Origin: Spongiibacter sp. IMCC21906
GTDB taxonomy: Bacteria; Pseudomonadota; Gammaproteobacteria; Pseudomonadales; Spongiibacteraceae
Direction: 5' to 3'
Length of the DNA stretch: 64,000 nucleotides
NCBI RefSeq assembly: GCF_001010805.1
Contig: NZ_CP011477.1
Span: 434,001 to 498,000, forward strand
This document shows positions 1 through 64,000 of the stretch, in pieces. Position 1 is the first letter of the stretch. Each line of letters opens with the position of its first letter. The notes beneath the pieces were generated by a model. It was not told where the DNA came from and did not search any database. It saw nothing but the letters and a program-made list of their open reading frames with translations. A program made the translations under genes and the position numbers.

Positions 1-155
1 CTTTTTATGCGATTTTTGAGCTCTATACCAACCCCTTCATTTATATCTGCAATCATCACTTTTGCACCAAGATCAGAAAGCTTATTTACACAAGACTCGC
101 CGATACCACTCGCCCCTCCCATCACTACTACTACTTTTCCACGCAAGTCATTCAT
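1..155 (-). CDS. Short-chain dehydrogenase/reductase, 5' part only (cut by window edge)
   Basis: This is the N-terminal 51 codons of an SDR-family NAD(P)-dependent oxidoreductase that continues beyond the left edge. The ATG at 155 opens a protein beginning MNDLRGKVVVVMGG, and the glycine-rich cofactor motif GGASGIG follows directly, as in classical SDRs. A second-strand aspartate (MIADIN) suggests preference for NAD(H), which is an inference from SDR family rules. It lies 52 bp downstream of the membrane hydroxylase gene on the same strand, so it is probably the third gene of the same catabolic operon and may oxidise the alcohol or diol made by its neighbours. The substrate cannot be read from this fragment. 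Confidence 0.85.
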   Translation of the reverse strand, partial: MNDLRGKVVVVMGGASGIGESCVNKLSDLGAKVMIADINEGVGIELKNRIK

Positions 156-207
156 AGCAAGCCCTGTATAATTTTTAAAATTGATACCTATAAAGTTAAA
201 GATATTT

Positions 208-1290
208 TTAATTAGCAAACCAATCGGGCCAGCCCGCCGCCTTATTCTGAGTTTTGGCGATAGCACGCTCACTATCATTCGCATGATTTAGATCCCACTC
301 ACGTAGCGCCGGCATAATGATAAATTTTGTCCACACTGGCGGTATAATTGCCGCCATAAAACAAGTAAATACACTAGGCAGCTTCACCGCATCCACATCA
401 GGTTTTAACTCATAATATGGCATATATGAATTTAGATGATGATCAGCGTGATTTGTGATCTCAAATGTCATTGCACGACTTAACGCACCAAGATGATTCC
501 ATACATGGCGCTTTTCTATAGGCTCACCCTCTACTCGCACCTGACCATAATGCTGAAAGTAGTTAAACGCTTCCAATAAAAATCGAGCGAGGATACCAGC
601 TACATAGCAAGCCGCCATTCCTTGCCACCCACCAATTAGGAACATCACAACCCCAAACACAATTAATGCTGCAAGCCCTTTCCAAATTCTATGACGGATA
701 GACCACCGGCCAAACCCTCTTCTCTCCATTGAATCAGACTCCATGCGCTGCGACGTCACAAAACTATGTATCATCGCCTCAACTCCAAATGCATACAGAG
801 ATTGACCGCGCCTTGCAGTATCACCATCTTTATTGGTCCCTACATCAATATGATGCCCAACCACATGCGCTATGTCCCGAGTGGGATCCATATAGAACAC
901 CTGAAAACACAATCCAAAATTTCTTAAAAAAGAATCTCTGCGATGGAACATTTCATGGAAAGCAGGTATACCTACGATAGTTGCTGTCCAACCTGTAGAA
1001 ATCACAGCGCCAATTGTATTAAAGGCCGTTAAACCACCTTCACCCACTCGCATAGATAATAGAAAATAGGCGGATGCAGCCAGTATCGAAGTAATAACTA
1101 CTGGAACGTAGGCTAGCCACATTATTTTGATATTTCGTGTTCTTAAATCTCTGGGGAGAATTGCATCACCCAACGCTAAAGCAGGTAACGTTGCTAATCC
1201 TAGCCAGACATATCCTCCCCCTAAAACCAGACCAACAACACTTACCAATATTGTCAGCGGGGAAAGGTAATATATTATGTAATCTTTCAT
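208..1290 (-). CDS. AlkB/XylM-type membrane di-iron hydroxylase
   Basis: Integral-membrane non-haem di-iron monooxygenase of the alkane hydroxylase/xylene monooxygenase family, 360 residues. The histidine clusters expected of the family are present: HEMFH (112-116), AHVVGHH (141-147), NYFQHYG (243-249) and HADHH (281-285), among several hydrophobic spans (about 8-30, 55-80, 95-111, 205-240, 305-325). The ORF can open at TTG 1302, but ATG 1290 is preferred because GGTGA lies about 5 nt before it. The family hydroxylates terminal or benzylic C–H bonds using electrons from rubredoxin or a ferredoxin reductase; no such partner is in the window. It lies between the extradiol dioxygenase gene (61 bp upstream) and the SDR gene, which suggests a ring-containing or branched hydrocarbon substrate. 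Alkane versus aromatic specificity is not decidable here. Confidence 0.85.
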   Translation of the reverse strand: MKDYIIYYLSPLTILVSVVGLVLGGGYVWLGLATLPALALGDAILPRDLRTRNIKIMWLAYVPVVITSILAASAYFLLSMRVGEGGLTAFNTIGAVISTGWTATIVGIPAFHEMFHRRDSFLRNFGLCFQVFYMDPTRDIAHVVGHHIDVGTNKDGDTARRGQSLYAFGVEAMIHSFVTSQRMESDSMERRGFGRWSIRHRIWKGLAALIVFGVVMFLIGGWQGMAACYVAGILARFLLEAFNYFQHYGQVRVEGEPIEKRHVWNHLGALSRAMTFEITNHADHHLNSYMPYYELKPDVDAVKLPSVFTCFMAAIIPPVWTKFIIMPALREWDLNHANDSERAIAKTQNKAAGWPDWFAN

Positions 1291-1351
1291 TATTATCACC
1301 AAATTCTATTTATCATTAATCACATAAGAAATATTATTATTTGATTAAAAA

Positions 1352-2242
1352 TTAAAGTTCGACATCCAATCCCATTCCGGACGCCTCAATTTGGTGTCCA
1401 AAAACATCATTCTCGTGGTATTGCTGCTGCGATGACGCCACCACGCCACCCCACCCCAACTCCATCAACCATCCAGAAGGCGTTGCCGAATAGAAAGTTA
1501 AAGCCTGATCATTTGCATGTTTTCCAAGATTAAGCGCAACATCAATTTTCTTTGTACGAATAATGTCATGGGCCATACCTAAGTCATCAAGAGAACGGTA
1601 TTCGATCATGAAATGATTTAGTAGTTTTTGGCTTGGAACTCCGAATGCAATAGAATGCTGTCGATTATTGCAATGCATGAATATTGGCTTCGCCACTCCA
1701 TCAGGGGTTTTCAAGTGATACTCGATTGACCCACTCAAGCCCAGAAGCTCATAGAACTTATATGACGCGATTGGATCGTCACTTGCTACGAGCGCATGCC
1801 CCATCCCCATATCATCGGTAACAAACCCACTATGCATTCGACGACCAGGGTAAAGCGGCAGATGACCATCAACCTGTGGACCGTAAAATATTTCCGTTGG
1901 AACACCCGCTGGATCCCGGGTCTTAATCAACCCCAGAACACGCCGCTCTTTGGCCTCAGCCGAACTTCCTACCTTATATGCGATTCCCGCTTCTGAAAGC
2001 TTAACCGCCATAGCACTTAACTCAGCTGCGCCAGCTACTCTCCAACCCAAATAGGCGAGGTCATCCTCACTACCGACACGCAATTCTATACGGTGATGCC
2101 AATAGTCCATCCTTAGATAGAATGTATCGGCAACTTCGCTTTCCAGCAGCTCCATACCAAGGCAACTCGTAGCATAACTTTTCCAAGCATCAGCATCCGA
2201 AATACTCAAACCCATATACCCAAGCTCAGTTACCTTTGCCAT
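1352..2242 (-). CDS. Extradiol (catechol-type) dioxygenase, BphC-like vicinal oxygen chelate family
   Basis: Type I extradiol ring-cleavage dioxygenase of 296 residues with two vicinal-oxygen-chelate modules (about 5-120 and 137-270). The Fe(II) ligands H149, H210 and E261 align with H146/H210/E260 recalled for BphC. The second-shell segments CNNRQHS (191-197), LGKHAND (239-245) and the YSATPSG–ELGWG block (251-265) are also conserved. It should cleave a catechol next to one hydroxyl, giving a ring-opened product. ATG 2242 is preferred over GTG 2257 because the AGTGAG/GAGAAG purine stretch sits just before the ATG and nothing suitable precedes the GTG. First gene of the leftward catabolic operon, divergent from a GntR regulator. 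Biphenyl-type, terpenoid and steroid catechols are all possible substrates. Confidence 0.88.
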   Translation of the reverse strand: MAKVTELGYMGLSISDADAWKSYATSCLGMELLESEVADTFYLRMDYWHHRIELRVGSEDDLAYLGWRVAGAAELSAMAVKLSEAGIAYKVGSSAEAKERRVLGLIKTRDPAGVPTEIFYGPQVDGHLPLYPGRRMHSGFVTDDMGMGHALVASDDPIASYKFYELLGLSGSIEYHLKTPDGVAKPIFMHCNNRQHSIAFGVPSQKLLNHFMIEYRSLDDLGMAHDIIRTKKIDVALNLGKHANDQALTFYSATPSGWLMELGWGGVVASSQQQYHENDVFGHQIEASGMGLDVEL

Positions 2243-2609
2243 ACACTTCTCACTCACTATTATTAATTATCGTCGTTTTCATTTAACTCAAAACAACATC
2301 TGCTTAAGTTCTTACAAATGCTAGCATGCTAGTTTGGCGCCTGTCAAACTTCCTAAAGTTATGATTCCGACCTCACGCTAAGTTAGAATTTTCATACCAC
2401 TAACCTGCCACTGCCACTGCCACTGGGATTGGTCAATACACTGCTCACCTCAGTTTCAAAAATCGATATATGACTTTATCCGCAGGCATCAATTTTGCGT
2501 GTCGCGCTTCAACCAGCCATATAATATCTATACCGATTATATTTGTAGGCTGGCGCTACACAATAGGATTCTTGCATCACTACACGTTCTCCTAGTGATA
2601 AATAGCTGA
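2243..2609. promoter_or_regulatory. Divergent control region between dioxygenase operon and GntR regulator
   Basis: This 367-bp A+T-rich gap separates two divergent units and contains no credible gene. It has a perfect 12-bp palindrome CTAGCATGCTAG at 2321-2332, about 80 bp upstream of the dioxygenase start, and an inverted repeat ATATAAT…ATTATAT at 2519-2525/2536-2542, about 70 bp upstream of the regulator. Either could be an operator for the GntR protein; this is inferred from position and symmetry only. A TGCCAC hexamer is repeated three times in tandem near 2406-2424. Confidence 0.4.
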
Positions 2610-3389
2610 ATGCATGATAGATTTATCGTCTTTAAATCTAAGCTACAAATTGTAGCCATGCGTCTGCTTCCAATGTTGGACTCCACCCTAATGGCAAATT
2701 ACTTATTAGATGCTTCAAGCATCCAACCTGATCGAAGTCGCATAGGCTTTCCAACTGGAAAAGCGGGACAAATTGCATCATTACTTGAGCAAAGGCTCAC
2801 TCTTGGCTACTACGATGCCGGGCAAAAACTGTCCTTTCAACAAATTGCTGAGGAGTTTAACGTTAGTAGACAGCCAGTTAGTGTGGCAATTTCTCATTTA
2901 AGAGCGTCCGGCTACCTAGAAGTCTCTCCGCAAGTAGGCTGCCATGTCGTGCGTCCAAAAGCATCTGAAGTAATTGATTTTTTTATGGTTTTAAGCAAAC
3001 TTGAAAGCTGCGTAGTTAGAATGGCTTGCTCAAGACATAAAGACGGCGAGGCTCAGCTTTTACAAGCCATCAAACCAGCCCAAACCATTGATAGCCTCGA
3101 TAAACTAGTATCCCGAACAGCCTACATTCAGTATATAGACAAATATCATGACTTTATCTGGAAAATGGCAAAAACTCCGTTGTTGGAATATAAATTATCC
3201 AGCCTCCGTAAACTCTCAAACTTTTTCTTGTGGCAAGGTAACCCATCAGTTACTCATAAGGCGGCACTTAAACTGACAAACGAGAGAAATGACATTGCTA
3301 TCGCGATAGCATCTCGGAACGCAGATATTGCTGAAAAACTGATGGAAAAACATATCGTAGGTAAGCTTGAAGCCATCGACTTGATATAA
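2610..3389 (+). CDS. GntR-family transcriptional regulator (FCD-type effector domain)
   Basis: The protein is 259 residues from the first ATG. A winged helix-turn-helix lies at about residues 50-115, with the GntR pattern of a helix carrying ISFQQIAEEFNVSRQPVSVAI-like residues (QQIAEEFNVSRQPVS) followed by a wing ending in GCHVVRP. The helical C-terminal half carries DKYHDFIWKMA and a late HI near residue 249, where FCD-type proteins bind a metal or effector. It is transcribed away from the dioxygenase-hydroxylase-SDR operon and is probably its effector-responsive repressor. The start is uncertain: no convincing ribosome site precedes 2610, and in-frame ATGs at 2658, 2673 and 2691 all leave the DNA-binding domain intact. 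Confidence 0.82.
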   Translation: MHDRFIVFKSKLQIVAMRLLPMLDSTLMANYLLDASSIQPDRSRIGFPTGKAGQIASLLEQRLTLGYYDAGQKLSFQQIAEEFNVSRQPVSVAISHLRASGYLEVSPQVGCHVVRPKASEVIDFFMVLSKLESCVVRMACSRHKDGEAQLLQAIKPAQTIDSLDKLVSRTAYIQYIDKYHDFIWKMAKTPLLEYKLSSLRKLSNFFLWQGNPSVTHKAALKLTNERNDIAIAIASRNADIAEKLMEKHIVGKLEAIDLI

Positions 3390-3460
3390 AGTATCTTCAC
3401 TACTTTATATCATATGGCATCCGTCAGTGGTGCGGAATGTAGAAAGATGGCTCCCGACCA

Positions 3461-4417
3461 TCACCATGCTTTGAACTTGAATAACCGTCCCCGCTCACCT
3501 TCATCGTGCAATGTCACGACGATTTCTTCTGCCGCGAAAACTGGCTCATCATCGGTACGCCCCGGCAAGTCCGAATCGATCAGCGTGATGATAGGCTGTA
3601 ACCCCAGTTCAGTGTATCGACGAATGACCGCTATAAGATTCTCCTTCTTGCGATCATCTAATGACTCGAATACACCATCGTGATAGACAAAACGTGGGAA
3701 TTTGTCGTCGAGATGCGCACGTAAAACTGCAAGATCGAAGGCAATACACAGTAACTTGCGATAAGTGTACCCAAGGTCGGCGCTGGTCGCATTACCCGAC
3801 TCATCCAAAATCTCCGCCTTGAACTCAAGGTGCCCCGCCTGATTTGGAGAAACACTCAACAATGCCTTTCTGTCGATCATTTCTTCAACAATTTCGCTGA
3901 AAAAAACTCGAATCGACGAAAACAAACTATCCGGGTCCGAGTTCTGTTTCTCGACATCAACCTCTATTTGGGTTTACAGATGACCACGCGATTCAGTTAA
4001 CGCTCTAATGTCTGTGCGTAACTCTTGTAAACGGTGCAAAAAGCCTCGTTGGCGCTCTAAGGATGTGATGTCTGCACGCAGTGTTACCATTTCGTCAGAA
4101 ACTTGTCTAAATTTTCCGAAAACGTCGGTTTCGCTCAAAAATGAAAGCATGTCCGAGCGCTTTTTCCCCAGCGCCCCAAGTTCAGCGCTAACACATTTCA
4201 GTTCAGCTTCGATCTCACCACGCTCCTCCTGAAGATAGCCACGGCGCTCATCCGTTATCGCCCGATTGAAGGCGATCAATTGCTGAAAGTCCTTCTTGAC
4301 CTGCCCCTTGAAAAGGACACCCGCCTCCTCAAATAAGCGTTGTGCGTCCTCCGGATTAAATAAAATCTGATCTTCCTCCAACAAAGGGCTTATAATCTTT
4401 GCCGAATCCTTGGCCAC
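3461..4417 (-). pseudogene. DUF2326-type ABC ATPase fragment, N-terminally truncated and interrupted by a stop
   Basis: Two open stretches (4417-3974 and 3925-3461) lie in the same frame, separated by a TAA at 3976-3974 and a readable linker TQIEVDVEKQNSDPDS. Read through, they give one continuous protein. It has a conserved block NPEDAQRLFEEAG, a long charged coiled coil (about residues 40-145), then an ABC-like C-terminal half with GYTYRKLLCIAFDLAVL in the signature-helix position and RFVYHDGVFESLD in the Walker B position. This matches my recollection of DUF2326 proteins, the SMC-like ATPases of ABC-three-component conflict systems. The N-terminal ATPase half with the Walker A motif is missing; upstream the sequence passes straight into a tnsA fragment. 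The single CAA-to-TAA-like change and the 5' deletion mark it as a decayed cargo gene. Two independent short genes are less likely because the domain is split inside its core. Confidence 0.72.
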
Positions 4418-4511
4418 ACTTTTCCTTCTGTAACCTTTTTAGTATGGCCGGTTTAAGAAGGCCTTTGATCTCTTTAGGAAAGGGACTTAGGAAGGAAGTT
4501 TTAGGGTTCAT
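4356..4511 (-). pseudogene. 5' remnant of a Tn7-family tnsA (transposase endonuclease subunit)
   Basis: A 51-codon ORF opens at ATG 4511 (MNPKTSFLS) and contains AILKRLQKEKCGQGFGKDYKP. The core GQGxGKDYxP closely resembles the N-terminal motif recalled for TnsA of Tn7 (KEGRGQGHGKDYIPWL). Homology ends just after this motif, near 4385, where the sequence joins the DUF2326 fragment in another reading frame; the TAA at 4358-4356 follows. The gene reads away from glmS and begins about 125 bp inside the transposon end, as tnsA does in Tn7. This is therefore a deletion remnant whose catalytic region is gone. The identification rests on one short but distinctive motif plus its position. Confidence 0.65.
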
Positions 4512-4522
4512 ATTGAAGCATC

Positions 4523-4554
4523 CAAGCTATGCCATATAGATTAAGCATAGCTTG
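4523..4554. repeat. Perfect 10-bp inverted repeat upstream of the tnsA remnant
   Basis: CAAGCTATGC at 4523-4532 and GCATAGCTTG at 4545-4554 are exact complements separated by 12 bp. The repeat lies between the transposon-end repeats and the tnsA start, so it could be an operator controlling transposition genes or a hairpin in their leader. Nothing else in the sequence distinguishes these. Confidence 0.6.
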
Positions 4555-4563
4555 AAAACGCAA

Positions 4564-4636
4564 TAGTATGATAGTTTTTTGTTTAGTATGATAGTTTTTT
4601 GTTTAGTATGATGGTTTTTTGTCAATCTACACAACA
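4564..4636 (-). mobile_element. Tn7-like transposon end with three TnsB-type binding repeats, in the glmS attachment site
   Basis: Three direct repeats with an exact 20-bp period occur at 4564-4583, 4584-4603 and 4604-4622. The unit is TAGTATGATAGTTTTTTGTT; the third copy differs at two positions. Outward of them the sequence runs to ACA at 4634-4636, i.e. 5'-TGTTGTGTAG on the strand reading away from glmS, matching the TGT…ACA termini of the family. The adjacent CTGTG (4637-4641) is a candidate 5-bp target duplication. The terminus is 19 bp beyond the glmS stop codon, close to the roughly 25 bp recalled for Tn7. Multiple repeated TnsB sites at an end, next to glmS and in front of tnsA, correspond to a Tn7 right end. 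No matching left end was found in the window. Confidence 0.75.
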
Positions 4637-4690
4637 CTGTGAGGCGATTTTTTGTTTATTCTACTGTTACAGACTTGGCCAAATTTCTGG
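4637..4690 (-). other. attTn7-like site (glmS 3' end and adjoining bases)
   Basis: The last codons of glmS encode the strongly conserved [11 protein letters not shown], the stretch recognised by TnsD in Tn7 targeting, with insertion a short fixed distance downstream. Here a transposon terminus is found at that distance. The site is therefore occupied; the TnsD-binding portion remains intact because it is coding sequence. Confidence 0.65.
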
Positions 4691-6485
4691 GTTGATCGAC
4701 ATCTGTGCCTTTTAAAATCGCAACATGATAAGACAATAACTGAAGGGGAATAGTATAAATAATTGGTGCGATAATATCGTCTACATGGGGCAACTCAATA
4801 ATATCTAAGCCCGGCGCTTCTTTAAAACCCGTCGATTTGTCGGCAAAAACAAATAATTGTCCACCCCGAGCCTGCACTTCTTGAAGATTCGACTTCAGTT
4901 TTTCTAACAATTCATCATTGGGTGCGACTGCAATAACCGGCATATCGCCATCGACTAGTGCCAATGGACCGTGTTTTAGCTCACCCGCCGGATAGCTTTC
5001 TGCGTGAATATACGAAATTTCTTTCAGCTTTAACGCCCCTTCCATTGCCACCGGCCACTGCACACCCCGGCCAAGAAATAATGCATGTTGCTTTTCAGCA
5101 AAGGCATTGGACATGTTTTTAATATCGTCATCCAACGTCAGGGTTTCGCTAAGCAGCTCCGGCAAGGCATGAAGGGCTGCAACAATCGTTTCTTCTTGTT
5201 GTTCGCTCAGGTCATGGTAACGACCAAGGGCGACCGTTAACAAGATCAGGGCGACTAACTGAGTGGTAAAAGCTTTGGTAGAGGCCACACCAATTTCTGG
5301 CCCGGCTTCTGTCATCAAAAATAAATCTGACTCCCGTACCAAAGAACTTTGGTTAACATTGCAGATAGCCAAAGTAGCGGCGTAATTTAAGGTTTTTGCC
5401 AGCCTTAAAGCTGCCAAGGTATCGGCGGTTTCACCCGACTGGGAGATAGTAACCAGTAAGGTATTGGGCTGAACTTTAAATTTTCGGTAGCGGAATTCAC
5501 TGGCCACTTCAACACGGCAAGTTAAACCCGCATAACCCTCTATCCAATATTTAGCTATCATGCCGGCGTGATAGCTAGTGCCGCAGGCTACAATCTGTAC
5601 AGTTTCTATTGAAGAAAGTATCTCTCCCGCTTTTGCACCCAAGGCTTCGGCCAAGACCTTACGGCTTCCTAAACGGCCTGCCAAGCTGCGGCGAATCACC
5701 TCGGGCTGCTCGTAAATTTCTTTTAGCATGTAATGGCGATAACTGCCTTTGTCTGCAGACTCCGCCGCGGTATCAATCTGATTTACGGTGCGAATAACTG
5801 GTTCGTTGTGCTCGTCCCATACCCGAAAATGGCCTGCCGCTACTTCGGCAATATCACCTTCTTCAAGATAGGCAAAACGATCTGTAACTTGTCGTAATGC
5901 CAGTTGATCAGAGGCAATAAAGTTTTCACCAATACCAATACCAATCACCAACGGACTACCCTTTCGAGCACACACCAAGCGATCCGGTTGATCCGCATGG
6001 ATCACCGCCAAACCATAGGCACCTTCAAGTTCTGTAACCGCCAACTTTACTGCACCCAACAAATCTCGTTGTTGTTGATAATAGTGATGCACTAAATGAA
6101 CAATCGTCTCGGTATCGGTTTGCGATTGGAATTCGTAACCCAGTCCTTCAAGACGCTCTTTAAGGGCTGCATGGTTTTCAATAATGCCGTTGTGCACCAA
6201 CGATAATTTTTCGGATTGGTGGGGATGGGCGTTTTTCTCTGAGGGTTGACCGTGGGTTGCCCAGCGGGTGTGAGCAATGCCAGTATGCCCCGGCAGTGGA
6301 CTGCTATCTAAAGCTTCGGTCAGCGCCGATACTTTGCCGACTCGCTTTAAGGCCGACATAGTGCTGTCGGTATCGATGACCGCCATGCCTGCAGAATCGT
6401 AGCCGCGATATTCTAAGCGCCGCAAACCTTCTAACAATATTGCCGACACTTCACGCTGAGCGACAGCGCCTACGATTCCACACAT
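4656..6485 (-). CDS. glmS: Glutamine–fructose-6-phosphate aminotransferase (isomerizing)
   Basis: Makes glucosamine-6-phosphate from fructose-6-phosphate and glutamine, the entry step to UDP-GlcNAc for peptidoglycan and lipopolysaccharide. The 609-residue protein starts MCGIVGAV, giving the N-terminal nucleophile Cys after Met removal. It has a class II glutamine amidotransferase domain (about 1-220), then two SIS sugar-isomerase domains (about 285-425 and 455-600; CGTSYHAG and SQSGETADT are visible), and ends [13 protein letters not shown]. An AAGGA ribosome site precedes ATG 6485. It lies 54 bp downstream of glmU, so the two form a short amino-sugar operon. No glmS ribozyme-type leader fits in that gap. 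Its 3' end serves as the insertion target of the adjacent Tn7-like relic. Confidence 0.98.
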
Positions 6486-6539
6486 AGTGATTCCTTTTTA
6501 CATCTGTTTTTACAACGGTGGCTACTTTGACAACGGTAG

Positions 6540-7907
6540 TTACGGCTGTTTTTTAGTTGGCCGCTTCCAACCTGTAATATTACGCTGTTTGCCTCGGGCA
6601 ACGGCCAGTTCGCCGTCGGCAATATTGCCGGTTATGGTGGAGCCTGCGCCAATGGTCGCGCCGACACCAACATTGACCGGCGCAACCAATGCCGTATTAG
6701 AGCCGATAAAGGCATTGTCACCCACTTTAGTTTGATGTTTGTTTACGCCGTCATAGTTGCAAGTAATGGTACCGGCACCAACATTGACACCACTGCCTAG
6801 CTCACTGTCACCAATATAGCTTAGGTGATTGGCTTTGCTGCCTTTGGCAAAGGTGGATTTTTTTACCTCAACAAAGTTACCAATGCGAACCTCTTCAGCC
6901 AACACGGTGCCAGGACGCAATCGAGCAAAGGGACCGATGATACAATTGGCGGCAAGGTGACTGTCTTCGATCATGGAGTTGGCTTTCACTTCTACCCCCT
7001 CTTCTATCTTGCAGTCTACCAATACACAGTTGGGACCTATTTTACAGTTCTCGGCAATTTCTACATTGCCTTCAAACACACAGTTCACATCTATGCTCAC
7101 ATCAGATGCGCAGGACAAGGTGCCACGAATATCAATTCTGCCAGCATCTGCCAGGGTGACGCCCGCTTCCATCAATTGTTGGGCACGGCGCAACTGCAAT
7201 GCTCGTTCAAGCTCCTGAAGCTGCACCCGACTGTTGACACCCTGAATCTCCAGTTCGCTAGTGGGTTGCGCCACTGCAATCTGATAGCCCTCAGACACAG
7301 CCATTGCAATGGTGTCAGTAAGATAATATTCGCCTTGAGCATTATCTGACTTCAGGGCAGGCAACCAGCGGTTAAAGGAGGACGCCGACGCGGCAAGAAT
7401 GCCTGTGTTCACTTCATTGATGGTCAGCTGTTCTGCACCGGCATCTTTTTGCTCAACAATGCGAATAACATCGCCATTATTATTGCGAACAATACGTCCG
7501 TAGCCATTGGGATTATCGAGGCTTGCCGTCAGCAGCGCCAAGCTCTGATCGCTTACTTTGTTCAATAAATCCTGCAGCGTAGCGGCCGAGATTAAGGGAA
7601 CATCGCCGTATAATACAGCAACCGTTGCGTCCTTAGAGATATGTGGCAGTGCTTGTGCCACGGCGTGGCCGGTGCCGTTCTGTTCACGTTGCTCCACCCA
7701 GTTTACCTGGGGTATATCAATCGCTTGTTTTACCTGATCTGCACCGTGACCGACCACCACATGGATCTTTTCTGCACCTACTTGCAACGCAGCTTCGATT
7801 GCCCATTGCAGCAGGGATTTGCCAGCAAGTTTATGCAGCACCTTGGGCTGGCTTGACTTCATACGGGTGCCTTTTCCGGCGGCGAGGATGACGATTTCCA
7901 GTGACAT
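6540..7907 (-). CDS. glmU: Bifunctional GlcN-1-P acetyltransferase / GlcNAc-1-P uridyltransferase
   Basis: Catalyses the last two steps to UDP-GlcNAc. At 455 residues it has the usual length. The N-terminal nucleotidyltransferase domain begins with LAAGKGTRMKSSQPKVLH (about 8-25), followed by a left-handed beta-helix with many hexapeptide repeats (about 250-430) that carries the acetyltransferase site (ending near NHLSYIGDSELG and NYDG). The ATG at 7907 is preceded by GGAAC. It is co-directional with glmS immediately downstream. Upstream is a 514-bp gap shared with a divergently transcribed outer-membrane gene. Confidence 0.98.
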   Translation of the reverse strand: MSLEIVILAAGKGTRMKSSQPKVLHKLAGKSLLQWAIEAALQVGAEKIHVVVGHGADQVKQAIDIPQVNWVEQREQNGTGHAVAQALPHISKDATVAVLYGDVPLISAATLQDLLNKVSDQSLALLTASLDNPNGYGRIVRNNNGDVIRIVEQKDAGAEQLTINEVNTGILAASASSFNRWLPALKSDNAQGEYYLTDTIAMAVSEGYQIAVAQPTSELEIQGVNSRVQLQELERALQLRRAQQLMEAGVTLADAGRIDIRGTLSCASDVSIDVNCVFEGNVEIAENCKIGPNCVLVDCKIEEGVEVKANSMIEDSHLAANCIIGPFARLRPGTVLAEEVRIGNFVEVKKSTFAKGSKANHLSYIGDSELGSGVNVGAGTITCNYDGVNKHQTKVGDNAFIGSNTALVAPVNVGVGATIGAGSTITGNIADGELAVARGKQRNITGWKRPTKKQP

Positions 7908-8421
7908 AAAACAGTTCCTTGCTTAAAGGCGACCCAAAGCTAGGAATGGTAACCAATGCTCTTCTAGCTGGCCACGTCTTTGCAGCTTTGCAGACCAGGT
8001 TTTCACCCAGCAATAAGGTCGCGGTTTCAACTCATCGCCGTGTTGGACACAATGCCACGAAAAAAGTTATCCATGATCTGCGCTAAAAACCCGCTATTAT
8101 TGCCACGATCTGTGCATTTGTCGCCATTATCCAACAGTTTCTATTTTATTAGCGTCGCTTTTTCAAGGCAGGTCTTTCTTGTTTCTGACTGGTGACGGAC
8201 TTCGGTTAAGCAGATTTTGCAAACTACTGATTTAAAACACTATTTTTTAAAATTAATTAATTTCCGAATATGACCCGTTATTTCTTCAAAACTCTTTCTC
8301 GTTTCTAACGCTTTGTGTAGGATGCGCCACGCAGCTGCAGGTGCCCTTGGGGGTGGCAGTCGTACTCATCTGCAAACATGAAAAGGACGGTGCTTAATTG
8401 CACCTTATAGGGCAAATATTA
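7908..8421. other. Gap between glmU and the outer-membrane protein gene
   Basis: This 514-bp stretch carries the divergent promoters of both neighbours but no gene I can support. Short ORFs here have no domain-like composition. Its centre (about 8220-8280) is A+T-rich, and a small G+C-rich symmetrical segment around 8330-8375 (GCAGCTGC, then TGCC…GGCA) could form a leader hairpin. Confidence 0.35.
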
Positions 8422-9312
8422 ATGCATGGCTTGAAACGTTTTCTCCTCCACTTTTTTCTTCCAATTTTTATCGTTAACGGTTTTCTTTCATCTTCGCTTC
8501 ACGCACTGGAACTTGATCCGGCTGATTTTATTGCAGCACCACCCGGTACCAACCTAGTACTAATGTACAACCAGTTTTCCAGCTTCAATTCTCTATACAG
8601 TGATGGCAACAAACTGCCCATTAATGCAGGGCTTCGTACTAATGTTAATCTGCTCCGGGTCGTACATTTTATGGAATATAAGGGGATAACCTTTGATCCC
8701 CAATTTATCCTGCCTTTTGGTCGCCTGGAGGGCCGTAGAGATAACTCGAATTTAGGCGGTGAAGGTGGCACTGGCGACCTGTTAATTACTGCAGCAGCCT
8801 GGTTGGTTAATAAGCCTGCCAGTGGCCAATACTTTACTATTATCCCCTACCTGTTTTTACCCACTGGCAGCTACGATAAACGCTCCCCTTTAAATCTTGG
8901 TGAAAACCGCTACAAAGTGGCTTTGCAAGCCGGGGGGACTGTTGCGCTTGGTCCACGTTATCTTGTGGATTATGCCGCTGATGTCAGCTACTTTGGTGAC
9001 AATGATGAGTTTGGACCGACATCACAGTTACTTGAACAAGCTCCCTTGTATCAATTGCAAACAAAGCTAAGTCGCATCATTAATGGCCATTGGAAAATTA
9101 GTACCGGCTTAACGTATACCTATGGCGGCGAAGAAAAAGTATCTGGGGTTGCGCTTGAGAATGAGAAAAATGATTGGCGTTTTGAAGTGGGAGCTACCCT
9201 GAATATCACTCCGGCGCATCAAATCATCGCCCTCTATAAACGTGACTTAAAGGTCGAGAATGGTTTCCGCATGGATCATGGTCTTTATCTACGGTTTCTG
9301 TACGCCTTTTAA
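8422..9312 (+). CDS. Outer-membrane beta-barrel protein of the MetA/phenol-degradation transporter type
   Basis: Predicted exported outer-membrane channel of 296 residues. The signal peptide (about 1-28) ends LSSSLHA before LELDPADFIAAPPGTN. Alternating hydrophobic and polar strands fill the remainder and the protein ends in aromatic YLRFLYAF, as barrel proteins do. Conserved spots such as AAPPGTNLV, GGTGDLL, FLPTGSYD and PLNLGENRY are typical of the family often annotated as 'putative MetA-pathway of phenol degradation' transporters. ATG 8422 is chosen over TTG 8398 because it starts directly at the signal peptide, with AGGG upstream. Monocistronic; an intrinsic terminator lies about 115 bp downstream. 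Uptake of hydrophobic compounds is plausible from the family but unproven. Confidence 0.75.
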   Translation: MHGLKRFLLHFFLPIFIVNGFLSSSLHALELDPADFIAAPPGTNLVLMYNQFSSFNSLYSDGNKLPINAGLRTNVNLLRVVHFMEYKGITFDPQFILPFGRLEGRRDNSNLGGEGGTGDLLITAAAWLVNKPASGQYFTIIPYLFLPTGSYDKRSPLNLGENRYKVALQAGGTVALGPRYLVDYAADVSYFGDNDEFGPTSQLLEQAPLYQLQTKLSRIINGHWKISTGLTYTYGGEEKVSGVALENEKNDWRFEVGATLNITPAHQIIALYKRDLKVENGFRMDHGLYLRFLYAF

Positions 9313-9426
9313 TAGCCTGGATGCTTTGGTTTTTAACCGACTTCAGGCTTTTTATAATTATTTTTTGTCGTTGTAGCCAATTATTTCTATAACAATAATG
9401 CCATTTCTTCTCTAATTTCCTCGCAT

Positions 9427-9454
9427 AAAAAAAGGCAGCCGAAGCTGCCTTTTT
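9427..9454. terminator. Bidirectional intrinsic terminator
   Basis: A GGCAGC stem (9434-9439), CGAA loop and GCTGCC (9444-9449) are flanked by seven A residues before and five T residues after. It can end both the rightward outer-membrane gene and the leftward atp operon, whose last gene stops at 9473. Confidence 0.9.
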
Positions 9455-9472
9455 AAACAAAATCTAAATAAA

Positions 9473-9901
9473 TTAGCTTTTGTTCATAGTCTTGCGAATC
9501 TGCTGCAAGGTACGAAGTTGAGCCGAAGACGCGGCCAACTGAGCGGCCGCACGGCCGTAGTCGATGTCGCCACTTTGGTTCATCATATCTTGCTGTGCCT
9601 GCTTCTGGGCTTCCAGGGCAGCGGCCTCGTCTAAGTCGCCGGCGCGCAGTGCCGTATCGGCAAGAATGCTGACTACGTTGGGCTGCACTTCCAGGAAGCC
9701 ACCGGATACGTAGTAGATCAATTCTTCACCGCTGTCCAACACAACACGAACCGGACCAGGCTCTAACGAGGTAAGCAGAGGCGCGTGACCGTAGGTGACA
9801 CCCAGGTCACCATCAACACCGTTCGCGACAATTAATTTGGCACGGCCAGAATAAATTTCTGCTTCGGCGCTTACAATGTCACAGTGAATAGTCATAGCCA
9901 T
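9473..9901 (-). CDS. atpC: ATP synthase F1 epsilon subunit
   Basis: Central-stalk subunit coupling rotation to catalysis and able to inhibit ATP hydrolysis. The 142-residue protein has an N-terminal beta-sandwich (VSAEAEIYSG, GDLGVTYGHAPLLT, about 8-85) and a C-terminal helical hairpin (AAALEAQKQAQ onward). Last gene of the nine-gene atp operon, 38 bp after atpD and directly before an intrinsic terminator. ATG 9901 and ATG 9895 are both possible starts; the first has GAAGA before it. Confidence 0.97.
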   Translation of the reverse strand: MAMTIHCDIVSAEAEIYSGRAKLIVANGVDGDLGVTYGHAPLLTSLEPGPVRVVLDSGEELIYYVSGGFLEVQPNVVSILADTALRAGDLDEAAALEAQKQAQQDMMNQSGDIDYGRAAAQLAASSAQLRTLQQIRKTMNKS

Positions 9902-9939
9902 ATCTTCTGCCTCTTAGGCGTGAAGCTCGCAAAGCGAGC

Positions 9940-11349
<1,410 letters not shown>

Positions 11350-11402
11350 TTAAAAACCTTAAAATTTCGAAATCTATTTCCGGGCCCGTCTAATCTCAAG
11401 GA

Positions 11403-12269
11403 TTAAGACGATACCGCCGCCGCGCCACTTACAATTTCTGACAACTCTTGGGTAATTGCTGCCTGACGGGCTTTGTTGTAAACCAGCTGCAAGCCGTCAA
11501 TGATATCGCCCGCATTATCGGTAGCGCTTTTCATTGCGATCATTCGTGCAGCCTGTTCACAGGCGCCGTTTTCTACTACGGTCTGGTAAACCTGCGACTC
11601 AACGTAACGAGTCAAAAGCCCTTCCAGTAATTCTTCCGGAGTAGGTTCGTAGATATAATCCCAGTGATGCTTAAGCGCATCATCCTGTTCCGCTTCCAGG
11701 GGCAATAACTGACGTACAAACGGGTTTTGAGTCATGGTGTTCACAAACTCATTCCCTACCAAAAACAAGCGGTCAATTTTGCCTTCGCTGTAGGCTTCTA
11801 GCATGACTTTAACGCTGCCAATCAGGTCTGAAACCGAAGGCGCTTCGCCTATGTCTCTCACTGAGGCAACCACGTTGCCGCCGAAATTTTTAAAGAAGCC
11901 TTGCGCCTTGGCGCCCACCAAGCAGAGGTCAACTTCTACAGATTGCTCAGACCACTGCTTCATGCCTTTGAGCGCAGCTTTGAACATATTGGTGTTCAAG
12001 CCGCCACATAGGCCGCGGTCTGTAGAAACAATCACAAAGCCAACGCGCTTAACGTCGCGCTCTTCCATGTACTGGTGGCGGTATTCGGGATTTGCATTGG
12101 CGATATGCCCAACCACCGCGCGCATGCGCTGCGCGTAGGGTTTACCCACTTCCATACGATCTTGAGCTTTGCGCATTTTACTGGCGGCCACCATTTCCAT
12201 GGCGCTAGTAATCTTTTGCGTGCTCTTGATGCTGGAAATCTGGGTGCGTATTTCTTTTGCACCTGCCAT
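11403..12269 (-). CDS. atpG: ATP synthase F1 gamma subunit
   Basis: Rotary shaft of F1. The 288-residue protein has N- and C-terminal helices forming a coiled coil ([50 protein letters not shown]) around a Rossmann-like middle with [11 protein letters not shown]. Length and ends match the family. In the operon between atpA and atpD. Confidence 0.98.
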
Positions 12270-12330
12270 GATTCAAAATCCTCAAAGCAGAAATGCTGCA
12301 GCGACTAGCAGTCATTGCAGCAGATCCGAA

Positions 12331-13875
12331 TTACCAAGTTTGCGTTGACTTGAACTTCTCAACCAGTTCTTTGAACTTGCCTTCCAAGTCGTCGTTCCAG
12401 CTACCTGTATCGTTAATTTCTTTCATTACCGCGCTGTATTCTGCGTGGGCGAAAGAAATAACCGCACTTTCAAAATCCAGTACTTTGGCAACGTCGATAT
12501 CTTTCAGGTGACCTTCGTTTGCGCAGTACAAAGACAGTGCCATATCGGCAATACTCATTGGGCTGTACTGTTTCTGCTTCATCAGCTCAGTAACACGCTC
12601 ACCCTGAGACAGCTGGGCTTTGGTTGCTTCATCCAGATCAGAAGCAAACTGAGAGAATGCCGCCAGCTCGCGGTATTGAGCCAGCGCGGTACGAATACCA
12701 CCAGACAGCTTCTTAATTACTTTAGACTGAGCAGAACCACCTACACGCGATACCGAAACACCCGCGTTCATTGCCGGACGAATACCGGAGTTGAACATGT
12801 CAGCTTCAAGGAAGATCTGACCGTCGGTGATAGAGATAACGTTAGTCGGTACGAAAGCCGATACGTCACCTGCCTGAGTTTCGATGATAGGCAGTGCGGT
12901 CAAAGAACCGGTTTTGCCTGTCACTTTACCGTCGGTAAATTTCTCAACGTAATCAGCAGATACCCGAGCAGCACGCTCTAGCAGACGCGAGTGGAGGTAG
13001 AAAACGTCACCGGGGTAAGCTTCACGGCCTGGCGGACGACGCAGCAACAGGGAGATCTGACGATAGGCCCATGCTTGCTTAGTCAAATCATCATAGATGA
13101 TCAACGCGTCTTCACCGCGGTCACGGTAGTACTCACCGATAGTGCAACCTGTGAAGGGAGCAATAAACTGCATAGAAGCGGGATCAGACGCGGTGGCCGC
13201 AACGATAACCGTGTGGTCCATCGCGCCATGTTCTTCTAGTTTACGTACTACGGCTGCGATGGATGAAGCTTTTTGGCCTATCGCAACGTAGATACATTTA
13301 ATCCCAGAATCTTTTTGGTTGATAATGGCGTCAACCGCAATAGCGGTTTTACCAATCTGGCGGTCACCGATAATCAGCTCACGCTGACCACGGCCGATGG
13401 GTACCATAGAATCAACCGCTTTCAGACCAATCTGTACAGGCTGGTCTACTGATTGACGCCAGATAACACCGGGGGCCACTTTCTCTATCGCGTCAGTTTC
13501 TTTGGCGTCGACAGGGCCTTTGCCATCAATAGGGCTACCCAGAGCGTTCACTACGCGGCCTTGCAGTTCAGGGCCAACGGGAACTTCCAGGATACGGCCA
13601 GTACATTTACAGGTCTGGCCTTCTGCGATACTGAGGTAATCGCCCAACACTACAGCACCGACGGAGTCGCGCTCTAGGTTAAGGGCCATGCCAAAGTGGC
13701 CGCCTTCAAATTCGATCATTTCGCCGTACATTACCTCGGTCAAACCGTGGATACGTACGATACCGTCGGATACCGATACTACCGTGCCCTCATTTTGGGC
13801 TTGGGCAGATACATCTAACTGATCGATGCGCTGCTTGATAATATCGCTAATCTCGGATGGATTCAGTTGCTGCAT
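12331..13875 (-). CDS. atpA: ATP synthase F1 alpha subunit
   Basis: Regulatory nucleotide-binding subunit of F1. The 514-residue protein has the N-terminal segment [14 protein letters not shown] that contacts delta, the P-loop GDRQIGKTA near residue 170 and the [11 protein letters not shown] and SRVGGSAQ blocks (about 345-375). Lies between atpH and atpG, all leftward. Confidence 0.99.
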
Positions 13876-13906
13876 GCTCTGTTCCTCAATCCTATTCTCT
13901 AAACGC

Positions 13907-14443
13907 TCAGGAAGTTAATGCTTCAGCGAGTTTCGCCAAGCGACCGCGCACCGAGCCATCAATTACCAAGTCACCTGCCCGTACCACGACACCACCTAAT
14001 AACTTGGGGTCGACTTGGTTGTGGATTTTGATCTCGCGCTTTAACTTCTCACGCAATTTCTCTGCTAGGCGTTTTTCAGACTCGGGGTCTAGTGCCAGTG
14101 CAGTGGTTAATTCCACATCTACAGTTTGTTCTTGGATGGCTTTTTGTGCTTCAAACAACTCGCTGATTAGCGGTAGCAAACTCAAGCGTTTGTTCTCTGC
14201 GAGAATCCTGATGAAATTTTGACCACCTGCGTTAAGCGCGTCGCCACAGACTTCTATAAAGCTCTGCGCCTGTTCGTCAGTAGTCTTTGACGGTGATGAC
14301 AGCAATTTTTCTACCGCCTCACTGCTAGAAACTGCCGCTGCAGTTGCCAGCATAGTAGACCACTCTGCTAACGCAGATGATGCCAGGGCGTGTTCAAACG
14401 CCGCCTTGGCATACGGTCTTGCCATTGTGCTCAATTCAGCCAT
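13907..14443 (-). CDS. atpH: ATP synthase F1 delta subunit
   Basis: Peripheral-stalk subunit joining the b dimer to the top of F1. The 178-residue protein has an N-terminal helical bundle starting [19 protein letters not shown] and a C-terminal part ending with the family block [24 protein letters not shown] 14443 is chosen over the TTG at 14449 because GAGG lies at a normal distance before it. Directly follows atpF with a 12-bp gap. Confidence 0.97.
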
Positions 14444-14455
14444 GATCAACCTCGC

Positions 14456-14926
14456 TTATAGGCCTGCGGCCAGCTTGTCGACCATGTCTTTGTGAACAGA
14501 CTCATCGATTGACGCTTCGAGGATCTTCTCAGCACCCGCAAAAGCCAGTGTCGCAACCTGTGAACGCAGTGCTTCTTTTGCACGATTCACTTCTTGTTCA
14601 ACTTCAGCTTGTGCAGACGCTTTCAGGCGATCGCCCTCAGTGCGTGCAGTGTCTTTTGCTTCTTCAACGATTTGACTGGCTCGTTTATTAGCAGCATCAA
14701 TGATGCCTGCTGCTTCTGCTTTTGCCTCGCGCAGTTGTTTGGCGGCTTTTTCTTGAGCGAGCTCAAGATCACGGCCGGCACGATCTGCGGCATCTAAACC
14801 GTCGGCAATCTGCTTCTCTCTTTCTTCCATCGCGCTGCGGATAGCTTTCCAAACGAAAGCGTGGCAGAACCATACGAAGAATAGAAAGGTTATCGATTGT
14901 CCAATCAGTGTGAGATTAATATTCAC
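14456..14926 (-). CDS. atpF: ATP synthase Fo subunit b
   Basis: Membrane-anchored peripheral-stalk subunit, 156 residues. One N-terminal membrane helix (about 5-27: [20 protein letters not shown]) is followed by a long charged, alanine-rich coiled coil (about 35-140) that dimerises and reaches the delta subunit. Between atpE and atpH. Confidence 0.98.
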
Positions 14927-14979
14927 GCCGATACCTCTGCTATGTGTGTTTGCTGGACGTAGTGTTTACGTGCGATACC

Positions 14980-15234
<255 letters not shown>

Positions 15235-15270
15235 TCATTTAAAGTTAAAAAGTAAGTAAAGCTTAAAAAA

Positions 15271-16212
<942 letters not shown>

Positions 16213-16228
16213 TCACTCTCGTATTGAA

Positions 16229-16669
16229 TTACGCGGTTCGGCGCTCACGTTGTTTTTCCACCCGGCCGTAAAAGGCAACCAACAGAGTGTTTAACAGTAG
16301 CGCAGCTAAATAGGCTAAAAATAAGAAAAGCACGTTTAATGGAGAAAGCGCAGCAAAAACCCCGGCGAACAAAGCCACCGTGGTGATATATTTCCCCGCC
16401 TCTCCTCGATAAAAGGATTGGCTAATCTCCCGGGCATACAGCGCTCCCGAATAACGAAACGCTTGGCGTGCAAAATAGGCATTGGGTCCAATGGAAATCA
16501 ACCCGCCCGCAAATACTGAGTACGCCTCTACCCAATCAAAGGGAAATAAAACTGCGACGCTCGCCATCACCAGCAACAATAATTGCAAAGCATAGATTTT
16601 AAACAACGGCGGTCTGGCAATCGTATGGGCAGCGTGCGGCGCTGAGATATGTGTCTCTACTAGTGTCAT
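16229..16669 (-). CDS. atpI: ATP synthase assembly protein AtpI
   Basis: Small membrane protein thought to assist c-ring assembly or magnesium supply. The 146-residue form from ATG 16669 has four hydrophobic spans (about 25-42, 48-66, 92-110, 114-134) in the typical I-protein arrangement, including GGLISIGPNAYFARQAF. The ORF can be extended to TTG 16690; neither start has a strong ribosome site. First gene of the atp operon, 19 bp before atpB. Confidence 0.92.
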   Translation of the reverse strand: MTLVETHISAPHAAHTIARPPLFKIYALQLLLLVMASVAVLFPFDWVEAYSVFAGGLISIGPNAYFARQAFRYSGALYAREISQSFYRGEAGKYITTVALFAGVFAALSPLNVLFLFLAYLAALLLNTLLVAFYGRVEKQRERRTA

Positions 16670-16923
16670 ACGCTGCGTATTGCTAACCAATTTGCCGATG
16701 CGGCATCTGTTTTGGTGATGAAACGGCTTGTCTAAAAAGCGGGGCGAATTATAGGGTCTGTTTGGCTAAGTATCAACCAGTTTGCAGCTACATCGCGCCT
16801 AAAGTATGAAGCTGGGCCCTTTCATTTGCCCGCTACAATCAAGTAGTTAGCATCATAATTTTGTCATTTTTAAAAAGTTATACCAGATCAGGTGTATCTG
16901 CTAACAACCCTATACTATATAAG

Positions 16924-17862
16924 CTATTTAATATGAGCGAGAATTCCGTCCAGCTCGTCGAGACTACTGTATTGAATTACCAGCTTTCCTCGACCCTTAT
17001 TGCCATGTTGAATCGCTACGGGAGACCCGACTCGCTCCGATAACTCTTCTTGAAGCTTGAGAATATCGGGATCTTTTTCTGCTGGCTTGGTTTGATCGGC
17101 TGACTTTTCTTCGACCAATTTTCGTACCAGCGCTTCAGTTTGGCGCACCGACAAGCCGCGGCTTACCACTGTATTCGCCGCAGAAGACTGCTGTTCCGGG
17201 GGCAAACCTAACAACGCCCGGGCGTGGCCCATTTCAATATCACCATTCTCCAGCAATTTTTGTACCTCTTCCCGCAAACCGGTCAGACGTAGCAAATTGG
17301 TGATGGTGGTTCTGGATTTGCCCACCAGACGGGCTATTTCCGCGTGGGTCAATTCAAATTCTTTTTGCAGGCGAACCATGGCGAGGGCTTCTTCCATCGG
17401 ATTGAGGTCTTCCCGCTGGAGATTTTCGATCAGCGCCATTGCCGCTGCGGTCTCGTCGGGGACCTCTCGGATCAAGGCCGGTACCGTGTCCAATCCGGCC
17501 AGCTGGGAGGCGCGCCAGCGCCGTTCGCCGGCAATAATTTCGTATCGGTCCACGCCCAGCAAACGCACCACAATTGGCTGCATAATGCCTTGGGACTTGA
17601 TGGATTCAGCCAGTTCTTCCAGCGCTTCGGGTTGCATATCCCGGCGTGGCTGATATTTACCCCGCTGTAAAAATTCAATGGGCAAATTGCGCATGCTACC
17701 TTCGACCACTGATTCTGACACCGAATGTTCCGTTATAGCGGGCGTTGGCGCATCACCGCTGTCAGTGATATCTGGCAATGGCGCGGGCTGTACCGCAACC
17801 GGTTCGGCAGATGCACCCAGCAGGGCATCTAATCCCCGTCCTAATCCTCGTTTTTTAGCCAT
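16924..17862 (-). CDS. parB: Chromosome-partitioning protein ParB
   Basis: Binds parS sites near the origin and spreads as a CTP-dependent clamp, loading partition and condensin machinery. The 312-residue protein begins MAKKRGLGRGLDALLG. It has the CTP-binding motif block YEIIAGERRWRA (about 95-106), the helix-turn-helix (HAEIARLVGKSRTTITNLLRL, about 165-185) and a C-terminal dimerisation domain. ATG 17862 overlaps the parA stop by 8 bp; the upstream in-frame extension falls inside parA and lacks homology. Two sequences matching its target occur in recF about 17 kb away. Confidence 0.97.
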   Translation of the reverse strand: MAKKRGLGRGLDALLGASAEPVAVQPAPLPDITDSGDAPTPAITEHSVSESVVEGSMRNLPIEFLQRGKYQPRRDMQPEALEELAESIKSQGIMQPIVVRLLGVDRYEIIAGERRWRASQLAGLDTVPALIREVPDETAAAMALIENLQREDLNPMEEALAMVRLQKEFELTHAEIARLVGKSRTTITNLLRLTGLREEVQKLLENGDIEMGHARALLGLPPEQQSSAANTVVSRGLSVRQTEALVRKLVEEKSADQTKPAEKDPDILKLQEELSERVGSPVAIQHGNKGRGKLVIQYSSLDELDGILAHIK

Positions 17863-18679
17863 CGATCTGTTCAGCCTGTGCACTGTTATTTTCAAGGACG
17901 CCACTTGGCGGCGTGGTACTAAGTCGCCGCAGCATTTCTCCAGCCAATGCCAGATAGGCTAGGGCACCTTTGGACTGCTTGTCGTAATACAACACAGGCA
18001 ATCCATGACTGGGGGCTTCTGCCAACCGCACATTTCTGGGGATAACGGTGCTATAAACCTTATCGCCAAAATGGCGTTTTAATTCGTCGGTAACCTGATT
18101 GGTCAAGCTGGTGCGACCGTCATACATGGTGCGCAAAATACCTTCCACTTCCAGCTCGGGGTTTATCAGTTGCTTGACCCGATTCACTGTGTTGAGCAAG
18201 GCACTTAAACCTTCCAAGGCATAATATTCGCACTGCATGGGAATGATTACGCCGTGAGCTGCAGCAAGAGCATTGACGGTGAGCATATTCAGCGATGGAG
18301 GACAATCGATCAAAATATAATCATAGTCATCTAATATCGGATGTAATGCTTCTTTAAGACGAAATTCCCGGCCAATTTCATTAATCAGCTCAACTTCTGC
18401 CGCGGTTAGATCTTGGTTTGACGGTACAACACTAAAACCGCTGTCTTCGGCGTAGGTCAAAGTATCCGCAATACTTCGCCCGCCCACCAACACGTCGTAA
18501 ACAGAGTATTCAACGTCGTCTTTATCGACACCGCAACCCATAGTGGCATTGCCTTGGGGATCGAGATCAATCATCAAGACCCGACGTTTGGTCGCCGCCA
18601 GCGACGCAGCCAGGTTAACGGTAGTAGTCGTTTTACCGACACCGCCTTTTTGATTGGTGATTGCAAAGACCTTGGCCAC
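17855..18679 (-). CDS. parA: Chromosome-partitioning ATPase ParA
   Basis: Walker-type ATPase that moves ParB-bound origins. The 274-residue protein has the deviant Walker A KGGVGKTTT (about 10-18), MIDLDPQGNAT and LIDCPPSLNMLTVNAL. It is translationally coupled to parB by an 8-bp overlap, and follows rsmG by 24 bp in the mnmG-rsmG-parA-parB order common near bacterial origins. Confidence 0.98.
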   Translation of the reverse strand: MAKVFAITNQKGGVGKTTTTVNLAASLAATKRRVLMIDLDPQGNATMGCGVDKDDVEYSVYDVLVGGRSIADTLTYAEDSGFSVVPSNQDLTAAEVELINEIGREFRLKEALHPILDDYDYILIDCPPSLNMLTVNALAAAHGVIIPMQCEYYALEGLSALLNTVNRVKQLINPELEVEGILRTMYDGRTSLTNQVTDELKRHFGDKVYSTVIPRNVRLAEAPSHGLPVLYYDKQSKGALAYLALAGEMLRRLSTTPPSGVLENNSAQAEQIDG

Positions 18680-18703
18680 GAGCCGTCCCTTTTGGTTATG
18701 CAG

Positions 18704-19348
18704 TCAAACAGGAAACGCTGCGCGGTCGGGAACGAGTAGCAGCAAATGACGAGCTTCGTCCAAACCTGGAACACTGAGCGAATGATAGCGCTTGACGATA
18801 AAGTGTTTTGGCAGCTGACTCAACTCCTGCTCTGGGTATAAGCCCTTCATAGCGTATAAATACCCCGATTCACGAAGCAGCGGGCCACAGGCCTGAGCCA
18901 TATCGCTCAGAGAGGAAAAAGCCCGGGACAGAATACCATCAAACTGCTGCGTTCTTTCAAAGTCTTCGATTCGCTGACAGTGAACACTCACATTTTTTAG
19001 ATCTAAACGCGCTTTGCTTTCAATTAAAAAGCGGGTTTTTTTACCGTTACTATCCAGCAATGCAAACTGACGCTGTGGAAAAACAATGGCCAAAGGAATA
19101 CCGGGTAAACCCGGTCCGGTGCCCACATCGAGAAAATCACTCCCCTCAATCAAATCAGTAATACTGAGACTGTCGAGCAAATGTTTAATCAGCATTTGCT
19201 CAGGGTCGCGAATGGCAGTGAGATTATAGGCCTTGTTCCACTTTTGCAGCAGCGCCAAATACGCTAGCAGTGCTTGTATTTGCGCGTCACTAAGAACGAG
19301 ATTCAGCGCAGTGCAACCAGCACGCAGGCGTGATTCCAGGGCATTCAC
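18704..19348 (-). CDS. rsmG: 16S rRNA (guanine527-N7)-methyltransferase
   Basis: SAM-dependent methyltransferase for G527 of 16S rRNA. The 214-residue protein has the SAM motif DVGTGPGLPGIPLAI (about 72-86) and LLDSNGKKTRF. It starts at GTG 19348, immediately after the mnmG TGA at 19349, so translation is probably coupled. Standard mnmG-rsmG pair. Confidence 0.97.
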   Translation of the reverse strand: MNALESRLRAGCTALNLVLSDAQIQALLAYLALLQKWNKAYNLTAIRDPEQMLIKHLLDSLSITDLIEGSDFLDVGTGPGLPGIPLAIVFPQRQFALLDSNGKKTRFLIESKARLDLKNVSVHCQRIEDFERTQQFDGILSRAFSSLSDMAQACGPLLRESGYLYAMKGLYPEQELSQLPKHFIVKRYHSLSVPGLDEARHLLLLVPDRAAFPV

Positions 19349-21241
19349 TCAGGCTGACTTCCTTTTTTCCAGCAAGCCGCGTTTTTTTAAATAAACCAGT
19401 AATAGCGAGACCGCAGCTGGAGTGACACCGGGAATTCGGGACGCCTGGGCCAGTGTTTGTGGCCGGGTATCCAATAGCTTTTGCTTCACTTCGTTGGAAA
19501 GCCCTTCGACAATGCTATAGTCAAAATCCACCGGCAAACAGGTATTCTCATGCCGGCGCAGACGCTCAATTTCGTCTTTTTGCCTGTCTATGTATCCCGC
19601 GTACTTCACACCAATCTCTAGCTGTTGAGCGACGCTTTCGTCCACTGCCTCAACACTGCCCAACAAATTTGCCAGATCGTGATAATCCAACTCAGGCCGC
19701 TTTAGCAATTCCAGTAAGTTGTATTCATGACTGAGAGGTTTACTGATTTTTTCTGAGAGTTTTTCTGCCGCTGGCGTACCGGGTTGAATCCAGCTGCTAG
19801 CAAGGCGTTGACGCTCTTTGGCGATTTGCTCGCGTTTTTCGCAAAACGCGGCCCAGCGCTCGTCGTCTACCAAGCCCAGTTCGCGGCCTTTTTCGGTTAA
19901 TCGCAGATCGGCATTATCTTCCCGAAGCAATAAGCGATATTCCGCCCGAGAAGTAAACATGCGATAGGGCTCTTTGGTACCCATGGTGATGAGGTCGTCC
20001 ACCAAGACACCAATGTAAGCTTCGTCCCGACGAGGACACCAAGGGTCTTTGCCTTGAGCCTGCAATGCTGCATTGGCACCGGCTAACAGCCCCTGTGCAG
20101 CCGCTTCTTCATAGCCCGTGGTGCCGTTAATTTGCCCTGCGAAAAATAGCCCGTGCAAAAATTTGGTTTCCAACGAGGATTTTAGGTCTCGTGGCTCAAA
20201 AAAATCATACTCAATGGCATAACCCGGTCGGGTCATATTGGCATTTTCGAAGCCCTTAATAGATCGCACCAGGCTCAATTGCACGTCAAAAGGCAGGCTG
20301 GTAGAGATGCCGTTGGGGTATAGCTCGTGGGTACCAATTCCCTCTGGCTCAATAAACACTTGATGGCTGTTTTTATCCGCAAAGCGATGCACTTTGTCTT
20401 CAATCGACGGGCAGTAGCGTGGGCCAATACCCTCAATCACCCCGGTATACATGGGTGAGCGATCTAAACCACCACGAATAATTTCATGAGTGCGCTCATT
20501 GGTGTGGGTAATCCAACAACAAACTTGCTGGGGATGTTGATTGCGGTTGCCAAGGTAGGACATAACCGGTTCTGGTGTGTCGCCCCACTGTTGCTCTAGA
20601 CCATCAAAATTAACGGTTTTGGCGTCTATTCGAGGTGGGGTACCGGTTTTTAGACGATCTACTCGAAACGGTAACTCGCGAAGGCGATCAGCCAAGGCAA
20701 TAGACGGTGGATCCCCTGCTCGACCACCACTGTGGTTATCAAGACCAATGTGGATTTTACCGCCCAAAAATGTTCCTGCTGTCAGGACGACGGTTTTGGC
20801 AAAAAATTTCAAGCCGATATTGGTAACCACGCCGCGAACAGTTTCACCCTCAACAATCAGGTCATCGACGGCTTGTTGAAAGATCGCTAAATTTTGCTGG
20901 TTTTCTAGCTGATTTCGCACGGCGGCTTTGTAAAGTACTCGATCTGCTTGTGCACGAGTTGCTCTTACAGCGGGGCCTTTACGGGCATTTAATACCCTGA
21001 ACTGGATGCCACCTAAGTCAGTAGCTTTAGCCATGGCACCACCCAAGGCATCAATTTCCTTCACCAAATGGCTTTTACCAATGCCACCTATTGCAGGATT
21101 ACAGGACATTTGCCCTAAGGTTTCTATGTTGTGGGTTAACAACAGCGTTGCACAGCCCATTCGAGCGGCCGCCAGTGCAGCCTCAGTACCGGCGTGACCA
21201 CCACCAATAACGATAACGTCGAAGCTTTGCGGATAATCCAC
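19349..21241 (-). CDS. mnmG: tRNA uridine-5-carboxymethylaminomethyl modification enzyme
   Basis: FAD-binding partner of MnmE that makes (c)mnm5U34 in tRNAs. The 630-residue protein has the FAD motif [17 protein letters not shown] (about 13-29), AVQVQFR-type [25 protein letters not shown] (about 78-100) with its conserved arginine-rich core, and a C-terminal helical domain ending in a lysine-rich tail. Separated from mnmE in this genome by a three-gene insertion. Its upstream gap contains DnaA boxes. Confidence 0.98.
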
Positions 21242-21299
21242 GATGCACCTGATTTTAGCTGGATGGAAAGAGGCGAAATTATACGGGTATCAGAGGCTG

Positions 21300-21565
21300 C
21301 TGCAATGAAATTGATGAAAATTTAATCAGTTAGTTTTAAGAATAAAGAAGTATATAAATATGTTGATATATATATGTTTTTTTATTCTTGTAGTAATTAT
21401 TACTGAGTGCTCTTTTTGTTGGTAACTTACCTAAATAATTGATTTATATAACAAAATTCATTGTATAACCCTGCGATTTATCCACATTTTTCTTGTTGGC
21501 AGGCTGGGATGTAACTGGGGATGAAATGTGGATAACTTTGCTGTTTTCTGTGGCTTGTGGGTAAG
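21300..21565. other. A+T-rich region with DnaA boxes upstream of mnmG (candidate origin element)
   Basis: The 371-bp gap between mnmG and the histidine kinase has a very A+T-rich block (about 21310-21470, with runs such as ATATATATATG). Three DnaA-box sequences follow within 90 bp: TTATCCACA at 21478-21486, TGTGGATAA at 21528-21536 (inverted, exact) and TGTGGGTAA at 21556-21564 (one mismatch to TTATNCACA allowed). An unwinding region beside clustered boxes next to mnmG is the layout of the E. coli origin. Whether this is the active origin or a DnaA titration site cannot be decided from the sequence alone. Confidence 0.55.
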
Positions 21566-21612
21566 CCACTCATTTTTAAGGGTTTGTATACATTCTGGAG
21601 AGAGCTTATGCC

Positions 21613-23502
21613 CTAGTTTTTCCCCAGGCAATTTAGCAATTTTTCTTTAAGTAAGGGCAATGAAACAGGTTTGCTTAAATAATCGTTCATGCCACATTGA
21701 AGTGCTCGGTCTTTATCTTCCTGAAGGGTATTGGCTGTTAAGGCAATAATAGGCAGTAATGCTAGATCGGGGTTTTGTCTTATTTTTTGGCAGGTTTCAA
21801 AACCATCCATGACGGGCATTTGCAAATCCATTAACACGACATCGGGCATATGATGCGCCAATACCGCTAGTGCTTCGCCGCCATGGTTTGCGGTAGTAAC
21901 TTGTATACCCCACTTTTCGAGTACACGACTCACTAACATTAGATTAACGGGATTATCCTCTACGACTAAGGCTGAAAGCCCCACTAAGCTATTATTGACG
22001 GTAGGTTTAGCGGTTTTTAGTGGTCTTTTTGTCCGGTATTCACAATGCCACTGCAACGTGAATGTGGAGCCACTCCCTACATTACTATTTAATTGCAGCG
22101 ATATATTCATTAGCTCGCAGAGCCGTTTTACTATCGCCAATCCTAAGCCGGAGCCACCGTAACGGCGTATAGTTGAGTTGTCTGCTTGGCGAAAGCTGTC
22201 GAAAATAACTTTTTGTTGATTTGGGCTAATGCCTATACCCGTGTCTTCGATACTTATTTCAACTAGCAGTTGTTTACTGGTTTTCTCTTTGCAAGCAATA
22301 CCCAGCGTAACCTGACCATTTTCAGTGAATTTAACAGCATTACTGCTTAAGTTAAGTAGTACTTGCCTAAGTCGAGTCTCATCCCCTAATAGCTGTATCT
22401 CGTTGAGTGTTGTCTCTATATTCAGCTTTAAACCAATACCTTTGCTATTGGCCTCATAGCGGAGGGCGTTAACAGTTTTTTCCAGAAGCTCATCAATATT
22501 AAAGAAGTCATTGATGATTTCGAGTTCTCCTTTTTCTATTTTAGAAAAATCGAGAATGTCATTTACAATCCCAAGCAGTAATTCGCTGGAATCGCGAGCT
22601 ACTGCCACATAGTGACTTTGTTCTTGGTTAAGTGACGTCTCTTCCAGCAGTTGCAACATACCCAGAGCGCCATTCATTGGTGTGCGGAGTTCGTGGGTCA
22701 TCGTTGCCAAAAATAAGCTTTTTGCCCGGTTGGCTTCTTCGGCCTCTGCTTTGGCCAGTTCTAACTGGCTAACATGGGTTTTGATAGCCAGCTGCTGTTC
22801 ATCGAGGCTGGCTGACATATTATTGATGTGTTTCTGTAGTTCACCGAGTTCACCCGATTGAACATTATTAATACGCACTCCAGTGCGACCGTTTGCTATG
22901 TCTCGGGTTGCGGCATTGATATCATCAAGAGGACTGGCGAGACGTCGACTAATTCGCCATGCCAAACCAATACTGATTATGATTACCAGTATGGCAATTG
23001 AACTGGAAACAAGAAAAATTTGCTGCTGAAGGCGTCTTAGCTCCAAATTAGATTGTTCTACGGCTACCGACCCCAGTAATTTGGACTCGCCGTTATTTAA
23101 TGTTTCGCCTGTTATGGCGTCTTCCATCAACACACTACGTTGAAAAATATTGGCAAACACCATCTCACTTTTTTCGTCGAAGCGCTTTTTATTCACTACC
23201 CGCCATTGCTGGTTACTATCTACTTGGCTAACCGTAATGGAGATAATGTCTTCGGATAAAACGGACGGTAGAAGATCTTTTATTTGTTGTTGATCACCGC
23301 TAATAAGAGCCAGCTCAGCAAGAGCTGCAATATTCTCTGCTACTCGTCGGCCTATCTCCCGCTGACTTTGTTCAGCATCGTTGAGTCGAGCAGCCAGGCT
23401 ATAGCTGAAAAGTGAAATAAACATTAACAGCATTGGTATCAGTCCAACCAACAGAATTTGTTGAAAGAGGCTGTGTTTTCGCAAGCTGTTTAGTAGTGGC
23501 AT
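21613..23502 (-). CDS. Hybrid sensor histidine kinase with receiver domain
   Basis: Inner-membrane two-component sensor, 629 residues. Membrane helices at about 15-37 and 160-182 enclose a periplasmic domain of about 120 residues. HAMP follows (183-235), then a short coiled coil, the phosphoacceptor H270 in MTHELRTPMNG, the ATPase domain (N box SNAVKF 387-392, DTGIG 420-424, GGSGLGL 449-455) and a receiver domain with D559 (VVLMDLQMPVMDG) and K611. No Hpt domain or output regulator is nearby, so phosphate must pass to an unlinked partner. Last gene of a three-gene operon, 3 bp after the binding-protein gene; the periplasmic domain could read that protein's ligand state (inference). Confidence 0.93.
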   Translation of the reverse strand: MPLLNSLRKHSLFQQILLVGLIPMLLMFISLFSYSLAARLNDAEQSQREIGRRVAENIAALAELALISGDQQQIKDLLPSVLSEDIISITVSQVDSNQQWRVVNKKRFDEKSEMVFANIFQRSVLMEDAITGETLNNGESKLLGSVAVEQSNLELRRLQQQIFLVSSSIAILVIIISIGLAWRISRRLASPLDDINAATRDIANGRTGVRINNVQSGELGELQKHINNMSASLDEQQLAIKTHVSQLELAKAEAEEANRAKSLFLATMTHELRTPMNGALGMLQLLEETSLNQEQSHYVAVARDSSELLLGIVNDILDFSKIEKGELEIINDFFNIDELLEKTVNALRYEANSKGIGLKLNIETTLNEIQLLGDETRLRQVLLNLSSNAVKFTENGQVTLGIACKEKTSKQLLVEISIEDTGIGISPNQQKVIFDSFRQADNSTIRRYGGSGLGLAIVKRLCELMNISLQLNSNVGSGSTFTLQWHCEYRTKRPLKTAKPTVNNSLVGLSALVVEDNPVNLMLVSRVLEKWGIQVTTANHGGEALAVLAHHMPDVVLMDLQMPVMDGFETCQKIRQNPDLALLPIIALTANTLQEDKDRALQCGMNDYLSKPVSLPLLKEKLLNCLGKN

Positions 23503-23505
23503 TGT

Positions 23506-24399
23506 CTACTGTTCCAACATTCGAGTTAGCAACGTTGCTTCACTAGGTAAAACAAGGCCTAGTGATCGTGCCACAGAATAATTCAGTTTGACCTCAAACT
23601 GGCTGGGAGGCCTGGGAGGAGGAATTTCTCCAGAGCGAATAAAATGATTGATCATGAGTATCACTTCATTGGTGTAATGATGTGTTTGAGATATCACCGA
23701 TGCCAGTGCGCCAGCATCAACAAAACCCTGGCTAGGTCCGATCAGAGGAGTTTGGTGTCGATAGCTACTTAATAAAATCGCCCGGATACTTTGGGGGTTA
23801 TATAAGTCTTGTTCTGGAGTCGCTAACAATACTTGGTTTTTTTGAATAATTTGATTAATTTTTCGAGTGCTGTCAGCACTCGCTATTTGCCTGGCATCTA
23901 AGTGAATTTCGTCTTGATTATTTATATTTTCTAGTAAGTGTTCATAGTAATAGGCATTTTTGTAGGCCATACCGATCTGAATACTTTGTCCGGAAAACAA
24001 AGTTTTTATTAATACCAGTTGCCGGGAAAGGGGTTGGTCAGAATATACGGCGGTGGTTTTATCCTGTGGAGTTGTTGTACTGAGAAAGTTGGCAGAATTA
24101 ACGTATAAGGCAAATTTAGCATCGTATGAATTACTTTGGGTGAGAGGCAATAAAGCATCGGAAACCACCAGTAGTATATTGCCTCGCTCTTCGGGTTTGG
24201 GAAGATTTCCTATATAGGTTCTGATATTTAAATGACTATCTTTTGCTATCTTTGTGGCAATAGCCTGCAATACCTGATTTTTAACAGGTAAAATTAAATC
24301 CACAGCAGCGCTACTCTCCTGTCCTTGAAGAGTAGTGCTAAAAAATATCTGCGACACAAAAAATACGAGTGCCGTTATTATCGATCGGTAAATTTTCAA
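23506..24399 (-). CDS. Periplasmic substrate-binding protein-like (ABC_sub_bind type)
   Basis: Exported protein of 297 residues with an N-terminal signal peptide (about 1-25, hydrophobic ITALVFFVSQIFF). The mature part resembles the two-lobed binding proteins of the TrpX/ABC_sub_bind group: an early VLQAIATKIAKD segment, and late TPLIGPSQGFVDAGALASVIS with LPSEATLL near the end. No ABC permease or ATPase gene is adjacent. Sandwiched between a TonB-dependent receptor and a sensor kinase, it may deliver ligand information to the kinase rather than to a transporter. The ligand is not evident. Confidence 0.65.
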   Translation of the reverse strand: MKIYRSIITALVFFVSQIFFSTTLQGQESSAAVDLILPVKNQVLQAIATKIAKDSHLNIRTYIGNLPKPEERGNILLVVSDALLPLTQSNSYDAKFALYVNSANFLSTTTPQDKTTAVYSDQPLSRQLVLIKTLFSGQSIQIGMAYKNAYYYEHLLENINNQDEIHLDARQIASADSTRKINQIIQKNQVLLATPEQDLYNPQSIRAILLSSYRHQTPLIGPSQGFVDAGALASVISQTHHYTNEVILMINHFIRSGEIPPPRPPSQFEVKLNYSVARSLGLVLPSEATLLTRMLEQ

Positions 24400-24443
24400 G
24401 AGACTAATCCTTAGTCCTCGTGCTTTTAAAATTTAACAATGCG

Positions 24444-26408
24444 TTAAAACTGGACACTAAGACTGAGCCACTGTCTTAGCTTATTATCATAAATATTGTT
24501 TGCCAATAATTCTGTATCGTTGTCATGCCGATACTGCGCTGTATAAGCTACTTCTATACGGCTGTGGCCAAGACGAAATCGTTTAGCTAACCGGATATCG
24601 CTACGCGAAAATTTGTTTAAATCAGTACCAATTGGTCGCGCGTAATACTGACTTATTGATAGTTGTAAGCTCGGTGTAAAGGAATAGGATAGCAAAGTAC
24701 TACCAGCGGATGTTGGGGTGAAACTGAGTTCTTGGTATACATCACTTTGGGCGTCGATGTAGGCGTAACTAAAATGGAATAACCATTTGTGATTGGGTCG
24801 GAAATCGACCTCTGTTTCTATCCCTCTTTGAGAAAGCTCATTCTCATTAGTGGGATCGAAGGAAAAAAGAGCGATCGATTTAGAGATTAGTCGATCAAGC
24901 TTATCGTCAAATAATTTTACATCCCATTGCAAATTGTAATGGCGAAAATTTCCGTAGTAACCAATCTCTTTTGATTTTATTCTTTCGGGTTTTAAGTCTG
25001 GATTACCTTCAGCGGTAAAATAAAATTTTGCAGTTGTGTTGTTATTTGTAGAGGGCCGAATATTTCGGCCAGTGTATTGCCATTTTGCAGAGGTTTCTAA
25101 AAGATCAGGTGTGCGTATTGCTTCCGAGTAAATTGCCCGAAAACTGTGATCGGGTGAAATATGGTAATGAAGTGTGATACGAGGTGAGAAATTTTTCCCA
25201 TTATTTTCTTCATATTCATAAGAACCTCCGCCATTAAGCGTTATTTTTTCTGTTATTTTTAACTCACCATTAAAAAAAAGTTGGTAACTATGATTATCAA
25301 TAGTTCCGTCGTAGTACGTTTCTGAACTTACCCGAGATTGTTTTAAATGGAATCCTGCAATTGTTTGAAATTTCTCGCTCCATATATAGCTATCTTGGAA
25401 GTCTATGTCTTTTCGATTGATGGCAATATCTTCATCTGCATCGGCAAAAACAAGCGGGTTTGGGTTATCGTTGAGATTAAATCCTGCAGGTGGGATAGCA
25501 ACAAGTAATTTTGTTTCTTGATCTTGACTGGAAAAATCAACACGTAAACTTTGGGTATGGAACGGAGAAAAATCCCAATCCAATTTTCCAGAAAAATAAT
25601 AATCTACATTGTCTGATCTCGGTATAATTGTATCTATATCGGAAGGGTCATCATTGGTCCAACCTTTCTTATAACCAAATCCAAAACTGCCATTTATGGA
25701 TTCTGAAAGCTGTTTTTCATAACGGCTATTAATCAGTTTTACACTTTTTGAATCTATTCGTTCGCCGCCATCTTTATTGCTATCAAAACCATTATCTTTA
25801 CGGCTGTTTACAGTTATTTTATAAAAGCCATCTGCATACTCTCCAGCGTGACTAATGCGATAATCTTCACTATCTTCTGTACCCCGTCGAGCGCTCATTA
25901 TTAGTTTTTCGCTATCGGCGGGATGTCGGGTAATTATATTAATGACGCCGAGAAAGGCATTGGCGCCGTAACTTGCAGTGGCGGGGCCGCGTACAACTTC
26001 GATACGTTGAATGTCTTCAATACTAATAGGGATATCAGTCCAGTCCACGGTGGCTAACCCGGCCTGATACACTGAGCGACCATCGATCAGCACCTGCATT
26101 CTTCTTGAATCCCGATAATTGCTCCCGTGGTAACTTACTACGTAATTGTAACCGTCTCTGGCACCTACGGAGGTGCCGGGGATTAATCTGAATAATTCGG
26201 GGATTTCTCGCAGGCCGGAGGCAATTATCATGTCTCTGTCGATAACCGATACACTGGCAGGCACTTCGGTTCTATTTTGTTTCAATCTTGCTGGTGTTAG
26301 TACGACTGGCAGGTTTTCGTCGCCGAGTAAACTGGCAGACGTATTATTAGTGGTAAGACCAATAGCAAAAAGCAGCACTAAACTGCCTGGAAGACGCGGG
26401 CAATGCAT
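24444..26408 (-). CDS. TonB-dependent outer-membrane receptor
   Basis: The 654-residue outer-membrane receptor has a signal peptide (to about residue 27, ending NTSASLLG), a plug domain (about 35-150; VSVIDRDMI, LIDGRSVYQ, RIEVVRGPATASYGANAFLGVINI) and a 22-strand-type barrel ending with aromatic residues (LSLSVQF). ATG 26408 is chosen over 26423 because AGGAGAGAGG lies just upstream of it. The plug resembles cobalamin/colicin-type receptors more than siderophore receptors, but substrate assignment is weak. First gene of the operon with the binding protein (44 bp) and kinase. Confidence 0.9.
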   Translation of the reverse strand: MHCPRLPGSLVLLFAIGLTTNNTSASLLGDENLPVVLTPARLKQNRTEVPASVSVIDRDMIIASGLREIPELFRLIPGTSVGARDGYNYVVSYHGSNYRDSRRMQVLIDGRSVYQAGLATVDWTDIPISIEDIQRIEVVRGPATASYGANAFLGVINIITRHPADSEKLIMSARRGTEDSEDYRISHAGEYADGFYKITVNSRKDNGFDSNKDGGERIDSKSVKLINSRYEKQLSESINGSFGFGYKKGWTNDDPSDIDTIIPRSDNVDYYFSGKLDWDFSPFHTQSLRVDFSSQDQETKLLVAIPPAGFNLNDNPNPLVFADADEDIAINRKDIDFQDSYIWSEKFQTIAGFHLKQSRVSSETYYDGTIDNHSYQLFFNGELKITEKITLNGGGSYEYEENNGKNFSPRITLHYHISPDHSFRAIYSEAIRTPDLLETSAKWQYTGRNIRPSTNNNTTAKFYFTAEGNPDLKPERIKSKEIGYYGNFRHYNLQWDVKLFDDKLDRLISKSIALFSFDPTNENELSQRGIETEVDFRPNHKWLFHFSYAYIDAQSDVYQELSFTPTSAGSTLLSYSFTPSLQLSISQYYARPIGTDLNKFSRSDIRLAKRFRLGHSRIEVAYTAQYRHDNDTELLANNIYDNKLRQWLSLSVQF

Positions 26409-26536
26409 CCTCTCTCCTTTCATTTTTATAAAGTGATATTTAGCAGTTTATCCTTTGTTGCTGGAATACGGCTAGGCCTGTCACTTATATTTAGTGGCGA
26501 TAGTGAGTCGTTGTTATTTTTATAGGGGGAGTCGCG

Positions 26537-27901
26537 TTATTTACCGATGCAGAAACTGGAAAATATTCGGCCGAGAAGGTCGTCGGCGCTGAATTCACCG
26601 GTAATTTCTGATAAGGCGTTTTGAGCGAGGCGAAGTTCTTCGGCCAGCAACTCACCAGCTTGATAATATTTGAGTTGTTCATCACTGGCTTGTAGATGTT
26701 GGCGGGCTTGCTCTAGCGCATCGAGATGGCGGCGACGGGCAATAAAATTAGAATCGCTTTCTTCAAAACCCATGCAATTCTTAAGGTGTTGACGAAGAGC
26801 ATCGATGCCCTCGCCTTGTTTGGCAGCAATTTTCAAGGATGGGATGCCGTCAATTTCTGCTGTGATGTCATAGCCCAAGTCACATTTATTAAATAATACG
26901 GTGAGCCTGCCATCTTGCGCAGCGTTATGAAACTCTTTAGGGATAGCGCGATGATCTTGCGTGGTGGTGATATCGACAACAAGCAAGATTCGGTCAGCTT
27001 TATCTATTTCTGACCAGGCGCGCCGAATTCCTTCTTGTTCTACAGGATCTGCACTGTCTCGCAGACCGGCGGTATCGATGATATGTAAGGGCATACCATC
27101 GATAAGAATATTCTCTCTGAGAACATCTCTTGTGGTACCGGCTATGTCGGTAACAATGGCAGATTCTCGTCCAGCCAAAGCATTAAGTAAACTGGATTTC
27201 CCAGCATTGGGTTGGCCGGCAATGACAACGGTCATTCCCTCTCGCAGTAAACTGCCTTGCTTTGCTGATTTAAAAACAGCTTCTAGTTCTTGGCGAATAA
27301 CAGAAAGATCAGTGGCGACTTTACCGTCACTAAGAAAATCGATTTCTTCTTCGGGGAAATCAATTGCAGCTTCTACATAAATACGCAGTACGGTGATGGC
27401 TTCTACCAAGGCGTAGATATGCCGACTGAATTCCCCTTCTAAGGATCGCATAGCCTGCTTGGCGGCTTGTTCAGAGGCGCTGTCGATAAGATCGGCAATC
27501 GCCTCAGCTTGGGCTAAATCTATTTTGTCGTTTAGAAAGGCTCGCTCTGAGAATTCACCTGGCCTTGCCATTCGGGCACCTGAGCGCAGTACTTCTCTAA
27601 GGAGTAGATCCATAATTACGGGGCCGCCGTGGCCTTGAAGTTCTAGTACATCTTCTCCAGTAAATGAGTTGGGGCCAGGAAAATACAGAGTAATTCCGCG
27701 ATCTATTAGCTCAGACGGTTTGTTTTCTAGCTGTCGGTAGAAACTAGCAAAGTGTGCATAACGGGGTTTGAGCGAAGGGAGGTTGAGCAGTTTATCGGCG
27801 ATATCAATACAAGCTGGGCCAGAAATACGCACGATACCGACACCGCCCTTTCCTGGGGCTGTTGCAATTGCAGCAATGGTGTCAGATATCGTGCCAGCCA
27901 T
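26537..27901 (-). CDS. mnmE: tRNA modification GTPase MnmE
   Basis: Partner of MnmG in U34 modification. The 454-residue protein has an N-terminal formyl-THF-binding domain ([22 protein letters not shown] at start), a G domain with GQPNAGKSS (G1, about 223-231), DTAG (G3) and NKCD (G4), and the C-terminal FCIGK that supplies the catalytic-centre cysteine. Lies 18 bp after yidC in the rpmH-rnpA-yidD-yidC-mnmE series. Confidence 0.98.
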
Positions 27902-27919
27902 AATGGCTTTACCAGTCCT

Positions 27920-29608
27920 TTACGTTTTCGCCAGCTCTTTTTTCTCAATACCTTTGGTAATGATGTATTGCTGAATAATTGAAAGGGTATTGTTTACAAC
28001 CCAGTACAACACCAGCCCTGCGGGGAAAAACAGGAAGAAGAAGGTGAATATCAATGGCAGCCACTGCATTACTTTGGCTTGCATTGGATCTGGTGGTGGC
28101 GGATTGAGCTTTTGCTGAATAAACATGGAAATCCCCATCACTACTGGCAGGATGAAATAGGGATCCATAGCAGATAAGTCATTAATCCACAGCATAAACG
28201 GGGCATGACGAAGCTCTATACTTTCCATCAATACCCAGTACAGAGAGATAAATACTGGCATCTGCACAATCATAGGTAAGCAGCCGCCAAGTGGGTTTAT
28301 CTTCTCTTTTTTGTATAGCTCCATCATCGCTTGGGATTGCTTTTGACGGTCGTCAGCGTAGCGCTCTTTAATATCCACAAGCTTGGGCTGTACTTTGCGC
28401 ATATTGGCCATAGAGGTAAAGGCCTTAGCATTCAACTGGAAGAATGCGGCTTTAATTAATACCGTAACGGCAATAATTGACCAGCCCCAATTACCTAGAA
28501 AGCCATGAATTTTGGTGAGTAACCAAAACAACGGTTGGGCTATCCACCACAGCCAGCCGTAATCGACTGTTAAATCTAAACCGGGTGCAATGCCTTCAAG
28601 GCGGTATTGGTCTTTAGGACCTGTATATAAAGACGCGCCTATTTTACCTTGCTGGCCAGCGGGGACAGATACTTCGGCACCGGTCATGCGGGCGATATTC
28701 ATACCCTGTTTAGTAACCACAGTGTTGAGCTGATTGGTTTGGTCCTGGGGTGGCACCCAAGCGCTCAGAAAATAATGTTGGCTTATACCAATCCAGCCAC
28801 CGTCAACACTTTCTTTTAGTGGCTTGTCCTTCATTTTAGGAAAAGCCAATTTGCTGTAGAGGTCCTCGTTATTGGCATAGGCGACGCCCATAAAGGGCTT
28901 CATAGAGAATAGCCCGCCTTTATCATCAACACTGGGGTCGACGCTGTTGTCTCTTTTTAATTGACCAAAAAACTTGGCTTGGAAGTCAGTGCTGCTGCCG
29001 TTATCGATCAGGTACTCAACGTTAATAAGGTATTTTCCACGCTCAAAGATAAAGCGTTTTACCAATCTCACTTCCTGGTTGTATTGATAATGGAGATCAA
29101 CGTTTAGTGTATCTTGGCCGTCTTGAAGTGAAAAACGAGTGGCGCTGGTTGAGAATGTGGGTCGACCATTTGCGGTATCGGTGGCGTTTTTACCGATTAA
29201 GCCACTTTGTGCAACATACGTTCTTTCCGCGTTGTTACTCAATACGACAAAGGGGTCATTAGATTCGAGTTTTGCGGTGAAATTAGGTAAAGCGCTGTAT
29301 ACGACATCGCCACCCTGTAAGGCAATTTCTATATTCAACACGTCGGTGGTGATTTTGATGCGGTCAGCATCAGTGACCACAGGGCCGTTTTCTTCTGGGA
29401 CCTCGGTTGATTCACTGGCAACGGGTATATCTATAGAAGAAGGTGAGTCATTTGTGCCAGTGGAGTCGCTTTCGCTCGGGCTTTGCTTTTTGAGCGCTGC
29501 ACTTTGTGTGGTTGAGTCAGGCAATTCAAAGTTGCGCCACTCTACCAGCAGCATGAATGACAGGGCGGCAATAGCGGCGATCAATAGATAGCGCTGAAAA
29601 TCAATCAT
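27920..29608 (-). CDS. yidC: Membrane protein insertase YidC
   Basis: Inserts and folds inner-membrane proteins with or without Sec. The 562-residue protein has an N-terminal membrane helix (FQRYLLIAAIAALSFMLLV), a large periplasmic domain (about 60-340) and the conserved five-helix core (about 345-550; NWGWSIIAVTVLIK, PLGGCLPMIVQMPVFISLYW, LYWVVNNTLSIIQQ). ATG 29608 overlaps the yidD stop by 8 bp and gives the usual N-terminus; the longer ORF start at 29683 lies wholly within yidD. Confidence 0.97.
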   Translation of the reverse strand: MIDFQRYLLIAAIAALSFMLLVEWRNFELPDSTTQSAALKKQSPSESDSTGTNDSPSSIDIPVASESTEVPEENGPVVTDADRIKITTDVLNIEIALQGGDVVYSALPNFTAKLESNDPFVVLSNNAERTYVAQSGLIGKNATDTANGRPTFSTSATRFSLQDGQDTLNVDLHYQYNQEVRLVKRFIFERGKYLINVEYLIDNGSSTDFQAKFFGQLKRDNSVDPSVDDKGGLFSMKPFMGVAYANNEDLYSKLAFPKMKDKPLKESVDGGWIGISQHYFLSAWVPPQDQTNQLNTVVTKQGMNIARMTGAEVSVPAGQQGKIGASLYTGPKDQYRLEGIAPGLDLTVDYGWLWWIAQPLFWLLTKIHGFLGNWGWSIIAVTVLIKAAFFQLNAKAFTSMANMRKVQPKLVDIKERYADDRQKQSQAMMELYKKEKINPLGGCLPMIVQMPVFISLYWVLMESIELRHAPFMLWINDLSAMDPYFILPVVMGISMFIQQKLNPPPPDPMQAKVMQWLPLIFTFFFLFFPAGLVLYWVVNNTLSIIQQYIITKGIEKKELAKT

Positions 29609-29864
29609 TGTGTGAGGGCCTAGAAAGTTGGAATTGTGGTTTTTTGCATTGGCAGGGCGGAACGGGGTCGTAACCGCCGTCATTTAAGGGGTGACAACGA
29701 GCTATGCGGCAAATACTCAGCCAGCTGCCACGGAGCGCACCGTATTCCTGGAGCGCTTCAACAGTATAGTGGGAACAACTGGGATAGAACCGACAGCGCC
29801 CAGCCATTACGGGGCTAAGAAGTAATTGATAGGCTTTAACCAGCAAAATTAGCAGCCGCCTCAT
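29601..29864 (-). CDS. yidD: Membrane protein insertion efficiency factor YidD
   Basis: Small membrane-associated protein of 87 residues assisting YidC. The family core is present: YQLLLSPVMAGRCRFYPSCSHYTVEAL with its conserved cysteines and RIARCHPLNDGGYDPVP (cut here into RIARCHPLNDGG and YDPVP). Lies 6 bp after rnpA and overlaps yidC by 8 bp. Confidence 0.96.
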   Translation of the reverse strand: MRRLLILLVKAYQLLLSPVMAGRCRFYPSCSHYTVEALQEYGALRGSWLSICRIARCHPLNDGGYDPVPPCQCKKPQFQLSRPSHND

Positions 29865-29870
29865 GGAGCT

Positions 29871-30254
29871 TTAGACCTCTTTTTTGTCGCGTCTAACCTG
29901 CTTTTCTGCGCGTCGTTGTAGTTGCGACCAAAGTTGGTTACAGATGTCGTGAAGCTGATGGTTATCCATTTTATCTAAGCCACGTCTTGCTAGCACGATT
30001 ACATCCAGACCGCTTAATTGGTTTTGCTGCAAACGAAAAGTTTCCCGCACAATACGCTTTATTCGATTACGCTGCACCGCTAAACGCACATTTTTCTTGG
30101 CGATAACCAATCCCAGACGAGGATGGTTGTTCTGGCTGGGTAGTGCAAGGAAGAGAATTTCGGGTGAAGAAACCTTCAGGCGAGACTGATCAAACACCGA
30201 TTGATAATCGCTGGATTGAAGAAGACGCAGTGTTTTACCAAATTGAAAACTCAC
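29871..30254 (-). CDS. rnpA: Ribonuclease P protein component
   Basis: Protein subunit of RNase P, which matures tRNA 5' ends. The RNR motif appears as VQRNRIKRIVRETFRL, with KTLRLLQSSDYQSVF at the start of the domain. From GTG 30254 (VSFQFGKTLRLL) the length is 127 residues, near the usual 115-125. The frame stays open to GTG 30320, inside rpmH, which would add 22 unconserved residues. Short starts in this gene are often ambiguous, so the longer form cannot be excluded. Confidence 0.93.
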   Translation of the reverse strand: MSFQFGKTLRLLQSSDYQSVFDQSRLKVSSPEILFLALPSQNNHPRLGLVIAKKNVRLAVQRNRIKRIVRETFRLQQNQLSGLDVIVLARRGLDKMDNHQLHDICNQLWSQLQRRAEKQVRRDKKEV

Positions 30255-30288
30255 TGCGCCGCCAGCGGAATCCCTATCGGTTTCTGGC

Positions 30289-30423
30289 TTATGCAGAAAG
30301 GCTAGCGCGGCCTTTTGCACGACGGCGGTTAATCAGTTTGCGGCCGTTTTTTGTTGCCATGCGCGCACGAAAACCGTGGGTACGGGCGCGTTTCAGGTTG
30401 CTTGGTTGAAATGTTCTTTTCAT
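30289..30423 (-). CDS. rpmH: 50S ribosomal protein L34
   Basis: This 44-residue, very basic protein begins [19 protein letters not shown] and ends [12 protein letters not shown], which is the complete bL34 sequence pattern. It is the first gene of the leftward rpmH-rnpA-yidD-yidC-mnmE cluster and diverges from dnaA. Confidence 0.98.
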
Positions 30424-30924
30424 GACTTAATCCGTCTATCTGTCTTTTGCACCCTAGTTTGGCGCATGGCCCAACACCGGTATGGCGCTGGACACAGTAA
30501 AATTGGATCGCGAATTTTAGTTGAGTAGCGCGTGAATAGCAACGGCTAAGCCCTTCCCTATTAAAAGAAAAGCTAAGGCTTAGCAGCTCTTAGTGTTATT
30601 TGTACTTTTAAACAAATTACGCACTAGATATCCACAGCTATCAAGCATAGTTATACACAGTGTGTGTTGTTTTGATTTTAGCGCTTGAAAGTTTTAAAAA
30701 AACCTGTATCGTTATGAATATAAAGAAGTTTTTATTTTTAAGCCAATAATAATATCTGTTAATTAATTGTGGATAAGTATTGGTTTCGAAGGTAGAATTC
30801 AGTCTTAATTACGTCTTTTTGGCTTAAATCGAATCCACGTTCCAAGCATTAAAATCAATAACAGCTCCCGCTATATATTTAGTGCCGGAGGCTGCATTAC
30901 ACCCCTGTTCATATGGAGAAAGCA
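30424..30924. other. rpmH–dnaA intergenic region, candidate replication origin and divergent promoters
   Basis: About 500 bp, strongly A+T-rich from 30600 to 30860. DnaA-box matches are TTATACACA at 30651-30659, TGTGGATAA at 30769-30777 and the near match ATATCCACA at 30628-30636. It is also the point where gene direction changes: everything to the left back to atp is transcribed leftward, and dnaA to gyrB runs rightward. In Pseudomonas the origin occupies this gap. The boxes could alternatively serve dnaA autoregulation. Confidence 0.6.
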
Positions 30925-32478
30925 GTGTCAGAAGCTACTTGGCAAAAGTGCGTGGCGCATTTGCGTGATGAGTTGCCCAGTCAACAGTTTAATACTTGGA
31001 TCAAGCCGTTACGCTTTGATGCTCAAGAAGGGCGTATTGATTTAATTGCGCCTAATCGTTTTGTGCGCGATTGGGTGAGTGACCGTTTTCTCGAAAGAAT
31101 TTTGGAGTTGGTGGCTGAATTGGCGCCGGCGGATAGTCGCCCAGAAGTTGCCTTGGGTGTTGGTCAGCGCAATTTGCAAACTGGAGCGGCAACGGTGGGC
31201 TCTATGCGGGTAGCCAGCACCAGCAGCTCTCCGCTTGAACCATCTGGAGTGTTGTCCTCTTCTTCTATAAATAATAAATTTTCTATTGGTTCTTCATCGT
31301 TACCTCAATCTGAAGATGATTCTCGGCAAGACTTTGTCTCTGACGCTGCTGCTAGCCCTGCAGCAGCTCAAGAGTCGCCAGAATTACCGGGAATGCAGCT
31401 GCGGGGAAATGGAAGCGGAGGACGGCGTTCGGTCGAAGTTGAAGGCCGCATTCGACATCAAAGCTCTTTAATGGAGGCTTATACCTTTGAAACCTTTGTC
31501 GAAGGTAAGTCTAACCAGTTAGCACGAGCTGCGGCTAGCCAGATTGCAGAAAACCCTGGTAAGGCCTATAACCCGCTCTTTTTGTATGGGGGGGTAGGTC
31601 TGGGTAAGACTCACTTGATGCACGCTGTCGGTAATGCTTTGTTGGCTCAAAACCCAAACGCTAAAGTGGTGTACTTGCATTCTGAGCGCTTTGTTGCCGA
31701 TATGGTTAAGGCTTTGCAGCTCAACGCGATCAATGAGTTCAAGCGCTATTATCGCTCGGTAGATGCTTTGCTTATTGATGATATTCAGTTTTTCTCAGGT
31801 AAAGAGCGTTCCCAAGAAGAATTTTTCCATACCTTTAATGCGCTGCTAGAAGGCGGCCAGCAAATGATTTTGACTTGTGATCGTTATCCCAAAGAAATTA
31901 AGGGCTTAGAAGAACGACTAAAGTCTCGGTTTGGTTGGGGCTTAACCGTCGCCGTTGAGCCGCCAGAACTTGAAACCCGGGTGGCTATTTTGCTTAAAAA
32001 GGCAGAACAAGAAAAAATCACCCTGCCCTCAGATGCGGCTTTTTTTATTGCCCAGCGGGTGCGCTCTAACGTAAGAGAGTTGGAAGGTGTGCTGAAGCGA
32101 GTGATTGCCAGCTCCCGATTTATGGCAAAGCCCATAGATGTTCCGTTGATAAAAGATTCCTTGAAAGATTTGCTTGCGCTACAAGATAAGCTGGTGAGTT
32201 TAGAGAATATTCAGCGCACGGCTGCAGAATATTACAAAATTAAGATTTCTGATTTAATGTCGAAACGCAGAAGTCGCTCTGTCGCGCGCCCACGGCAGGT
32301 AGCGATGGCGCTGTCAAAAGAGCTGACTAACCACAGTCTGCCTGAAATTGGCGAGAGTTTTGGTGGCAGAGACCATACTACAGTGCTGCATGCCTGCAAA
32401 AAAATTAAAGAGTTACGCGAATCTGATGGTGATATTCGAGAAGATTATCAAAATTTGATAAGACTGCTGACAACTTGA
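30925..32478 (+). CDS. dnaA: Chromosomal replication initiator DnaA
   Basis: Binds DnaA boxes and melts the origin. The 517-residue form starts at GTG 30925, giving an N-terminus of the usual type ([21 protein letters not shown]), and has GGAGAAA just upstream; ATG 30913 lacks a ribosome site. Domain I is about 1-85 and a low-complexity linker rich in S, P and A runs to about 185. The AAA+ domain has Walker [10 protein letters not shown] (about 220) and Walker B LLIDDIQF. Domain IV carries the signature [15 protein letters not shown]. The linker is somewhat long. Divergent from rpmH. Confidence 0.98.
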
Positions 32479-32639
32479 TGCCTGTCGTCCAAGAATATAA
32501 TAAAGTGTCGTTATAGCTTCAAGCATTGCGACAGCACACGGCTACCATGTGGGGTGTTGCGGTGTGAGTTGAAAACTCCAATAGACTTTTAGTCATTACT
32601 CTTTACCTAGACGGACTCGATATAAGGAACGCTGGAGAC

Positions 32640-33749
32640 ATGAAATTTTCTATTCCTAGGGATGCGCTTATTAAGCCATTAAATTTGGTTGCGGGCGTGG
32701 TTGAGCGTAGACAAACCCTGCCGGTACTCGCAAATGTTCAAATTGTTACCGATGGCAATGAGCTGTCTCTTACTGGAACAGATTTGGAAGTCGAGCTGAT
32801 TGGCCGGGTGTCGCTAGAACCGTCATCGGGCGCCGTCCCTGGTGAGATTACGGTACCTGCTAAGAAGTTGGTGGATATTTGTAAGGCACTACCAGAAGGT
32901 GCTCAGGTAGATATACAGCTAGATGAGCAAAAGCTGATTATTAAATCCGGCCGTAGCCGGTTTCAATTGTCGACGCTTTCTGCGAGTGACTTCCCCAGTG
33001 TTGAGCAAGGTAAAGGTGGGCAGCGCTTTACTGTTAAGCAAGGTGATTTAAAGCGGCTGATTGAAAAAACTAATTTTGCTATGGCCCAGCAGGATGTTCG
33101 TTATTATCTCAATGGTATGTTGTTTGAGGTAGAGAGTGGGCATTTACGCGTGGTAGCAACGGATGGTCATCGCCTTGCCATGGCTACCCTGCCCTGCGAT
33201 ATCAACGTCGATCAACCCTCTCAAGTTATTCTGCCTAGAAAGGGTGTCATTGAGTTGTCTCGCCTTTTGATGAATGAAGATCAAGATGCAGAGGTTATTG
33301 TTAGTAACAATCATATCCGGGTGGTTACTCAAGATTTCACGTTTACCTCAAAGCTCATTGATGGAAAATTCCCGGATTATGAGCGAGTTTTACCCCGTGG
33401 TAGTACTAAGCTGGTGTTGGGTTCACGGTCTGAATTAAAACAAGCCTTTGCGCGCACCGCGATACTATCCAATGAAAAATACCGCGGAATTCGTATCGTC
33501 TTAAGCTCTGGTAATTTACAAATTATTGCGAATAACCCAGAGCAGGAAGAAGCTGAAGAGACGGTTGCTGTCGATTATCAAGGTGAGAGCTTGGAAATCG
33601 GTTTTAATGTAAGTTACTTGCTGGATGTTTTATCTGCTGTATCAGGAGATACGGTTAAGTTTTCTTTGTCAGATGCCAATAGTTCGGCTTTGATAGAAGA
33701 ATCTGAGAGTGAAGATTGCCAGTACGTTGTAATGCCAATGCGGCTTTAA
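32640..33749 (+). CDS. dnaN: DNA polymerase III beta sliding clamp
   Basis: Ring-shaped processivity factor, 369 residues. It begins MKFSIPRDALIKPLNLVAGVVERRQTLPVL-like (key VVERRQTLPVLAN) and ends with the conserved VVMPMRL. Three repeated clamp folds span the length. It is 161 bp downstream of dnaA in the same direction; that gap has no gene. Confidence 0.98.
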   Translation: MKFSIPRDALIKPLNLVAGVVERRQTLPVLANVQIVTDGNELSLTGTDLEVELIGRVSLEPSSGAVPGEITVPAKKLVDICKALPEGAQVDIQLDEQKLIIKSGRSRFQLSTLSASDFPSVEQGKGGQRFTVKQGDLKRLIEKTNFAMAQQDVRYYLNGMLFEVESGHLRVVATDGHRLAMATLPCDINVDQPSQVILPRKGVIELSRLLMNEDQDAEVIVSNNHIRVVTQDFTFTSKLIDGKFPDYERVLPRGSTKLVLGSRSELKQAFARTAILSNEKYRGIRIVLSSGNLQIIANNPEQEEAEETVAVDYQGESLEIGFNVSYLLDVLSAVSGDTVKFSLSDANSSALIEESESEDCQYVVMPMRL

Positions 33750-33901
33750 TCCACCATCTCCTCGTTTTTCTTTTTTGGGCAGGCTACTTTGCGATCTTCT
33801 AAGTATTTAAGGTTTCGCTGCCCCCTCTCCTCCCCTCTTTTTTATTTCATTTCGGTGGTCATTGTCTTCCAACAATGCTGGGCTTCTTCTTGGGCGGTTT
33901 T

Positions 33902-35020
33902 ATGAGGTTGCAGCAGCTTTGTATTCGTCATTTTCGTAATATTATTAAAGCAGATTTGACCGGGCTTGCTGATTTTAACTTTATTCATGGCTTAAATGGC
34001 AGTGGCAAAACTAGCGCGCTGGAAGCCCTGCACACATTATCGGTAAGTCACTCATTTCGTAGTCGTAAAATAAAATCGGTAATTACTGAAGACCAAGATG
34101 CTTTGCTTGTACGAGGGGCATTGTCACCTAATAATCAAGCTGTTGAAAATGGCGAAGACTGGTTGGCCGTGCAACGTTCTCGAAGCCGAGGAACGTTGGT
34201 TAAATATAGACAGGAGCGCTTAGCTTCTGTGGGTGATATGGCAGGGTTGCTCCCTGTTCAACTAATTAACCCTGATAGCTTTGCCCTAATCGAGGGCTCC
34301 CCTTCCGTGCGACGACAGTTTTTAGACTGGTCGGTGTTCCACGTGAAACATCTAGACTTCTATATGTTTTGGCAACGTTATCGGAAAGCGCTACAACAGC
34401 GTAATTCTTTACTCAGACGTGGTAAAATAGACAAGGCTTTACTCGCAGCATGGGATAACGAAATTGCGGTGGTTGGCGAAAAAATAGCCCTTCAACGCCA
34501 ACAACAATTCAATGACCTGGCTGTAAGGTTTGAATCAGTGTATTCCCGCTTGGGCGGTATTGAACCAAGCGAAAAAGACTACCCTGCTTTCAATATGCGC
34601 TTTAATGCTGGCTGGGATAATAGCCAAATTAGTTTGCTTGATAGTTTGGCTTCGTCTTTTGAGGGTGATCTTAGGCAGGGTTTTACCCGTCATGGCCCTC
34701 ATCGCGCGGATATAGATTTTAGAGTGAATGGTCGCCCTGCGGCAGAATTATTGTCCAGGGGACAAATTAAAACCGTAGTGTGTGCTTTAAAGATTGCCCA
34801 GAGCCAGCTGCTAGAGGCTGCGGGTGTTACAGGTATTATGTTGATAGATGACTTACCTGCAGAATTGGATGCTAATCGCCGGGCAGCGCTTTTTGCGGAG
34901 TTAAGAAATATGCAGTCTCAGGTTTATGCGACCTCTATTGAATCGTCGGAGCTTGATTCGTCGTGGTGTGGAGGTAAAACCTTAAAAAGGTTCCACGTGG
35001 AACGTGGCAGTTTCTTTTAG
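33902..35020 (+). CDS. recF: DNA replication and repair protein RecF
   Basis: SMC-like ATPase loading RecA at gaps. The 372-residue protein has Walker A HGLNGSGKTS (about 30-39), the signature region LLSRGQIKTVV (about 288-298) and Walker B LLIDDLPAELD. ATG 33902 gives the usual MRLQQLCIRHFRN start; the upstream ATG 33875 would add unconserved residues. Its coding sequence carries two parS sites, one near the middle and one at the very end. Confidence 0.97.
   Translation: MRLQQLCIRHFRNIIKADLTGLADFNFIHGLNGSGKTSALEALHTLSVSHSFRSRKIKSVITEDQDALLVRGALSPNNQAVENGEDWLAVQRSRSRGTLVKYRQERLASVGDMAGLLPVQLINPDSFALIEGSPSVRRQFLDWSVFHVKHLDFYMFWQRYRKALQQRNSLLRRGKIDKALLAAWDNEIAVVGEKIALQRQQQFNDLAVRFESVYSRLGGIEPSEKDYPAFNMRFNAGWDNSQISLLDSLASSFEGDLRQGFTRHGPHRADIDFRVNGRPAAELLSRGQIKTVVCALKIAQSQLLEAAGVTGIMLIDDLPAELDANRRAALFAELRNMQSQVYATSIESSELDSSWCGGKTLKRFHVERGSFF
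34335..34350. promoter_or_regulatory. parS site (ParB binding), exact TGTTCCACGTGAAACA
   Basis: This 16-bp sequence is identical to the widespread bacterial parS consensus (TGTTNCACGTGAAACA). It lies inside recF, close to the origin, in a genome segment that also encodes ParA and ParB. It should be a ParB nucleation site. Confidence 0.93.
34990..35003. promoter_or_regulatory. parS site (ParB binding), perfect palindrome GTTCCACGTGGAAC
   Basis: A perfect 14-bp palindrome sits in the last codons of recF. It equals the form of parS recalled for Pseudomonas chromosomes. It is 655 bp from the first site, so ParB can nucleate twice within one gene. Confidence 0.92.
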
Positions 35021-35156
35021 GGTAGTTAGTACTCTTCTATCGTAAGTGGCTAGGAGAGGTAGGGCCAAAAAGGCTTTTTGCAGTATAGGCGAGAGAGTGA
35101 AGCTTGGGTTGAAGAAAATTTACCGAGCAAATTTGTGTTTTAGGTGGCGACTTTAG

Positions 35157-37592
<2,436 letters not shown>

Positions 37593-37626
37593 GTTAGCCC
37601 TCCCCTTGAGCCAGACTATGTAATGG

Positions 37627-37662
37627 CCACAAAAAACCCCGCATTTGCGGGGTTTTTTGTGG
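37627..37662. terminator. Strong intrinsic terminator between gyrB and plsC-like gene
   Basis: A 16-bp perfect stem (37627-37642 with 37647-37662), loop ATTT and internal A6/T6 tracts around CCCCGC/GCGGGG form a symmetrical terminator. It can stop rightward gyrB transcription and leftward transcription from the acyltransferase side. Confidence 0.95.
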
Positions 37663-37695
37663 GGAAAATATTTTCTGAAGGATACACCCTGCTAT

Positions 37696-38427
37696 CTAAA
37701 CCATTTCATCGCAGCGTTGTTCTATCCAGTTTGCTACTTCAACGATAAGCTCTTTGCTATTGCGCCCAACGGTTGGAATGGGTTCGCCAATGACTAAGGT
37801 GATGGTTCCGGGATAGATAAGTAAGCTTTTGGCTGGCCAGCAATAGCCAGCGTTGTGGGCAATAGGTAGTATCGGAACTTGACCGGCAACAGCGATATTG
37901 GCTCCACTGCGAGCATAATTCCCTCTGGTACCTACCGGGACGCGGGTACCTTCAGGAAAAAGCAATACATTGTAGTTTTCCTTTAAGCGAGCGACACCTT
38001 GCAGGGTAGCTTGTTTTAGCGCCTCTCGTGGGTTGCTGCGATCAATGCCGATAGCGTTCATCATTTTTAGCGCCCAACCAAAAAAAGGCACTTTAAATAA
38101 CTCTCGTTTAACGACAGTCGCTACTGGGGATAAAAACCATTGAAGGTAGAAGGTTTCCCATTGGCTTTGGTGTTTAGAAAGTGCGACATAAGGTACTTGT
38201 TTGGGTAGTGTGCCAATAACTTTAATTTTGACGCCGCAGCAAATTCGTAGCCACCAAATAATCCAGTGATTACCAATAACAAAGTAACGGCTACGCACAT
38301 GAAAGGGTAAATAAAAAGTGAAGACAACACCGGTGAGGCTGAAAAAAGTGGTTAATAGTGCGTAGCCTACGAAAAACAGCATCGACCGAGGATAAGCTAA
38401 AATTTTAGTGAGCGTGGTCATCCACAT
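37696..38427 (-). CDS. PlsC-type 1-acylglycerol-3-phosphate O-acyltransferase
   Basis: Predicted membrane-bound lysophospholipid acyltransferase of 243 residues. An N-terminal hydrophobic segment (about 10-38) precedes the acyltransferase domain with KHQSQWETF in the HX4D position and LLFPEGTRVPVG as motif III. The usual aspartate of motif I is a glutamate here. ATG 38427 or ATG 38421 could be the start; GGGA is better spaced for the latter. In Pseudomonas an acyltransferase gene also follows gyrB. Leftward, downstream of glyS. Confidence 0.9.
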   Translation of the reverse strand: MWMTTLTKILAYPRSMLFFVGYALLTTFFSLTGVVFTFYLPFHVRSRYFVIGNHWIIWWLRICCGVKIKVIGTLPKQVPYVALSKHQSQWETFYLQWFLSPVATVVKRELFKVPFFGWALKMMNAIGIDRSNPREALKQATLQGVARLKENYNVLLFPEGTRVPVGTRGNYARSGANIAVAGQVPILPIAHNAGYCWPAKSLLIYPGTITLVIGEPIPTVGRNSKELIVEVANWIEQRCDEMV

Positions 38428-38503
38428 ATTCCCAGTGCGTAAACAAAGCTATGGCCACCCTCTCCCACGCCCGGCGGTTAAGAGGTGGGAGGGATGACCG
38501 GTT

Positions 38504-40588
38504 TTAATTTTTGTTAACCAACCTCGAAATGTCAGCTGCTTGTAGAAATAAGGCTTGCAGCTGGCTTAATAAGGCCAGTCTATTATTCCTCACTTCAAGA
38601 TTATCGGCATTCACCATGACCTGATCAAAGAACTGGTCAACGGGTTGTTGCAAACCAGCCAAGCCCTTTAAGGCTTCTTCATAGCGATGTTCAGCAAATA
38701 ATGGCGACACACTTTGTGATTGCTTTGCTAGAGCGTCAGCCAGTGATTTTTCTGCGGGCTCTTGTAGCAATGCAGTATCCAGCGACAATGTTGAGGTTTC
38801 CGCTTTGGCAAGAATATTGGAGACGCGTTTGTTAGCCGCGGCCAAGGCCTCTGCTTCAGGAAGTTGGGCAAAACTTTGCACTGCATGTACCCGGGCATTT
38901 ATGTCACTAGGTTGACTAAGTCCTTTGGCACTAACAGCTAAAAAGACTTCTCCACGAATGCCTTGGTCTTCATACCACGCTTTAAGACGCTCCAATATAT
39001 AGTTAAGAATTTGCTCGCTTAACGCATTGCTGGCTTCAACCTTGGGATGTTGAGCGATGGCTTGCTCAACCAGTGGTCGTAAATCCAAAGCTAAATTCTT
39101 TTCGATAATTAACCGCAGTACAGCTAAAGAAGCACGGCGAAGTGCAAAGGGATCTTTGGAGCCACTCGGTAACTGGCCGATACCAAAGATACCGGTAATG
39201 GTATCTAGGCGATCTGCTAGTGCTAGCACCGTACCAACTTCAGACTCGGGAAGTGAATCGCTGGCGAAGCGCGGCATATATTGCTCGTTCATTGCGAGTG
39301 CAACAGACTCATCTTCACCGTCATTGCGGGCATAGTAATAGCCTGCAATACCTTGCATATCGTCAAACTCACCCACCATTTCGGTGACCAAATCACTCTT
39401 GCATAGCAGGCCTGCGCGAGTTGCTTTTTCTGCGTCAACGCCCAGCTCTAATGCTATTAGTTGAGCAAGTTTAGCTACTCGTTCTGTTTTTTCAAAAACA
39501 GTGCCGAGCTTATCTTGAAACACAATCTTGTGAAGTTTTTCTCTTTGTTTTAGTAAGCTTGTTTTGCAATCTGTTTCAAAGAAGAACGCCGCATCACTTA
39601 AACGAGGACGAATAACACGCTCATTACCGTCGATAACTTTTTGTGGATCGCTGCTTTCAATATTGGCAACAGTGATAAAATGCGGCATAAGTGAGCCGTT
39701 TTTATCTTCAACATGAAAGTACTTTTGATGTTCTTTCATAGATGATATTAATGCTTCGGCAGGGACTTTTAAGAAGCGCTCTTCAAAGCTGCCTGATAAA
39801 GCAACCGGCCATTCAACCAATGCAGTAACTTCGTTGAGAAGGTCATCAGCAATAACCGCATTACCGCCGAGCGCAACTCCGGCAGCAGAGACTTGATTGC
39901 GAATCATATCCTGGCGACGCTGGAAGTCAGCAATAACCTTCCCTTGCTGTTCCAGCAGGTTTTCGTAATCAGCGGCTTTACTTAAGGTGAGTTCACCTTG
40001 ACTATGAAAGCGGTGACCGCGAGTGGTATTGCCGCTTTTGAGTCCGGGCACGGGCTCGCAGTTAAGGGTCTCTTCGCCAAACAAAACCAACAACCAGTGA
40101 ACTGGGCGAACAAACTCTGCGCGAGAAGCACCCCATCGCATACGCTTAGGAATAGGCAGGCTCGCCAATGCTTGGCTGATCAGCTCCGACACAATATTTG
40201 CCGTGCTTGCCCCTTTGGCCAGGGAACGGTAGCAAAGCTTGTCTTGTTTTCCATCGTTAGCCACACAGTCTTTTAAAGACTCGACAGCAATGCCATTTTT
40301 GCTGGCAAAGGCTTGGGCTGCACGGGTGGCCTCTCCGTTATCATCAAAAGCAACTTTGACAGGCGGCCCCCATATTTCTAGCGATTTATCGGGAGCATTT
40401 TCGGCTAAGCTTGAAATCAACAGAGCAAGACGCCGAGGTGATGCAAAGATTTTAATACCGTCATGCTCAAGCGCTAATTCGGCAAGCTGCTGGCTGACTG
40501 AATCGCGGAAGGCTTCAGACAGGTTTTTGAGTGCTTTGGGTGGCAGCTCTTCAGTGCCAACTTCAATTAATAAATCACGATGGCTCAT
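38504..40588 (-). CDS. glyS: Glycine–tRNA ligase beta subunit
   Basis: Beta chain of the bacterial alpha2beta2 glycyl-tRNA synthetase, 694 residues. It begins [21 protein letters not shown] and has the HD-like and tRNA-binding parts typical of GlyS ([38 protein letters not shown]), plus a C-terminal anticodon-binding-like helical region. The start overlaps the glyQ stop by 4 bp (ATGA type). Confidence 0.98.
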
Positions 40589-41526
40589 ACCTTGTCCTCC
40601 AAGCTGGCAAGAACTTCCTTGCGAAGGGATTCCTCTGCCATAGGGAAGCCCAGCGCGGCTCGGGAATCAAAATAAGCTTGGGCAACGGCTCTTGCCAGCC
40701 CACGCACCCGCAGAATAAACCGCTGCCGTTCGGTAACCGAGATAGCGTGTCTGGCGTCGAGAAGGTTAAACGCATGAGAGGCCTTCATCACCATTTCGTA
40801 AGCAGGTAAAGGTAGGTTTTTTGTAATTAGGCGCTGGCTTTCCGTTTCATAGTGGTCAAATTGTTTAAACAACTGCTCAACATCGGCTTCTTCAAAATTG
40901 TAGCGGGACATTTCCACTTCGTTTTGATGAAACACATCGCCATAGCTGACGGGGCCAGACGGGCCGTGTGTCCACACTAAGTCATAGATGCTATCCACGC
41001 CTTGCAGGTACATAGCAATGCGCTCCAGGCCATAAGTGATTTCGCCGCTAACGGGGTAACACTCCAAGCCACCTACTTGCTGAAAATACGTAAACTGGGT
41101 GACTTCCATGCCGTTCAGCCATACCTCCCAGCCCAATCCCCAGGCGCCCAAGGTTGGGGACTCCCAGTTGTCTTCAACAAAGCGAATATCGTGCACGGTG
41201 GGATCAATACCCAGCATGCGCAAGGAGTCCAGATAAAGCTCCTGAATATTCAGAGGCGATGGTTTCATGATGACCTGAAATTGATAGTAGTGCTGAAGGC
41301 GATTGGGGTTTTCGCCATAGCGGCCATCAGTCGGTCGGCGGCAGGGCTGTACATAGGCGGTATTCCAGCCCTCAGGGCCGATCGCCCGCAAAAAGGTGGC
41401 TGGATGGAAAGTGCCGGCACCGACTTCCATATCCAATGGCTGCAAAATGACACACCCCTGTTCTGCCCAATATTGTTGCAGTGCCAGGATGAGTCCTTGA
41501 AATGTGCCAAGGTCTGCCTTGCTCAC
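40585..41526 (-). CDS. glyQ: Glycine–tRNA ligase alpha subunit
   Basis: Catalytic chain of glycyl-tRNA synthetase with class II folds: [20 protein letters not shown] at the start, [36 protein letters not shown], and [16 protein letters not shown]. The 313-residue form starts at GTG 41526 with GGGGAAA upstream; the longer ORF opens at a TTG without a ribosome site. Forms an operon with glyS and diverges from djlA. Confidence 0.97.
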
Positions 41527-41691
41527 AGTGTTTCCCCGCTGTTCAAACAAAGAGACGAATTATACAGAGTTGGGCCCGGCAGCGGTAAACATGGGCGGAA
41601 TTTCCTTTTCTGCGCTTAAATTGCATTGCCGCTGGTGCCTACTCGGGGGTAATTGTTACTATCAGTTAGCATTTTTAAGGGCGGTATTCTG

Positions 41692-42489
41692 ATGGGAAAA
41701 ATTATCGGCGCGGTTCTCGGTTTTATGATGGGCGGGCCATTGATGGCGCTGCTGGGCTTGGCAGTGGGACATTTCTTTGATCGCGGCTTGGGTAAAGCCA
41801 TGCGCTTTAATTACGGTGCCGAGCGGGAACACATAGAAAAAGTGTTTTTTGACACCGTGTTTCGGGTGATGGGTCACTTGGCCAAAGCAGACGGGCGAGT
41901 GAGCGAATCGGAAATTGCTCAAGCCGAAGCCATCATGACTCAGCTTGGCTTGAGTGGCCAACGTCGTCAGGACGCGATTAGCCGTTTTAAAGAAGGGAGT
42001 GGCAGTGACTTTTTGCTGGAGCCACAGATTGCCGAATTTGTGCGTGTGGTTGGACGGCAAAACTTGTTGCGCCGCTTATTGCTGGAAGCGCTACTGGCCA
42101 TGGCGTTAGCTGATGGTCATTTTGATGCGGCTGAAAAAGACGTTTTACAAAAAGTTGCCCAGTATTTAGGGGTTTCTGCGGCAGACTTTGAACGGCTTTT
42201 GCAAATGGCCAGTGCCCAGCAGCGTTTTCATCAAGGCGGTGGTCAACAACAGGGCTGGGGAAGCAGCCCCCGGCCGAACGAGCTTGATGAGGCATATCAA
42301 GCTTTGGGCGTTAGCAAAAGCGCGACTGATGCAGAATTAAAACGCGCATATCGAAAATTAATGAGCGAGCATCACCCCGACAAGCTGATTGCTAAGGGGG
42401 TACCGGATGAGATGGTTAAGCTGGCTACGGAAAAATCCCAAGAAATTCAGGGCGCCTACGAGCTGATAAAGAAGAGTCGCGGAAAATAA
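41692..42489 (+). CDS. djlA: Co-chaperone DjlA
   Basis: Membrane-anchored J-domain protein that stimulates DnaK. The 265-residue protein has an N-terminal glycine-rich membrane segment (about 3-28), a TerB-like central domain (about 45-155; GHLAKADGRVSESEI, AMALADGHFDAAEK) and a C-terminal J domain with HHPDK (about 230). ATG 41692 has AAGGGCGG before it; the ORF start at 41653 would place residues before the membrane segment. Convergent with the GGDEF/EAL gene 8 bp away. Confidence 0.95.
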   Translation: MGKIIGAVLGFMMGGPLMALLGLAVGHFFDRGLGKAMRFNYGAEREHIEKVFFDTVFRVMGHLAKADGRVSESEIAQAEAIMTQLGLSGQRRQDAISRFKEGSGSDFLLEPQIAEFVRVVGRQNLLRRLLLEALLAMALADGHFDAAEKDVLQKVAQYLGVSAADFERLLQMASAQQRFHQGGGQQQGWGSSPRPNELDEAYQALGVSKSATDAELKRAYRKLMSEHHPDKLIAKGVPDEMVKLATEKSQEIQGAYELIKKSRGK

Positions 42490-42497
42490 CAGCCTGC

Positions 42498-44378
42498 TCA
42501 AATGTATTGGGCGGCTTGAATCTCCTGATAGCGTTTGGCCCAGGTTGTAAAGTGGTCTGCGGGAATAGCGGGAGAGTACAAAAACCCTTGGGCTTTATCG
42601 CATTGGCGTTCTTTTAATATTCGTCGCTGTTGCAGGTTTTCTACCCCTTCGGCGACCACTTCCATCTTAAAACTATGGGCCATGGCAATAACAGCATTGG
42701 CCAAGGTGACGCTGTCCTGGCTGGCCTCTATCCCATGAATAAAGCTTTTGTCGATTTTTAATGTATCAAAAGGGTAGCGTTTAAGGTAGCTGAGTGAAGC
42801 ATAGCCCGTACCAAAATCGTCTATGGATAAGCGTACGCCCAAGGCTTTCAGGCGTTGAAAGCATTCCCTGACATAGGGCGCATCATTAATTAATAGGCCT
42901 TCGGTAATTTCCAGTTCCAGCATGGCGGGATCCATTCCCGTACGCTTTATGGTCTCTTCGACGCTATTTACAATATGGCCATCTTTAAATTGTCGTGATG
43001 AAATATTCACGGCCACCCGGATGGGTGGCAAGCCAGACTGCCGCCATTGCACAGCTTGTTGGCAGGCGTTCTGCAGGACCCAATCACCAATGGGAATAAT
43101 TAAGCCGCTGTCTTCGGCTATGTGGATAAAGTCGTCGGGACCGGGGTTTAGTAATTTATCGTTGTGCCATCGCAACAATACTTCTACCCCAACCAATTGG
43201 TTATTTTTCAGGTCAATCACAGGTTGGTAGTGAAGACTGAGCTCTTCCCGCTCTATAGCATGCCGCAGATGGTTTTCGGTCAACATGCGTTGCTCGACAC
43301 GGAAACTCATGGTCTCGTCAAACACGCAGTAGCGATTGCCCCCCTCTTCTTTAGCCGCAAACATGGCGGCTTCAGCGCTGCGAAGCAAGGATGCGGCGTC
43401 GCTGCCGTCGCTGGGAAACTGGGTTAAGCCGATACTGGCGGTGAGGTTGATCTCGTTATTATCAATGTAAAAAGGCCGTTTAATATCGTCAAGAATGACA
43501 TCGGATATGGCCATGGCCTCGCCAAGAGAGCTTCCTTCAGATAATAACAGCAGAAACTCATCCGCGCCGACGTGGGCAAGGATTTGCTCGTCGCCAATGC
43601 AGGCACGGAGCCGTTCGGCTATAGCATTGAGCAATTTATCGACAACAATATGACCCAGCGAGTCATTGAGGTAGCGAATACGATCTATATCGATATGCGC
43701 CAGGCTAAAAACATCGCTACTATTGTGACAGCTGGCAGCGCAATTGTTGAGTTTTTTGATAGCCAGATGGCGGTTAGGCAAGCCGGTTAATACACTGTAA
43801 TGCTCTTGAATAAACAGCCTATCTGCAATGGATTTGTGTTCAGAAATATCTTCGCAGTTGACCAGTAATTGTTCCCAGTGGTCGGCGGTATCTAGCAACG
43901 GTGTCACCGTAACCAACATATGTTTATCGTGGTCAGAGACGGGAAAGCGCAGTTCACCCTTCCATGATTTGCCTTGGTCTATACTTTTTTGTATTCGAGA
44001 TTGGATCTTTTCGGGGATGTTTTTTCCCAACTCAAGAACGTTAAAATTATTGTAAAGCGTTTTGATATCAAGCTGTATCATCTCTGCAAAGCAGCAATTA
44101 CAGTAAGTAATTTTAAATTGGCGGTTTACCAGCATTATTGCAGTTGAGCCCTGTTCTAATAATTGCTCTAGATAGCGACTGTGTTTTCTGGCTGATTGTA
44201 GCTGGCGGCTTTGTCGCTGCAGATAAATAGCGACACCGATTAGACTTAAAAACAAGCTTACAACCACGCCGGCAAGAGCTTGCTGTTCAGACGATAGGGT
44301 TTTTAGAGGTAAGAGGTAGGCGGCGCCAGCTAAGGCGATACCCGTACTTACTGTTAGGGCAAAGACAAGAAAACCCAT
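42498..44378 (-). CDS. PAS–GGDEF–EAL membrane protein (cyclic-di-GMP metabolism)
   Basis: The 626-residue form begins MGFLVFALTVS at ATG 44378 (the TTG 44417 extension is less likely). Two hydrophobic helices (about 2-20 and 33-50) are followed by a PAS domain (about 70-185; SRYLEQLL, VNRQFKITYCNCCFAEMI), a GGDEF domain (about 195-355) and an EAL domain (about 370-615). The diguanylate cyclase motif reads GADEF and the phosphodiesterase motif EVLLRW, while DDFGTGYASLSYL and EITEG are intact. Phosphodiesterase activity is therefore more likely than synthesis. Not in an evident operon. Confidence 0.92.
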   Translation of the reverse strand: MGFLVFALTVSTGIALAGAAYLLPLKTLSSEQQALAGVVVSLFLSLIGVAIYLQRQSRQLQSARKHSRYLEQLLEQGSTAIMLVNRQFKITYCNCCFAEMIQLDIKTLYNNFNVLELGKNIPEKIQSRIQKSIDQGKSWKGELRFPVSDHDKHMLVTVTPLLDTADHWEQLLVNCEDISEHKSIADRLFIQEHYSVLTGLPNRHLAIKKLNNCAASCHNSSDVFSLAHIDIDRIRYLNDSLGHIVVDKLLNAIAERLRACIGDEQILAHVGADEFLLLLSEGSSLGEAMAISDVILDDIKRPFYIDNNEINLTASIGLTQFPSDGSDAASLLRSAEAAMFAAKEEGGNRYCVFDETMSFRVEQRMLTENHLRHAIEREELSLHYQPVIDLKNNQLVGVEVLLRWHNDKLLNPGPDDFIHIAEDSGLIIPIGDWVLQNACQQAVQWRQSGLPPIRVAVNISSRQFKDGHIVNSVEETIKRTGMDPAMLELEITEGLLINDAPYVRECFQRLKALGVRLSIDDFGTGYASLSYLKRYPFDTLKIDKSFIHGIEASQDSVTLANAVIAMAHSFKMEVVAEGVENLQQRRILKERQCDKAQGFLYSPAIPADHFTTWAKRYQEIQAAQYI

Positions 44379-44488
44379 CGACAACCTGTTAAATGATGTT
44401 GCTGTTACTATTACCAAGCATAGCCTAGCTTGAGTAGCAGTGGTACCAAAAGGATAGTGGTGCTTTTAATTGTTATTCAGGGCCAGGC

Positions 44489-45070
44489 TCAGCAACGCAG
44501 CTTTTGGGCCACCATGAGGGCGAGATCCGCGCCGCTATGGTCGAGCTTCGTTTCCTCGCTTCGTTCCTCATAATAACATAATTGTAAGCTTTGAATTTGC
44601 GAGGGTAGCTCGCCTTTTTGAAGGATGAAAGCGGGGTTGCTAGGTCCGTTATTTTTGCCCTCAGCGGCCAGAAACGTTTGATAAAACAACATACCGCCGG
44701 GCTTTAAGGCCAAGGCCAGCGCCGGTAATAGTGGGCGGCTCAAAAAATAACTCACGACAATAACATCAAAGCTGTGTTGGCTTAAATCAATATTGTCGAG
44801 GTTGGCAACACGGCTTGTTATGGGTAGCTGATGTTGTTGGGCATATTGATCCAGACGCTGCAACGCCATATCGGAAATATCCCAAGTCTCGCAATGCCAG
44901 CCCCGTTCAGCTAGAAATACCGCATTGCCGCCAAGGCCACAGGCTAAATCCAGTGCGGTCCCCGGTGATGCAGGTAAACGTGCGGCCTGCTCTTGCAGCA
45001 CCGCGCATGGGGGTTTTGGCAGAGGCGTATCGCGGTGACGGTGGTTCCATTTTTTGCGCAGCTCATTCAT
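44489..45070 (-). CDS. Class I SAM-dependent methyltransferase
   Basis: 193-residue protein with the SAM-binding motif LDLACGLGGNAVFLAERG (about 40-57), an acidic second motif (TWDISDMAL) and FDVIVVSYFL. It resembles TehB-like and small-molecule methyltransferases, but the substrate is unknown. It lies 4 bp downstream of trkH and is probably cotranscribed with it. Confidence 0.85.
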   Translation of the reverse strand: MNELRKKWNHRHRDTPLPKPPCAVLQEQAARLPASPGTALDLACGLGGNAVFLAERGWHCETWDISDMALQRLDQYAQQHQLPITSRVANLDNIDLSQHSFDVIVVSYFLSRPLLPALALALKPGGMLFYQTFLAAEGKNNGPSNPAFILQKGELPSQIQSLQLCYYEERSEETKLDHSGADLALMVAQKLRC

Positions 45071-45074
45071 GCGC

Positions 45075-46526
45075 TTAGCGGCGCCAAAATGAAGGTAGAA
45101 ATAGCACCAGTAAAGTGAATATCTCTAGCCGTCCCAGCAGCATGGCGTAGCAAAGAATCCACTTGCCCGTGTCGCTGACACTGCGATAGCTTTGGGCAAC
45201 ATCGCCCAAGCCGGGCCCTAAATTATTGATTGAAGCGGCTGTAGCAGAGAATGCGGTAATGGCGTCTAACCCGAAGGCCATCATGGCCAAGGTGATGAGC
45301 ATAAAAGAGATGATATAGATTGCCACAAAGCTCCATACCGCACTAACAACCTTGGCCTCTACTCGGTGGCGCCCGACTTTAAGAGGAATAACGGCATTGG
45401 GGTGTAATAATTGCCGCATTTCTCGCAGACCTTGTTTGGCCACCAGCATAACGCGAATGACTTTTATCCCGCCTCCAGTGGAGCCTGAGCAGCCGCCAAC
45501 AAAGGACAGCATAATCAGCGCCATGGGTAAAAAGCTGGGCCAAATCGAGAAGTCTTCGGCACCAAATCCCGCGGTTGTAGCGACGGATACCGTGTGAAAG
45601 ATGCCGTGGATAAAGCTGTCTTTAAGGCTGAATGTCTCGCTGTGATATAGCTCTAGACTAATGGCCATCGTGGCAATAGCTAGCAGCGAGAGATAAAACT
45701 TGCTCTCTGAATCTTGTAGATAATAGCGCCACCGGAAGCCTCGACAGGCGTGAAAGTGGGTGGCGAAACTCATACCGGAAATAACCATAAATCCGCTACA
45801 AATCATTAAAATCAACGAGCTGTCAAAATAGCCCATGCTGGCGTCATGGGTAGAAAAGCCGCCAATGGCGATGGTAGAAAACGCATGGCAGATGGCGTCG
45901 AATGCACTCATGCCAGCTAGCCAATAGCTGAGTGAGCAAATGATGGTAAGACCCAAATACATCAGAAATAAAAGTTTTGCGGTGCCAGCGATACGCGGGG
46001 TGAGTTTAGTGTCTTTTACCGGTCCGGGGATTTCAGCTCGAAACAGCTGCATGCCCCCTATTCCCAAAATAGGCAGGATAGCCACGGCGATAACGATAAT
46101 GCCGATGCCGCCCAGCCACTGTAAAAACTGCCGGTAGAATAAAATGGATATAGGCAGTTCATCGAGGCCCACAATCACCGTGGCACCGGTGGTGGTCAGG
46201 CCAGAAATAGACTCAAACACCGCTTCGCTGATGGATAGATCGGGTTGATCAGAGAGGAGAAATGGCAGCGCACCGAATAAACCGAGAACAGTCCAAAACA
46301 GCGATACCACCAAAAAACCATCGCGAATGCCCAAGTCACGTTTTTGGCTGCGGCGGTTGGGAAGCCAGAACACAAGCCCGCTTAAAAATGTCACCGCAAA
46401 CGCGGTGCCAAAAGCGTGGCTGGCGCCGTCGTGGAACAATAATGACAAACCGCCGGGCACAGCCATGGTCAAGCTGAATATCATCAACAGTACGCCGATA
46501 ATGCGGGAAATAATGTTGAGATGCAT
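45075..46526 (-). CDS. trkH: Trk potassium uptake membrane subunit TrkH
   Basis: The 483-residue membrane protein is the K+-translocating subunit. Four pore-loop segments are seen, including SGLTTTGATVIVGLDELP, HAFSTIAIGGFST, TVSVATTAGFGAEDF and NNLGPGLGDVAQSY, the usual glycine filters. Downstream of trkA by 35 bp. Confidence 0.96.
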   Translation of the reverse strand: MHLNIISRIIGVLLMIFSLTMAVPGGLSLLFHDGASHAFGTAFAVTFLSGLVFWLPNRRSQKRDLGIRDGFLVVSLFWTVLGLFGALPFLLSDQPDLSISEAVFESISGLTTTGATVIVGLDELPISILFYRQFLQWLGGIGIIVIAVAILPILGIGGMQLFRAEIPGPVKDTKLTPRIAGTAKLLFLMYLGLTIICSLSYWLAGMSAFDAICHAFSTIAIGGFSTHDASMGYFDSSLILMICSGFMVISGMSFATHFHACRGFRWRYYLQDSESKFYLSLLAIATMAISLELYHSETFSLKDSFIHGIFHTVSVATTAGFGAEDFSIWPSFLPMALIMLSFVGGCSGSTGGGIKVIRVMLVAKQGLREMRQLLHPNAVIPLKVGRHRVEAKVVSAVWSFVAIYIISFMLITLAMMAFGLDAITAFSATAASINNLGPGLGDVAQSYRSVSDTGKWILCYAMLLGRLEIFTLLVLFLPSFWRR

Positions 46527-46561
46527 GGCGGTTGCTGGGTCTCTTTAAACGTTGGTTACCT

Positions 46562-47935
46562 TTAAAAGAAGGTAAATCCGACTTGAAACAGTTTTTCTAC
46601 CTGTTTGATCTTAGATTTATCAATCAAGAACAGAATGAGGTGGTCTTCCGACTCTACTACCAAGTGGCTATGGGCAATTTGCACTTCTTCACCCCGGACC
46701 AGCGCACCAATGCTCACTCCTTCTGGCAAATCAATTTCATCCAGCCGACGGCCGACCACTTTTGATGATCGACTATCGCCATGGGCGATAATTTCCAGCG
46801 CCTCGGCGGCACCCCGGCGTAGCGCGTGAACATTATAAATATCGCCTCGGCGCACGTGGGTAAGCAGGCTGCCGATGGTGATTTGTTGGGGCGACAGGGC
46901 AATATCAATATCACCCCCTTGCACCAAGTCGACATAAGCCGGGTTGGTGATCAGAGTGATGACTTTTTTGGCCCCCATCCGCTTGGCCAGCAGTGATGAC
47001 ATGATGTTGGCTTCATCGTCGTTGGTCAGGGCGAGAAAGACATCGGTTTCGTCGATGTTTTCTTGGGCGAGCAGGTCGTGATCAGAGGCACTGCCATGCA
47101 ATACAATCGCGCGGCTTAAGTGCTCAGATAGGGTGCGGCAGCGTTCGTAGCTGCGTTCGATAATTTTAATGTGGTAGCGACCTTCGGTTGCCATTGCCAA
47201 TCTTTCGCCAATATTGCCGCCCCCGGCAATCACCAAGCGTTTGTAATTGGTGTCGACTTTTCGCATTTCACTCATTACCGGCATGATGTTTTTCTTGGCG
47301 GCAATAAAAAAGACTTCGTCTCCGGCTTCCACCACGGTATGCCCTTCTGGTGCGATGGCGGTACCCCGCCGAAAAATGGCGGCGACTCGGGTGTCGACAT
47401 TGGGCATATGATCGCGGATAGCAGAAAGCTCATTGCCGACCAAGGGGCCGCCGTAATAGGCCTTAACTGCGACCAGCTGTACTTTTCCGTCGGCAAAATC
47501 CAAAACCTGTAACGCACCGGGGTATTGCAACAACCGGCCGATGTATTTGGTTACCAACTCCTCTGGGCTAATAAAGACATCGATGGGGATGGCATCGTTG
47601 CCAAACAGCTTCTCAACATTGGTGTAAGCGTTGGCGCGGATACGGGATATTTTGGTGGGGGTTCTGAACAGTGTTTGGGCAACCTGACAGGCCACCATGT
47701 TGATCTCGTCGCTGTTGGTGACGGCAATAAGCATGTCGGCATCATCTGCCCCGGCCCTGGCCAATACGTCAGGGTGCGAGGCCGAACCCGTTACCGTTCC
47801 TATATCTAGACGGTCTTGCAGCTCCCGCAAGCGGTCCTGATCTCGGTCCACTACGGTAATGTCATTGTGCTCGCTGGCAAGGTTGGCCGCGAGGGTGCCG
47901 CCCACTTGTCCGGCTCCGAGAATAATGATTTTCAT
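46562..47935 (-). CDS. trkA: Trk system potassium uptake regulator TrkA
   Basis: Cytoplasmic NAD(H)-binding subunit of Trk, 457 residues. It has two tandem RCK modules, with [10 protein letters not shown] (about 7-16) and [10 protein letters not shown] (about 239-248), each followed by a TrkA-C domain. Precedes trkH on the same strand, and follows rsmB after 62 bp. Confidence 0.98.
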
Positions 47936-47997
47936 GGCAGGCGCTGGCCCCGGCTTGTTGTGGTGCTGTGCATTGTGCGACTAAGGTCCATCAGGAC

Positions 47998-49302
47998 TCA
48001 AGCCTTGCGGCGTAGTTGCGCATAAAAGAAACCATCGGCCCCGGCTTTTGTCGGCAAAATTTGTCTACCAGCAGCTTGGGGTATGCCCCAGTCTGCTGAA
48101 ATAGGGAGTAACTCTGCGTCAGCGTGATCGGCAAGAAAGGCGACGACGGTGTCGCTGTTTTCTTGAGGTAGCACTGAGCAGGTGGCATAAACCAGAATAC
48201 CACCGGGTTTTAGCGTGACCCACAATGCCTGCAACAACTGTTGTTGTAATTGGGCAAGGGCAGCAATGTCGTTGGCGCGCCGGTGTAACAGGATGTCTGG
48301 ATTGCGGCGGAGCACACCCGTGGCGCTGCAAGGCGCGTCCAGCAAGATTCGATCAAAGCCCTCTCCGTCCCACCAGATATCGGTTTCAGTGGCGTCGGCG
48401 GCCAGCAAAGTGGCATTAAAAGACAGCCTTGTCAGATTGCTTTCCACCCGAGCCAAGCGGCTGTCGTCAATATCCAGGGCAACGAGTTCGGCCAGTTCTG
48501 GTTGCGCTTCTAAAATGGCGCCGCTTTTGCCGCCGGGGGCTGCACAGGCATCTAATACCCGTTGGCCGGGGGCCAAATCGAGCAAGGTGGTACAGAGTTG
48601 GGCGGCTTCGTCTTGAACACTGGCCGCACCGGATTCAAATTCGGGTAGCTTATCAACCCCACAAGGCTGGTGTAGGCGCAGGCCGTGGTTGGCGAAATCA
48701 CAGGGGCTGGCGTCTATTTCGACGGCAGCCATCGCTTGGGCATAGTCGGCGACCGAGTATTGTTGCCGATTAACCCGTAAACACATGGGTGGATGGCTGA
48801 TATTGGCCGTGGTGATTTGCTCAATATGGTCGGGCCAGGATTCGGCTATGGCCTTGTACAGCCAGTCGGGGTGTGCGGTCGCAGCTGCGGGCTTGAGGTT
48901 TGAAAACAGCGCCTCGCCTTCTCGTTGGCAGCGCCGTAACAGCGCGTTGATCAAACCCGCTGCCCAAGGTTTGCCTAAAGCTTTGGCAGCGTCGACGGTG
49001 GTGTTGATAACTGCGTGGCTGGGTACCCGCGTGTAAAACAGCTGGTAAACGCCGATGTAAACCAATAACCGGATGTCGTCGTCTTTGCTTTTAAAGGGTT
49101 TTTTGAACAAGGGCATAAGGGCGGCATGTAAACGCCAGTAGTGCCGTAAGGTGCCGTAGCACAGTTCTCGAAACAGCGGACGTTGTTCTGGTTTGAGTGG
49201 TTTTTCATCAATGGGGAGCTGGCGGCTGAGAGACGCACCAGCCAGGACGGCGGCAAGACATTTTGCAGCGGCTTGTCTGGGATCAGTTTTTTTGTTTTTC
49301 AC
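47998..49302 (-). CDS. rsmB: 16S rRNA (cytosine967-C5)-methyltransferase
   Basis: 434-residue methyltransferase for C967. The N-terminal NusB-like RNA-binding domain (about 8-140) precedes the catalytic domain with DACAAPGGKSG (SAM), DAPCSATGVLRRNPD and the catalytic TCSVLPQEN. The GTG start at 49302 overlaps the fmt stop by 4 bp. Standard def-fmt-rsmB-trkA order. Confidence 0.98.
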   Translation of the reverse strand: MKNKKTDPRQAAAKCLAAVLAGASLSRQLPIDEKPLKPEQRPLFRELCYGTLRHYWRLHAALMPLFKKPFKSKDDDIRLLVYIGVYQLFYTRVPSHAVINTTVDAAKALGKPWAAGLINALLRRCQREGEALFSNLKPAAATAHPDWLYKAIAESWPDHIEQITTANISHPPMCLRVNRQQYSVADYAQAMAAVEIDASPCDFANHGLRLHQPCGVDKLPEFESGAASVQDEAAQLCTTLLDLAPGQRVLDACAAPGGKSGAILEAQPELAELVALDIDDSRLARVESNLTRLSFNATLLAADATETDIWWDGEGFDRILLDAPCSATGVLRRNPDILLHRRANDIAALAQLQQQLLQALWVTLKPGGILVYATCSVLPQENSDTVVAFLADHADAELLPISADWGIPQAAGRQILPTKAGADGFFYAQLRRKA

Positions 49303-50261
49303 GCGCGACCCAACTGTGTGCCAGGGGCAAATAGTTGTGCTTTTGAGTTTAAAATTTCGGCGGCAGACATGGCTCTGGCTCCTGGCAATTGGATGGCGAG
49401 GAGGCGGAGCGCGCCGCTGCCACAGGCCACCGTAATGCCCTGTTTGTCGGCTTGCAAAATAGTGCCAGCTTCGCCGTCAGCGTCAGCGTCAGCTACAGGC
49501 TGAGCCTGCCAAATTTTAATTCGGGTCTCTGCCAAGTTGGTGTAACAACAGGGAAAGGGGTTAAACGCGCGGATTTTTCTATCTAGAGTCGCTGAACTTT
49601 GGCTCCAATCGATCTCGGCTTCTATCTTGTCAATTTTTGCCGCGTAATTGCTGTCGTCGTCATTCTGGGCCTGGGCGATTGCTGTACCGGTCGCCAGCGA
49701 ATTAATGGCGTCAATCAGTGCGGGGCCGCCAAGTTTTGCCAAGGTGTCGTGCAACTCGGCAGAGGTGGTGGTGCTGGTAATCTCGCATTTGGCGATGCGC
49801 AGCATGTCACCGGTATCAAGCCCGGCATCCATCTGCATAATCGTTACCCCGGTTTCACGGTCGCCCGCTTCGATGGCCCGCTGAATCGGTGCGGCGCCGC
49901 GCCATCTTGGCAAGATCGAACCGTGTACATTGACGCAGCCAAAGCGGGGAATATCCAAAACCGCTTGGGGCAGAATCAAACCGTAGGCCACCACAATCAT
50001 TAAGTCGGCACGGAGCCCAGCCAGTTCTTGCCGGGCGCTATCTTCTTTAAAATTAATAGGCTGAAACACCGGGAGTTCAGCACGTTCTGCCAGCTGTTTT
50101 ACCGGGCTTGGTTTGGGTTTTTTGCCCCGGCCCGCAGGGCGATCAGGCTGGCTGTAAACGCCAACAATGTCGTGTTGTCCATTGTCCAAAAGCGCTTGCA
50201 AGTGCGCGGCGGCAAAGTCCGGGGTGCCGGCAAAAACCAGCCTCAGACGGGGTGTATCCAT
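49299..50261 (-). CDS. fmt: Methionyl-tRNA formyltransferase
   Basis: Formylates initiator Met-tRNA. The 320-residue protein has FAGTPDFAAAHLQALL at the start, the catalytic NVHGSILPRWRGAAPIQRAI and the QMDAGLDTGDML segment. A short in-frame hexamer repeat near 49477-49495 encodes alternating Asp and Ala (VADADADGE) in the C-terminal domain. Follows def by 15 bp. Confidence 0.98.
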   Translation of the reverse strand: MDTPRLRLVFAGTPDFAAAHLQALLDNGQHDIVGVYSQPDRPAGRGKKPKPSPVKQLAERAELPVFQPINFKEDSARQELAGLRADLMIVVAYGLILPQAVLDIPRFGCVNVHGSILPRWRGAAPIQRAIEAGDRETGVTIMQMDAGLDTGDMLRIAKCEITSTTTSAELHDTLAKLGGPALIDAINSLATGTAIAQAQNDDDSNYAAKIDKIEAEIDWSQSSATLDRKIRAFNPFPCCYTNLAETRIKIWQAQPVADADADGEAGTILQADKQGITVACGSGALRLLAIQLPGARAMSAAEILNSKAQLFAPGTQLGRA

Positions 50262-50276
50262 AAGGCTGATTTCCGA

Positions 50277-50783
50277 TTAGGCTTGGCGCCGATGCTGTTT
50301 TTCCAGCTTGCTGCGAATGCGGTTGCGTTTTAACGGCGAGATGTAATCCACAAAGAGCTTGCCCAGCAGGTGGTCTTGCTCGTGTTGAATGCACACGGCT
50401 AACAATCCGTCGGGCTCAATCTCAAAGGCATCGCCATTGCGATCCAGCGCTTTTACGCGAATATGCTTGGGGCGCTCTACGGTCTCGTAGTATCCCGGTA
50501 CCGATAAACAACCCTCGTCGTATTGAAAGTGTTCATCGTCCAGCACGGTGATCTCAGGATTGATAAAGACCAGCGGCTCGCTGCGATCTTCGGAGATATC
50601 GATGACAATAATTTGTTCGTGGACATCCACCTGACTTGCGGCCAGGCCGATACCTGGCGCCTCGTACATGGTGTCGAACATATCGTCGATCAGTTTGCGT
50701 ACCCTGTCATCCACGGTTTTTACCGGTACTGCGATATTACGAAGACGTGGATCGGGAAATTCCAGAATTTCAAGCACTGCCAT
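50277..50783 (-). CDS. def: Peptide deformylase
   Basis: 168-residue metalloenzyme removing N-formyl groups. It has motif I GIGLAASQ (about 46-53), motif [10 protein letters not shown] (about 90-97) and motif [15 protein letters not shown], which contains the HEXXH metal ligands. First gene of the leftward def-fmt-rsmB-trkA series; diverges from the LysM protein gene. Confidence 0.98.
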
Positions 50784-50875
50784 AAGCTGCTATGACCATT
50801 TCAGTATATTTGCGTATTTTACTGTCATTAACCCAGCTAAGGTAATGACAAATAAGGTAATCAGGCTATAAAAGC

Positions 50876-50893
50876 TTCGCCAGCTATGGCGAA
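50876..50893. repeat. Inverted repeat in the def–LysM intergenic region
   Basis: TTCGCC AGCTAT GGCGAA forms an 18-bp perfectly symmetrical hairpin within the 199-bp divergent gap. AT-rich -10-like sequence (TATATTATAC) follows at 50900-50909, so it could be an operator or part of a leader. Function unknown. Confidence 0.4.
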
Positions 50894-50982
50894 TGCTCTA
50901 TATTATACAGTCAGCGATTAAGAAATGCCTGATTATGCGCGCCGGGATTTGGCGGGATAAAAAAAGGCCAGGGTAAGGATCG

Positions 50983-52011
50983 ATGAGTAATATGAAAAAA
51001 ACGTTGTTGGGACTCGCTCTGGTGCTGTGTGCCGCCGTGCTTCATGCCGGAGATGTGTTAAGCCTTAAGGCGGGCCACCCGGAGACGTATGTGGTTAAGA
51101 AAGACGACACCCTCTGGGATATCTCGGGTGTGTTTTTGGACGACCCCTGGCTGTGGCCCGAGCTTTGGTATTACAACCCCCAAGTCGATAATCCGCATCT
51201 GATCTACCCCGGTGATATTCTTAAACTGAGGTGGGTTGATGGTCGGCCGGTGCTGGTAAAAGACAGTGGCGGTGGCGTGGTTAAGCTTAACCCGCAAATG
51301 CGCATATCCGACCTCAATGACGCCATTCCGCCGATTCCGCTGGATGTGATCGCCCCTTTCCTAACCCGTAGCCGGGTGGTTAATCCCGAGGAGTTAGAGC
51401 AAGCGCCTTATGTGCTGGCGGGCCGCGACGGCAATATTGTCGCGGGTGCGGGTGATCAAGTGTTAGGGCGAGGTGATTTTTCCCAAGAAGATAGCTACGG
51501 CGTTTATCGTGCCGGTCAGTTATACCAAGATCCAGTGACAGGCGAAGTGCTGGGCATTGAAGCTAAGGATATTGGCACGGCTAATTTGCTCAGCAGCGAG
51601 GGTGAAATATCGACCCTGGAACTGAATCGCAGCACTGAAGAAATTCGCCGAGCGGATCGCTTTTTACCTCTTGAGCGCCGTGAGCTCTTGGCGCGTTTTG
51701 ACCCCAAGGCCCCTAATGACGATGTAGGCGGCTTTATTATTGCGGTTGAAGGTGGTGTTTCCCAAATTGGCAGCATGGATGTCGTGACCCTTAACTTGGG
51801 TGAGCGCAATAATATGATGGCCGGCGACGTCATGGCCATTTACACCACGGGGGTCATGGTTCGGGACCCCATCACCAACGAGCGCTTAAAAGCGCCGGAT
51901 GTCCGCGCTGGGATATTGATGGTGTTTCGCACTTTTGAAAAAACCAGCTACGCTTTGGTATTGAAAGCGGAGCAGGCGCTGAAAGTGGGGGATCGTGTTA
52001 GCCCACCCTAG
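50983..52011 (+). CDS. LysM-domain periplasmic protein
   Basis: 342-residue exported protein with a signal peptide (about 1-22, ALVLCAAVLHA) and one LysM peptidoglycan-binding domain (about 35-85; VKKDDTLWDISGVFLDDPWLWPELW, NPHLIYPGDILKL). The remaining 250 residues are conserved in the same position beside dprA in pseudomonads, but have no known activity. AAGGAT lies just before ATG 50983. A terminator follows. Confidence 0.92.
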   Translation: MSNMKKTLLGLALVLCAAVLHAGDVLSLKAGHPETYVVKKDDTLWDISGVFLDDPWLWPELWYYNPQVDNPHLIYPGDILKLRWVDGRPVLVKDSGGGVVKLNPQMRISDLNDAIPPIPLDVIAPFLTRSRVVNPEELEQAPYVLAGRDGNIVAGAGDQVLGRGDFSQEDSYGVYRAGQLYQDPVTGEVLGIEAKDIGTANLLSSEGEISTLELNRSTEEIRRADRFLPLERRELLARFDPKAPNDDVGGFIIAVEGGVSQIGSMDVVTLNLGERNNMMAGDVMAIYTTGVMVRDPITNERLKAPDVRAGILMVFRTFEKTSYALVLKAEQALKVGDRVSPP

Positions 52012-52042
52012 CGGCTGATTCCTTACCGACAATTGTGAAGAG

Positions 52043-52067
52043 CCCGGTTGTGATATGACCGGGTTTT
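52043..52067 (+). terminator. Intrinsic terminator after the LysM gene
   Basis: CCCGGT (52043-52048), a 9-nt loop and ACCGGG (52058-52063) followed by TTTT. It ends 16 bp before dprA and probably separates the two transcripts partly. Confidence 0.75.
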
Positions 52068-52083
52068 ACCACCGACAGCAAGG

Positions 52084-53172
52084 ATGCTAGATGTGGAAAC
52101 CCTCGCCCTTGATTGGCTGATTGCCCAATCCCATACAGACCTGCCGCCAGCAGCGTTTCGCCGGTTGATACAGACCGTTTCCCACCCCGCTAATTTACTC
52201 AATCTCCCTGCAAAAACGGCCTCAGAATTACTGCTGTGCGCCCAACGTCTGCGACGACTTGAGCGGGCGCTAAGTTCGGTCAGTATCCGCGACCAGCTAT
52301 CCGCGGAGTTGCGACGCGCGGGGGCGGGCCTAATCTGTTGCCATTGCCCTGGCTATCCCCTGTTGTTAAAAGAAATCCATGATCCACCGCCGCTGCTTTA
52401 CTATCGAGGTGAGTTAGGATTACTGAGCCAACCACTGTTGGCGGTGGTGGGGAGTCGCAGGCCCAGCCGTGGTGGCGTGAGAGATGCAACGGACTTTGCT
52501 AAGGCATTGAGTAATAGCGGCTTAACCGTGGTGAGTGGTATGGCCATGGGTATTGATAGTGCGGCTCATCTCGGTGCGTTAGCGGGTAAATCAGCAAGCA
52601 TTGCGGTGCTGGGTACCGGGATTGATATTTGCTATCCCCGTCGTAACCAAGGGCTTTATGAAGAGCTTGGTCAATCAGGTTTACTGCTCAGCGAGTTTGC
52701 GCCGGGCACCGGGCCTCGCCGCCACCAATTTCCACTGCGAAATCGGGTTATTAGCGGTATGAGTTTGGGGGTGCTGGTGGTTGAGGCGGCAATCAATAGC
52801 GGCTCGTTAATTACCGCTCGCCAAGCCTTGGAGCAAAACCGGGAAGTGTTTGCGTTGCCGGGCTCGATTCACAACCCTGCCAGCCGAGGCTGCAATAGTT
52901 TGATTCGCCAAGGGGCCAAATTGGTCGACTCATTGGGCGATATTATTGAAGAGCTTAGTGGCTGGAGTGGCAATAGCTGCGAAACAGCGGAAGCTCAGGA
53001 GCCGTTGCCGCCAGAGGCGGTGGTGCTAGACTTGGGCTTTGAGCCCACGCCATTAGATGTGCTGGCTCAGCGAGCCGAGTTGTCGACAGCAGAAATGCTG
53101 AGCATGTTGTCAGATCTGGAATTGTCGGGGTGGGTTGAGCAAACCGCTGGTGGGTGGCAACGCTGCCGCTGA
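52084..53172 (+). CDS. dprA: DNA processing protein DprA (Smf)
   Basis: Protects incoming single-stranded DNA and loads RecA in natural transformation. The 362-residue protein has a Rossmann core (about 80-290) with AVVGSRRPSRGG, VSGMAMGIDSAAHLGAL, VLGTGIDICYPRRN and LPGSIHNPASRGCNSLIRQGA. An N-terminal SAM-like helical part and a C-terminal winged helix (about 305-360) flank it. Either ATG 52084 or GTG 52093 could be used. Confidence 0.96.
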   Translation: MLDVETLALDWLIAQSHTDLPPAAFRRLIQTVSHPANLLNLPAKTASELLLCAQRLRRLERALSSVSIRDQLSAELRRAGAGLICCHCPGYPLLLKEIHDPPPLLYYRGELGLLSQPLLAVVGSRRPSRGGVRDATDFAKALSNSGLTVVSGMAMGIDSAAHLGALAGKSASIAVLGTGIDICYPRRNQGLYEELGQSGLLLSEFAPGTGPRRHQFPLRNRVISGMSLGVLVVEAAINSGSLITARQALEQNREVFALPGSIHNPASRGCNSLIRQGAKLVDSLGDIIEELSGWSGNSCETAEAQEPLPPEAVVLDLGFEPTPLDVLAQRAELSTAEMLSMLSDLELSGWVEQTAGGWQRCR

Positions 53173-53298
53173 GTCCTATTGCTAATACGCTATGAATGAA
53201 AGGTACCTAAGCGCCCCGCCTTGCATTGTGCGCTCAGCTTGGTTAATTTGCCGGTCTCTATCAGCCAGCGGCTTGTTGATCGCCCCCGGATACCCGTA

Positions 53299-53868
53299 AT
53301 GACACGCAATTACTCCCAATTTCGACTGCGCTATGCCGCTGATGTGCTTTATTCGGGTGGTGTGGTCAGCCACCCTACCGAAGCGGTGTGGGGCTTGGCA
53401 GCCCTCCCGAGCAACCCTGTTGCGGTACGTAAAATCCTGCAGATGAAAAAGCGTGATCCGGCGAAAGGCTTGGTGTTGGTGGCGGACAGTGTGCAGCGGG
53501 TGGCAGAGCTGCTCGCGCATTTACCTGAGGATCGACGGGAGATTGTTGTGGCAAGCTGGCCGGGGCCGGTGACTTGGGTTATTCCCGACCAAGACTTATT
53601 GCCAGTGTGGGTGCGAGGTTCCTTTGAAAGCGTTGCTATAAGAGTAAGTGATCACCCACTTACGTCAGCGTTGTGTCACGCGGTTGATAGCTGGCTGATT
53701 TCAACTTCTGCAAATCCTGTAGCATTGCCACCAGCGCGAAATCAGCGCCAAGTACAGCGTTATTTTGGCACGCAGCTTGATTACATTCTGCCCGGGGCAA
53801 CGGGTGAACGCAGCCAGCCCAGTGAAATTCGCGATGCTTTAAATGGCGAAATTCTGCGTCCCGGTTAA
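53299..53868 (+). CDS. tsaC: Threonylcarbamoyl-AMP synthase
   Basis: Makes threonylcarbamoyl-AMP for t6A37 tRNA modification. The 189-residue form from ATG 53299 matches the usual TsaC length and covers the YrdC domain (VSHPTEAVWGLAAL, KRDPAKGLVLVAD, WPGPVTWVIP, STSANPVALPPARN). The ORF opens earlier at 53221 but those residues are unconserved. Between dprA and hemF as in Pseudomonas, without a qor gene. Confidence 0.95.
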   Translation: MTRNYSQFRLRYAADVLYSGGVVSHPTEAVWGLAALPSNPVAVRKILQMKKRDPAKGLVLVADSVQRVAELLAHLPEDRREIVVASWPGPVTWVIPDQDLLPVWVRGSFESVAIRVSDHPLTSALCHAVDSWLISTSANPVALPPARNQRQVQRYFGTQLDYILPGATGERSQPSEIRDALNGEILRPG

Positions 53869-53908
53869 CGGCCTTAAGACTTTGCGGCCCAACTATTTGA
53901 AAGGCTAA

Positions 53909-54808
<900 letters not shown>

Positions 54809-54849
54809 AACAATAAGCCCGTTGAAGTAGAGCTCAGGTTTAAAGACAT

Positions 54850-55677
54850 ATGACAGATCAATACGCCGTGTTCGGAAACCCCGTTAAGCACAGCAAATCC
54901 CCGCCCATTCACGCTGCCTTTGCCGAGCAAACCGGCCAAGAGTTGCATTATCGCGCGCACAAAGTGGAAATAGGTCGCTTTGCCGAGGCCGCTAAGCAGT
55001 TTTTTGAGCATGGCGGCAAGGGCTTGAATATTACGGTGCCCTTTAAGTTGGATGCTTTTGAGTTTGCCGACGACCTCAGTGATCGGGCTCGGCGCGCGGG
55101 GGCGGTTAATACGCTCGCGCTGGAAGAAAATGGCCGAATCTACGGTGATAATACCGACGGTATCGGCATGGTTCGGGACATTCAGCAGAATTTGGGCTGG
55201 GAGCTGCACAACCAGCGCATTTTGGTATTAGGCGCGGGGGGCGCGGTGCGTGGTATTTTGGGCCCGCTGTTGAAACAGCGTCCAAAACACATTTTGATCG
55301 CTAACCGCACTGTTGAAAAGGCGAGCCGTTTAGCTGAGCAATTTGCCGATTTGGGTGAGGTGAATGGCTGTTCTTTTTCTGACTTAGCGGGCGGCCAGTT
55401 TGACCTGATTATTAACGGCACCAGCACCAGCATGAGTGGCGAGCTGCCGCCACTGCCCTCCTTTATTCTCAGTAATGAAGGTTGTGCCTATGACATGATG
55501 TACAGTGATCAGCCTACGCCATTTATGAGCTGGGCTGCCTCAGAGACGGCTTGGGCCGTGTCCGATGGCTTGGGTATGTTGGTGGAACAGGCGGCTGAGT
55601 CATTCTGCATTTGGCGCGGTGTGCGCCCCGATACCAAGCCGGTAATGGAAATGCTCCGGCAAACACTCTCTGGTTAA
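54850..55677 (+). CDS. aroE: Shikimate dehydrogenase (NADP+)
   Basis: Reduces 3-dehydroshikimate in the shikimate pathway. The 275-residue protein has GNPVKHSKSP at the substrate site, NITVPFK (catalytic lysine near 67), NTDG (catalytic aspartate near 104) and the NADP motif LGAGGAVRGIL with NRT. Downstream of hemF by 41 bp. Confidence 0.97.
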   Translation: MTDQYAVFGNPVKHSKSPPIHAAFAEQTGQELHYRAHKVEIGRFAEAAKQFFEHGGKGLNITVPFKLDAFEFADDLSDRARRAGAVNTLALEENGRIYGDNTDGIGMVRDIQQNLGWELHNQRILVLGAGGAVRGILGPLLKQRPKHILIANRTVEKASRLAEQFADLGEVNGCSFSDLAGGQFDLIINGTSTSMSGELPPLPSFILSNEGCAYDMMYSDQPTPFMSWAASETAWAVSDGLGMLVEQAAESFCIWRGVRPDTKPVMEMLRQTLSG

Positions 55678-55706
55678 GCTTCTTCGTTAAATCTGGAACA
55701 CATTTT

Positions 55707-56696
55707 ATGTTGCTTTCTACACTGGCCTTAATTTTGGGCTTGGTTCTCTTGGTCTGGAGTGCAGACCGCTTTGTAATAGGGGCGTCGGCCACCGCGTCTA
55801 TTCTTGGGGTGTCTACCCTTGTGGTGGGCATACTCGTGGTGGGCATTGGCACCTCGGCCCCAGAAATGCTGGTATCGGCTATTGCCGCGGCCGACGGCCA
55901 AACTGGCTTGTCGGTGGGCAATGCACTGGGTTCAAATATCACCAATATCGCGTTAATTCTTGGCATCACCGCGGTGCTAATTCCCTTGAAAGTGCAATCT
56001 CGCCTCATCACTAGAGAAATCCCCTTGCTGATTCTGGTGATGCTCTTGGGCTACTTTTTGCTTCAGGACGGTCAGCTAGATTTGGTGGATGGCTTAATTC
56101 TGGTGGCAGGTTTTGCCGGGGTGGTGATTCGTCAATTGTGGGAGGCCAAACACGGTAAGGGTGATGCGCTGGAGGCGGAGTTAGAAAACGAAATTCCCAA
56201 AGATATGCCCTTAAAAACTGCGTTGATGTGGTTGGCAATTGGATTTGTGTTGCTGATTGCTTCGGCGCGGCTGTTGGTTTGGGGGGCAGTGGATATTGCC
56301 CAGTATTTTGGGATTAGTGACTTGGTGATTGGCCTGACGGTGGTTGCCATTGGCACTAGCTTGCCTGAGCTGGCGGCCTCGGTGGCGGCGGCTCGCAAGA
56401 ATGAGCACGACATTGCTATTGGTAATGTGGTGGGCTCCAACCTGTTTAATTTGTTAGGGGTAATGGCGATGCCTGGCCTGCTGGCACCCGGGGCGGTCGA
56501 TGCCGAAGTGCTTAACCGGGACTATCCCATCATGCTGGTATTAACCCTGTTGTTTTTCCTGGTTGCGTGCGGACCCCGAAAAGACCGTCGTATCACGCGT
56601 CTTGAAGGGGCCGGTTTGCTGGTCTTTTACTTTGTCTATCTCGGCTATCTACTGGTGGATTCCGGTGCTGTGGGTGCCGCCATCGCCGTGAGTTAA
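55707..56696 (+). CDS. Calcium/sodium antiporter (CaCA family, YrbG-like)
   Basis: Inner-membrane cation exchanger with about ten helices. The two alpha repeats are visible: GIGTSAPEMLVSAIAA (about 48-63) and AIGTSLPELAASVAAA (about 215-230). ATG 55707 gives 329 residues; the ORF start at 55611 lies within aroE and adds a polar stretch. Follows aroE by 29 bp. Ion preference is inferred from family. Confidence 0.93.
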   Translation: MLLSTLALILGLVLLVWSADRFVIGASATASILGVSTLVVGILVVGIGTSAPEMLVSAIAAADGQTGLSVGNALGSNITNIALILGITAVLIPLKVQSRLITREIPLLILVMLLGYFLLQDGQLDLVDGLILVAGFAGVVIRQLWEAKHGKGDALEAELENEIPKDMPLKTALMWLAIGFVLLIASARLLVWGAVDIAQYFGISDLVIGLTVVAIGTSLPELAASVAAARKNEHDIAIGNVVGSNLFNLLGVMAMPGLLAPGAVDAEVLNRDYPIMLVLTLLFFLVACGPRKDRRITRLEGAGLLVFYFVYLGYLLVDSGAVGAAIAVS

Positions 56697-56707
56697 GGTG
56701 GGTTTGT

Positions 56708-57271
56708 TTAGCTTTCTTTGTTCAGTGCAGCGATATGGCGGTCTTTTAGCTTGGCGTAATTGGCCGCGCTGTAACTAAAGTATTCGCGCTCGCCCTGGCT
56801 GAGTTCACGCTGGGGTTTGGCGGGGCTGCCCACATAGAGCCAACCGCTTTTTAAGGTTTTTCCCGGTGGCACCAAGGAGTTAGCTCCCACCACCACCTCA
56901 TCTTCAATCGTCGCACCGTCCATCACAATGGTGCCCATGCCGATTAGCACTTTGCTACCGATGGTGCAGCCGTGCAGGGTTACCGAATGGGCCACCGTCA
57001 CATCGTCGCCCATATTTAACGGAAAGCCATCTGGGTTATAGGGCCCCGCGTGGGTGATGTGCAACACGCTATTATCCTGAATGCTGCAGCGGGCGCCAAT
57101 TTTAATGCTGTGCATATCGCCGCGAACCGTGGTCTGGGGCCAGATAGAGCTGTCGGTACCGATAGTTACATCGCCAATTACCACGGCGCTGGGATCGACA
57201 AATACCCCTTCTGCCAAGTTGGGGTGGTGGCCTTCAAAGCTGCGGATAGAGTGTTGCTTGAGATAGGTCAT
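56708..57271 (-). CDS. Gamma-class carbonic anhydrase-like protein
   Basis: Left-handed beta-helix hexapeptide protein of 187 residues (YrdA/CaiE type). Candidate zinc histidines occur in LHITHAG, VAHSVTLHG and spaced hexapeptides. Activity as a carbonic anhydrase is uncertain for this subgroup. Convergent with the antiporter and divergent from prlC; the neighbourhood gamma-CA/prlC also occurs in Pseudomonas as I recall. Confidence 0.92.
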   Translation of the reverse strand: MTYLKQHSIRSFEGHHPNLAEGVFVDPSAVVIGDVTIGTDSSIWPQTTVRGDMHSIKIGARCSIQDNSVLHITHAGPYNPDGFPLNMGDDVTVAHSVTLHGCTIGSKVLIGMGTIVMDGATIEDEVVVGANSLVPPGKTLKSGWLYVGSPAKPQRELSQGEREYFSYSAANYAKLKDRHIAALNKES

Positions 57272-57376
57272 AGGGTTGGCCTCATGAAATTATGTGTAGA
57301 TTCTCTGTCAAAGAGCTTGCTTAAAACAAGCTACAGCAGCCAAGCGAGGACGGCATTTGCTACACTAGACAGCTCG

Positions 57377-57390
57377 AATTTCTAGAAATT
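57377..57390. repeat. Perfect 14-bp palindrome upstream of prlC
   Basis: AATTTCTAGAAATT lies 17 bp before the prlC ATG. It could act as an operator in the divergent gamma-carbonic anhydrase/prlC promoter. A second inverted repeat (AGCTTG…CAAGCT, 57314-57332) lies upstream. Their function is unknown. Confidence 0.4.
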
Positions 57391-57407
57391 TAGAATAGGT
57401 TTTGATT

Positions 57408-59444
57408 ATGACTGCAGTTGCATCCCTGCCCCAGTTTAGCACCTTGAGCCCTGACTCTTTGCCCGACGTTTGCGAGGCTCTGCTCAATGAGGCCCGTCAA
57501 GAAGTGGCCAAGCTGCTGCAAAGCGATGCCCCGCCCAGTGCAGATAATCTCTTGCTGCCTTTAGAGGTGCTGGACGATCGTATTGGTCAATTTTGGGCGC
57601 CACTCAGTCATCTGCACGGTGTGATGAACACGGAACAGTGGCGGCAAGCTTATAACGAATGTCTGCCATTGTTGACGGCGTATAACAGCGAGATGGGCCA
57701 AAATCGACCCCTGTTTGAGCGAGTTCAAACCTTGGTAAATAGTACGGCGTTTAGCGAATTGTCGACACCGCAGCAGCAATCGCTGCGGCATATGCTCCGG
57801 GACTTTACTTTGTCGGGGGTGGCGTTAGAAGGTGAGGCGGCCAAGCGGTTTGCGGATATTCAGCAGCGCTTGAGCGAGCTATCTACCCAGTTTTCTAATA
57901 ATGTTTTGGATGCCACCGATGGGTGGGAAAAGTTTGTCAGCGACCCGGCTGAGTTAGCGGGCGTGCCAGAAATGGTGCTTGAAAACCTGAAAGAAGCCGC
58001 TGCCGCTAAAGACCAGCAAGGCTACCGCCTCAGCTTGGATATTCCCAGTTATTTGCCGGTTATGCAGTTTGCCGAGAACCGCGAATTGCGTCGGGAACTG
58101 TATGAGGCTTACGTCACTCGTGCATCCAAGCACAGCCCCAGCGGTGACAAATGGGATAATGGCCCATTAATGGTCGAGATTCTGCAATTGCGGCAAGAAT
58201 TGGCCGAGCTGTTGGGCTTTGAGCACTACGCTGACGACTCTTTGGCGAGCAAAATGGCAGAGTCCAGCGATCAGGTCGTGGCGTTTTTAGAGGAGTTGGC
58301 AATTGCCAGCAAACCGGTTGCCGAAAAGGAGTTTACCGAGTTGCGTGCCTTTGCCGCCGCCCAGGGCCAAGAGGATTTACAGGCTTGGGATGTGCCGTTT
58401 TTTAGCGAAAAACTAAAAGAGGCAAATTACGCGATCTCCCAAGAGCAATTGCGCCCCTATTTTCCTGTTGAGAAAGTGATTAGCGGTTTGTTTAGTGTGT
58501 GCAGCCAATTATTTGATTTGCATATTCAAGCTGTTGAGAGCGCAGACCTGTGGCACAAAGACGCCCAGTGCTATGAAATTCAGCGCAATGGTGAACCCCT
58601 CGCTCATTTCTATCTGGATTTATATGCCCGGGCCAATAAACGCGGCGGTGCGTGGATGGCCAACTGTCGGAGCCGCTGGCGGATGCCCAGTGGCGAGGTG
58701 CAACTGCCGGTTGCGTTTTTGGTGTGCAACTTTACTCCGCCTACCTCTGAGCGTCCTTCGCTGTTAACCCACAATGAAGTCACCACCCTGTTTCATGAAT
58801 TTGGTCATGGCCTGCACCATATGCTGACTAAAGTAGAAAGTTTGGCTGTATCGGGAATTGGTGGTGTCGCTTGGGATGCAGTAGAGCTGCCTAGCCAGTT
58901 TTTGGAAAACTGGTGCTGGGAAAAGTCTGTAGTGCCCGAAATTTCGGCCCATTATCAAACCGGTGAGCCTTTACCTGAGGCGCTTCTTGATAAGTTGTTG
59001 GCAGCCAAGAACTTCCAATCAGGTATGCAAATGCTTCGGCAGTTAGAGTTTTCGTTATTTGATTTCCGTTTGCATATGCAAACAGATATTGCCAACGAGG
59101 ACGGTATTTCTGACATTATGGCAGGCGTACGTCAGCAGGTTTCAGTGTACTCACCACCGAGTTTTAATCGTTTTCAAAATAGCTTTTCGCATATTTTTGC
59201 AGGTGGTTATGCGGCGGGCTATTACAGCTATAAATGGGCAGAGGTGTTGTCGGCCGATGCGTTTTCCTTGTTTGAAGAACAAGGTGTAATGAACCAAGCA
59301 GCGGGTCGAAAGTTTTGTCAGGAAATTCTTGAGCGCGGCGGCTCAGAAGACGCCGCCGTGCTGTTCAAAAACTTTCGAGGTCGTGAACCTGCCAACGATG
59401 CCCTGCTACGACATTGCGGTATTGTGCAAGAAAAAGGGGCGTAA
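57408..59444 (+). CDS. prlC: Oligopeptidase A (M3 metallopeptidase)
   Basis: Cytoplasmic zinc endopeptidase degrading peptides, including cleaved signal peptides. The 678-residue protein has HEFGHGLHHM with the zinc histidines near residue 465, the downstream glutamate region GGVAWDAVELPSQF and GGYAAGYYSYKWAEVLSADAF near the C-terminus. ATG 57408 is preferred over TTG 57402. It is followed after 3 bp by yheV. Confidence 0.97.
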   Translation: MTAVASLPQFSTLSPDSLPDVCEALLNEARQEVAKLLQSDAPPSADNLLLPLEVLDDRIGQFWAPLSHLHGVMNTEQWRQAYNECLPLLTAYNSEMGQNRPLFERVQTLVNSTAFSELSTPQQQSLRHMLRDFTLSGVALEGEAAKRFADIQQRLSELSTQFSNNVLDATDGWEKFVSDPAELAGVPEMVLENLKEAAAAKDQQGYRLSLDIPSYLPVMQFAENRELRRELYEAYVTRASKHSPSGDKWDNGPLMVEILQLRQELAELLGFEHYADDSLASKMAESSDQVVAFLEELAIASKPVAEKEFTELRAFAAAQGQEDLQAWDVPFFSEKLKEANYAISQEQLRPYFPVEKVISGLFSVCSQLFDLHIQAVESADLWHKDAQCYEIQRNGEPLAHFYLDLYARANKRGGAWMANCRSRWRMPSGEVQLPVAFLVCNFTPPTSERPSLLTHNEVTTLFHEFGHGLHHMLTKVESLAVSGIGGVAWDAVELPSQFLENWCWEKSVVPEISAHYQTGEPLPEALLDKLLAAKNFQSGMQMLRQLEFSLFDFRLHMQTDIANEDGISDIMAGVRQQVSVYSPPSFNRFQNSFSHIFAGGYAAGYYSYKWAEVLSADAFSLFEEQGVMNQAAGRKFCQEILERGGSEDAAVLFKNFRGREPANDALLRHCGIVQEKGA

Positions 59445-59447
59445 ACA

Positions 59448-59732
59448 GTGGCCGAAAAATATCAAAAACGCTTTATTGCAGGCGCGGTTTGTCCTAAGTG
59501 TGCCGAAATGGATAAAACTGTTATGTACCGGGTGTCTGACAAAGAACAGGTACGGGAGTGTGTGCGCTGTGGTTTTAAAGAGTCTATTCGGGACGATAAA
59601 AACCAGCCAGAAGAAGTGACGACGCGGGTTAATCAGCCAAGGGTGGGCGAACAACCCCTGCCCCACGAGGATGAAATCAGCGTGGTGAAATTGATGGACC
59701 CAAGTGATGGGCGCAACCGGCGGGACCATTAA
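59448..59732 (+). CDS. YheV-family zinc-ribbon protein
   Basis: 94-residue small protein with two CxxC pairs (CPKC at 15-18 and CVRC at 38-41) spaced for a zinc ribbon, and a charged C-terminal half. Gene follows prlC directly, as in other gammaproteobacteria. Start GTG 59448. Function unknown. Confidence 0.9.
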   Translation: MAEKYQKRFIAGAVCPKCAEMDKTVMYRVSDKEQVRECVRCGFKESIRDDKNQPEEVTTRVNQPRVGEQPLPHEDEISVVKLMDPSDGRNRRDH

Positions 59733-59914
59733 CAGGCGTTGCTGAGCCAAAGCTGATTGGTGTTAAAGCTCAGTATCGCCGCTTTTTTTGCCGCAACTTT
59801 TGTCTCTTTTACTATTTTCAGGGCTAAAACCTGTAAAAGTACCTACAACTATTCGGAACGCAAATCACCGGGACTTATCTATACTGTTAAATGAAGCAGT
59901 GTCCCGGAGGACGT

Positions 59915-60298
59915 ATGATGCTCAAATTGTTGTCAGTCTCATCACCCCATGCGGTAGGTGTTCGGCTGTCTGGTAAGGTGAACCATAATGATATGGACAC
60001 CATTGTTAATGAAGTGGAGCGCAAGCTTAAAGACGAGGATCGGCTGGGTATTTATATTGAGCTGGATCACTTTGAAGGCTTTACGCTGCGGGGATTTTTA
60101 CGAGAAACGCGATTCGCATTGCGCTATATGGGGCATATCACCCGGGCGGCAATGGTTGGCGAGAGCCGTTGGTTTAATCGCGCCTCAACGGTGATTACGC
60201 GTTTCTTTCCCAATGTAGAAATCGAACATTTTACGCCGATTCAAAAAGACGAAGCCCTGATTTGGGTGGCAGAAAAAGACGTAGAACATTTCTCGTGA
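59915..60298 (+). CDS. SpoIIAA-like (STAS-related) protein
   Basis: 127-residue protein of the SpoIIAA-like/DUF3478 type. The pattern VRLSGKVNHNDMDTIVNEVERKL at the start and YIELDHFEGFTLRGF, then RAAMVGESRWFNRASTV and EIEHFTPIQKDEALIW, fits the family. ATG 59915 has CGGAGGACGT before it; the earlier ORF start does not. Role unknown; family members associate with membranes or lipids. Confidence 0.82.
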   Translation: MMLKLLSVSSPHAVGVRLSGKVNHNDMDTIVNEVERKLKDEDRLGIYIELDHFEGFTLRGFLRETRFALRYMGHITRAAMVGESRWFNRASTVITRFFPNVEIEHFTPIQKDEALIWVAEKDVEHFS

Positions 60299-60322
60299 TT
60301 TTTGTGAATAGTTGCTAGCGAC

Positions 60323-61075
60323 ATGATCAAGGGTCTTTTATTGGACATCGGTGGCGTCTTAACAGAAGACGGCGCCGCCCTACCCGATGCGGTATCGGCT
60401 TTATCGCAAATACGGGCTAGCGGCCTGCCTCTGCGCCTGCTGACCAACACCTCCCGGCGTAATGCCAGCCAGGTGTTGAATGAGTTACGGGCACTAAAAT
60501 TTGATGTCGCTGATGACGAGCTGATAACAGCGCCTATTGCTGTAAAACATTACCTGCAACGGCGTCAGCTGCGGCCCTATATTATTGCGACCCCAGCTTT
60601 GCAACAGGATTTTGTCGATATCGATGACACTAAGCCCAATGCTGTTGTGGTGTTTGATGCAGCCGAGGGCTTCAGCTACCAAACATTAGATGCTGCCTTT
60701 CAATATTTGCAAGACGGGGCGGAATTGGTTGCGGTGGGCGACAATAAATTTTATCGCAGTGCGGGTAGGCTGCATCTTGACGCAGGGCCATTTATAAAAG
60801 CCCTGGAGTACGCTGCTGGTACTCAAGCTGAGGTTATCGGTAAACCTTCAAACGCCTTCTACCAAAGTGTTGTTAATGAAATGGGCTTGGCCCCCGACCA
60901 AGTGATGATGGTAGGGGATGACGTGGTCAGCGATGTTTTGGGGGCCAGTGCTGCGGGGCTTCAGTCGTGTTTGTGTTGCACCGGTAAATATCAGCGAGGG
61001 GATGAACTCAAAGCCCCCAATGCGATAATGATTGCCGAAATCTCCCAGCTGCTTCCTGTCATTGCGGCGGGGTAA
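60323..61075 (+). CDS. HAD-superfamily hydrolase, LHPP/HDHD2-like
   Basis: 250-residue HAD phosphatase of subclass IIA. Motif I is LLLDIGGVLTED, in which D8 is retained while the usual second aspartate two residues on is Gly; LHPP-type proteins also vary here. Motif II is LLTNTSRR, motif III K in GKPSNAF, and motif IV MVGDDVVSDVLGA. A C2-type cap occupies about 75-180. Substrate unknown; the family includes phosphohistidine/pyrophosphate phosphatases. A terminator overlaps its stop codon. Confidence 0.85.
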   Translation: MIKGLLLDIGGVLTEDGAALPDAVSALSQIRASGLPLRLLTNTSRRNASQVLNELRALKFDVADDELITAPIAVKHYLQRRQLRPYIIATPALQQDFVDIDDTKPNAVVVFDAAEGFSYQTLDAAFQYLQDGAELVAVGDNKFYRSAGRLHLDAGPFIKALEYAAGTQAEVIGKPSNAFYQSVVNEMGLAPDQVMMVGDDVVSDVLGASAAGLQSCLCCTGKYQRGDELKAPNAIMIAEISQLLPVIAAG

Positions 61076-61095
61076 TGACCCCGCCTCTGGTTTTT
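61066..61095 (+). terminator. Probable intrinsic terminator at the end of the HAD gene
   Basis: GGCGGGGT (61066-61073), AATG loop and ACCCCGCC (61078-61085) form an 8-bp G+C stem; a T5 run follows after five other bases. The hairpin contains the stop codon. Confidence 0.6.
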
Positions 61096-61150
61096 AAAAC
61101 ATATCACTGTCTATTTGCGGCTTATTTCCTGTTTGTCTCCACTTAGGGTG

Positions 61151-62368
61151 TTATTCCTGAATGCTAAATTCGAGCCCGGCATGGGCTTCCAGTCGGGCCA
61201 GCAATGGGTCACTAAGCAGGCTGGCTGGTGTCCAGAATCCGCCTCCAGCATTGGGTCCCAAATCATCTCTTGCTAAGCAAATGGCGGCTTGGCCTAGCAT
61301 TTTTCCTGTTGAACCATAACCGGGGTCGCGATCTCCGCTGACTTGAGTGATGATGGTGTTCCCCGCAGGGGTTGTGCCGTAAAAGCGGAGCTTAAAAAAG
61401 CCATTCTTTTGCTGATCTGGTGTGGGACCGTCGCCCGGCGCAGGCAATAAAAAGCGCTCCAACAGCCAGCGCCCCGGTTTGATGTTGCTGCCGAGCATTA
61501 CGCCAGCGAGCCCGCCGTAGACACTCCAAGCGTTAAATCTGCCTTTTACCCCTTTGCCGGTATACATCGCCTCATCGTAGCGAAAGCCTTTACCGTAGCG
61601 GTGGCCTAGCAAGTCATTGCTGCGTTGCACTACCCGGGTATTAATGGCGGCCATCACAAATGGCGCTATCCAACCACCGCTGGCCTCGTCATATTTCGGG
61701 CCGTTGGTATTAGTTTGTCGAGTGGCGTTATCGGTGTGACAGAGCAGGTAGGGGTTGGCGAGTTTCTTTCGTAGCGTTGGGTCTTGTTTGGTCTCATCAA
61801 TCAGGTTCATCATGCTGGCGACGGTACCGCCCGAAAAGCCCCCTTTGGCGGCAAAGACGCGCATGTTGATCTGTTCGCAGTACTCACCCAAGCGATGCAA
61901 GGCATGTTGCTGGGTAAAGAGTACGCCCAAATCTGAGGGTATGGAATCAAAACCACAGCAATGCACAATTCTGGCGCCAGAGGCTTTTGCGGCCTCTTCA
62001 TGCTCATCCAGCATACGTCTAATCCATTGCGCTTCGCCGGTAAGGTCACAGTAATCAGTACCGGTTTCTACACAGACTTTAACCAATGGGCTGCCATACA
62101 ATGCGTAGGGTCCCACGGTGCTGACGATCACTCTGCTTTGCTCACATAGGCTGCGCAATGCCACTTCATCGTCGGCATCTGCGATTAAGCTGGGAAGGTC
62201 CTCTCTGCCTAACTCCGCTTTGAGGGCGGTGAGCTTCTCTGCCGAGCGACCCGCAATGGCCCAGCGCAACGGCGGTTGCTCGTCGATATCGCTCAGATAG
62301 CGGCACAGTATTTTGCCGACAAAGCTGCTTGCCCCAAAAACGATTAAATCGTAGCGATGATCCGTCAT
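61151..62368 (-). CDS. Saccharopine dehydrogenase-like oxidoreductase (trans-acting enoyl reductase type)
   Basis: 405-residue protein with an N-terminal Rossmann domain, FGASSFVGKILCRYLSD (about 11-27) and AGRSAEKL. STVGPYALYGSPLVKVCVETGTDYCDLTGE (key STVGPYALYG and DYCDLTGE) is typical of the saccharopine dehydrogenase/trans-acting enoyl reductase group. True lysine-pathway activity is unlikely; enoyl or lipid reduction is the usual alternative. Not in an obvious operon; diverges from egtB. Confidence 0.88.
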   Translation of the reverse strand: MTDHRYDLIVFGASSFVGKILCRYLSDIDEQPPLRWAIAGRSAEKLTALKAELGREDLPSLIADADDEVALRSLCEQSRVIVSTVGPYALYGSPLVKVCVETGTDYCDLTGEAQWIRRMLDEHEEAAKASGARIVHCCGFDSIPSDLGVLFTQQHALHRLGEYCEQINMRVFAAKGGFSGGTVASMMNLIDETKQDPTLRKKLANPYLLCHTDNATRQTNTNGPKYDEASGGWIAPFVMAAINTRVVQRSNDLLGHRYGKGFRYDEAMYTGKGVKGRFNAWSVYGGLAGVMLGSNIKPGRWLLERFLLPAPGDGPTPDQQKNGFFKLRFYGTTPAGNTIITQVSGDRDPGYGSTGKMLGQAAICLARDDLGPNAGGGFWTPASLLSDPLLARLEAHAGLEFSIQE

Positions 62369-62514
62369 ACCCTATCCTCTTGAAATCAGGTCTTTTGCTA
62401 TCGGTTGCTGTGACAAAAATAACGCTAAGCGTCTCCATCTTGAAACAGATAGCCATTTAAATAGTCTGTTAAAGTTAGATCAAACTGTAAAAAACGCACA
62501 GCAAAGGGGAGTAA

Positions 62515-63753
62515 ATGGCTGAAATTTCGGTGCTAATCCAGCAGTTTCGCAATGTCCGCCAGCAAACAGAGCGCTTGGTAGCGCCTTTAAGCGAGGCCGA
62601 TGCACAGCTTCAGTCTATGCCAGATGCCAGCCCGGCCAAATGGCACTTGGCCCATACCAGCTGGTTCTTTGAGAGCTTTTTGCTGCCGGGGCTTAACCCG
62701 AACTACCAAGTGTTTGATCCCTATTTTAGCTATTTGTTTAATTCTTATTACAACGGCATTGGCGAACAATATCCCCGGGAGCGACGTGGCATGATTAGCC
62801 GCCCCTCTTTGGCCGAGATACTGGAATACCGCCACTATGTGACTGAGCAAGTCATTGCGGCTGTGCAAGCACCCTCGTCGCAACAGATTTTTACCTTAGA
62901 GCTGGGAATTCACCACGAGCAACAGCATCAGGAATTGTTATTAACAGATATTCAGCATGGGCTTTGGCAAAACCCCATGTTACCCGTTTACCGTCCTCGT
63001 GATAGCAGCAGTATATCGTTAAATCCAGGCCCTATGTCGTGGGTATCTTGTCCAGAAGGTTTATACCGCATTGGTGCCGAGGGGGCTGGGTTTTGCTTTG
63101 ATAATGAGCAGCCCCGCCACCGGGTTTTTTTAGATGCCTTTGAATTAGCCAATCGGCCGGTCAGCAATCGAGAGTTTTTGACGTTTGTTGAAGATGGCGG
63201 TTACCACAACCCTTTGCTGTGGTTGGCAGATGGTTGGGCGATGTTGGAGCAGCAATCAATTCGACACCCTCTTTATTGGCGCAAGGATGACAATGAGGGC
63301 TGGCAGCAGTTTTCTCTGCACGGTGAGCAGCCTTTAAATCTAGATGCGCCGGTGAGTCAGCTTTCATATTATGAAGCCAATGCGTTTGCCCAATGGGCCT
63401 CTGCACGCTTGCCTCGAGAAGCCGAATGGGAGCAGCTACTCAGCGCTTGTAATTTAGATACGCCTTGCACGCTACAAGCAGAATTTTATGATTTAAAGCC
63501 CCATAACTTGTATTCGGGAGGGGTGTGGGAGTGGACTCAAAGCAGCTATCAACCCTATCCCGGCTATAGAGAGTTTAGCGGGAAGGCTGGGGAATATAAC
63601 GGTAAGTTTATGTCCTCTCAATTTGTATTGCGGGGTGGATCTTGCGTAACGCCACAGGGCCACATTCGTTCTAGTTACCGAAATTTCTTTTATCCCCATC
63701 AGCGCTGGCAGTTTAGTGGCCTGCGACTTTGCCGTGACAGCGGAAACCAATAA
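62515..63753 (+). CDS. egtB: Ergothioneine biosynthesis protein EgtB (sulfoxide synthase)
   Basis: Non-haem iron enzyme joining hercynine and a thiol donor to form the C–S bond of ergothioneine. The 412-residue protein has an N-terminal DinB-like domain with AKWHLAHTSWFFE (first iron histidine near residue 45) and GIHHEQQHQELL (further ligands near 134-138), then a formylglycine-generating-enzyme-like domain (PRHRVFLDAFELANRPVSNREF, YEANAFAQWASARLPREAEWE, LRGGSCVTPQGHIRSSYRNFF). Sixteen bp before egtD. Confidence 0.96.
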   Translation: MAEISVLIQQFRNVRQQTERLVAPLSEADAQLQSMPDASPAKWHLAHTSWFFESFLLPGLNPNYQVFDPYFSYLFNSYYNGIGEQYPRERRGMISRPSLAEILEYRHYVTEQVIAAVQAPSSQQIFTLELGIHHEQQHQELLLTDIQHGLWQNPMLPVYRPRDSSSISLNPGPMSWVSCPEGLYRIGAEGAGFCFDNEQPRHRVFLDAFELANRPVSNREFLTFVEDGGYHNPLLWLADGWAMLEQQSIRHPLYWRKDDNEGWQQFSLHGEQPLNLDAPVSQLSYYEANAFAQWASARLPREAEWEQLLSACNLDTPCTLQAEFYDLKPHNLYSGGVWEWTQSSYQPYPGYREFSGKAGEYNGKFMSSQFVLRGGSCVTPQGHIRSSYRNFFYPHQRWQFSGLRLCRDSGNQ

Positions 63754-63769
63754 TTAAAAGGAGATTGCT

Positions 63770-64000
63770 ATGTCGATTGCGACCGCGTTAACGCCACAGA
63801 AAACAAACCAGACATTTTTACATGATGTTATTCAGGGCTTGTCTCAAAGTCCCAAAACGTTGCCTTGCAAATATTTTTACGATGAGCGTGGATCGGATCT
63901 TTTTGAAAAAATATGTGAAACCCAAGAGTATTATGTGACCCGCACTGAAATGGCAATTTATCGTGATCGGGCAGCCGAAATGGCCGCATTGATTGGCCCC
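63770..64000 (+). CDS. egtD: L-histidine N-alpha-methyltransferase EgtD, 5' part only
   Basis: First 77 codons of EgtD; the gene continues past the right edge. It trimethylates histidine to hercynine, the substrate of EgtB. The visible part has TLPCKYFYDERGSDLFEKICE, with the family's KYFYDERGSDLFE block, followed by EYYVTRTE. AAAGGAG precedes ATG 63770 at good spacing. Operon with egtB. Confidence 0.95.
   Translation, partial: MSIATALTPQKTNQTFLHDVIQGLSQSPKTLPCKYFYDERGSDLFEKICETQEYYVTRTEMAIYRDRAAEMAALIGP

Follow-up and report, generated by a model that had tools for sequence, protein, structure and literature searches.

A candidate envelope-spanning sensor formed by a TonB-dependent receptor, a periplasmic binding protein and a hybrid histidine kinase in Spongiibacter sp. 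IMCC21906

The window (the whole 64,000-nt stretch of the Spongiibacter sp. IMCC21906 chromosome that was analysed) contained a trio of genes for a TonB-dependent outer-membrane receptor, a periplasmic binding protein (SBP) and a hybrid histidine kinase. The three proteins probably constitute a three-layer sensor spanning the cell envelope, in which the receptor and the SBP would form a conserved branch feeding signals into GacS/BarA-type kinases, since the same pair accompanies GacS/BarA-like kinases in many other Gammaproteobacteria.

Organization, base composition and age of the locus

According to the gene calls, the receptor, SBP and kinase genes were adjacent and co-directional, with intergenic gaps of 44 nt (receptor-SBP) and 3 nt (SBP-kinase). 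They formed a contiguous, single-strand block separating mnmE from mnmG, as described in the initial annotation (Table 1). The automatic gene call extended the receptor to 26423; the start chosen in that annotation was preferred because AGGAGAG precedes the ATG at 26408. No promoter for the trio was identified in the gap after mnmE. Promoter-like sites were fewer than in shuffled sequences (8 vs. 13.9), terminator-like sites were somewhat more numerous (9 vs. 5.1), and, over positions 19000-31500, all RNA-family matches stayed below cut-off, the best scoring 23.2 bits against 81. The gap between the kinase and mnmG is a possible replication origin and would lie outside the sensing module.

Table 1. 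Features of the mnmE-mnmG interval (window positions).
Feature	Position	Strand	Remarks
mnmE	26537-27901	minus	neighbour of the trio on the receptor side
Gap after mnmE	26409-26536	minus	short; presumed start of the trio's mRNA
TonB-dependent outer-membrane receptor	24444-26408	minus	654 aa (ATG at 26408)
Periplasmic binding protein (SBP), PF04392-like	23506-24399	minus	297 aa
Hybrid histidine kinase	21613-23502	minus	629 aa
Kinase-mnmG gap, A+T-rich	21242-21612		three DnaA boxes: two exact, one carrying a single mismatch
mnmG	19349-21241	minus	neighbour of the trio on the kinase side

The A+T-richness attributed to the three genes was real: their GC contents were 0.38-0.44, and those of the flanks were mostly 0.46-0.54. 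The GC3 of the trio was below that of six flanking genes in all 13 loci compared, by 0.02-0.15. However, it tracked the GC3 of the host flanking genes across these loci (r = 0.98), so the low GC content does not indicate import. The trio was located between mnmE and mnmG in all 12 genus genomes listed and in one genome of a second family (L042). The suggestion that it had been inserted between usual neighbours thus held as a description of the position and failed as a recent event: a recent horizontal insertion was rejected on the shared synteny and the GC3 following the host. The trio is an old, widely conserved module and not a recent arrival.

Conservation of the trio and the missing transporter

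A genome survey of the three-gene order, proposed beforehand as a check, contradicted the possibility that the genes are always separate elsewhere. Among 100 loci from relatives in the taxonomic order, 75 had exactly the arrangement receptor-SBP-kinase, a count that includes five loci reclassified by hand. Spongiibacter marinus DSM 17750 and a Zhongshania strain are among the relatives with the trio. A receptor was near 92 and a kinase near 88 of these 100 loci; six had SBP and kinase with no nearby receptor, and ten had receptor and SBP with no nearby kinase (one at a contig edge in each case). At the class level, the kinase lay within 1.5 kb downstream in 53/59 loci, and all three genes were together by a strict criterion in 43/59. 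In the 18 relatives tabulated, the SBP-kinase gap never fell outside -53 to +5 nt. Very long kinase frames overlapping the SBP match in L187, L205 and L225 resembled SBP-kinase fusions and were rejected as over-extended frames, in which the kinase match started only 236-310 residues into the frame; in L187, the SBP sits in a different reading frame from the kinase.

The flanks of the trio varied by lineage (der and xseA, gpsA, FBPase, mnmE and others), as might be expected of a chance or purely historical cluster near a replication origin with no joint function. Such a cluster is nevertheless highly improbable, because the trio was kept while its flanks changed, at both taxonomic levels. In some lineages, a REC-GerE response regulator was encoded within or just before the trio. 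The absence of a local output protein, pointed out for the window, is therefore correct there and does not extend to the module as a whole.

No inner-membrane transporter, whether permease or ABC ATPase, was present among the genes neighbouring the window trio. A PF02653-type permease was near none of the 100 order loci in a search with three reference proteins, by which other transporter types could be missed, and this agreed with the earlier view that no such transporter is linked to the trio. Only one of the 59 class loci had such a permease nearby, and it was the weakest SBP match, in a plain ABC operon. The recurrence of the transporter-less trio makes sensing rather than import the better reading. 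The initial annotation had proposed a surface-sensing module; its coupling to sensing over import was supported, and contact-type "surface sensing" was not.

An alternative is that the receptor and the SBP feed an unlinked permease and that the kinase merely tunes their expression. PF04392 proteins are known elsewhere as subunits of ABC importers, the SBP of L233 does occur with a PF02653 permease and an ABC ATPase, and the loci with receptor and SBP and no nearby kinase would also fit. However, the kinase was as constant a partner as the receptor, no order locus had the permease, and the window genome had just two PF02653 matches, which lay together 330 kb away. We consider uptake with such feedback unlikely.

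Distance-tree coupling within the genus (12 genomes; L035 was dropped because its receptor is split) gave a partial r of 0.18 between the SBP and the kinase sensor, within the control range of -0.28 to 0.38. Values were higher for the SBP against the kinase core (0.66) and the receptor (0.54). The test is a weak one, as the kinase gave 0.13 when its own two halves were compared.

Components and a proposed signalling route

The receptor matched the TonB barrel (95.2 bits) and Plug (70.4 bits) families of Pfam above cut-off, and a signal peptide and a TonB-box-like stretch (LPVVLTPARL) were read by eye. The STN N-terminal signalling domain was absent from its Pfam matches down to E = 1. From its family, the receptor would admit a specific ligand across the outer membrane.

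The SBP begins with a hydrophobic signal and is the sole PF04392-like protein in the genome. It scored 20.0 bits against ABC_sub_bind (PF04392), under the gathering cut-off of 25.9 (20.7 in the genome search). Its AlphaFold model had a complete two-lobe type-I periplasmic binding fold (mean pLDDT 91.4); PF04392 structures were nearest to the model, with Z of 19.5-21.6 and rmsd of 3.5-5.3 over 253-257 residues. Given this predicted fold, the soluble SBP would capture the ligand in the periplasm. One solved relative holds L-Trp; by analogy, and as a first guess only, the ligand might be an aromatic compound or a related small molecule. The flanking genes that were classified were mostly unrelated housekeeping genes and offered no clue to the ligand. 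In L099, a prephenate dehydratase gene was located upstream of the receptor/SBP pair, and genes of similar size occurred in its relatives; this is suggestive of aromatic ligands, yet probably accidental.

The kinase has hydrophobic helices at residues 16-34 and 162-180 with a periplasmic sensor in between, followed by HAMP, HisKA, HATPase_c and Response_reg domains. Neither an Hpt nor a DNA-binding domain was among its domain matches; in L187 and L205, the triad kinase does have Hpt. The sensor scored 13.3 bits against sCache_4 (cut-off 22.1), which matched 5 of the 18 members of the kinase alignment at E = 0.01. Below E = 0.001, the model of the sensor (pLDDT 83.7) matched just one PDB entry, that of a WalK model, which makes a Cache-like fold plausible.

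We infer a trio ligand and a contact between SBP and kinase. LuxP acts on LuxQ and TorT on TorS, and the SBP, liganded or empty, might likewise contact and switch the membrane-anchored sensor of the kinase. Phosphate would then pass to the kinase receiver and, since the kinase itself had no Hpt match, on to an Hpt elsewhere. Candidate partners in this genome include the Hpt of its GacS-like kinase and an Hpt match in a 122-aa frame.

A different possibility is that the SBP works as a regulator, ligand-free or responsive to the envelope, and holds the kinase off until the receptor releases it, just as YfiR, with the outer-membrane partner YfiB, holds YfiN off. YfiR/DUF4154 modules also place a receptor, a small periplasmic protein and a membrane signalling protein side by side: a kinase-profile match was found within the 1.5-kb flanks of 29/30 DUF4154 loci, and a receptor also in 17. 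However, 10 of these 29 kinase matches were weak (36-55 bits), and the matches were counted irrespective of gene direction. The periplasmic protein of those modules is a different one, and the window genome has no DUF4154 match. The complete two-lobe fold and the conserved motifs of the SBP favour ligand binding, and a YfiR-like role appears improbable.

Relation to GacS/BarA kinases and other known systems

Receptor, SBP and GacS/BarA-type kinase were genomically linked. BarA-type sensor domains (sCache_4) numbered 111 in 369 gammaproteobacterial genomes, and 62 of them were encoded directly after an SBP match; on this basis, the receptor and the SBP are nominated as an input branch of such kinases. 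In 40 genomes, chosen mainly because their triad kinases are long, the best match to the kinase-sensor profile adjoined the SBP in 39 and was the sole match in 31. At least one gene of the gac locus (cysM, rlmD, relA, acpS, pdxJ or recO) stood beside 33/59 class-level trios and beside none of the 100 order-level trios. In a number of other bacteria, the trio kinase appears to be the global regulator GacS/BarA itself.

The window genome has a separate GacS-like kinase, found by the sensor profile, which adjoins relatives of cysM, relA, recO and era; neither it nor E. coli BarA has receptor or SBP neighbours. In two class-level genomes without the trio kinase (G419 and G532), sensor matches were weak and away from the gac locus. 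Among NCBIfam models, BarA gave the window kinase its highest score (413.4 bits, under the BarA cut-off). Trees were built from 46 of 86 order kinases and then from 73 rows, in which 14 of those 46 were retained and TC_L231 and TorS were omitted; in the trees, some triad kinases grouped with lone GacS kinases, including E. coli BarA. The window-type kinases were separate from the GacS/BarA clade (SH-aLRT 97; 98/97 in a tree of 34 of the 73 rows). An AU test on the 34-row tree against lone GacS/BarA as one clade was borderline (p = 0.041), for a hypothesis set after the trees had been seen. The window kinase is a near neighbour of the GacS/BarA family and lies outside its clade.

More tentatively, and with slightly less than even confidence, we suggest that the TonB receptor and the SBP were the ancestral input apparatus of gammaproteobacterial GacS/BarA kinases, that in lineages retaining it the Gac signal would be a ligand imported by the TonB receptor and presented to the kinase by the SBP, and that E. 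coli BarA, the window GacS and others lost these partners or use them in trans. Lineages with both genes but a distant GacS may be cases of the latter. A 2020 review (PMC7695008) and a 2025 study (PMC12148439) stated the GacS ligand to be unknown, and acetate and formate were reported as signals of E. coli BarA (PMC8639471). None of the titles and abstract openings listed in searches of open-licence PMC papers described the trio or a receptor/SBP partner of GacS, which is no proof of absence. One paper combining Acinetobacter GacS, a TonB-dependent receptor and a substrate-binding protein (PMC12455638) concerned an unrelated iron ABC cluster within a deleted stretch.

Compared with GacS/BarA, the window kinase shares the HAMP-HisKA-HATPase-receiver core and differs in having no Hpt and in its scores under the BarA and sCache_4 cut-offs. 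The window trio lies at mnmE-mnmG instead of the cysM/rlmD/relA-acpS/pdxJ/recO locus, where the trios of some lineages are found. In the literature consulted, the sensor domain itself is treated as the ligand site of GacS and BarA, unlike an SBP-presented ligand. TrpXYZ-type ABC importers (PF04392 plus PF02653) resemble the SBP in family and fold, whereas the window trio has no permease or ATPase and its SBP falls under the family cut-off. A TonB receptor is tied to regulation in FecA-type receptors and in Bacteroides SusC/D with hybrid two-component systems; in the window, the receptor has no STN domain among its Pfam matches and the kinase has no DNA-binding domain.

In TorT/TorS, the TMAO system of E. 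coli, a binding-protein gene stands beside a hybrid-kinase gene as in the trio, but no TonB receptor was among the genes shown there, and the window kinase scored 371.4 against a TorS cut-off of 676.5. LuxP/LuxQ, which senses autoinducer-2 in Vibrio, likewise joins a periplasmic type-I binding protein to a hybrid kinase with a receiver and without Hpt. LuxP was at rank 10 in Foldseek with the SBP, and the LuxQ model matched the kinase half; the window kinase scored 344.8, below the equivalog cut-off of 1200. LuxPQ is not known to include an outer-membrane receptor. If the receptor and the SBP are truly tied to GacS/BarA-type kinases, they would offer a soluble, purifiable protein for a ligand hunt and would extend the known scheme of binding protein plus kinase by a gate in the outer membrane.

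The trio between mnmE and mnmG and its conservation

The three-gene operon noted in the initial annotation was confirmed between mnmE and mnmG, on the minus strand. Its products are a TonB-dependent receptor with barrel and plug domains, a periplasmic binding protein (here SBP), and a histidine kinase of the hybrid type with HAMP, HisKA, HATPase_c and receiver domains. Pfam detected no Hpt domain in the kinase, and the SBP matched PF04392 at 20.0 bits, below the cut-off of 25.9. The intergenic gaps within the trio were 44 and 3 nt, and its GC content was below that of most of its surroundings. A TonB-box-like stretch, LPVVLTPARL, was recognized by eye in the receptor, and slightly altered versions occurred in most relatives of the genus.

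Coordinates of the trio and its flanking features in the window
Feature	Position	Strand	Remark
mnmG	19349-21241		flanks trio on kinase side
Kinase-mnmG gap	21242-21612		A+T-rich, 33% GC
Hybrid kinase	21613-23502	minus	629 aa
SBP	23506-24399	minus	297 aa
TonB receptor	24444-26408	minus	654 aa
mnmE	26537-27901		flanks trio on receptor side

The SBP was searched in 293 genomes of the order, own genome included (174 match-less genomes were outside the named listing), and was matched in 99, including all 12 genus genomes among those listed. The same mnmE-receptor-SBP-kinase-mnmG arrangement was found in 11 of 11 other genus genomes, and locus L042, from a second family, had the trio at the same place; in L043, from the family of L042, the SBP directly followed mnmE before the contig ended. 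Among named relatives, this position was seen in Zhongshania, Spongiibacter and Neomelitea. The content, order and conservation of the trio are established. In locus L037, mnmE was separated from the receptor by two genes, one for a transporter of the SBF family and one of the FMN_red family. In L035, from a metagenome-assembled Zhongshania, the receptor gene consisted of two overlapping frames (10598-12581), reflecting a frameshift or an assembly error. The mean GC3 of the trio tracked that of six flanking genes across 13 loci (r = 0.98), being lower by 0.02-0.15 in every case. This correlation, together with the shared position in all listed genus genomes and in L042, did not bear out a recent insertion.

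The gap between the kinase and mnmG contained two exact DnaA boxes. The same gap held 2-6 boxes with at most one mismatch in 13 of 13 loci (the window and L031-L042), counts that carry no chance control for the gap, and boxes were also present in the dnaA-rpmH gap; across the whole window, the DnaA-box pattern was not above chance (8 vs. 6.4). The cumulative GC skew reached its minimum near 20-22 kb, and the coding-strand GC3 skew was negative in the trio and also, mostly less strongly, in mnmG. These skews would fit a possible replication origin in this gap, with transcription of the trio running in its direction.

Spread of the receptor-SBP-kinase arrangement

One hundred order-level loci were taken from 97 of the 98 other matching genomes (G052 was left out), and neighbours were classed with profiles built from the first loci. 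Since these profiles match receptors and kinases generally, the tallies describe neighbourhood and not partner orthology. The SBP had an adjacent upstream receptor and an adjacent downstream kinase in 75 loci, 70 by script plus L063, L071, L072, L073 and L128, which were adjacent despite overlapping domain edges. Receptor and SBP occurred with no kinase nearby in ten loci (L096 at a contig edge; L049 counted here after reclassification), and six had SBP and kinase with the receptor beyond the kinase. The receptor lay between SBP and kinase in one (L084), six had SBP and kinase with no receptor nearby (L107 at an edge), and two had neither partner nearby (L043 at an edge). No permease similar to three reference permeases was found in the 100 loci, and ABC ATPase-like genes stood alone about 5 kb away in two.

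At the class level, 59 of 81 matches outside the own genome were analyzed; both neighbours were strictly present in 43 and a kinase lay within 1.5 kb downstream in 53. ATPase-like genes alone were near two, and a permease plus ATPase near only L233, an ordinary ABC operon with the weakest SBP match (25 bits). The window locus exemplifies a widespread arrangement whose individual parts are known.

Several variants were observed. Eight loci of one family, f26 (L099, L108, L110, L111, L117, L124, L126, and L127), had receptor and SBP with the kinase absent; in L099, a prephenate dehydratase preceded them and an alpha/beta hydrolase followed on the opposite strand. In the five f26 genomes searched, the GacS-like kinase lay at another place. 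In both L130 and L132, similar pairs of an SBP (299 aa) and a kinase (656 aa) had no receptor nearby, and a TraI_2 gene near the L130 pair suggested a mobile element. L149, from a planctomycete (Candidatus Brocadiaceae) and a far taxonomic outlier, had consecutive matches to receptor, SBP and kinase. The only plasmid matches to the SBP were on NZ_CP012641.2 and NZ_CP103372.1 (Massilia), with 25-28% identity over 58-76% of the SBP.

Kinship with GacS/BarA kinases

The link to GacS/BarA-type kinases, seen in both kinship and genomic association, is what makes this locus interesting. Among 369 class genomes, the SBP was found in 77 and sCache_4, the BarA-type sensor, in 97; both occurred in 66, SBP only in 11, sCache_4 only in 31 and neither in 261 (Fisher p = 4e-37, by a test that ignores shared ancestry). 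Sixty-two of 111 sCache_4 matches, equal to 62 of 82 SBP matches, lay directly after an SBP match within 500 bases. The window kinase was absent from the sCache_4 matches of this search.

E. coli barA adjoins rlmD and relA. In the own genome, the window-kinase sensor profile had one other match, to a GacS-like kinase (about 880 aa) adjoining relatives of cysM, relA, recO and era. Five f26 genomes and G239, in which the SBP has no adjoining kinase, had one sensor match each, a long kinase elsewhere flanked by relA, rlmD, cysM, acpS and recO relatives; in G419 and G532, likewise lacking the adjoining kinase, all matches were weak and lay in different surroundings. Among 40 genomes chosen mostly for long triad kinases (kinases of the trio), the triad kinase was the top sensor-profile match in 39 (exception G181) and the sole match in 31. 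By tblastn, the trio adjoined at least one of cysM, rlmD, relA, acpS, pdxJ and recO in 33 of 59 class-level loci and in 0 of 100 order-level loci. L195 and L204 had cysM on one side of the trio and acpS-pdxJ-recO on the other, and in L144, a public metagenome contig, rlmD and cysM preceded the trio and pdxJ followed.

In a FastTree analysis of 107 kinases, nine lone GacS/BarA kinases (without receptor and SBP neighbours), including E. coli BarA, grouped with triad kinases L190, L194 and L195 (0.989). With 73 kinase cores, a quick IQ-TREE analysis recovered the same group plus L220 (SH-aLRT 96), a kinase that FastTree placed elsewhere. GACS_L279 paired with triad kinase L193 (0.996 in the 107-kinase tree, 95 with 73 cores, 98/96 in a careful 34-row tree), and the inner order of the GacS/BarA-triad group was largely unresolved in the 34-row tree. 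The AU test against a single clade of the nine lone kinases, set after the trees had been seen, was borderline (p = 0.041). Window-type kinases stood apart from this group (97 with 73 cores, 98/97 with 34 rows), which indicated that the window kinase is not GacS but a relative with the same partners; their unity was weak in FastTree (0.43). Four X kinases (L280-L282 and L284) joined them in the 73-core tree but not in FastTree. The long sensor-profile kinases L282:3563-6711 and L284:5771-8890 followed genes whose sizes match a receptor and an SBP (703 + 322 aa and 712 + 314 aa), possibly another partner type.

Two papers describe the ligand of GacS as unknown (PMC7695008, PMC12148439); a third reports acetate and formate as signals of E. 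coli BarA and proposes BarA/GacS sensor types with differing pockets (PMC8639471). A count of the word TonB gave none in PMC7695008 and PMC8639471 and two in PMC12148439, in a passage on BtuB. No description of the trio was found among the titles and abstract beginnings searched.

The binding protein and a proposed sensing route

The SBP fold was confidently predicted by AlphaFold2 (mean pLDDT 91.4, pTM 0.83). The nearest solved structures to this model were CD0873 (Z 21.6, rmsd 3.5), a Vibrio cholerae protein (Z 20.8, rmsd 5.3) and an L-Trp-bound pneumococcal protein (Z 19.5, rmsd 5.1); LuxP was at Foldseek rank 10. At the sequence level, the match of the SBP profile to these three chains was confined to the profile's second part (E = 5.7e-8, 8.8e-8, and 0.013). 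The SBP was the sole PF04392 match in the genome (to E 1), and the two PF02653 matches lay side by side, 330 kb from the trio.

The earlier reading of uptake coupled to sensing was favoured in its sensing part, and the surface part was not borne out. A ligand would enter through the receptor in a TonB-dependent manner and be captured by the SBP, which may contact the kinase sensor, and phosphate would be transferred in trans. No response regulator local to the trio was found in the window. A REC-GerE regulator was located directly before the trio in L086 and within it in L087, and further loci had other short receiver-type matches. Many class-level kinases were about 900 aa, with a C-terminal Hpt in both of two examined. 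Eight Hpt matches were found in the own genome, and those of the GacS-like kinase or a 122-aa frame could, we infer, accept the phosphate of the window kinase.

A YfiR-like release mechanism for the SBP is a rival explanation, and DUF4154 (YfiR family) proteins with a parallel layout speak for it. In the DUF4154 loci (L240-L269), a kinase-profile match was nearby in 29 of 30 (10 of the 29 weak), and both receptor and kinase-profile match in 17 of 30. This parallel makes receptor, periplasmic mediator and kinase look like a general design. For the favoured sensing interpretation, precedents are LuxPQ and TorTS, which sense through a binding protein plus a kinase; torT was seen beside torS.
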